Part shown: positions 1 through 28,258 of the stretch, piece after piece
Layout of the letters: each line of letters begins with the position of its first letter
How positions within the stretch are numbered: position 1 is the stretch's first letter
From: a virus
Strand: one strand, 5' to 3'
DNA length: 28,258 bases
Virus record (IMG/VR): IMGVR_UViG_3300024503_000549
Coordinates: 1-28,258 of that record
Notes under the pieces: model-generated
The model's input: the letters and a program-made list of their open reading frames with translations, nothing else
Told to the model about the DNA's origin: nothing
Databases searched by the model: none
Translations under genes and position numbers: made by a program

Positions 1-261
1 TGGTTAACTAGATAATATAATACCGATTATTACGGAAGTCCTAGAAAAATTTTGGGACTATGGGAGCGCTCCCTTCCTCATTCCAGACCTCAAACTGACC
101 TTCCTTATACCAGGGGCCGGCCTGGCGGGTCCAATCCTTATACATCCAAGCGGGAAGATGGGATTCCAAGGTTCGCCATTCGCGAATACCAAACGGGAAA
201 GTGGGAACTGAGGGGATGGGGACGTGGGCCTGAAATTTCCCGATTGGGATGTGATGAATCC
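1..261 (-). other. Left-end region with a possible unassigned C-terminal coding stretch
   Basis: No conventional gene could be placed here. On the minus strand, a frame open from about 265 to the stop at 41 encodes about 75 residues rich in Trp, Pro and aromatic residues, which looks more protein-like than a random shadow frame. Its only internal ATG is at 146 (34 residues); a longer product would need ATT or TTG, or a frameshift from the upstream SLOG gene. Three copies of a GTATAAGGA-type element lie in or at the edge of it (101-110, 133-143, 257-267). A perfect 12-bp palindrome, GGGAGCGCTCCC, lies at 62-73. Positions 1-50 are A+T-rich. It may be a decayed gene, a gene with an unusual start, or the leader of a gene outside the window. 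Confidence 0.3.
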
Positions 262-636
262 TTATACAGCCGCAAAGTGAGGTCGCAGCTTCTCCGCGAA
301 CAGGACGCGAACCCCGGCGGCTGTCGCCGCCGAGGTCATGTCGCGTGTACCTGCACCGCCTTCGAACGCGATGACCAGCTCTGGCTTGCCGTACTCGAGC
401 ATCAGACGATTCCTGACCGGACCCGCTCGGCTTCCGTGCTTCTTCCAGTCTGCAGGCACTCCGTAAGCGGTGCAACCGTCTTTCTGAGACGCCCATTGCT
501 CTGCGAACGTGTCTGCACCTGACGCACAACCGTGGATGACCAGCGTGATCGCTTTCTTCGCGTGAATCGCTTCGAGCACGAAGGTGACGAAGGTCGAGTC
601 GGTGTAGTCCCGACCGCCACAGACCAGAACCCTCAC
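262..636 (-). CDS. SLOG-superfamily nucleotide-binding protein (DUF2493/YspA-like)
   Basis: A 124-residue protein. It has the DUF2493 layout: an N-terminal strand ending in CGGRDY (residues 6-11), then HGCASGAD (about 35-42), a Trp followed by KKHG and AGPVRN (about 64-76), and a C-terminal VIAFEGGAGTRDM segment (about 88-100). These are the nucleotide/ligand-binding loops of the Rossmann-like SLOG fold also found in DprA and LOG. Phage members are common but their substrate is mostly unknown; roles in nucleotide or NAD-derivative sensing have been proposed for the superfamily. The start is GTG at 636, in a 4-base overlap with the upstream gene's stop, as last gene of a four-gene leftward operon. 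The family call is firm; the function in this phage is unknown. Confidence 0.85.
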   Translation of the reverse strand: MRVLVCGGRDYTDSTFVTFVLEAIHAKKAITLVIHGCASGADTFAEQWASQKDGCTAYGVPADWKKHGSRAGPVRNRLMLEYGKPELVIAFEGGAGTRDMTSAATAAGVRVLFAEKLRPHFAAV

Positions 637-875
637 AGCATGTTCTCGCTGGCGACAATCCAGACGGCTCGACCTCCGGTGAGCTCGAAGTCTTCGGTCT
701 TCAGACGGATGTACGCCTGGCCCACCTGACCGGCGTTCTGCACGTAGCCCTGAATGCCCCAGGATCGAACCTCCGTGACGACCACCATGCAGGCGCCGAA
801 TGTGTCCTTCTCAGGGTTCACCTGAACGATGTCGCCCACTTGGACCTTGTGATATGCGGGAATGGCGTCAGTCAT
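633..875 (-). CDS. Conserved small phage protein of unknown function
   Basis: An 80-residue protein. The motif GDIVQVNPE near residues 13-21, then GACMVVVTEVRSWGIQGYV, suggests a small beta-barrel like those seen in other phage accessory proteins, but no function is assigned. Its ATG at 875 overlaps the TGA of the upstream gene (ATGA), and its own TGA overlaps the GTG of the downstream SLOG gene, so it is almost certainly translated by coupling in the same message. The palindrome-like AGTCATGACT at its start is explained by overlapping start and stop codons rather than by an operator. No signal peptide or membrane segment is visible. Confidence 0.7.
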   Translation of the reverse strand: MTDAIPAYHKVQVGDIVQVNPEKDTFGACMVVVTEVRSWGIQGYVQNAGQVGQAYIRLKTEDFELTGGRAVWIVASENML

Positions 876-1264
876 GACTTAGCCTCCAGAAGATGAAACG
901 TCAGTGTCTCGTGGTTGTCGAAAGGTTGGATGAGGACGCTTCTCAATGCGTACCGTGCGTCGAGGCGGCTGGCGAACCACTTCGAGAGCTGGCGATTGTC
1001 GTCCTGCAGCAGTCCAGGTGGCCAGCCCGTCTTTCCGCCCTTGATTCGGGCTTCGACGGTGCCGTCTCGAGCGTCGTGAGCCATGCAGCCCCGTTCGGCG
1101 CAACCGGGGTCGAGCAGAATGGTTTCGACAGCCTGCGGTTTCTCGAGCTCTTGGCAGAACTTCTCCCAGGCGGTCGGGCTGAATGCCACTGCTGCCTGGT
1201 ACGGGCTGGTGCGGTGCCGATAGAACGTCGCCCCGCACGCTTTGGCGAGGTCTTCGACGTTCAT
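872..1264 (-). CDS. Hypothetical phage protein
   Basis: A 130-residue soluble protein that I do not recognise. It begins MNVEDLAKACGA, contains a Cys-x4-Cys pair (PGCAERGCMAHDA, about residues 53-65), and has a C-terminal half with RQLSKWFASRLDARY. Phages carry many small proteins with this sort of N-terminal segment beside helicase and replication genes, but that is not enough to assign a role. It is second in the leftward operon, overlapping the upstream gene (stop 1261, start 1264) and the downstream gene by 4 bases each. The frame is supported by these couplings and by an amino-acid composition more natural than the opposing frames. Confidence 0.6.
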   Translation of the reverse strand: MNVEDLAKACGATFYRHRTSPYQAAVAFSPTAWEKFCQELEKPQAVETILLDPGCAERGCMAHDARDGTVEARIKGGKTGWPPGLLQDDNRQLSKWFASRLDARYALRSVLIQPFDNHETLTFHLLEAKS

Positions 1265-1554
1265 TCTTCGTCTTTCAGCTGGGCGGCCAGCGCTTCCAGT
1301 TGATCCGCAGACAGCTTCGAGAGCTTCTTGAGGATGGCAGTCTTGCCGGTGCGGGAGCTGACCTTCTGCTCGCGCTTGGACTTGAGCGCTTCGATGAAGT
1401 CGGGCTTGTCAGTCAGCATGTCCAGCATGACTTCGATGACTTGGCCCTGGTTGAGCTTGTGGTTCTTGGCCAGATCAGCGACACGGTCTTGAATGGCGGG
1501 ATCGAGGACGATCGCGGTGCGCTTGGCGGCGGTGGCTTTGACGTTTTCAGTCAT
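1261..1554 (-). CDS. Possible ribbon-helix-helix-type DNA-binding protein
   Basis: A 97-residue basic protein and first gene of the leftward operon. Residues about 12-46 (RTAIVLDPAIQDRVADLA, then NQGQVIEVMLDML) fit a beta-strand followed by two helices, the pattern of ribbon-helix-helix repressors. The C-terminal half is a lysine-rich helix ending in an Asp/Glu tail, and may be an oligomerisation or partner-binding segment. ATG at 1554 is preceded by GGAG at good spacing and lies about 30 bases downstream of the predicted start point of a strong sigma70 promoter. As the promoter-proximal gene it could be an autoregulator and is one candidate ligand of the repeated GTCA-N4-TGAC palindrome. The fold call rests on pattern only; binding is inference. 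Confidence 0.5.
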   Translation of the reverse strand: MTENVKATAAKRTAIVLDPAIQDRVADLAKNHKLNQGQVIEVMLDMLTDKPDFIEALKSKREQKVSSRTGKTAILKKLSKLSADQLEALAAQLKDEE

Positions 1555-1592
1555 TTGTGATTTCTCCAGTTACAGCAAAAGATGCTGCGTGA

Positions 1593-1620
1593 ATTATAGC
1601 AATCCTTATACGAGAGTCAA
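1593..1620 (-). promoter_or_regulatory. Strong sigma70-type promoter of the leftward operon
   Basis: Read on the minus strand, TTGACT (1620-1615) and TATAAT (1598-1593) are separated by 16 bases. The spacer contains GTATAAGGATT (1611-1601), the element that also occupies the spacer of the rightward promoter at 3527-3555. The placement, just after a terminator and about 40 bases upstream of an ATG with GGAG, makes this a convincing start for the 1554-262 operon. Confidence 0.8.
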
Positions 1621-1630
1621 GGTACTGCCG

Positions 1631-1656
1631 AAAAAATGCCCGCGTAGGAGCGGGCA
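1631..1656 (-). terminator. Intrinsic terminator of the leftward small-membrane-protein transcript
   Basis: On the minus strand a perfect 7-bp stem TGCCCGC/GCGGGCA with a 6-base loop is followed directly by six T residues. It lies downstream of the 1719-1907 gene and just upstream of the -35 box of the next leftward promoter, so it insulates one leftward unit from the next. No T run follows on the plus strand. Confidence 0.8.
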
Positions 1657-1718
1657 GGAGAGTCTGAAAGGAAACCATGACAGGTCGAACGTAGTATACG
1701 CCCGACAGTGAGGGGTTT

Positions 1719-1907
1719 TCAGTCTTCGTCGATGATGAAGCCGATTTTTCGGGAGGACTCTTCTTCTTCCTCGTCTTGTGCGAGAAGCCCGTAGGGCATT
1801 TCCTTCAGGAACACCACTGCGAGCAGTGCCAGCGGATTGTTGGTGATGAGAAGTGCAATGACAATCAGACCGATGATTGCCAAATTCAGGAGTAGAGCGT
1901 GATTCAT
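1719..1907 (-). CDS. Small membrane protein of unknown function
   Basis: A 62-residue product starting MNHALLLNL. A strongly hydrophobic segment (residues about 4-22, LLLNLAIIGLIVIALL) is followed by a second hydrophobic stretch (about 26-36), then an acidic tail with six consecutive Asp/Glu residues and a hydrophobic C-terminus. I chose ATG 1907 because GAAAGG lies at proper spacing before it and a promoter lies immediately upstream. An upstream in-frame ATG at 1994 would put the first part inside the helicase gene and between the promoter elements. It could be a membrane-perturbing or superinfection-related protein, but nothing specific is recognised. Confidence 0.55.
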   Translation of the reverse strand: MNHALLLNLAIIGLIVIALLITNNPLALLAVVFLKEMPYGLLAQDEEEEESSRKIGFIIDED

Positions 1908-1932
1908 GTCGGCCTTTCGCACAGTTTGTCGT

Positions 1933-1961
1933 ACTGTAGCGGATTCCCGACACTCTGTCAC
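1933..1961 (-). promoter_or_regulatory. Promoter with overlapping operator for the small membrane protein
   Basis: On the minus strand, GTGACA (1961-1956) and TACAGT (1938-1933) are separated by 17 bases. The -35 box overlaps the palindrome GTCA-CGGG-TGAC (1957-1968), one of the recurrent operator-like sites, so a bound regulator would compete with RNA polymerase. The predicted start is about 20 bases before the ATG at 1907. Confidence 0.55.
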
Positions 1962-1968
1962 GGGTGAC

Positions 1969-3519
1969 TCACCTTCCAAGCCCAAGTTTTTCATAGTCGA
2001 AGTCCTCCGAATCGCCCAGGATGTTCTCGGCGAAGCCTTCCGTGCTCTTGATGATGCTCAACCGCTGCAGGCTGTGATCCTTGAGGTAGCGGTTGGAGTC
2101 GTCGAAGAAGTCCAGGATCAGGGCCACGTTCGGCCCACTCTTCTTGGCGCGCAAGCCGCGACCGATGCGCTGACGCAGCGCGACCTCGGCCTTGCCCCCG
2201 CCAGCCAGAATCACCAGACCGACAGCGGGCACGTCAACGCCCACGTCCAGAATGGTCGAACCGATCAGCACGTCGATTCGACCCGTGGCGAGCTTGTGCA
2301 GCGCGGCCTTGCGCTCCGACTGGTCGTTTTCCCCGTAGATGAACTCGGCGCGAATGCCGCCCTCGCGCAGCTTGTCCAGCAGCAGCTGACCGTGCGCTTT
2401 TTGCTGGATCAGCACCATCGTGGACAGACGGTTGCGGGCGGCTCGAGCACATTCGGCCACGATCAGGCGGTTGCGCTCGTCGTTGTTGACGATGCCCAGA
2501 CGGTAGGCGGCCTGCCAGGGCGTGCCCCGCAGCAGCCCCTTGGGCTTTTCGGTCAGCTTGGCAATCTTGAAGATCGGCTTGGCCAGGATGCCTCGGTCGA
2601 TCAGCAGCTTCTCCGTGACCTTGATGCCGATCGAGCCGAACGCGGCCATCAGGCGCATGTTCGATTCCTCGTCATCCTTCATGAAGGGCGTGGCGGTGAT
2701 GGCCAGGCGGTAGTGAGCGTTCTTGCAGTGGCGAAGAATCTCGTAGTAGCTGTTGCCGGACGCCTCGTGCGCTTCCTCCCCGATCACGAACTCGAACTTC
2801 GAGAGCAGGCTGATCGTCTGGTTGCGGATGGCCACCTGGCGGTTCTGAACCTCGACCGGATCGTCCGGATTGGGCTCCTGCAGGCGCGAAATGAGAGTCT
2901 GAACCATGCCGACCGTCATTTTCTTGATGTAGGAGCGGCCCGACTCGTCGGTGAAGCCAAACTGACCGTCGCCGAGCACCGAGCAGGGGATGCCGAGGTC
3001 TTTCTCGAACGTCTCCTTCATCTGGTACATCAGAATCGAGCGGGTCGTCAGAAAGAGGGTGGGCCGGTTGATTCGCATGAACGCCAGGCGGGCGATTCGT
3101 GACTTGCCGCCCCCTGTGGCCACCTGAGCGATCATCGAGCCGTGCCGCACCAGTCGGTTGACCGTGTCCATCTGGTAGTCGTAACGCGGATCATCCTCAA
3201 ACGCATCCACCTTCGGGTTCTCCGGCCCCAGCGGCAGGGGTAGCGGCTTGCGAACGCGGTGGACGGTCTTGCCCTGGCGGGTCAGGTGCGCCACCACGTA
3301 GTTCACGAACCCGGCGGGAAAGGTGGCTGTCCGGAAGTCGAAGAACGAGCTTCGGCCGTCCCAGTTGCCCATCTTGAACGCGGCGGTGTGCTCCGCGCCC
3401 TCAACCTTATAGGAGAGCAGCGACTGCACATGAAGTTTCACATCACGCGGCGCTTCGTGCAGTTTTGCGATAGTTGCGTTGTAGGCGATGGTGACGGAGT
3501 TGGATGAAAAATTTGTCAT
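1969..3519 (-). CDS. UvsW-like superfamily 2 helicase
   Basis: A 516-residue DNA-dependent ATPase. An N-terminal accessory segment (about 46-85, with NWDGRSSFFD and FPAG) resembles that of UvsW-type helicases. Helicase domain 1 follows, with Walker A ATGGGKS (134-140), motif II GEEAHE (247-252) and motif III ITATP. Domain 2 ends in motif VI, RQRIGRGLR. UvsW of T4 unwinds branched intermediates and R-loops and helps shift replication from origin-dependent to recombination-dependent mode; I infer a similar role here. Motif II has Glu where most relatives have Asp. It is the leftmost-reading gene from the divergent 3527-3576 region. No strong Shine-Dalgarno precedes ATG 3519. The family assignment is firm, the phage role inferred. 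Confidence 0.9.
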   Translation of the reverse strand: MTNFSSNSVTIAYNATIAKLHEAPRDVKLHVQSLLSYKVEGAEHTAAFKMGNWDGRSSFFDFRTATFPAGFVNYVVAHLTRQGKTVHRVRKPLPLPLGPENPKVDAFEDDPRYDYQMDTVNRLVRHGSMIAQVATGGGKSRIARLAFMRINRPTLFLTTRSILMYQMKETFEKDLGIPCSVLGDGQFGFTDESGRSYIKKMTVGMVQTLISRLQEPNPDDPVEVQNRQVAIRNQTISLLSKFEFVIGEEAHEASGNSYYEILRHCKNAHYRLAITATPFMKDDEESNMRLMAAFGSIGIKVTEKLLIDRGILAKPIFKIAKLTEKPKGLLRGTPWQAAYRLGIVNNDERNRLIVAECARAARNRLSTMVLIQQKAHGQLLLDKLREGGIRAEFIYGENDQSERKAALHKLATGRIDVLIGSTILDVGVDVPAVGLVILAGGGKAEVALRQRIGRGLRAKKSGPNVALILDFFDDSNRYLKDHSLQRLSIIKSTEGFAENILGDSEDFDYEKLGLGR

Positions 3520-3526
3520 CAGGTGG

Positions 3527-3555
3527 TTGCCAAGTTCTTATATAAGGATTATAGT
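3527..3555 (+). promoter_or_regulatory. Rightward promoter of the ParB/ABC/GNAT operon
   Basis: TTGCCA (3527-3532) and TATAGT (3550-3555) are separated by 17 bases, and the spacer carries TATAAGGATT overlapping the -10 box. The predicted start is near 3562, giving a leader of about 27 bases before ATG 3589. The -10 box overlaps that of a leftward promoter, so the two cannot be occupied together. Confidence 0.7.
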
Positions 3556-3576
3556 CCCGTCATCAGTGACTGAACA
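3548..3576 (-). promoter_or_regulatory. Leftward helicase promoter overlapping the rightward promoter
   Basis: On the minus strand a consensus TATAAT (3553-3548) lies 17 bases from TGTTCA (3576-3571), a poor -35 match. The spacer holds the palindrome GTCA-TCAG-TGAC (3559-3570). The weak -35 suggests that it depends on, or is tuned by, a regulator. Confidence 0.45.
3558..3572. promoter_or_regulatory. Operator-like palindrome GTCA-N4-TGAC at the divergent promoter
   Basis: GTCA (3559-3562) and TGAC (3567-3570) flank TCAG, a member of the recurrent set. It sits in the spacer of the leftward promoter and just after the rightward -10 box, a position from which one protein could repress or switch both directions. 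Confidence 0.6.
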
Positions 3577-3588
3577 GTATTGCCTCTG

Positions 3589-4248
3589 ATGAGCAAAATC
3601 AAACTAGAAACACGCAAGCCGTCCGAGCTTGCAGCAAACCCTTGGAACACCAACGTGGTGTCGCCGGAGAACCAGCAGAAGCTGGAAGAAAGCGTCAAGC
3701 GCTTTGGTATGTTCAAGCCAATCGTCGTGCGCGAACTCGACGGTGGCGTCCTGCAAATCATTGGTGGCCAGCACCGCTGGGAGGCTGCCCAAGCGCTTGG
3801 CCACACCGATGTGCCAGTCATCAACCTGGGTCGCATCAGCGACAAAAAGGCCAAAGAAATCAGCCTGGTGGACAACGGTCGGTACGGTGCCGACGACACC
3901 CTGCAGCTGGCGCACCTGCTGGAAGACATCGGGGTTGACGCGAACGAGCTGGCCAGCTTCATGCCGTATTCCGAGTCGGACTTCGCTTCGATCTTTTCGT
4001 CAGTCAATATATCGCTGGACGATCTTGATCTACCCGACGGGGATGAACTTTCCGCAAAAACTCCCAACTCAAAACCTGTGCAAACGCACCAGATCATGCG
4101 TTTCAAGGTTCCTGTCGATGACGTATCAGTCATCACTGACTTGATTGAACGAACGATGAAAGAACAGCGGTATGTGGACGAAGATTCACTTTCTAATGCC
4201 GGAAACGCATTGGTCTTTCTCCTGTCCAAAGTCGCAGACGAGGAGTGA
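3589..4248 (+). CDS. ParB/sulfiredoxin-fold phage protein, first copy
   Basis: A 219-residue protein. The ParB-N-like fold spans residues about 8-100, with the hallmark IIGGQHRWEAAQALG (about 60-74, equivalent to the G-x-R-R box) and LVDNGR near 97-102. The C-terminal half has no recognised DNA-binding HTH, unlike chromosomal ParB. Phage ParB-fold proteins of this kind often sit near DNA methyltransferase or modification genes, and ParB-type domains can bind or hydrolyse nucleotides. I chose ATG 3589 over an upstream TTG at 3580, though neither has a clear ribosome site. A palindrome of the operator set lies inside the gene (4127-4142). It starts the operon; a structural, regulatory or modification-accessory role are all possible. 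Confidence 0.8.
   Translation: MSKIKLETRKPSELAANPWNTNVVSPENQQKLEESVKRFGMFKPIVVRELDGGVLQIIGGQHRWEAAQALGHTDVPVINLGRISDKKAKEISLVDNGRYGADDTLQLAHLLEDIGVDANELASFMPYSESDFASIFSSVNISLDDLDLPDGDELSAKTPNSKPVQTHQIMRFKVPVDDVSVITDLIERTMKEQRYVDEDSLSNAGNALVFLLSKVADEE
4127..4142. promoter_or_regulatory. Intragenic copy of the operator-like palindrome
   Basis: CAGTCATCACTGACTT fits GTCA-N4-TGAC exactly, with TT at one end, but lies inside the first ParB-like gene with no obvious promoter next to it. It may be a roadblock, an auxiliary looping site or chance. Confidence 0.35.
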
Positions 4249-4252
4249 TGAC

Positions 4253-4423
4253 ATGGACAAGTTTCCTGAATGCGAAAGCTGCATGAACAAGGAACTGGAC
4301 CCGTTCCAGTGCGACGACTGTGAAGACGCCTGCAACTTCGAGCCGTACGAAGAAGAGGAAGACGCCAGTGTCGAAGAAATGAGCATTCAGGAATTTGTGG
4401 AATTCTGGAGAAACAGACAATGA
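4253..4423 (+). CDS. Small Cys-rich, acidic protein with probable zinc site
   Basis: A 56-residue protein starting MDKFPECESC. Cysteines at 7, 10, 20, 23 and 27 (C-x2-C, then C-x2-C-x3-C) suggest a small zinc knuckle, followed by an acidic tract around residues 33-42 and a short helix ending in Trp-Arg. ATG 4253 has AGGAG (4241-4245) at good spacing, and its TGA overlaps the ATG of the next gene (ATGA), so translation of all three genes is coupled. No homologue is recognised. In Mu, a small zinc protein (Com) activates mom translation; a comparable adaptor role is conceivable here but is speculation. Confidence 0.7.
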   Translation: MDKFPECESCMNKELDPFQCDDCEDACNFEPYEEEEDASVEEMSIQEFVEFWRNRQ

Positions 4424-5091
4424 CAAAGAACGCGACCGGCACATTGCCTGGCCAGATCACGGTCTGGGCCATCGACAAGATTCAGCCCTACGAGCTGAAC
4501 GCCAAGATTCACGACGACAAGCAGGTCGAGCGGATCGCCAAATCCATCAAGGAGTTCGGCTGGAGCCAGCCGATCGTGGTGGACAAGGGCGGCGTCATCA
4601 TCGCGGGTCACGGCCGGCGCCTGGCCGCCATCAAGCTCGGTCTGGACAAGGTGCCCGTTTGGGTGCGCGACGATCTGGATGCCGAGCAGGTGCGAGCGCT
4701 TCGCCTGGCGGACAACCGCGTCGCCATCGGTGACATCGACACCAGCTTGCTGCAGAAGGAGCTCGCCGACTTGGACTTTGACCTCAAGGGCATCTTTGAC
4801 GCCAAGGAGCTCGAGTTCCTCGAGGCAGACCTGGGCGAATACAACCCTGACGCATTCGTCGAGGACATCGAGATCGAGGTCGAGAAGCAGACCAAGGAGT
4901 CGGCCAAGACGGTCGAGGAGACGGACGAGCGTGACGTGAAGATCGACAAGGCCCTGGGCTTCAAGACGATCAAGGGCGCCGATGAGCGCCACGTTGCGCG
5001 GTTCATGGCTCAGATCGAGGCCGAGATGGGAGCTGAGGGCGCCGAGGCTTTCGTCAAGTTCGTTCGCGGCGTCCTGGAGCCTCAGTCATGA
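4420..5091 (+). CDS. ParB/sulfiredoxin-fold phage protein, second copy
   Basis: A 223-residue protein. The N-terminal ParB-fold (about residues 18-110) contains LNAKIHDDKQVERIAKSI, then VIIAGHGRRLAAIKLG (the G-H-G-R-R box) and LRLADNR. This arrangement is typical of ParB-fold domains fused or linked to phage DNA methyltransferases; here the methyltransferase half is absent. The C-terminal 110 residues are acidic, helical and unassigned. It diverges strongly from the first copy (GHGRR versus GGQHR), so this is an old duplication or two independent acquisitions. It overlaps both neighbours by 4 bases. Identity of the fold is secure; whether it cuts, binds nucleotide or assists base modification cannot be read from sequence. 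Confidence 0.82.
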   Translation: MTKNATGTLPGQITVWAIDKIQPYELNAKIHDDKQVERIAKSIKEFGWSQPIVVDKGGVIIAGHGRRLAAIKLGLDKVPVWVRDDLDAEQVRALRLADNRVAIGDIDTSLLQKELADLDFDLKGIFDAKELEFLEADLGEYNPDAFVEDIEIEVEKQTKESAKTVEETDERDVKIDKALGFKTIKGADERHVARFMAQIEAEMGAEGAEAFVKFVRGVLEPQS

Positions 5092-5456
5092 GTGACGTAT
5101 TCAATGGCCTGCCGCGTCGAATCAAGGTCGGGCAGTACACCTTCCGAGTGGTTGTCTCCAACGCGACAGAGCAGACCGACCTGGATGGCTGTGACGGCCT
5201 CACGGACTTCACCAAGTTCCGCATCTACCTCGATGAGTCGCTGCACCGGCAACGCGCCGTGAACGTGGTCCAGCACGAGCTGATCCACGCGATCAACTGG
5301 GTCTACGGGGTCGATGACGGCGCCGAAGAGGAGCACATCACCACGCAGGTCACGAATGGCCTGGTGGAGCTCTGGATGAGCAATCCGAAGGTCGTCAACT
5401 GGTTCGTCAAGAACTTGCGCGCCATGAAGCGCGAGAACGCGAGGGACGACGAATGA
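5088..5456 (+). CDS. Putative zinc metallopeptidase-like protein (HELIH)
   Basis: A 122-residue protein. QHELIHAINWVYG (about residues 62-74) holds the HExxH zinc motif in a predicted helix, and the Glu-rich segment after it (EEEHITTQ) could give the third ligand. Small phage HExxH proteins are common and mostly uncharacterised; many are minimal members of the gluzincin or IrrE-like groups. It overlaps the ParB-like gene (ATGA at 5088) and the following membrane protein. Its neighbourhood is a putative modification operon, so a nucleic-acid or processing role is possible, but the substrate is unknown. No signal peptide is visible, so it should act in the cytoplasm. Confidence 0.7.
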   Translation: MSDVFNGLPRRIKVGQYTFRVVVSNATEQTDLDGCDGLTDFTKFRIYLDESLHRQRAVNVVQHELIHAINWVYGVDDGAEEEHITTQVTNGLVELWMSNPKVVNWFVKNLRAMKRENARDDE

Positions 5457-5581
5457 ACGTGCCCATTCCTGTTCTGGTGCTGCTGTCGCTGATGGCCATT
5501 CCTGGCTTTCTGTTCACGCTGCTGTGGCTCTGGGCGACCGTGAAGCTGGCCATCATCTACTGGAAGGAAGGTGTGTTTTGA
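5453..5581 (+). CDS. Very small single-span membrane protein
   Basis: A 42-residue product starting MNVPIPVLVLL. Residues about 4-28 are hydrophobic enough for one transmembrane helix, followed by a short amphipathic tail ending WKEGVF. The start overlaps the preceding TGA (ATGA) and its TGA overlaps the TTG start of the ATPase gene, so it sits in the same coupled operon. The tight overlaps on both sides are the main evidence that it is real. Function is unknown; it could anchor a complex at the membrane or simply provide the ribosome traffic that lets the TTG start of the ATPase be used. Confidence 0.6.
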   Translation: MNVPIPVLVLLSLMAIPGFLFTLLWLWATVKLAIIYWKEGVF

Positions 5582-6240
5582 CCACCTACACCCTCGACAA
5601 GAAATTCCACTCGCATGTGGATCGCACCGATCGGGTGCTGGAGATTGCCGAAGCGTTCGGCCTGGGCCTGGACGACAAGACCTTCGTGGTCTTCGACAAC
5701 CAGCCCATCGACGTGGAGCAGGGCGATGTCGTCTACATCACCGGCCAGTCGGGTTCCGGCAAGTCGCTCGCGCTGCGCGAGCTGAAGGCTCAGATGACGG
5801 CCAGCGGTCTGCAGGTCGCCGACGTAGACGAAGTGCCGCTCGACTCGAGCAAGCCGCTGATCGACCAGATTGGCGCCACGACGGCCGAGGCGCTGACCTA
5901 CCTCTCGATCGCCGGCCTGAACGACGCCTATCTGTTCGTTCGCAAGCCGCAGGAGCTCTCCGACGGCCAGCGGTATCGCTTTCGCCTGGCCAAGATCATC
6001 GAATCGGGCGCCAAAGTCTGGATTGCCGATGAGTTCCTGGCGGTGCTGGACCGCACGACCGCCAAAGTAATCGCCTTCAACCTTCAGAAAGTCGCCCGCA
6101 AGGTCGGCGCCACGCTGATGGTGGCCACAACCCATACGGACATGGTCGATGACCTGGCGCCGAACCTCTACATCGAAAAACGCTACCGGGAAAAGATCGA
6201 AATCGTTCGGACCCCGCAAGGCTACAAGGACAACGAATGA
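5578..6240 (+). CDS. ABC-type ATPase, COG2401-like ATPase half
   Basis: A 220-residue ABC-class ATPase without membrane domains. Walker A is GQSGSGKS (about 57-64), the signature is LSDGQ (about 126-130), Walker B is VWIADEF, the D-loop region is LAVLDRTTA, and the switch His is in TTH. The stretch after the signature (RYRFRLAKII, then VWIADEFLAVLDR) strongly resembles COG2401, where an ABC ATPase is fused to a predicted acetyltransferase. Here the acetyltransferase half is a separate gene two genes downstream. The usable start is TTG 5578, since the frame lacks a downstream ATG before the ATPase core; the TTG overlaps the upstream stop (TTGA) and follows GGAAGG. It probably acts on DNA or as a partner of the GNAT protein rather than as a transporter. 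Confidence 0.85.
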   Translation: MTTYTLDKKFHSHVDRTDRVLEIAEAFGLGLDDKTFVVFDNQPIDVEQGDVVYITGQSGSGKSLALRELKAQMTASGLQVADVDEVPLDSSKPLIDQIGATTAEALTYLSIAGLNDAYLFVRKPQELSDGQRYRFRLAKIIESGAKVWIADEFLAVLDRTTAKVIAFNLQKVARKVGATLMVATTHTDMVDDLAPNLYIEKRYREKIEIVRTPQGYKDNE

Positions 6241-6554
6241 CCGATCAAGAAACCTTCGAACAAGTGATGCTGCGCTCCTGGAGTGAGGAAGCAGGAGGCG
6301 TCTCGTTCGCGCTTTTCTCTTCTCCCAACTGTGCGCCGTGCGGTCGCGTGAAGGCCGCCCTCGAGCGCCTGGAGAACGCCGGCGTGCTGCGCCATGAGGT
6401 GAGCTACATCAACGTGTACCACGCTGCTGCGGCCGCCATGAAGACCAACGTGCGCTCGGTGCCCGTACTGGTTCGCTTTGAGCAGGGCCGCGAGACAGGG
6501 CGCCTCACGGGCGATCAGAACGAGCCCAAGCTGCTGGATTTCATCAATGCCTGA
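6237..6554 (+). CDS. Thioredoxin/glutaredoxin-fold protein
   Basis: A 105-residue protein with a thioredoxin-type active site, Cys-Ala-Pro-Cys (residues about 31-34), after a hydrophobic strand ending FSSPN. The cis-proline loop is present as SVPVL (about 74-78), followed by a strand-Gly-helix ending. It should be a cytoplasmic disulfide reductant. It overlaps the ATPase gene (ATGA) and the next membrane-protein gene. Phages often carry such proteins to feed ribonucleotide reductase, but no such enzyme is in this window; here it lies between the ATPase and GNAT genes, which suggests it may serve a redox step in the same pathway. That link is inference. Confidence 0.85.
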   Translation: MTDQETFEQVMLRSWSEEAGGVSFALFSSPNCAPCGRVKAALERLENAGVLRHEVSYINVYHAAAAAMKTNVRSVPVLVRFEQGRETGRLTGDQNEPKLLDFINA

Positions 6555-6822
6555 CATGAGCCTGACCGACGCGGCAATCATCTTCCTGGGCGCCTACACG
6601 GTGGTGTTCCTGCTCGGGCTGCAGTCGCGCAACGTGGTCGCGGGTCGCTACGTGGCGGCCATGCTGACCTCGGCCGGCATTTCACTGTCGCAGTTCATCT
6701 TCGTGAAGTACGCCGCCAGCGGATCGCTTGCGGTTCTGACTATCTCCACGATGGGCGGCTGCCTGGGCATCGCCAGCGCGATCTGGTTCTACAAGAACGT
6801 CATGGACAGGAAGCGCCGATGA
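6547..6822 (+). CDS. Three-helix membrane protein of unknown function
   Basis: A 91-residue product starting MPDMSLTDAA. Three hydrophobic segments (about residues 9-25, 35-50 and 58-78) are separated by short loops, with a basic C-terminus (DRKRR). The ATG at 6547 overlaps the end of the thioredoxin gene by 8 bases; ATG 6556 is an alternative. The stop overlaps the GNAT gene start (ATGA). The size and topology could suit a holin, but its position inside the putative modification operon, far from any lysis gene, makes that less attractive. The related composition of the 42-residue membrane protein upstream suggests this operon has a membrane-linked part. Confidence 0.7.
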   Translation: MPDMSLTDAAIIFLGAYTVVFLLGLQSRNVVAGRYVAAMLTSAGISLSQFIFVKYAASGSLAVLTISTMGGCLGIASAIWFYKNVMDRKRR

Positions 6823-7736
6823 TCGACAACCAAGACATCCTGATCGAGCGCCGGCAGGTGCCCAAGAACCACATGCTGTCGCTGCTGCCCAACATCTACG
6901 TGGAGCGCGGCGACATCGACGACTGGAACCTGCTGCACGAGCTGCACTACAAGGCAGAAAGCCTGGGCATCGGACCGCGCATCTACCGCTGCGTGCTGGA
7001 AGAGGGCGGCCGGCGCCAAGTGATCGGCGTGGGCGTTATGACGGTGCCAAAGATGCTTCTAAGCGGCCGAAACGAGGTTTTTCGGCACTTGAAGCCCAAT
7101 ACGGGCGGCATGGACAGCCGTCTAATCAACCGCACTCGAGCCTATTGGATCAATGACCACGCCTGCACGAACAGCCGGCTGGTGCTGGACACGATGTACC
7201 GTGGCGCCGGCATCGCCTACCGCATGCAGAACATCATGATGCGAATGACTGGCTGCCAGGTGGTCGAGTTCCAGTCGTCGATGTCCAAGTTCAACCCGTT
7301 TGCCGCCAAAGCCGGTATCCGATTCACCAAGCCACGCCGTAGTGCCAACTACGAGAAGGGTGTCAAGTTCTTCCGGCGCTGGTTCGACTCCAATCCATCT
7401 GACTTCATGGGTGTGATGGCCGAACTCAACGCCATGCCGGCTGCCGTGCGTGCCAAGTGCGAGCGGGAGATGCGGGACTTCTACTACGCCTGCTCGGCCC
7501 TGGAGAAGACGGGCAACGCCCGCTTCCGTGGTGAAGACCGCCGCGAGACGATGGAGGTCGGCTACCTGCTCAAGAGCCTGCAGCAGCTGGTTCTGGCCAG
7601 CCCGCTGTACGGGGTCTACATCAACCCCGACGCCAGTCCCGAGAAGGGCAAGAGCACGCTGCCGGCCCGCGTTCCGGTCATCGCTTTCGACAACCAACCC
7701 ACCGACCAGCCTTTGGACTTGTCCAGGCTGCCCTGA
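6819..7736 (+). CDS. GNAT-fold acyltransferase-like protein, COG2401-like acetyltransferase half
   Basis: A 305-residue protein. Residues about 30-185 fit a GNAT fold: LVLDTMYRGAGIAYRMQN (about 122-139) has the Arg/Gly-x-Gly-x acyl-CoA-binding pattern, and SSMSKFNPFAAKAGIRF (about 154-170) matches the end of the domain seen in COG2401-type acetyltransferases. The remaining 120 residues are helical and unassigned. Mom of phage Mu, which hypermodifies adenine in phage DNA, is a member of this fold superfamily, and the neighbours here (COG2401-type ATPase, two ParB-fold proteins) suggest DNA modification against restriction. I cannot show Mom orthology, and other substrates are possible. The gene overlaps the membrane-protein gene upstream and has GGA at fair spacing before ATG 6819. 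Confidence 0.75.
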   Translation: MIDNQDILIERRQVPKNHMLSLLPNIYVERGDIDDWNLLHELHYKAESLGIGPRIYRCVLEEGGRRQVIGVGVMTVPKMLLSGRNEVFRHLKPNTGGMDSRLINRTRAYWINDHACTNSRLVLDTMYRGAGIAYRMQNIMMRMTGCQVVEFQSSMSKFNPFAAKAGIRFTKPRRSANYEKGVKFFRRWFDSNPSDFMGVMAELNAMPAAVRAKCEREMRDFYYACSALEKTGNARFRGEDRRETMEVGYLLKSLQQLVLASPLYGVYINPDASPEKGKSTLPARVPVIAFDNQPTDQPLDLSRLP

Positions 7737-7739
7737 ACC

Positions 7740-8066
7740 ATGCATCTGACAGCCAAACAAATCGAACTCCTGAGCGTCATCGGCAAGCGCAACGAAGACG
7801 GCGGCGCCACCGATCTCGACCAGATTCTCGAGCGGCTCTCGTACAAGCCGACCAAGCAATCCCTGCAGTTTTCGATCCGCGCCCTCATCGCCCATGGTCT
7901 GATCCAAAAGGACGCGCCTGAGAAGCGTAGGGGCCGCACCAGAACTCTCATTTCCCTCACCAAGCAGGGCCAAACGATGATGGGTTCCGCAAAGCCCTCT
8001 CCGGCGTTTGTCGAGACCGAAGCCGACGATCTGCTGAGTGACATTGCTGAAATCCTCGAACCCTGA
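7740..8066 (+). CDS. Winged-helix DNA-binding protein, possible regulator
   Basis: A 108-residue protein. Residues about 3-80 match a winged helix: LTAKQIELLSVIGK, then TKQSLQFSIRALIAHGLIQKD (recognition-helix region) and RRGRTRTLISLTKQGQTMM (wing plus last helix). This resembles MarR-type or LexA-type winged-helix domains. The C-terminal tail is acidic. It starts 3 bases after the GNAT stop and ends the operon, a common place for a phage or operon regulator. It could bind the GTCA-N4-TGAC palindromes or the GGGAATTTCCC repeat in the gap that follows. Which site, if either, is not known. Confidence 0.7.
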   Translation: MHLTAKQIELLSVIGKRNEDGGATDLDQILERLSYKPTKQSLQFSIRALIAHGLIQKDAPEKRRGRTRTLISLTKQGQTMMGSAKPSPAFVETEADDLLSDIAEILEP

Positions 8067-8120
8067 CCCTGCGGGAAACTGCGGGAATTTCCCTTTCCCT
8101 TCTATATATATAAGTAATAG
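8067..8120 (+). promoter_or_regulatory. Short regulatory gap with CTGCGGGA repeats and an A+T-rich leader
   Basis: Two copies of CTGCGGGAA (from about 8069) and an odd palindrome GGGAATTTCCC (about 8084-8094) precede an A+T-rich run TATATATATAAG just before ATG 8121. A further GCTGCGGGATTTCCC lies inside the next gene near 8152. No clean -35/-10 pair was found, so promoter activity is uncertain; a binding site for the adjacent winged-helix protein is plausible. Confidence 0.35.
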
Positions 8121-8534
8121 ATGACTGAAGAAATGAAAGTAGATGAAGCGGCTGCGGGATTTCCCACCCCACGGGAAGTCGAAGAGCTGGCCCTCACAGT
8201 GGATGCTCAGATCATGAAGCTGCTCGGGCTTCGGTTCGAGATTCAGGACGACATCATCAAGGTCTGGGCTCCGGAGGTGGAAACGCCCGACGAGACCAAC
8301 TGGATGTTCGGTGAGCGGTTCTCCTGCAACCTGGCCGAATCCATGAACGTGCTTGACGGGCTCAAGGTCGAGGTCGAGTTCTTCGAGGAAGACGGCTGGC
8401 ATTGGGCTCGTGTGGTGTTCGGTGAAGAAGGCGAGCTCGAGACGGCCGAAGCGCCAAGCAAGGAGTTGGCCGGCGCATTCGCGTGCTGTGCGGCATTGTT
8501 TGGCCGATCCGGAGGTAAGTCATGTGTGACTTGA
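8121..8534 (+). CDS. Small acidic phage protein, possible ABA-sandwich domain
   Basis: A 137-residue acidic protein. The segment from about residue 70 on (FSCNLAESMNVLDGLKVEV, then WHWARVVFG, and AGAFACCAALFG near the end) fits the short alpha-beta sandwich often called the phage ABA-sandwich domain in phage proteins of unknown function. ATG 8121 follows the TATATATATAAGTAAT leader and the ribosome site is weak. Its last codons overlap the operator AAGTCATGTGTGACTT and the -35 TTGACA of the next promoter, so the coding end is constrained by regulatory DNA. No enzyme motif is visible. Confidence 0.55.
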   Translation: MTEEMKVDEAAAGFPTPREVEELALTVDAQIMKLLGLRFEIQDDIIKVWAPEVETPDETNWMFGERFSCNLAESMNVLDGLKVEVEFFEEDGWHWARVVFGEEGELETAEAPSKELAGAFACCAALFGRSGGKSCVT

Positions 8535-8559
8535 CAATGTGTAGCAAAAATGATACAGT
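8517..8559 (+). promoter_or_regulatory. Late promoter with overlapping operator, upstream of packaging genes
   Basis: TTGACA (8531-8536) and TACAGT (8554-8559) are separated by 17 bases, a near-consensus sigma70 promoter. The palindrome AAGTCATGTGTGACTT (8517-8532) overlaps its -35 end and lies in the last codons of the preceding gene. Sharing the TT of TGACTT with TTGACA is the same layout as at the capsid promoter, so a regulator could control both. Confidence 0.75.
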
Positions 8560-8614
8560 CGCCCAGAATTCAAGGCTATCTCCTCTGGGCGTCTTCTCCA
8601 CGCCCATTTTTTTT
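8560..8614 (+). terminator. Terminator with overlapping alternative hairpin (attenuator-like)
   Basis: TGGGCGT/ACGCCCA (8586-8592 with 8600-8606) forms a 7-bp stem with T8 after it (8607-8614), a good intrinsic terminator. The 5-prime arm CGCCCAGA (8560-8567) can instead pair perfectly with TCTGGGCG (8584-8591), which removes the terminator arm. The predicted start point (about 8566) lies inside that alternative arm, so only readthrough RNA from upstream contains it. This suggests readthrough transcripts escape and promoter-started ones terminate early, or that the structures act with another factor. Confidence 0.6.
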
Positions 8615-8631
8615 GACCGAAAGAACGAGAA

Positions 8632-9279
8632 GTGACTGAGAAGGCAGAAAAACGCGGGATCAAGCCTGGAACCAAGACGAAGGGCAAGCTCTCGGACAAG
8701 GCATGGGCCGAAGCCACGACCCTGTGGAAGCAGGGCGTGGTCACGCTCGAGGAACTGGCGGCCAAGTACGACCGTCATCCCCAGTCCTTCGCCCAGTATT
8801 TCCGCCGGCGCGGCATCAAGAAGGGCCAGGACAAGGAAAAGATCGCCAAGAAGGTTGAGGCGGCCGTCGAGAAGCAGGAGCTCAACGACGCGCAGATCAT
8901 CGCCGCTCGCATTCGCGAGACCAAGGAAGATCACTACAAGATGGCCAGCGGTCTGGCCAAGCTCACCTGGGCCGAGATTCTCAAGGCCAAGCAGGACGGC
9001 GTACCCGTCGGAACCGCAATCAACAACCTCAAGGCGCTGGAGAGCGCCATGAACGTGCTCAAGAAGGCCCGCGAGGAGCGCTACAGCGTTCTCGGCCTGG
9101 ATCGTCCGGACGCTATCGACGAGAACGACGTGCCGGAACTGGTGATCTCGGAGCTCACGGCCGATCAGATCGCCGCGTTGCGCGAGCGTTCGTTCCGCGA
9201 GATGGATCAGCTCGAGATCAACGGCGACATCGAGGATGTTCCGCCGGACGAGCCGGATGACGTGGTCGAGGAGTCCTGA
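8632..9279 (+). CDS. Terminase small subunit (TerS)
   Basis: A 215-residue basic protein with an N-terminal helix-turn-helix (about residues 24-62, VTLEELAAKYDRHPQSFAQ), which recognises phage DNA for packaging, followed by a helical oligomerisation part. It lies 8632-9279 and overlaps TerL by one base, as is usual for terS-terL pairs. I start at GTG 8632; the ribosome site GAGAAG is weak, and there is no better start in the frame. The acidic C-terminus would contact the large subunit. It forms a ring with the large subunit and starts packaging; whether the phage uses a pac or cos mechanism cannot be told from the sequence. Confidence 0.8.
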   Translation: MTEKAEKRGIKPGTKTKGKLSDKAWAEATTLWKQGVVTLEELAAKYDRHPQSFAQYFRRRGIKKGQDKEKIAKKVEAAVEKQELNDAQIIAARIRETKEDHYKMASGLAKLTWAEILKAKQDGVPVGTAINNLKALESAMNVLKKAREERYSVLGLDRPDAIDENDVPELVISELTADQIAALRERSFREMDQLEINGDIEDVPPDEPDDVVEES

Positions 9280-10523
9280 TGGCATCAAAGGTCGGGCTCT
9301 CGCTACACCCCAAGCAGATGGAGGTCTACCGCAGCCAGGCGCGGTATCGCGTGGTCGTGGCCGGCCGACGCTGGGGTAAGACAGCCCTGTCTCGGGTGCT
9401 CATCATCAAGAAGGCCCAGAAAAAGAAGCAAAAAATCTGGTACGTGGCCCCCACGTACAAGATGGCCAAGCAGATCATGTGGGTTGACCTGATGGACGCG
9501 ATTCCTCGCAAATGGATTCGCAAGGTCAACGAAACCAGCCTGACGATCACGCTCATCAACGGCACCCGCATCGAGCTCAAAGGCGCAGACAAGCCCGACT
9601 CGCTGCGAGGCGTCGGTATTCACTTCCTCGTGCTGGACGAGTTTCAGGACATGGCCGAAGAGGTCTGGACGCTGGTGCTGCGCCCGACGTTGGCTGACAC
9701 GGGCGGTCACGCGATCTTCATCGGCACCCCCAAGGCCTACAACTACCTCTACGAGCTGTACAAGAAGGGCCAGAACTCGGCGCTCAAAGCCGCCGGCGAG
9801 TGGGAATCCTGGCAGTTTCCGACCATCACGTCCCCCTTCATTCCGCTCGATGAGATCGAGGCGGCCAAGAAGGACATGGACGAAAAGAGCTTCCGCCAGG
9901 AGTTCGAGGCGTCTTTCGAGACCATGTCCGGCCGGGTGTACTACCCGTTCGACCGTCACACTCACGTTCAGCAGCTGGAGTTCAACCCGAAGCTGCCGAT
10001 CTGGGTCGGTATGGACTTCAACATCGACCCGATGTCCACGGTGATCTACCAGCCTCAGCCCAATGGCGAGCTGTGGGCCATCGACGAGATCGTGCTGTTC
10101 GGCTCCAACACCGAGGAGGTCTGCGAGGAGCTGGAGAAGCGCTACTGGCGCAACCAGGCGCAGATCGTCATGTACCCCGACCCTGCCGGCGGCCAGCGCC
10201 AGCACGCTCGAGGCGAGACCGACATGGACATCCTGCGCGAGAAGGGATTCAAGCGCATCAAATACCGTCGCAAGCACCCGCTTGTGGCAGACCGCGTCAA
10301 CGCGGTCAACCGGATGCTCAAGGACGCCAACGGAAACGTGCGGCTGCGTATCGACCCGAAGTGCAAGCACTTCATCAACGCCCTGGAGCAGACGATTTAC
10401 AAAAAAGGCACCCGAGAAGTGGATAAATCCATGGGTATCGAGCACTCGGCCGACGCCGGCGGTTACTGCATCGAGCTGGAATTCCCGGTACGCAAGGTCG
10501 AGATTGGCGGCTTGTCAATCTGA
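9279..10523 (+). CDS. Terminase large subunit (TerL), ATPase-nuclease
   Basis: A 414-residue motor. The ATPase domain has Walker A AGRRWGKT (28-35), Walker B FLVLDE (116-121) and the coupling motif IGTPK (148-152). The RNase-H-like nuclease has the first acidic residue in GMDFNID (about Asp246), the second in MYPDPAG (about Asp301) and a likely third in HSADAGG near the C-terminus. It pumps DNA into the prohead through the portal and cuts the concatemer. It is slightly shorter than many TerL proteins but has all the key parts. It begins one base into the terS stop. The call is firm. Confidence 0.95.
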   Translation: MASKVGLSLHPKQMEVYRSQARYRVVVAGRRWGKTALSRVLIIKKAQKKKQKIWYVAPTYKMAKQIMWVDLMDAIPRKWIRKVNETSLTITLINGTRIELKGADKPDSLRGVGIHFLVLDEFQDMAEEVWTLVLRPTLADTGGHAIFIGTPKAYNYLYELYKKGQNSALKAAGEWESWQFPTITSPFIPLDEIEAAKKDMDEKSFRQEFEASFETMSGRVYYPFDRHTHVQQLEFNPKLPIWVGMDFNIDPMSTVIYQPQPNGELWAIDEIVLFGSNTEEVCEELEKRYWRNQAQIVMYPDPAGGQRQHARGETDMDILREKGFKRIKYRRKHPLVADRVNAVNRMLKDANGNVRLRIDPKCKHFINALEQTIYKKGTREVDKSMGIEHSADAGGYCIELEFPVRKVEIGGLSI

Positions 10524-10526
10524 GGA

Positions 10527-10555
10527 TTGACTAAGTCACAACTGACGTATAAGAT
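10527..10555 (+). promoter_or_regulatory. Promoter with operator in the spacer, upstream of portal
   Basis: TTGACT (10527-10532) and TAAGAT (10550-10555) are 17 bases apart; TATAAG at 10548-10553 is an alternative -10. The spacer contains AAGTCACAACTGACGT (10533-10548), the same CAAC-centred operator form as at 14203 and 18690. An in-frame TTG here is part of the -35 box, not a gene start. Confidence 0.6.
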
Positions 10556-10565
10556 AGGAAAAATC

Positions 10566-12191
10566 ATGCCGACACTCCTGAAACCAGGCGAAGCGTTCGC
10601 CGTTGACCCCAAGTCCCCGATCGCGGGAGGCACCGTCGCGCCGCAGACTGACGACCAGAAGAAGCTGCGTGCGCTCATCGAACGTCGGCACCCGGAGTAC
10701 CACGAGTACAAGGACCACTGGGACTTCCTCGAAGACACCTACGAGGGCGGCCGCGAGTGGTTCAAGGACAACGTCTTTCGGTACATCAAGGAAGGCGACC
10801 AGGAGTTCTCGGACCGACTGAACCGCGCCTACCGCTTCAACCACAGCCGCGAAGTCGTGGACCTGCTGAACAAATACCTGTTCAAGCAGAACATCGTCCG
10901 CAACGAGGCTGACGCTCCCGATTCCGTCAAGCGCTTCTGGCAGAAGTCCACAAAGAACGGCCTGCACATCAAGGAGCTGTCGCGCCAGATCAGCAAGAAG
11001 TCCTCGATCTACGGCCGCATCGGCATCGTCATCGACAACACCAACGGCGTGGGTGCCGCGCCCGTGGTGTCCAAAGCCGACGAGAAGAATTCCGGCGTTC
11101 GCACGTACGCCTATGTTGTCGGCCCCGAGCAGCTGCTCGATTACGCCTTCGACGAGGATGGCGCGCTCGAGTGGATTCTGATCGAGGAGTGCGTGCGAGA
11201 CGCCGCCGATCCTTTCGAGTCCTCTGGCGACGAGAAGGAGCGCTACCGTCTGTGGACCAAGCAGCAGTGGATGCTGTTCGAAGAGGTCAAGGAAGGCCGG
11301 CGCAAGGTCGTGAAGATGGTCGATTCCGGCGATCACGGCCTGGGCATCGTGCCGGTCGTGCTGGCTGACAACATCATCTCCGATGAGGAGTATTGCGCTC
11401 AGTCGCTGATCGACGAGATCGCGTACCTGGATCGTGCGGTGGCCAACTACCTCTCGAACCTGGACGCCATCATTCAGGACCAGACCTTCTCGCAGCTGGC
11501 CATGCCGGCGCAGAACGTGCTGCCTGGCGAGGACAATTACACAAAGCTCACCGAGATGGGCACCAAGCGCATCTTCCTCTACGACGGGGAAGGTGGCGCG
11601 CAACCGTTCTATCTGTCGCCTGATCCAAAGCAGGCGCAGATGATCCTGGCGGTCATCAACAAGATCATCAGCGAGATTTACCACACGGTCGGTCTTGCCG
11701 GTGAGCGGACCAAACAGGACAACGCGGTCGGTATCGACAACTCTTCCGGCGTGGCCAAAGCCTACGACTTCGAGCGAGTGAATGCTCTGTTGGCGGCCAA
11801 GGCCGACTCGCTGGAGGCGGTTGAGAACAAGATCGCGCACATCGTCGCAAAGTGGAGCGGTGAAGATGCTCGCATCGAGAAAGACCTCGTGTCTTATCCC
11901 GACGACTTCGACACTCGTGGCCTGTACGACGAATTCGACATCGCCGCACGACTCATGCTCATCAGCGCACCGGACGCGGTTCGCCAGGAGCAAATGAAGG
12001 CGGTGCTCGACAAGCTGTTCCCACAGCTGGCCAAAGACCTTCGCAAGAAGATGGAAGCCGAGCTGAAGAGCTGGCCTGTCGATCCGATGGAACTGACCCA
12101 AGACCCGAACGCCGCGCCGGCAAAGAAGGACGAGGGGGCAGGGAAGTCGAAAAGCAATCAAGGGGCCGTAGGCACCTCGAAGGAGGAATAA
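10566..12191 (+). CDS. Portal protein
   Basis: A 541-residue protein directly after TerL, where portals nearly always lie, and with the size and composition of the portal of long-tailed phages. The first third has EYHEYKDHWDFLEDTYEGG and RAYRFNHSREVVDLLNKYLF, a helical start common in this group, and the C-terminal part is acidic, helical and Lys/Glu-rich. It forms the dodecameric ring at the capsid vertex through which TerL packages DNA and to which the neck binds. I use ATG 10566, with AGGAAAA just upstream, rather than a longer TTG start in the promoter. I infer the call from order and overall character; no catalytic motif exists to check. Confidence 0.85.
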   Translation: MPTLLKPGEAFAVDPKSPIAGGTVAPQTDDQKKLRALIERRHPEYHEYKDHWDFLEDTYEGGREWFKDNVFRYIKEGDQEFSDRLNRAYRFNHSREVVDLLNKYLFKQNIVRNEADAPDSVKRFWQKSTKNGLHIKELSRQISKKSSIYGRIGIVIDNTNGVGAAPVVSKADEKNSGVRTYAYVVGPEQLLDYAFDEDGALEWILIEECVRDAADPFESSGDEKERYRLWTKQQWMLFEEVKEGRRKVVKMVDSGDHGLGIVPVVLADNIISDEEYCAQSLIDEIAYLDRAVANYLSNLDAIIQDQTFSQLAMPAQNVLPGEDNYTKLTEMGTKRIFLYDGEGGAQPFYLSPDPKQAQMILAVINKIISEIYHTVGLAGERTKQDNAVGIDNSSGVAKAYDFERVNALLAAKADSLEAVENKIAHIVAKWSGEDARIEKDLVSYPDDFDTRGLYDEFDIAARLMLISAPDAVRQEQMKAVLDKLFPQLAKDLRKKMEAELKSWPVDPMELTQDPNAAPAKKDEGAGKSKSNQGAVGTSKEE

Positions 12192-12199
12192 CCCTCCGC

Positions 12200-12223
12200 A
12201 CGCCGACAAGAGACTGTCGGCGT
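12200..12223 (+). terminator. Perfect 9-bp hairpin in the portal-scaffold gap, weak terminator or RNA stabiliser
   Basis: ACGCCGACA and TGTCGGCGT pair perfectly around a 6-base loop, but only TTTCC follows, so termination should be weak. It lies between portal and scaffold, whose products are needed in very different amounts; it may trim transcription or protect the mRNA end. Confidence 0.5.
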
Positions 12224-12265
12224 TTCCAAAACTGATGACCAAGAGAACGGTCAGAAAGGCATACG

Positions 12266-13156
12266 ATGTTCGTAACTCGCAATGTTGCAATGAAGTACCG
12301 CAACCCCACCAACGGAGATGGTGGAGACGGTGGCGGTTCGGGTGGTGGTGGTTCTGGTGACGGTGGCCAGGGCGGTGGTGACGGTGGTGGCTCGGATGAC
12401 GATGCTGCGCGAAAGGCTGCTGAAGAAGAAGCTGCTCGCAAGGCTGCGGAAGAGGCCAAAGCCGGCGGCAAGAAGCCCAGCGACGAAGAGGCTCGTCTTC
12501 TCAAGGAGAACATGAAGAAGAAGGAGCAACTCGACAAGGCCAACGCGGAGCTCAAGAAGGCTCAGGAGATGCTGAAGTCCTTCGAAGGCATCGACCCCGT
12601 GGCAGTCAAGAAGCTGCTCGAGGATCAGCGCACGGCCGAAGAGAAGGCTCTGGAAGCCAAGGGCGACTGGGACCGTCTGAAGGCTCGCATGGCCGAAGAG
12701 CACGGCAAGGAAGTTCAGACACTGCAAGAGCAGATCAAGCAACTATCCGAGCAGCTCAATAACACCCAAGGCACCATCAAAGACCTGTCGATCGGCACGC
12801 AGTTCAGCCAGAGCAAGTTCATTGCCGAGGAGCTGACCCTGACGCCGGCGAAAGCCCGTGTGATCTACGGCGATTACTTCGACGTGGAAGACGGCAAGGT
12901 CGTGGGTTACGACAAGCCGCGTGGCGCGGCCAACCGCACCGCCATCGTTGACCAGTACGGCAACTCGGTGGCGTTTGAGGACGCGCTTCGCAAGATCGTC
13001 GAGGCTGATCCGGAGAAGGACCATCTGCTCAAGAGCAAGATGAAGCCTGGCGCCGGCTCGGATTCGCGCAAACCTGCCGGTAGCACAAAACCGGAAGTGC
13101 CTGCTGATGGTATTTCCAAGATTGCGTCCGGACTCAAAGGTCTGAAGATCGCTTGA
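12266..13156 (+). CDS. Capsid scaffolding protein
   Basis: A 296-residue protein placed between portal and major capsid. It has a glycine-rich disordered N-terminal part (about 17-46), Ala/Lys/Glu heptads (ARKAAEE repeated, about 48-70), a coiled coil to about residue 165, then a compact C-terminal part with TLTPAKARVIYGDYF and a basic end ISKIASGLKGLKIA. Scaffolds are helical, internal and removed from the head, and their basic C-terminus binds the coat protein. ATG 12266 has AAAGG at good spacing; ATG 12290 is possible. The call is by position and composition. No protease motif is seen. Confidence 0.75.
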   Translation: MFVTRNVAMKYRNPTNGDGGDGGGSGGGGSGDGGQGGGDGGGSDDDAARKAAEEEAARKAAEEAKAGGKKPSDEEARLLKENMKKKEQLDKANAELKKAQEMLKSFEGIDPVAVKKLLEDQRTAEEKALEAKGDWDRLKARMAEEHGKEVQTLQEQIKQLSEQLNNTQGTIKDLSIGTQFSQSKFIAEELTLTPAKARVIYGDYFDVEDGKVVGYDKPRGAANRTAIVDQYGNSVAFEDALRKIVEADPEKDHLLKSKMKPGAGSDSRKPAGSTKPEVPADGISKIASGLKGLKIA

Positions 13157-13158
13157 TA

Positions 13159-13224
13159 CTAAGTCACCGATGACTTGCATTTTTCCACAAATTGTGGTAT
13201 AGTGCTGCCTCATCGGTGACTTAG
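13159..13224 (+). promoter_or_regulatory. Capsid promoter inside a 15-bp perfect inverted repeat
   Basis: TTGCAT (13175-13180) and TATAGT (13198-13203) have a 17-base spacer that contains a 13-base palindrome CCACAAATTGTGG (13185-13197). It is bracketed by perfect inverted arms CTAAGTCACCGATGA (13159-13173) and its complement (13210-13224), 36 bases apart. The left arm is part of the operator AAGTCACCGATGACTT, which overlaps the -35 box. This could be a strong, doubly regulated promoter for the major capsid gene. Confidence 0.75.
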
Positions 13225-13276
13225 AGCGACGTAAGGGCCGAGACATTGACAACCTCCCCTGGAAAGGATTCATCAA

Positions 13277-14188
13277 ATGGCTCTCCTGCGCCAAGAAGCT
13301 GAAAAGCTGAGCAACAACCAGCTCATCTCCGGCGTGATCGACCAGATCATCGACCGTGACGACCTCATGGCCGTGCTGCCCTTCGTGGGCGTGAACGGCA
13401 AGGCCTATGTGTACAACCGCGAAAACACCCTGGGTGGTGCATCGTGGCTCGACCCGAACGAAGCGATTGGCGAAAGCGCCGCTACGTTCACCGAAGTCGT
13501 GGCCAAGCTGCGTATCCTGGCTGGCGACGTGGATGTGGACAAGTTCCTGCAAACCACCATGGGCGACACCAACGACCAGATGGCGATCCAGATCGCCAAG
13601 AAGGCCAAGGCTGTCTCTCGTGAATTCCATCGCACCATGGCTCGCGGCGACGCTACCGCCAACACGAAGGAATTCGACGGTCTGCCCGCTCTGGCTGCTG
13701 CTGCTGGCGGCACCCAGACCGTGACTGCCGGCGCCAACGGCAACGCCCTGACCCTGACCATGCTCGACGAACTCGTTGACAGCGTGCCCAACGGTCCTGA
13801 CGTGATCGTGATGCGTCGCGGCACCATCCGCGCCTTCCGTGCTCTTCTGCGCGCCACTTACGGCACCGACGCCGTGATGCAGCAGCTCGAGAATTTTGGC
13901 CGCCCCATGCTGACTCACAACGGCATTCCGGTCATCATGAACGAGTTCCTGGCCGCTGACGAAGCCCAAGGCTCCAACGCCAACACCTGCTCCGTGTACG
14001 CTCTGCGTCTGAACGAGCTGGATGGTCTGCACGGCCTGTATGGCGGCGACAACGCCGGCATCGTGGTCGAGAACATCGGCACCGTTCAGAACAAGGATGC
14101 CACCCGCATCCGTCTGAAGTGGTACACCGGCATGGCCCTGAAGAGCACCCGCTCCATCGGCCGCCTGAAGGGTGTGTCCAACATCTGA
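13277..14188 (+). CDS. Major capsid protein
   Basis: A 303-residue protein, the shell subunit. Size, position after the scaffold, own strong promoter and clean Shine-Dalgarno (GGAAAGG before ATG 13277) fit a major capsid gene. The sequence has an N-terminal helix (LLRQEAEKLSNNQLISG), an acidic-aromatic loop around NRENTLGGASWL, then a beta-rich middle and TVQNKDATRIRLKWYTGMAL near the C-terminus, as in HK97-fold coat proteins. Frequent CTG, AAC and CGT codons suit high expression. No delta-domain or protease-cleaved leader is obvious. I judge the coat call strong, exact fold subfamily unproved. Confidence 0.85.
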   Translation: MALLRQEAEKLSNNQLISGVIDQIIDRDDLMAVLPFVGVNGKAYVYNRENTLGGASWLDPNEAIGESAATFTEVVAKLRILAGDVDVDKFLQTTMGDTNDQMAIQIAKKAKAVSREFHRTMARGDATANTKEFDGLPALAAAAGGTQTVTAGANGNALTLTMLDELVDSVPNGPDVIVMRRGTIRAFRALLRATYGTDAVMQQLENFGRPMLTHNGIPVIMNEFLAADEAQGSNANTCSVYALRLNELDGLHGLYGGDNAGIVVENIGTVQNKDATRIRLKWYTGMALKSTRSIGRLKGVSNI

Positions 14189-14194
14189 TCGGTG

Positions 14195-14223
14195 TTGGCA
14201 GTCAGTCACAACTGACGTACAAT
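14195..14223 (+). promoter_or_regulatory. Promoter fused to the capsid-gene terminator
   Basis: TTGGCA (14195-14200) and TACAAT (14218-14223) are 17 bases apart, with the operator form GTCA-CAAC-TGAC (14205-14216) in the spacer. The -10 ends one base before the terminator stem, so the predicted start (about 14230) is inside it. Confidence 0.65.
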
Positions 14224-14254
14224 AAGGGCAAGCTCAAAAGGCTTGCCCTTTTTT
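14224..14254 (+). terminator. Terminator downstream of the major capsid gene
   Basis: AAGGGCAAGC/GCTTGCCCTT, a perfect 10-bp stem with a 7-base loop, leads into T6 and more T-rich sequence. It stops readthrough from the capsid gene, while RNAs started at the overlapping promoter lack most of the left arm and should escape. Confidence 0.85.
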
Positions 14255-14275
14255 CTTTTGTAAAGGAGTCATCTC

Positions 14276-14575
14276 ATGAAAATTCGTATCGTCCAAGCTG
14301 GCTACGAAACATTCAACGGTCTGCTCGGCGACGTGAAGTTCGAGAACGGCCTGTCCATCAAGGACGTGAGCGGTGAGCAAGCCGCCTACGTGCGTTCGAT
14401 CTTCACCACCGAGGAAGTGAGCGACGAACAGTCTGACGAGAGCGCCCAGAGCGATTCCGTCGATCCGCAAGCTCAGAAGGATTTGACCCCCGAAGGTCAA
14501 GACGAGGGCGAGAAGCCGCAAGAACAGGCGGAATTGACCCTGGAAGGTCAAGACGCTGAAGGTGCAGCGGAATGA
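14276..14575 (+). CDS. Small head-region protein, first of a tandem paralogous pair
   Basis: A 99-residue protein. Residues 1-42 (MKIRIVQAGYETFNG, then FENGLSIKDVSGE) are clearly related to the start of the next gene; the rest is an acidic tail with two EGQD segments (about 72 and 91). It begins after the promoter-terminator unit with AAAGGAG before ATG 14276 and its stop overlaps the next start (ATGA). Directly after the major capsid gene, it may be a decoration, fibre or assembly factor of the head, but I see no known family. The tail is probably disordered. Confidence 0.65.
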   Translation: MKIRIVQAGYETFNGLLGDVKFENGLSIKDVSGEQAAYVRSIFTTEEVSDEQSDESAQSDSVDPQAQKDLTPEGQDEGEKPQEQAELTLEGQDAEGAAE

Positions 14576-15018
14576 AGTTGCGCCTGACCCAAGCAGGTTT
14601 CGAGAACTACACCGGCCAGATGGGCGTGGTGTGGTTCGAAGACGGCCTGTCCACCACTGACGTGTCACCCATTGACGCCGTCCGCATCTCTGCCGCCATC
14701 GGCGCGGACTGGGAAGACGGCTCGCCCGCTAATGTCGGCGACATGTATCTCAACAGCATGGACGTGCCCGCATACGTGGGCATGGCCGACGGCACGCCCG
14801 TCGAGCCCGTCTCTGCACCTACAGGCGATCAGCAGCCCACTCAAACCGACGGCACGATCTACACCGAGGATGACCTCGCCAAGATTGCCGATGAGAAGGG
14901 TATCGCTGGCCTGCGCGTGATCGGCGACCCGATGGGTGCCAAAGGCACTTCGATCGTTGGCTTGATTGCCGAAATCCTCAAGAAGCAGGCCGTCAAGCCC
15001 GAGCCCGCAGCGGAGTAA
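14572..15018 (+). CDS. Head-region protein, second of a tandem paralogous pair
   Basis: A 148-residue protein. The first about 45 residues (MKLRLTQAGFENYTG, then FEDGLSTTDVSP) match those of the preceding gene, so the two arose by duplication of one small domain. The middle is a linker rich in Pro, Thr and Gln (about 80-100), and residues about 101-140 (DDLAKIADEKGIAGLRVIGD, with KGTSIVGLIAEILKK) form a compact helical domain, of a type often seen at the C-terminus of phage head and fibre accessory proteins. It is likely a structural accessory protein of the head. It overlaps the previous gene by 4 bases. Confidence 0.65.
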   Translation: MKLRLTQAGFENYTGQMGVVWFEDGLSTTDVSPIDAVRISAAIGADWEDGSPANVGDMYLNSMDVPAYVGMADGTPVEPVSAPTGDQQPTQTDGTIYTEDDLAKIADEKGIAGLRVIGDPMGAKGTSIVGLIAEILKKQAVKPEPAAE

Positions 15019-15021
15019 GAA

Positions 15022-15867
15022 ATGCTCGATGTCTTCCTGAACAACACCGATGTCACATTGACAATCGACCTGGCGGATTCCAGTGGAAATCCGCTGAACG
15101 TCGATGCGGTGCAGTATCGCGTCGTCGATCAGGACGGCAACGTGCTCGTGACGCAGTCTGCACTCGCCGGCTTCACCGCAGGCGATCTGCAGGCGACCGT
15201 CACCATTCCCGCCAACAAGAACCAGCTGGCTTCGGGCAGCGTGCGCGAAGTCCGCACCATCGAGCTGATCTGCCAGTCCCAGAGCGGGACCATCGGGCTC
15301 GTCAAGAGCTACGGCATTGAGGCGCTCGATCCGCTGAAGGTTCCGGACACGAGCTTTCAGTCGTACGCCTCGGCCGAGCTCATGGCAATGAGCATTCCGA
15401 ACCTGGCCGCCTACAACGCGGCCTCGGAGCAGGAAAAGATTGCCGCGCTCATGGACGCTCGCGAGCACATCGTCCAGCTGAACTTCGGGCTGCTCAATTC
15501 CAACACCAACTTCAGCCAGGACCAGTTGCAGTACGTGCCGGAGGGCTCGTTTCAGTCGAGCTACGTGGCTCGCAACTCGCTCTTCCTGTTCAACGGCAAT
15601 CTGGCGCTGCTCGATCAGTCGCAGTTCAACCAGTTGCCGGAGAAGTTCAAGCGTGCGCTGCGCCAGGCGCAGGTTGTCGAGGCGAACGCGATTCTGGGCG
15701 GCGAACCTGACGACACCAAGCGTGGCGCCGGCATTGTCGAAGAGCAGATCGGCGACACCCGCACGAAGTATGGCCAGGGCGCCGCACTGCGTCTGCCGGT
15801 GTGCCGGCGAGCACTCGGCTACCTGAGCTACTACGTGACCTTCGCCAAGCGGATCGGACGCGCATGA
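15022..15867 (+). CDS. Head-tail connector protein with an N-terminal Ig-like domain
   Basis: A 281-residue protein. Residues about 1-100 look like a small beta-sandwich (VTLTIDLADSSGNPLNVD, VQYRVVDQDGNVLVTQ), and from about 115 to the end it is helical (AYNAASEQEKIAALMDAREHI, LPEKFKRALRQAQVVEANAIL), as in phage adaptor proteins that sit on the portal. GGAG lies 7 bases before ATG 15022. Its stop overlaps the next ATG. Position after the capsid and the helical C-terminal part support the neck-connector call; the N-terminal domain is unusual for the family. Confidence 0.65.
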   Translation: MLDVFLNNTDVTLTIDLADSSGNPLNVDAVQYRVVDQDGNVLVTQSALAGFTAGDLQATVTIPANKNQLASGSVREVRTIELICQSQSGTIGLVKSYGIEALDPLKVPDTSFQSYASAELMAMSIPNLAAYNAASEQEKIAALMDAREHIVQLNFGLLNSNTNFSQDQLQYVPEGSFQSSYVARNSLFLFNGNLALLDQSQFNQLPEKFKRALRQAQVVEANAILGGEPDDTKRGAGIVEEQIGDTRTKYGQGAALRLPVCRRALGYLSYYVTFAKRIGRA

Positions 15868-16541
15868 TCTACGACGAGTTCGCCCAAAAGCTGATGACCG
15901 AGTACAGGATGTTCCTGATCGGTCTGACGGGTCGATACCTGGCTCTGATGGCGCCAGGCGTTGACGTGTCTCCAATGGCGATCGGTCAGCTCGAAGCATC
16001 GGGCAAGGCGCTTCGGAGCACATACATGGCGATCGCCGAGCGTAGCGTCAACGACTTCGTCGAACAGATGAGCGGCAAGGCGCTGGCAGACTCGACTCAG
16101 GCGTTCATGCAGCGCATGTCGTCGATCACGCTGCACAACATCCAGACCCTGACCGACCGCATGAAGGGCATGAAGAACAATTCGCTCGATGCGGTCAAAG
16201 AGAATATGCACGGTGCGATGGGGCTGCTGCTGCAGCGCCAACTGACTCAGCCCGAGTTCACCGTGCAGACAGCAAGTGGACGCACCTACAAAGCAGATTC
16301 GCTCGTTCGCACGGAAGCTCGCCAGTTCGGCTACAGAGCCTGGCTCGAGTCAGAAATGGAGCGCATCGCCGAATCGAGCGACCTGGCGGAAGTCCGCTAT
16401 GCCGACCCCGAGCATGAGAACCACGGCCTCGTGTTCTCGATCTCCGGCAAAACACAAGGCTATCCGAGCTTCGAGGACATCTCTGAGCCGGTGTTTCACT
16501 ACAACTCCAAAGCAACGGTTGCACCCCATGTTCCGGCCTAA
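15864..16541 (+). CDS. Putative minor head protein
   Basis: A 225-residue protein. A long helical part (about 1-130, with LTGRYLALMAPGVDVSP and SSITLHNIQTLTDRMKGM) leads to a compact end with ADSLVRTEARQFGYRAWLE and YADPEHENHGLVFSISG. The Arg-Thr-Glu and downstream His-Gly pattern recalls the gpF-type minor head proteins, but I do not find enough to claim this. It overlaps both neighbours (start at 15864, 14 bases shared at the 3-prime end). It probably acts at the portal vertex or inside the head. It may alternatively be a phage-specific neck protein. Confidence 0.5.
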   Translation: MIYDEFAQKLMTEYRMFLIGLTGRYLALMAPGVDVSPMAIGQLEASGKALRSTYMAIAERSVNDFVEQMSGKALADSTQAFMQRMSSITLHNIQTLTDRMKGMKNNSLDAVKENMHGAMGLLLQRQLTQPEFTVQTASGRTYKADSLVRTEARQFGYRAWLESEMERIAESSDLAEVRYADPEHENHGLVFSISGKTQGYPSFEDISEPVFHYNSKATVAPHVPA

Positions 16542-16872
16542 CAAGACCTGCATCGTCGCCGTGTCATCGGGCAAGAACGATGTCTACGGCCAGCCACTGC
16601 CGGCGCGTCGCGTCAAGGAGCAGTGCGCCGTCGTGAAGCTGACGACAGCCAGCGTTCAAACCAACGTACGAGCCGACAGCTCAGCCTCTCGCGGCAATGC
16701 GCGTGAGCTGACTGCGGACGCCGTGATTCTGCTGACCCGATTCACTGCCGCGTCGATCAACGACATCATCGAGATCGAAGGCATCAAGCTGCGGGTCATG
16801 GCCAAACATCCGCGCTTTGACATTCGGGGTGTGCTGGATCACGTCGAAGTCGAATGCACCATCTGGAGCTGA
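16528..16872 (+). CDS. Head-closure or head-tail joining protein
   Basis: A 114-residue beta-rich protein starting MFRPNKTCIVAVSSG. Residues about 15-114 (KNDVYGQPLPARRVKE, SVQTNVRADSS, ILLTRFTAASINDIIEIEG) match the small beta-barrel of phage head-closure proteins that cap the connector. I use ATG 16528 because it gives a compact protein, starts in the last codons of the previous gene and fits neck proteins in size; the longer frame from 16276 would overlap that gene by 266 bases. No clear Shine-Dalgarno, so translation is probably coupled. Position between minor head protein and tail terminator supports the call. Confidence 0.65.
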   Translation: MFRPNKTCIVAVSSGKNDVYGQPLPARRVKEQCAVVKLTTASVQTNVRADSSASRGNARELTADAVILLTRFTAASINDIIEIEGIKLRVMAKHPRFDIRGVLDHVEVECTIWS

Positions 16873-16873
16873 C

Positions 16874-17272
16874 ATGGACCTGATGCCGATCGCAAACAAG
16901 CTGGAGTTCGAGGGCCTTGGCGTCCAGGGCTCGACCCTGTTCATCAACTTCATGCCCGATGAGTGCAAGGAAGGCATTCTGCTCCGCAGCCCGCTGATCG
17001 GTACGAAGATCGACCCGAACCTGCCTGGCTACTACAAGACCGAGTTCATGGTGGTCGTTCGCACGCCTCGCTACGAGTCGGGCCTGGGCATCATCAAGGA
17101 CGCAATGACAGCCCTTACGCTCTTTGCGACCGACATCGACGACATCCACATCAAGCGGTGCTACCCGCGCAACCTGCCGGCCACGTTCCCCGTGAGCGAT
17201 GGCAACTACTTCGAGCTCCAAGTCGTGTTCGAGGTCGTCTACTGCGGAACGGCCTATGGGTATCCGGCTTGA
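16874..17272 (+). CDS. Tail terminator-like protein
   Basis: A 132-residue protein, MDLMPIANKLEFEGLGVQG, then LFINFMPDEC, YYKTEFMVVVRTPRYESG and a final beta-strand FELQVVFEVVYCG. This order (helix, MP-x-x-x strand, Tyr-x4-F-x-V-x-x-R strand, helix) matches the family described as minor capsid/tail terminator proteins, which form the hexameric ring that ends tail-tube growth, like gpU of lambda. ATG 16874 follows the preceding stop by one base. The location after head-closure and before the HK97-gp10-like gene fits. Confidence 0.65.
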   Translation: MDLMPIANKLEFEGLGVQGSTLFINFMPDECKEGILLRSPLIGTKIDPNLPGYYKTEFMVVVRTPRYESGLGIIKDAMTALTLFATDIDDIHIKRCYPRNLPATFPVSDGNYFELQVVFEVVYCGTAYGYPA

Positions 17273-17717
17273 GGGTGTCGATGAGCTGATGACCATCCTG
17301 CAGCAGACGGGCGAGAAGGCCCAGCGCGGGGTGTACCAGCAGATGAAGAAGGAGGCGCTCGAGATTCAGCGCCTGGCTCGTCTGTACGCGCCCATCGACC
17401 ACGGCAACCTCGAGGATGCGATCTCGGTCGAGGAGATGGAGGGCGAGCGCGACAGCCGAGGCCGAATGGGGCGCAAGTCGGTCGTCGTCTTCGTGGACAT
17501 GTCCCAGGAAGGCTACGAGGGCGAACCGATCGGGCAGTACGCCTACATCATGCATGAGTACCTGGCGCCCTACGGCAAATTCAAACTTGGCCCCTTGTCG
17601 CAGCTGAAAAACAAGGGCAATGGAAAAGTTGGCGGTAAGTTTCTTGAGCGTGCCATCAATGACGTTTCACAAGAGATGATGAAACGACTTGTGGACGTGG
17701 CAAGGACTTACTACTAA
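17256..17717 (+). CDS. HK97-gp10-like tail completion protein
   Basis: A 153-residue protein. The start MGIRLEGVDELMTIL, the helix KKEALEIQRLARLYAPIDHGNLEDAI (about 31-56) and the motif YAYIMHEYLAP (about 98-108), then a Gly/Lys-rich loop and a helix FLERAINDVSQEMMKRL, are the HK97-gp10 pattern, in which Ala-Pro-x-x-x-G-x-L is typical. These proteins sit at the neck and complete the head-tail joint. ATG 17256 lies inside the previous gene (17-base overlap), so translation is coupled; a longer start at 17199 would overlap more and is less likely. Confidence 0.8.
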   Translation: MGIRLEGVDELMTILQQTGEKAQRGVYQQMKKEALEIQRLARLYAPIDHGNLEDAISVEEMEGERDSRGRMGRKSVVVFVDMSQEGYEGEPIGQYAYIMHEYLAPYGKFKLGPLSQLKNKGNGKVGGKFLERAINDVSQEMMKRLVDVARTYY

Positions 17718-17723
17718 AAGCAC

Positions 17724-17786
17724 TGGACATTTTGCCGCATTTGTGGTAGAGTGCCGGCACCGGCGAAGTCATTAAGCAGTGACTTC
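17724..17786 (+). promoter_or_regulatory. Major tail promoter, sister of the capsid promoter, with downstream inverted repeat
   Basis: TGGACA (17724-17729) and TAGAGT (17747-17752) are 17 bases apart. Spacer and -10 region match the capsid promoter (TTTT, then TTGTGG directly before the -10, and AGTGC after it). Downstream are a hairpin GCCGG-CA-CCGGC (17753-17764) and an inverted repeat GAAGTCA/TGACTTC with an 8-base gap (17765-17786), a wider-spaced variant of the operator. It drives the major tail protein gene. Confidence 0.65.
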
Positions 17787-17812
17787 AATCCCCTTTGCAA
17801 AGGAGCTTTCGA

Positions 17813-18685
17813 ATGGCATCAAACACAAAAAACGTGAAACTTGGCGTTTGCCAGGTTTTCTTTGACGGCGTTGACCTGGGCTTCACCCAGGGCGGCGTGG
17901 AAGTCACCGTCACCACTGAGACCCACAAGGTCAACATCGACCAGTTCGGTAACACGACCATCAACGAGTACATCATGGGCCGTGAAGTCATGGCCAAGGT
18001 GCCGATGGCTGAAACCACCCTGGAAAACCTCGTGACCATCATGCCTGGCGCGACCCTGTCTGCCATTGGCGGCACCGTCGCTACTGGCTCTCTGACCGTC
18101 GCAACTCAGCCCGCTTCCGGCGACACCATCGTCGTGAACGGCGCCACCGTGACCTTCCGCACTGCTCTGACGGGCGAAGGCAACGAGGCTCTGATCGGCA
18201 GCAACGCCGCCGGCACCGCCACTAACCTGGCTGCAGCCCTGAACGCTTCGACCGATCCCAAGATCGCTCAAGCCAGCTACGCCGCCGCTGCTGGTGTCGT
18301 GACCGTGACCTTCGGCTCGCAGCTGGCCTACGGCAACGGTGGCAAGAAGGGTGCTGACGGCAACGCCTTCACTCTGGCCACTGGCACCGCCGGCGCCAAG
18401 GTGACTGTGTCTGGCGCAACCCTGGCAGGCGGCACTGACCCCACCGGCCAGTCCGTGTCGGTCCCGACCGGCGTGGGCAACAACCTGCTCGACTACGCCA
18501 AGGAACTGCGTATCCACCCCGTTGGCAAGCCTCTGACCGACAAGTCCGAAGACTTCGTGATTCCGCTGGCTGCAACCGCCGGCGCCATGAACTTCGCGTA
18601 CAAGCTGGATACCGAGCGCGTGTACAACACCGAGTTCACCGGCTATCCGGACGCAAACGGCAAGCTGTTCAGCGTGGGGGCTTAA
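17813..18685 (+). CDS. Major tail tube protein with an inserted domain
   Basis: A 290-residue protein. The core, residues about 1-85 and 215-290, has FFDGVDLGFTQGGVEVTV, the strand-rich EYIMGREVMAKVPMAETTLENL and an ending FVIPLAATAGAMNFAYK, as in tail-tube proteins. Residues about 91-208 form an extra Gly/Ala/Thr-rich beta domain (GSLTVATQPASGDTIVVNG, then TATNLAAALNAS and GATLAGG) of a kind often inserted in or added to phage tail proteins and probably exposed on the tube surface. ATG 17813 follows AAAGGAG. It assembles the tail tube, so it is a late, abundant product, which matches its own promoter. Confidence 0.85.
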   Translation: MASNTKNVKLGVCQVFFDGVDLGFTQGGVEVTVTTETHKVNIDQFGNTTINEYIMGREVMAKVPMAETTLENLVTIMPGATLSAIGGTVATGSLTVATQPASGDTIVVNGATVTFRTALTGEGNEALIGSNAAGTATNLAAALNASTDPKIAQASYAAAAGVVTVTFGSQLAYGNGGKKGADGNAFTLATGTAGAKVTVSGATLAGGTDPTGQSVSVPTGVGNNLLDYAKELRIHPVGKPLTDKSEDFVIPLAATAGAMNFAYKLDTERVYNTEFTGYPDANGKLFSVGA

Positions 18686-18689
18686 GCTC

Positions 18690-18718
18690 TTTCACAACTG
18701 ACTGAAGTCGTATAGAAT
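18690..18718 (+). promoter_or_regulatory. Promoter fused to the major-tail terminator
   Basis: TTCACA (18691-18696) and TAGAAT (18713-18718) are 16 bases apart, with the CAAC-centred operator form TTCA-CAAC-TGAC (one mismatch) across the -35 box and spacer. The terminator stem begins at the very next base, so the expected start (about 18725) lies within its left arm. Confidence 0.5.
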
Positions 18719-18749
18719 AGGCCTCGCCAAGTGCGAGGCCTTTCTTTTT
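18719..18749 (+). terminator. Terminator downstream of the major tail gene
   Basis: AGGCCTCGC/GCGAGGCCT, a perfect 9-bp stem with a 5-base loop, is followed by TTTCTTTTT. It limits readthrough from the strongly expressed major tail gene into the tail-chaperone genes. Confidence 0.85.
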
Positions 18750-18768
18750 GCACAATCGAGGAGTGAGA

Positions 18769-19104
18769 ATGACAAAACTTTTGAACCTGAACCAGTTGGC
18801 TGCCAAGGAGGTTCGCGAAGTACAAATCGGCGACAAGACATATTCGATCAAGGAAATGTCGGTCGAGGACTTCATCGAGACCACTCGGGTGGCTGAAGAG
18901 ATGGAGAAAGAGGCGAGCTATGCAAAGCAGCTGGAGGCGACGGTCAAGCTCATCAAGCGAGCAGTGCCCGACCTGGACCCTTCGAGCGTGCTGAGCCTTT
19001 CGCTGGATCAGCTGCGTGCGCTGACGGCATTCATTCGAGGTGAAGACCCCGAGAAGCTGGTCGAGGCAACGCAGGCTGCTCAGGCAGAAGCGGGAAACGT
19101 GTAA
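18769..19104 (+). CDS. Tail assembly chaperone, G-like, zero-frame product
   Basis: A 111-residue acidic-helical protein with MTKLLNLNQLAAKEVREVQIGDKTY at the start and a long helix with FIETTRVAEEMEKEASYAKQLEA. In lambda-type phages, the gene between major tail protein and tape measure encodes a chaperone that coats the tape-measure protein, with a frameshifted longer form. The order, size and slippery site at its end match that plan. AGGAG lies just upstream of ATG 18769. The stop at 19104 is passed only by ribosomes that shift at 19092-19098. No recognised domain by motif, but context is strong. Confidence 0.8.
   Translation: MTKLLNLNQLAAKEVREVQIGDKTYSIKEMSVEDFIETTRVAEEMEKEASYAKQLEATVKLIKRAVPDLDPSSVLSLSLDQLRALTAFIRGEDPEKLVEATQAAQAEAGNV
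19092..19098 (+). promoter_or_regulatory. -1 ribosomal frameshift slippery site GGGAAAC
   Basis: In the chaperone frame the bases read G GGA AAC, a perfect X-XXY-YYZ heptamer, two codons before the zero-frame stop at 19102-19104. A -1 shift enters the open frame that ends at 19418. Lambda uses the near-identical GGGAAAG at the same place in its tail genes. Confidence 0.9.
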
Positions 19105-19418
19105 AGGGCGCCGCGCAAGAGGTGGACTTCGGGTTCATCTTCTGCGAGGTCAGCCACTTCTATTCGATGTCGTACCAGCAGGTCATGGCAATGCCAATCA
19201 GGGCCTTCTGGTTGATGAGCGGCAACATTCGCCGCCTGCGAGCCTCGAACGATATGCGAACCCTTGCGGTCGCTGCGGCAGCACAAAGCGCCGATGGCTA
19301 CAAGGAAACGCACGAGAGGCTGGTGCTGGAGATCGGTACGGTGTACGCCGGCCCGACGAGTGTCGAACGTGACGAGGCAGGGTTCAATGAACTGAAGATG
19401 ATGGCTGCGGCGATGTAA
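19098..19418 (+). CDS. T-like extension of the tail assembly chaperone, made by frameshift
   Basis: 106 codons in the -1 frame, joined after the slip to the 110 codons of the G-like part to give a product of about 216 residues. The extension (VDFGFIFCEVSHFYSMSY, QVMAMPIRAFWLMSGNIRRL) is rich in aromatic and Met residues, as in lambda-type gpT parts that bind the tail tube protein. A GTG at 19122 could start it alone but has no good ribosome site (CAAGAG), and its place favours translation by frameshift. Ends 10 bases before the tape-measure start. The fusion form recruits tube subunits while the shorter one coats the tape measure. Confidence 0.8.
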   Translation, partial: RVKGAAQEVDFGFIFCEVSHFYSMSYQQVMAMPIRAFWLMSGNIRRLRASNDMRTLAVAAAAQSADGYKETHERLVLEIGTVYAGPTSVERDEAGFNELKMMAAAM

Positions 19419-19428
19419 AGGAAGCGAA

Positions 19429-22400
19429 ATGCTGGGTGGTGACATCAAGGTCGTAATGACGCTGGACGACGGCGACTTTACGGTCAAGACAATCAAGGCG
19501 GGACGTACAGTCCAGGAGCTCAAGCGCTCCATCGACCAGACCGCCAAGTCGACGCAAGCCCTGGAGCATCACTTCACGGGCCTGGGCGGTCGCTTCCGTT
19601 CAATCGTGCAGACAGCCTCGCTGCTGCGCTACGCCATGCACGATGTTCACGACATCTTCATGGCGCTGCCAGGCGCGATCCTGAAGACCTCCGGCGAGGT
19701 CGAAAAGCTCACCAAGCTCATGGAGGGCATGAGCAAGGAGACCACGCAGGCGGCTCGACAGGCCGAAGCGCTCTCCAACGTCAAGTTCGTGTTCGACCTG
19801 GCGCAGCGTGCGCCGTTCGAAGTCAAGACGCTGACGGATGCCTTCGTCAAGCTCAAGTCCGGCGGTCTGGACCCCACCAACGGGTCAATGCAGGCGCTCG
19901 TGGACTCCGTCGCAAGGTTCGGCGGTTCGTCCGAGGCAATGCACCGAGCCTCCATCGCGATTCAGCAGATGGCCGGCAAGGGCGTCATCTCGATGGAAGA
20001 ACTGCGTCAGCAGCTGGGTGAAGCCGTTCCGAACGCGATCAACATGATGGCCCAAGGCGCCGGCATGTCGATGCCCAAGTTTGCCAAGCTGGTGTCAACC
20101 GGCACCGTCGAGGCGACGCAGGCCCTGAACAACATGTTCGCCGTCATGCGCTTTCAGAACGATGGCGCAGCCGAGGCGATGATGAACTCATGGACGGGCA
20201 TGCTGGCCCTTCTGAAGACGAAGTTCGACCTCTTCAAGCTAGAGGCTGGCAAGAGCCAGTTCTTCGAGGAATCCAAGAATCAACTGCAAGACCTGATCGA
20301 CATGTTCGGCACGGCGCAGGCCAAGCGCTTCGCCAACGATCTGGGTGAGGGCTTGGCGCAGCTCGTGCGCGTGCTTCGTAGCGCCGTCGAGTTGATGATC
20401 CAGTGGTCTGATTCCATCAAGCTCGCCGGCCAGGCGTTCATCGCTTACTTCGTGGCCAACCGGGCGCTCGAGGCATTCAAGGCGATTCGCGGCTCGATCG
20501 ACGGTCTGGTGCAAAAGTACCAGGACGACATCAACGCCAAGCGCAAGGCGCTCATCGACAAGCAGACGCTGATCGGCAACGAGATCGCGGCCGAGGAAGC
20601 TGCGTTCGCACGCAAGCAGGCGCTGTGGGCTCGCGAACAGGCTGCGCTCGAGAAGCAGGACGCATCCGAGCGAGCAGCTGCCATCAAGAAGATGGAGCTC
20701 GAGCGCAAAAAGACCGCTGACGAGATCGCGGCTCGCGTGGCTCGCTACAACGAGCTGAATCGCCTGCAGCAGCAGTTTCTCGGTCAGCAGATGGCGGCCG
20801 AACTGGCTGCCGAAGCCGCCATGCGCCAGAAGAAGGCCGGTTCGAGCGCGACCGCTCGCGCATACCAGTCCGAAGCTGATCGCCTGGGCAACAACGCCTC
20901 GATTGTCGGCAACAACGTCTCGACCATTCAGGCTGAGATCGACGCTCTGAAGCGCCGCGAGGCAGCGCTTCTGGCCAGCATCAACGCTACGCGCACCTCC
21001 AACATGGTGTCGGCGCAGAGCAACGCAATCGCCGCCGAATCCGCGTCTCACGCTCGCACGATCGCCGGCCTGATGTCGCAGAAGGCCCAGGCAGCCATCG
21101 GTGCCGCCAACGGCATTGGCATGATGACTCGCGTCATGGCCGGCGCCAAGGTCATCTTTGATGCGTTCGGCGGCTGGGTGGGTCTGGCAATCGGCGTTCT
21201 CGTCACCCTGGGCCAGAAGCTCTGGGAGTACATGAACCGCTGGGAGGAGTTCAAGAAGATCGTCGATCGGACCAAGCAGGGCATCGCCTCAACCGAGGAC
21301 ATGGAGTCTGCGAAGGCTCGTGCCGATGAGGCCGCCAAGTCCGTCAAGACGCTTCAGACCATTCTCGAACAGCTCGACAAAGATGGCGCAAGCGCTCCCC
21401 GCTCGATCAGCCGTGCCCTGGGCGCAGGCTTCCGTGATAATCGAGGCGGTGCGGACGTTGCCGCATACCGCGCATCCATCGAAGCTCAGCTCAAGGAAAA
21501 GAAGGGCATCTACGAGCAGGCGACGACTCAGTTCAGCGAGCAAAAGCGTTTGCTGGATGAGGACGCGGCTTCCAAAGACCTGTCGCAATACCAGCGCACC
21601 TTCCGTCGCGAGACGCAGGGTCGCGTGGATGAGCTTCGCAACCAGTCCGCCGAACTCGACAAGGCCGAGAAGGATGCTATCGACGCCGCATCTCGCCGCG
21701 CCGAAGCCTCCGGTCGCAAGATCACCGAGAGCGAGCGCGAAGCCATCTCCAAGCAGTTCATCGACAAGCGCAATGCGCTGGTCAAGGCTCGCGAGCAGTA
21801 CCTGCTGGACTTCGCCCTAGGCAAGAAGCGTGAGATCGACGAGGCGATTGCTGCCGCGAAAGACCCGCGCCAGAAGCAGGTGCTCGAGGCTCAGCGTCAG
21901 TTCGTCAATGACCAGATTCGTGCCGCATCGGATGCACTGAAGGCTGCCGGCAATCTGGGTCGCATCGGCATTGCCGCGAAAGACCCCAAGAAACCGCTCA
22001 AGGAAAGCCCGATCATCCGTCTGGCCGAGCAGCTGGAAGGGGAGGTGGCCGCCGCCAAGGCCAAGCTCGCCGCCACGCTGAGCGACGCCCGTGACCTCAA
22101 CAGCCTGAAGCAACAGGTGATGTTCGAGGCCCTGGGCGACCTGGCCGCCGGCAAGTTCGATGAGCGCGTCCAGAACGCCGAGGGCGAGATGGTGCCCACC
22201 CGCATGGGCGGTGAGAAGGAGCGCAAGGAGTTCGTCAACCGCTTCCGCGCATTCATTGCCGAGGGCAAAACCGACATCAACGCCTTCATCGACAGCCTGG
22301 CCACGCTCAAGGAGAAGGCGCAGTTCAAGGACATCGTGTCCAAGATGATCGACAAGAAGAGCGTGGATGACTCCATCAACGCCCTGAACGCGATCAAGCA

Positions 22401-23745
22401 GGTCGGCATCGACACATCGGATGCGCTCACTCGCTCGGCCGAGGAGTTCGTCAATCGCGGTCTGGTCAAGGAAAACAGCTTCCTCGACGAGACGATCAAG
22501 CGCGTCAAGAAGCTCGAAGCCACCGTCACGCAGGGCACCGAAGCCTATCGGATGTTCACCGCGATGCGCGACAAGGCGCTCGTGGACGCCAATCAGGTTG
22601 ACATCAACAAGATGGGTGTCGATTCGGCCAACATCCTGCGCGAAGCTCAGCGCAACGCCCTGAAGGCGACGATGAGCAACGTGGAGCTCCGCAAGTACGA
22701 GTACGACGAGGAGATCAAGCGCATCGAGGCGCTGAAGAACCGTCGCGAGGAAGAGACGTTCAACCTGCTGGCCACAACCAGCATGACCACCGAGCAGTTC
22801 CTGCAGCAGATGTCCATCATCGACACCTCCACTCAGGAGATGCGTCAGGCTGCGCTGCTGAACTTCCAGACCAACTCGCGCACCCAGCTGCAAATGCTGG
22901 CTGACGAGTGGTCCAAGGCAACACAGGCGATGGATGGCGCAACGGCACGCTGGGCGTCATCGTTCACCGATCGCCTGGTGGACATGCTCGCTGGCGGCTC
23001 GTTCAAGTTCAAGGAGTTTGCCGCCGGCATCGCTCGTGACATGCTTGGTATCGTCATCAAGAAAGGCTTTGGTGACATGATTACCAGCGCCTTCGGCTCG
23101 TTCGGTGGAAAGATGACCGAGATGCTGGGTCTGGGCGGCAGCGCTGCCGGCGCAGCAGGTCAAGCCACTCAGACTGCGGCCGTCACCACGGCCATGACGA
23201 CTATGACCGGCGCAACAACCGCCGCGATGACTGCCGTAGCAACCGACATGACTGTCGGCATGACAACGATGACAACGGAACACACGGTCGCGCTCACAAC
23301 GATGACGACAGAAACGTCGATCGCCATGACAACGATGGCGCTCGAGACTTCTGCCGCAATGGCCGCAATCGCCAGTTCAGCAGGCGCGAGCCTGTTTGGC
23401 TTTGCAGACGGTGGCGTGATGACGAGTGCCGGCCCGCTTCCGCTCAAGGCGTATGCGAACGGCGGCATTGCCAACAGTCCGCAGCTCGCTCTGTTCGGCG
23501 AGGGTCGCATGCCTGAAGCCTACGTGCCGCTGCCTGACGGTCGTTCCATCCCTGTGACGATGTCCGGCATGGGCGGTGGCAGCAACGCCATCATCAACAT
23601 CACGATCAACAACGACGGCAGCGGCTCGTCCGACGCCCAGGGCGACAACGTCGAAACCTGGCGCGAGATGGCCCAGCGCGTGCGCGGCGTCGTGATGGAG
23701 GAGCTGGTTTCACAGCAGCGCCCTGGTGGCGTGCTTTACCGATAA
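19429..23745 (+). CDS. Tape measure protein
   Basis: A 1438-residue protein. Residues about 40-290 match a tape-measure N-terminal domain (LLRYAMHDVHDIFMALPGAI, LAQRAPFEVKTLTDAF, GKGVISMEELRQQLGEAVP, NSWTGMLALLKTKFDLF). Coiled-coil stretches lie at about 370-520 and 740-830, with hydrophobic helices near 560-600 that could contact the membrane. Six 11-residue repeats lie at about 1254-1319, then a Gly-rich end (FADGGVMTSAG, YANGGIANSP, EGRMPEAYVPLPDGR) typical of the family. It sets tail length; at about 0.15 nm per residue, as in lambda, the tail would be near 215 nm, an estimate only. It has GGAAGCGAA before ATG 19429. Confidence 0.95.
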   Translation: MLGGDIKVVMTLDDGDFTVKTIKAGRTVQELKRSIDQTAKSTQALEHHFTGLGGRFRSIVQTASLLRYAMHDVHDIFMALPGAILKTSGEVEKLTKLMEGMSKETTQAARQAEALSNVKFVFDLAQRAPFEVKTLTDAFVKLKSGGLDPTNGSMQALVDSVARFGGSSEAMHRASIAIQQMAGKGVISMEELRQQLGEAVPNAINMMAQGAGMSMPKFAKLVSTGTVEATQALNNMFAVMRFQNDGAAEAMMNSWTGMLALLKTKFDLFKLEAGKSQFFEESKNQLQDLIDMFGTAQAKRFANDLGEGLAQLVRVLRSAVELMIQWSDSIKLAGQAFIAYFVANRALEAFKAIRGSIDGLVQKYQDDINAKRKALIDKQTLIGNEIAAEEAAFARKQALWAREQAALEKQDASERAAAIKKMELERKKTADEIAARVARYNELNRLQQQFLGQQMAAELAAEAAMRQKKAGSSATARAYQSEADRLGNNASIVGNNVSTIQAEIDALKRREAALLASINATRTSNMVSAQSNAIAAESASHARTIAGLMSQKAQAAIGAANGIGMMTRVMAGAKVIFDAFGGWVGLAIGVLVTLGQKLWEYMNRWEEFKKIVDRTKQGIASTEDMESAKARADEAAKSVKTLQTILEQLDKDGASAPRSISRALGAGFRDNRGGADVAAYRASIEAQLKEKKGIYEQATTQFSEQKRLLDEDAASKDLSQYQRTFRRETQGRVDELRNQSAELDKAEKDAIDAASRRAEASGRKITESEREAISKQFIDKRNALVKAREQYLLDFALGKKREIDEAIAAAKDPRQKQVLEAQRQFVNDQIRAASDALKAAGNLGRIGIAAKDPKKPLKESPIIRLAEQLEGEVAAAKAKLAATLSDARDLNSLKQQVMFEALGDLAAGKFDERVQNAEGEMVPTRMGGEKERKEFVNRFRAFIAEGKTDINAFIDSLATLKEKAQFKDIVSKMIDKKSVDDSINALNAIKQVGIDTSDALTRSAEEFVNRGLVKENSFLDETIKRVKKLEATVTQGTEAYRMFTAMRDKALVDANQVDINKMGVDSANILREAQRNALKATMSNVELRKYEYDEEIKRIEALKNRREEETFNLLATTSMTTEQFLQQMSIIDTSTQEMRQAALLNFQTNSRTQLQMLADEWSKATQAMDGATARWASSFTDRLVDMLAGGSFKFKEFAAGIARDMLGIVIKKGFGDMITSAFGSFGGKMTEMLGLGGSAAGAAGQATQTAAVTTAMTTMTGATTAAMTAVATDMTVGMTTMTTEHTVALTTMTTETSIAMTTMALETSAAMAAIASSAGASLFGFADGGVMTSAGPLPLKAYANGGIANSPQLALFGEGRMPEAYVPLPDGRSIPVTMSGMGGGSNAIINITINNDGSGSSDAQGDNVETWREMAQRVRGVVMEELVSQQRPGGVLYR

Positions 23746-23759
23746 GTCACGGATGACAC
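23744..23759. promoter_or_regulatory. Operator-like palindrome between tape measure and minor tail gene
   Basis: AAGTCACGGATGACAC contains GTCA-CGGA-TGAC exactly (23746-23757), nearly the same as the capsid-promoter operator, and covers the stop of the tape-measure gene. No -35/-10 pair with a start before ATG 23761 is convincing, so it may be a roadblock or a relic. Confidence 0.45.
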
Positions 23760-23760
23760 A

Positions 23761-24096
23761 ATGACACGACCGACATTCTCATGGCGCCCCGAGTGGGACT
23801 CGCAGCTGTCCGAAGAGCCTGACATCACAATCACGAAGTTCGGCGACGGCTACGAGCTCCGCACTCCGAAGGGCATCAACAACCGTCCCGAGAAGTGGAG
23901 CCTGACGTTCTCGCGGACGACGACTCAGTTTCCGGATGTGCTGGCGTTCGTTCGGGCTCGCAATGGCGTGCAGAGCTTCTACTGGACGACGCCACTGGGC
24001 GAGACAAAGGTCTTCGTGTGTCGGACGTGGAAGCTGTCCCGAAAGCAGGGTCACAACGTCATCTCGCTGGATTTTGAGCAGGTGTTCGAAGCATGA
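23761..24096 (+). CDS. Minor tail protein M-like
   Basis: A 111-residue protein. TFSWRPEWDSQLSEEPDITITKFGDGYELR, then WSLTFSR, a loop, and SFYWTTPLGETKVFVCRTW near the end are the usual pattern of the phage minor tail protein M family (the lambda gpM/distal tail type), which sits at the tail tip between tube and baseplate hub. It overlaps the L-like gene by 4 bases (ATGA), and follows the operator-like palindrome. The Trp and Tyr pattern and neighbours make the call strong. Confidence 0.88.
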   Translation: MTRPTFSWRPEWDSQLSEEPDITITKFGDGYELRTPKGINNRPEKWSLTFSRTTTQFPDVLAFVRARNGVQSFYWTTPLGETKVFVCRTWKLSRKQGHNVISLDFEQVFEA

Positions 24097-25295
24097 GCAT
24101 TCGTCAGGAGATTCAATCGCTGGCGCCTTCCGCGCTGCTGGAGCTGTTCATCCTCGATACGACGAACATGCCTGGCGGCTCGGTGATGCGCTTTCACGCC
24201 GGCACGAACGGACTGTCTCAGCCGGTCGTGTGGCAGGGGCAGACCTACGAACCTCTGCCGATTGAGGCGACGGGGTTCGACGTGACCACCAAGGGCTCGG
24301 CGCCTCGCCCCAAGATCAAGATCGCGAACGTCAACGGGCTGCTGTCGGCCTCGGTAAAGTCCTTCAACGACTTCGTGGGCTGCAAGCTCACCCGCAAGCG
24401 CACGTTCGCCAAGTATCTGGACGAGGAGAACTTCCCCGCTCGCCGCAATCTGCTGACGCACACGTCCGCGCCGACTGCGAACACCTGGGTCAACAACGGC
24501 CTGACCATCATCGGAACAACCGAAAGTGCGCCTGACGGCAGTCTGACCGCCTCGCTCACCAGCCAATTCAACGCGACTCGGTACACCGGCGTGCCTGGTC
24601 TTGCCGGCGCCAAGTACACCTACTCGCTGCACGTCAAGCCGGAGAACGACAAGCTGCCTGTTCGCATCTACGTGGATGGCACATGGGGCGCCGGCGGCGC
24701 ATTCACCGCCGCGTACGTGGACATTGTGCCGCTCACAGGTCAAAAGAGCGTGGCTCAAGGCGCCGTCAGCGCGTCTGGAGTCGTGCCGATGAACGACGGC
24801 TGGTATCGGCTCTGGATGACGTTCACGCCGCAGACGGCCGGCACCATCAACTGTCACATGTACCCGATCTCCGACCAGTACCACCGCTGGTATGGCTTTC
24901 AGCTCGAGGACGATGTGCTGACCGACTACCAGGAGATCGGACAGAGCTTTCGTCGCAACGCGACCGCCGACCCCAACCAGTACATCGCCGACGACATCTG
25001 GTTTGTGGAGCAGAAGGTCAGCGAAAACCGCTACGTGATCGAGTTCGAGCTGTCCTCGGCCTTCGACCTGATGGGCCACCAGCTGCCCTCGCGTCAGATC
25101 ATCCAGAACAGCTGCCCGTGGCGCTACAGAAGCGCCGAGTGCGGCTACGCCGGCGCACCCTTTGACGCTAACAACAACCCCGCGACACCGCTGACGGACG
25201 TATGCGCCAAGACACTGTCGGCATGCCGGATTCGATTCGGCACACAACCCGTGCGCTTTGGCGGCTTTCCGGGAGCGGTGCGTGGAACTCAGTGA
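24093..25295 (+). CDS. Minor tail protein L-like with a large inserted domain
   Basis: A 400-residue protein; lambda L is about 232. The N-part (residues 1-115, with VVWQGQTYEPLPIEATGFDV and PRPKIKIANVNGLLS) and C-part (about 292-400) are L-like. The latter has four Cys (341, 350, 371, 378) spaced as in the [4Fe-4S] site of lambda L, and RFGG-FPG at the end. Between them, residues about 117-291 are an added jelly-roll-like domain (NLL, TWVNNG, APDGS, YTYSLHVKP, DGWYRLW, YGFQLE), of the kind found in carbohydrate-binding and other phage adhesin modules. The insert falls exactly where the L chain reads LDEENFP and then ATADPNQY, so it is a clean addition. It may bind a host surface sugar. Confidence 0.88.
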   Translation: MSIRQEIQSLAPSALLELFILDTTNMPGGSVMRFHAGTNGLSQPVVWQGQTYEPLPIEATGFDVTTKGSAPRPKIKIANVNGLLSASVKSFNDFVGCKLTRKRTFAKYLDEENFPARRNLLTHTSAPTANTWVNNGLTIIGTTESAPDGSLTASLTSQFNATRYTGVPGLAGAKYTYSLHVKPENDKLPVRIYVDGTWGAGGAFTAAYVDIVPLTGQKSVAQGAVSASGVVPMNDGWYRLWMTFTPQTAGTINCHMYPISDQYHRWYGFQLEDDVLTDYQEIGQSFRRNATADPNQYIADDIWFVEQKVSENRYVIEFELSSAFDLMGHQLPSRQIIQNSCPWRYRSAECGYAGAPFDANNNPATPLTDVCAKTLSACRIRFGTQPVRFGGFPGAVRGTQ

Positions 25296-26025
25296 CGAGC
25301 TGACTCGAGCCATGCGTGAGCACGCGCAAACGTGCTACCCGCGAGAGGCGTGCGGTTTCGTCATTGGTGTCGGCAAGAAGGCAGTCTTCATGCCGGCCCG
25401 CAACGGCGCCGAACAGCCTGGTGAGCAGTTCTTCATCAACCACCACGACTACGCCGCCGCAGAAGACGCCGGCGAAATCCTGGCCATCTGGCATTCGCAC
25501 CCCGACACCACGCCTGATCCATCGGAGCTCGACCGCGCCGGCTGCAATCTCACGGAGCTGCCCTGGCTGATCTCGGGCATTCGAAGAGGCGAGGGCGGTT
25601 TCGAGCATGCCGGTCCGCAGCTGCTGACGCCCGACGGCTGGCGAGCCGATTACATTGGCCGACCCTATGTGTTTGGCACTTTCGATTGCTACTCGCTATT
25701 GACGGACTTCTACGAGCGCGAGTTCCGCATCAAGCTGCATCGGTTTCCCGAGCTTCGCATCAACCAGTGGTGGAACCAGGGCTACGACATTCTGGGCGAT
25801 CACTGGGCGTCCCAAGGTTTCATCGAAGTCACTGACGGTACGTTTAAGCATGGCGATGCGCTGGCCATTGCAATGAATTCGGATGTGGCAAATCACGTTG
25901 CGGTGTATGTCACGGGTGATATAATTCTTCACCATCTCGTGAATCGCCTGTCGAGACGCGAGACATTCGGGCCTTACTGGTACTCCAGGGTCAAGTTACA
26001 TCTGAGACACCGCACGAAATGCTGA
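25282..26025 (+). CDS. Tail tip protein K-like, JAMM plus NlpC/P60
   Basis: A 247-residue protein. The N-terminal JAMM/MPN domain has EACGFVIG (about 22-29) and the metal motif HSHP with Ser and Asp downstream (HSHPDTTPDPSELDRAGC, about 86-103). The C-terminal NlpC/P60 hydrolase has Cys in FDCYSLL (about 147) and its His in NHVAVYV (about 214). This pairing is the lambda gpK plan, thought to help tail-tip assembly or cell-wall passage. I prefer GTG 25282, with GGGAG before it, to TTG 25258, because that gives a compact JAMM start. It shares 14 bases with L and 7 with the I-like gene. A putative promoter lies inside it (25898-25925). Confidence 0.9.
   Translation: MELSDELTRAMREHAQTCYPREACGFVIGVGKKAVFMPARNGAEQPGEQFFINHHDYAAAEDAGEILAIWHSHPDTTPDPSELDRAGCNLTELPWLISGIRRGEGGFEHAGPQLLTPDGWRADYIGRPYVFGTFDCYSLLTDFYEREFRIKLHRFPELRINQWWNQGYDILGDHWASQGFIEVTDGTFKHGDALAIAMNSDVANHVAVYVTGDIILHHLVNRLSRRETFGPYWYSRVKLHLRHRTKC
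25898..25925 (+). promoter_or_regulatory. Putative internal promoter with operator-like spacer in the K-like gene
   Basis: TTGCGG (25898-25903) and TATAAT (25920-25925) are 16 bases apart. The spacer has TGTCACGGGTGAT, matching 12 bases of the palindrome at 1956-1969 with one changed half-site base. It would transcribe the I- and J-like genes. The site also encodes the conserved Val-Tyr-Val region of the NlpC domain, so part of the match may be chance. Confidence 0.4.
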
Positions 26026-26597
26026 CAAAAGTTCGCCTCGATGGCGTCATGGGAAAGAAATTCGGAAAGGACTGGGAGTTCGAAGTCTCCAGTCCTGCCG
26101 AAGCGCTTCGCATGATCGAGGCGAACAAGCCTGGGCTGCGCCGCTGGGTCGTCGAGAACATCGAGACCTACAACGCCTACCGCGTGACGTGCGTCTATGA
26201 GGACGACCACGAGGAAGACCTGTCGGACGAGTCGTACCAACTGATCCGCAAGAATCTCAAAGAGATTCGATTCACGCCCACCGTGGCCGGCGCAAGTGGC
26301 GTGGCCAAGATCATTGTCGGGGCGATCATGATCGCCGTTGGGTACTTCGTGCCTGGCCCCTGGTCGCCGTACCTGTACAAGATCGGCGCGGCGCTCATTT
26401 TGGGTGGCGTAATCGAGGCGCTCAGCCCTCGCCCCAAGACTCAGAACAACGACGAAGGCAACGAAACGTCCTATTACTTCGATGGCCCTGCCAACACCGA
26501 GAAGCAGGGCGCTCCGGTTCCGCTCGTCTACGGTCGAATGATGACTGGCTCGCACACGATCTCGGCCTCAATTTCTGTCGATGAGGTTCCCGTCTAA
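26019..26597 (+). CDS. Tail tip assembly protein I-like
   Basis: A 192-residue protein. Its N-terminal half is a ubiquitin-like beta-grasp domain (KVRLDGVMGKKFGKDWEFEV, SPAEALRMIEANKPGLRRWV), followed by a Gly-rich two-helix hydrophobic segment (IIVGAIMIAVGYFV, GAALILGGVIEALSP, about 96-140), and a C-terminal strand (GAPVPLVYGRMMTGSHTISASI). This is the order of lambda gpI-type proteins, which are needed for tail tip assembly but are usually absent from the final particle. ATG 26019 lies 7 bases into the end of the K-like gene, and its stop overlaps the J-like ATG. Confidence 0.9.
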   Translation: MLTKVRLDGVMGKKFGKDWEFEVSSPAEALRMIEANKPGLRRWVVENIETYNAYRVTCVYEDDHEEDLSDESYQLIRKNLKEIRFTPTVAGASGVAKIIVGAIMIAVGYFVPGPWSPYLYKIGAALILGGVIEALSPRPKTQNNDEGNETSYYFDGPANTEKQGAPVPLVYGRMMTGSHTISASISVDEVPV

Positions 26598-28258
26598 TGA
26601 ATGAGGCAAAAGACTCCCTACGGTCCAAAGCGACGCTGACCCTGCTCGATCTGATCGGCGAAGGGCCGATCGGTGGGCTGGTCAACGGCCTGAAGTCGGT
26701 GTACCTGAACGAGACGCCTCTGGAGAACCCGAACGGCACGCGCAACTTTCAGGGCGTGACGGCCGACTTTCGCAACGGCTCCAACGACCAGTCGGTCATG
26801 CCGCTTTTTGGCAACTATGTCGAGGCTCCGTTCAACGTCGGCGTCAACGTCAAGAAGGACTTGCCCTACACCTTCACCGTATCCAATCCGAACGCGGACG
26901 CGATTCGAGCCATCGTGACATTGCCCGCGCTCACCGTCACAAACGGCGACAACGGCGACATCAGCGGCACCACGGTCCAATACAAGTTTGCCATCTCCAC
27001 CAACGGTGGAGAGTTCATCGACGTTGCGGCCGGCACCGAATGGTCAGATGCTGCAAACGCCTGGTCGCTGCAAAGCGGCTACGAGACCGCCAGCGCTCCG
27101 GGTGCTGTCGGATTGCACGTCACGATCAAGGGCGCGACAACCAACTGGGAAACCTACGGTTGGATCGACGTTCAGGCTCAAGAGTGGACTGGGTCGGCAT
27201 GGGTAAACCTGTCCGGCGTAAAGCGGCTGAACATCAGTTACTACAGCTACGGCGACGAGTATGGCTACGGGATGGTCAACAACTCCGAGACGTACAGCGT
27301 CCAGTCGAATTATTCGATGGTCCGATTCGTGATCGTCGGGCGCTCGAGCAACGCCTTCACGATCGAGCGCGGCGAAGTTCGTCGCAACAACGCCACGCCG
27401 ACCATCACCGTCTCAGGCAAGTCGCGTTCGCGCTACCAGCGAGCCCACATCCTGCGAATCACCCCTGGCGCGTCGTCCGTGCGAATTCGCATGACCCGAA
27501 TCACCGACGACGCCACGAGCGCACTCCTGCAGAACGAGACGTACTTGGACTCGTACGCCGAGATTGTCACGCTCAACATGAACTACCCCAACTCGGCATT
27601 GTTCGGGTTGAGGATCGACTCCCAGCAGTTCAATCAGGTGCCTTCGCGCTCATACCTGATCGACGGCCTGTACATTCGCGTCCCGTCCAACTACGACCCC
27701 GTAGCTCGCAGCTACTCGGGCGTTTGGAATGGCTCGTTCAAGTGGGCGGTCTCGAACAACCCCGCCTGGGTCATGTTCGACGTGCTGACGAATTCCCGCT
27801 ACGGACTGGGCAACTTCATCAGCGACACCCAGGTCGATAAGGCGATGCTGTACACCATCGGTCGCTACTGCGATCAGCTCGTGCCCAACGGTCTTGGCGG
27901 GGTCGAGCCGCGCTTCGTGCTGAATGCGGTCATTCAGAACCTTGCGGATGCCTACAAGCTCGTCTCCGACATCGCATCCGTGTTCCGAGGCATGGGCTTC
28001 TGGGACGGCGGCATGGTGCAGTTCACTCAGGACGCTCCGTCCGATCCGGTGATGCTCTACAGCTACGCCAACGTGATCGACGGCCAGTTCAACTACACCG
28101 GCAGCGCTCGCAAGGACCGTCACAGTGTCGTCCATGTGACATGGAACGACCCGAACGACTTCTACCGCCAGAAGATCGAGTACGTTGAAGACCCGGAGCT
28201 CGTGGGTCAGTACGGCGTGAAGAAGCTCGACACGCTGGCTTTTGGCTGCACATCGCGT
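26597..28258 (+). CDS. Tail tip host-specificity protein J-like, cut by the window end
   Basis: The first 554 codons of an open frame with no stop at the window end. The start has LLDLIGEGPIGGLVNGLKSVYLN (about 16-38), and the region after about residue 273 (VSGKSRSRYQRAHILRITP, YPNSALFGLRIDSQQF, YIRVPSNYDP, GVWNGSFKWAVSNNPAWV, LTNSRYGLGNFI, GGVEPRFVLN) is the well-conserved J core. Between these, residues about 139-272 contain an extra Trp/Tyr-rich part (SYYSYGDEYGYGM) not expected in lambda J. J forms the tail-tip hub, and its missing C-terminus would determine the receptor. Its ATG overlaps the I-like stop (TAATG). Confidence 0.92.
   Translation, partial: MNEAKDSLRSKATLTLLDLIGEGPIGGLVNGLKSVYLNETPLENPNGTRNFQGVTADFRNGSNDQSVMPLFGNYVEAPFNVGVNVKKDLPYTFTVSNPNADAIRAIVTLPALTVTNGDNGDISGTTVQYKFAISTNGGEFIDVAAGTEWSDAANAWSLQSGYETASAPGAVGLHVTIKGATTNWETYGWIDVQAQEWTGSAWVNLSGVKRLNISYYSYGDEYGYGMVNNSETYSVQSNYSMVRFVIVGRSSNAFTIERGEVRRNNATPTITVSGKSRSRYQRAHILRITPGASSVRIRMTRITDDATSALLQNETYLDSYAEIVTLNMNYPNSALFGLRIDSQQFNQVPSRSYLIDGLYIRVPSNYDPVARSYSGVWNGSFKWAVSNNPAWVMFDVLTNSRYGLGNFISDTQVDKAMLYTIGRYCDQLVPNGLGGVEPRFVLNAVIQNLADAYKLVSDIASVFRGMGFWDGGMVQFTQDAPSDPVMLYSYANVIDGQFNYTGSARKDRHSVVHVTWNDPNDFYRQKIEYVEDPELVGQYGVKKLDTLAFGCTSR

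Follow-up and report, generated by a model that had tools for sequence, protein, structure and literature searches.

A phage-plasmid capsid promoter probably controlled directly by a master repressor with dispersed operators, and a likely leader RNA hairpin in its transcript

The repressor C1 of the phage-plasmid P1 has 22 target operators, scattered along the genome (PMC8546580). The stoperators of L5-type phages are asymmetric 13-mers, which are bound by a monomer, are oriented with transcription and lie partly outside promoters (PMC9283540). A C1-type repressor has been reported for a Roseobacter phage-plasmid, the main text being silent on operators (PMC10090143). Here we describe the capsid promoter of a 28,258-base viral contig, the whole of which was analysed and is called the window below. 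A search of the open-licence literature gave no description of the AGTCA-N4-TGACT operator family or of the AGNGAC leader found at this promoter. In our reading, which we hold with good though not full confidence from sequence comparison, a sigma-70-type capsid promoter is directly controlled by a phage-plasmid master repressor, with a separate capsid transcription unit, a leader hairpin and pairing in read-through RNA.

SSU5/nickie-type phages and Acinetobacter phage-plasmids carry genes similar to the capsid, portal, large terminase, scaffold, ParB-like and helicase genes of the window. The near-complete relatives span 99–118 kb and the window is therefore a fragment. The first-pass annotation had assigned the promoter to a major capsid gene, and the matches of the gene at 13277–14188 (plus strand, 303 aa) to the SU10_MCP / GP7 families and to annotated MCP homologues bear this out. 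This gene is preceded by a Shine-Dalgarno-like GGAAAGGA at 13261–13268 and followed by an intrinsic terminator at 14226–14254 (both plus strand), a hairpin of −18.1 kcal/mol and then a U run. The promoter TTGCAT-17-TATAGT lies on the plus strand where it had been placed, with the −35 box TTGCAT at 13175–13180 (TTGACA/TTGCNN in relatives), a 17-nt spacer and the −10 box TATAGT at 13198–13203, within an extended −10, TGTGG-TATAGT (13193–13203), which is conserved in A1. The three symmetric elements described around it are also present: a dyad over the −35 box, AAGTCACCGATGACTT at 13161–13176; a 13-bp palindrome in the spacer, CCACAAATTGTGG at 13185–13197 (plus strand); and inverted arms at 13159–13173 and 13210–13224 (plus strand), which are complementary at 15/15 positions and 36 nt apart. 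The left arm includes most of the dyad, while the right arm would form the 5′ end of the capsid mRNA, the start site being predicted only. The spacer palindrome is an inner hairpin centred near −20, with TGTGG from the extended −10 as its right half. The inner self-complementarity of the spacer is retained with different sequence in many relatives; as a sequence-specific site the palindrome was rejected, since its sequence is retained in the closest relatives only. An intrinsic terminator at 13159–13224 was rejected as well, there being no U run and AGCGACGTAAGG following directly after the right arm.

The left dyad (O1, AAGTCA-CCGA-TGACTT, a putative repressor operator conserved at the MCP gene of relatives) is one copy of a dispersed operator, AGTCA-N4-TGACT. 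At up to three mismatches, seven copies of the dyad occur in the window against 0.3 expected, a count matched in 0 of 100 shuffles. The other copies had gone unnoticed in the first-pass annotation, as had the genome-wide recurrence in relatives. A perfect one at 8517–8532 overlaps the −35 box before a small-terminase-like gene in the same register as O1, those at 10533–10548 and 14203–14218 fall in promoter spacers before the portal gene and directly after the capsid gene, respectively, and that at 3557–3572 sits at about +3 of the ParB-like gene promoter. In six complete, related phage-plasmid genomes of ~110 kb, perfect copies number 10–33 per genome against 0–0.2 expected, and copies with at most one mismatch number 38–48 against 2–4 expected. 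Most of the sites are intergenic (183 intergenic sites at ≤1 mismatch in the six relatives), and, relative to predicted start sites, the operators are concentrated around centre positions −41, −18 to −23 and +2 to +10. Copies above chance, placed where they would block predicted promoters, are what a dispersed-operator prophage repressor regulon would show. In the 3.8-Mb genome of Magnetospirillum molischianum, 19 of 19 perfect operators lie on the phage-plasmid contig that also encodes a repressor homologue. G011 has few operators, nickie, SSU5 and BUCTxx99 have no perfect ones, and pAba10324c carries a different dispersed dyad, AGTAAGNNCTTACT, likewise over the capsid −35 box.

A weaker putative operator (O2, GCCTCA-TCGG-TGACTT, 13207–13222) lies near +4 and is an inverted copy of O1, centre included. 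In the window it is off consensus at 2 of 10 contact positions; several relatives carry a perfect or one-mismatch operator in its place. If transcription starts at 13210, the centre of O1 is at −41.5. As hypotheses, the suggestions of an operator over the −35 box and of two regulator dimers at the promoter have good support: both arms match the dispersed operator (−41.5 and about +4), and relatives encode a matching repressor family. A helically phased clamp and protein looping of the arms to present or hide the promoter were rejected, because the spacing of the arm centres varies from 44 to 52 bp among relatives.

The candidate repressor was traced from the Cro/C1-type HTH gene of pAba10324c (L146:6059-6478), which has single homologues in 6/6 complete relatives, so that each of these combines the operators with a matching HTH protein. 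With a profile built from seven members, a homologue turns up in almost all near-complete records that carry operators, and two in G006. The profile finds no homologue in nickie, SSU5 and BUCTxx99, nor in G011 or the incomplete operator-bearing records G014 and G015, and the gene was not found in the window, an incomplete fragment. The seven members (139–150 aa) match HTH families only and the S24 peptidase domain is absent. A LexA/CI-type self-cleaving repressor was rejected on this ground, and induction would require a route other than self-cleavage. The best PDB match of the profile is the mycobacteriophage immunity repressor 8bny (E 8.5e-5), with 434 Cro also among the nearest. Operator sequence and presumed recognition helix vary together: KPN[VI][IL]TM goes with AAGTCAC sites, KPNMLSM and TPNMVSM occur in genomes with ACAGTCA and ATAGTCA sites, and the diverged homologue of pAba10324c has QNMVSF. 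Given this parallel change, sequence could serve to predict immunity groups. In L119 (G004) and L132 (G007), a stretched form of the operator, AGTCA-N15-TGACT, which exceeds the N4 form by 11 bp, was observed in the presumed promoter of the repressor gene.

It is very likely, judged from these comparisons, that the repressor controls the capsid promoter. We infer that a small Cro/C1-type (HTH_3) protein of about 140–150 aa, with no detectable protease domain, would act as master repressor of a temperate phage-plasmid and bind AAGTCA-N4-TGACTT, presumably as a dimer. With O1 over the −35 box of the sigma-70-type promoter and the inverted, weaker O2 at the predicted start site, bound repressor would keep RNA polymerase off, and the same protein may silence some 25–40 further promoters of the element. 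Upon derepression the capsid gene would be transcribed as its own unit from promoter to terminator, and the mRNA would begin with a conserved AGNGAC hairpin, the right arm being its 5′ strand. Read-through transcripts from the terminase-portal-scaffold genes would also include the left arm, which could pair with the right arm together with the promoter segment and hide the leader hairpin.

The leader hairpin had been missed in the first-pass annotation. The right arm is at once the weaker operator and the 5′ strand of a covarying hairpin with the hexaloop AGNGAC, located on the plus strand at 13213–13241 in the 5′ UTR of the capsid mRNA (UCGG..CUUAG-[AGCGAC]-GUAAG..CCGA). In capsid relatives the sequence 3′ of the −10 box, ATCGGTGACTTAGAGCGACTTAGGCCCGA, ranks with the best-conserved stretches of the region. 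With the alignment register set by the invariant loop, the covariation of the inner stem is 0.386 against 0.195 ± 0.034 (0/500 shuffles), and changes on both sides are found at 4 of 5 pairs, the stem variants being CUUA/UAAG, CUA/UAG, GCAA/UUGC and CUUA-AGUGAC-UAAG. The motif occurs once per genome, at the capsid gene only, in the sequences of relatives searched, and it persists where the operator type changes, as in L045 and L021. The genomes of nickie, SSU5 and BUCTxx99 have upstream gaps too short for a comparison of the leader and were dropped from it. No Rfam family matches it; a known RNA family was rejected, the sole weak match in the window being AgvB at 1631–1721, below the gathering score. 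The covariation suggests that the leader RNA is likely real.

Most relatives retain the arms rather than losing them beside a conserved promoter core, and in 28 of 37 distinct relatives at least 10 of 12 arm positions pair. The L045/L046/L054 and L021 lineages have lost the pairing, with operator and leader retained. As to whether the arms are more than two overlapping features, three sequence-based observations say yes. The first concerns L067, L070 and L083, which have no AGTCA dyads in the available sequence and a left arm with no other close copies there; their arms differ in sequence and still pair (14/14 in L083), that is, the arms have changed together in a lineage lacking the operator family. 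The second concerns the N4 of O1, which varies elsewhere: in 15 of 29 relatives all of it is complementary to the leader, whereas the N4 of other operators would predict 3.3. This result becomes weak after collapse to unique centre pairs (p = 0.03 and 0.002), and all p-values in these comparisons of arms and folding are optimistic since the relatives are not independent of one another. The third is an excess of inverted over direct operator pairs, taken up below with template switching.

These observations could mean that the arms were selected for pairing in RNA, a selection that we regard as plausible. A long hairpin across the promoter in read-through RNA might keep messages apart, acting for instance as an RNase III site or a stabiliser of 3′ ends, or might hide the leader; it would supplement repression and not replace it. 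We give this possibility somewhat less than an even chance. As RNA, the 70 nt at 13157–13226 fold at −37.1 kcal/mol (z = −9.4). Of 28 diverged relatives, 15 have a self-complementary promoter segment in the 34 nt between the arms (nominal p < 0.05 each); among 17 control promoters the number is 2 (Mann-Whitney p = 6e-4). The folding excess of the segment lies mainly on the transcript strand. This favours selection on a read-through RNA that contains the promoter over a cruciform. The operator prefers C..G at its centre edges, and thus G-U versus A-C changes in the arms alone could not separate RNA from DNA; a folding-strand test was used in place of that comparison. The shared extended −10 could add to the strand bias, though the bias persists when the −10 side is fixed and the spacer alone is shuffled (z+ −1.34, z− −0.53, difference p = 8e-4). 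Against selection for pairing stand its absence in the L045-type and L021 lineages and the presumed nature of the read-through transcripts, and template switching could equally yield matched arms.

According to that second explanation, template switching at a quasi-palindrome copies an operator in inverted form into its neighbour, and the matched arms are a mutational by-product with no selection for pairing. Among operators 14–75 bp apart at all promoters, many of them unrelated, the non-contacted N4 is shared inverted 12 times and directly 0 times (p = 1e-9), while distant pairs match at 0.7%; 4 of the 12 inverted pairs belong to the capsid site. In L154 the arms reach 22 nt, with a match of the flanks that extends past the operator, and the capsid promoter of M. 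molischianum, which lacks the leader, has 22-nt arms with 95% complementarity. Template switching explains the general excess of inverted copies and is a serious rival for the arms, for which we consider it a tentative possibility. Alone, it leaves the folded promoter segment and the strand bias unexplained, and arms pair in the lineage whose left arm has no other dyad copies in the available sequence. The excess also qualifies the view that such dense symmetry is unusual at one promoter: inverted operator pairs recur at other promoters, but the covarying leader and folded promoter segment are found, among the promoters examined, at the capsid gene only. The strongest form of RNA selection, in which one DNA stretch would serve as promoter, paired operators and an RNA switch sorting transcripts by origin, with an active leader confined to capsid mRNA begun at the promoter, appears rather unlikely to us. 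If true, mRNA starting at the promoter would fold the AGNGAC leader and read-through RNA would fold the promoter into a long stem that sequesters it.

O1 could also be a class II site for a late-gene activator instead of an operator. Its centre at −41.5 is the classical class II position, a site there would look identical at the capsid promoter alone, and P1 late promoters require the activator Lpa (PMC8546580). Nevertheless, in the same genomes the same dyad lies within spacers (−20) and downstream of start sites (+5), many of these promoters have near-consensus boxes, and the mixed positions fit a repressor that excludes polymerase, not an activator, which is why we deem this reading improbable. 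Extrusion of the arms into a DNA cruciform, by which the promoter would be hidden or presented, the model of the first-pass annotation, has in its favour the perfect arms and the good folding of a 91-nt stretch as single-stranded DNA (z = −5.9) in the structure prediction which that annotation had proposed, but is very improbable, as a cruciform needs equal folding of both strands whereas the transcript strand folds better than composition predicts, pointing to RNA, and as arm pairs tolerate G-U.

Besides the repressor-controlled capsid promoter, some further features were observed. In L125 (G001), two perfect operators (4682 and 4775) flank the entire capsid-gene leader, one of them between leader and start codon. 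In the window, an operator and promoter lie immediately 5′ of the capsid terminator (14203–14254); a transcript from there would end after ~30 nt, barring read-through of the terminator. At 17731–17790 another promoter shares the TGTGGTAGAGTGC −10 region, with a dyad AAGTCA-N8-TGACTT just downstream, and relatives have an N4 operator at the apparent counterpart of this site. TATAAGGATT is present in four perfect copies, at 133, 257, 1601 and 3541 (0.19 expected at ≤1 mismatch), the last two of which adjoin predicted promoters; CTTATA stretches resembling it occur near operators in relatives, and it is possibly a second regulatory site. The leader before the small-terminase-like gene (8560–8614) contains a CGCCCAGA...TCTGGGCG hairpin of −13.2 kcal/mol, whose right half could instead take ACGCCC, which precedes eight consecutive T, as its pairing partner; the arrangement resembles an attenuator.

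A widespread phage-plasmid group, which includes Acinetobacter elements, thereby gains a candidate immunity repressor together with the operator and a list of targets, none of these components being described in the open-licence papers searched. The AGNGAC leader would add to Rfam an RNA motif of capsid mRNA that is missing from it, and, since inverted operator pairs outnumber direct ones, a mutational origin of new operators becomes testable.

Among described systems, P1 C1 shares with the present one the phage-plasmid setting and the genome-dispersed operators. However, the P1 operators are an asymmetric 17-mer, ATTGCTCTAATAAATTT (consensus PMC8546580), in place of the palindrome AGTCA-N4-TGACT with variable N4, and a P1 C1 system was rejected for this reason; moreover, the late genes of P1 are controlled via the activator Lpa, whereas here the operators sit on the capsid promoter itself. 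Cluster A mycobacteriophages (L5/TipsytheTRex) are similar in having >20 sites per genome and in supplying the best PDB match, 8bny. The sites here are instead palindromic and lie over promoters, and an L5-type stoperator system was rejected because the site is a palindrome with a variable centre, not an asymmetric one in a single orientation. With phage 434 Cro and lambda-type CI the candidate repressor shares the HTH_3 Cro/C1-type DNA-binding domain, but control is genome-wide as opposed to two-operator, and an S24 protease domain is not found. SSU5, nickie and BUCTxx99 are homologous in the capsid gene and the head genes next to it, and nickie and BUCTxx99 share the ParB-like and helicase genes as well; all three differ in having neither perfect operators nor a repressor homologue, and only about 27–70 bp before the capsid gene. 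The Acinetobacter phage-plasmid pAba10324c has a homologous capsid gene, a repressor homologue, an operator over the capsid −35 box and the same leader hairpin (AGAGAG loop), and differs in the operator sequence, AGTAAGNNCTTACT.
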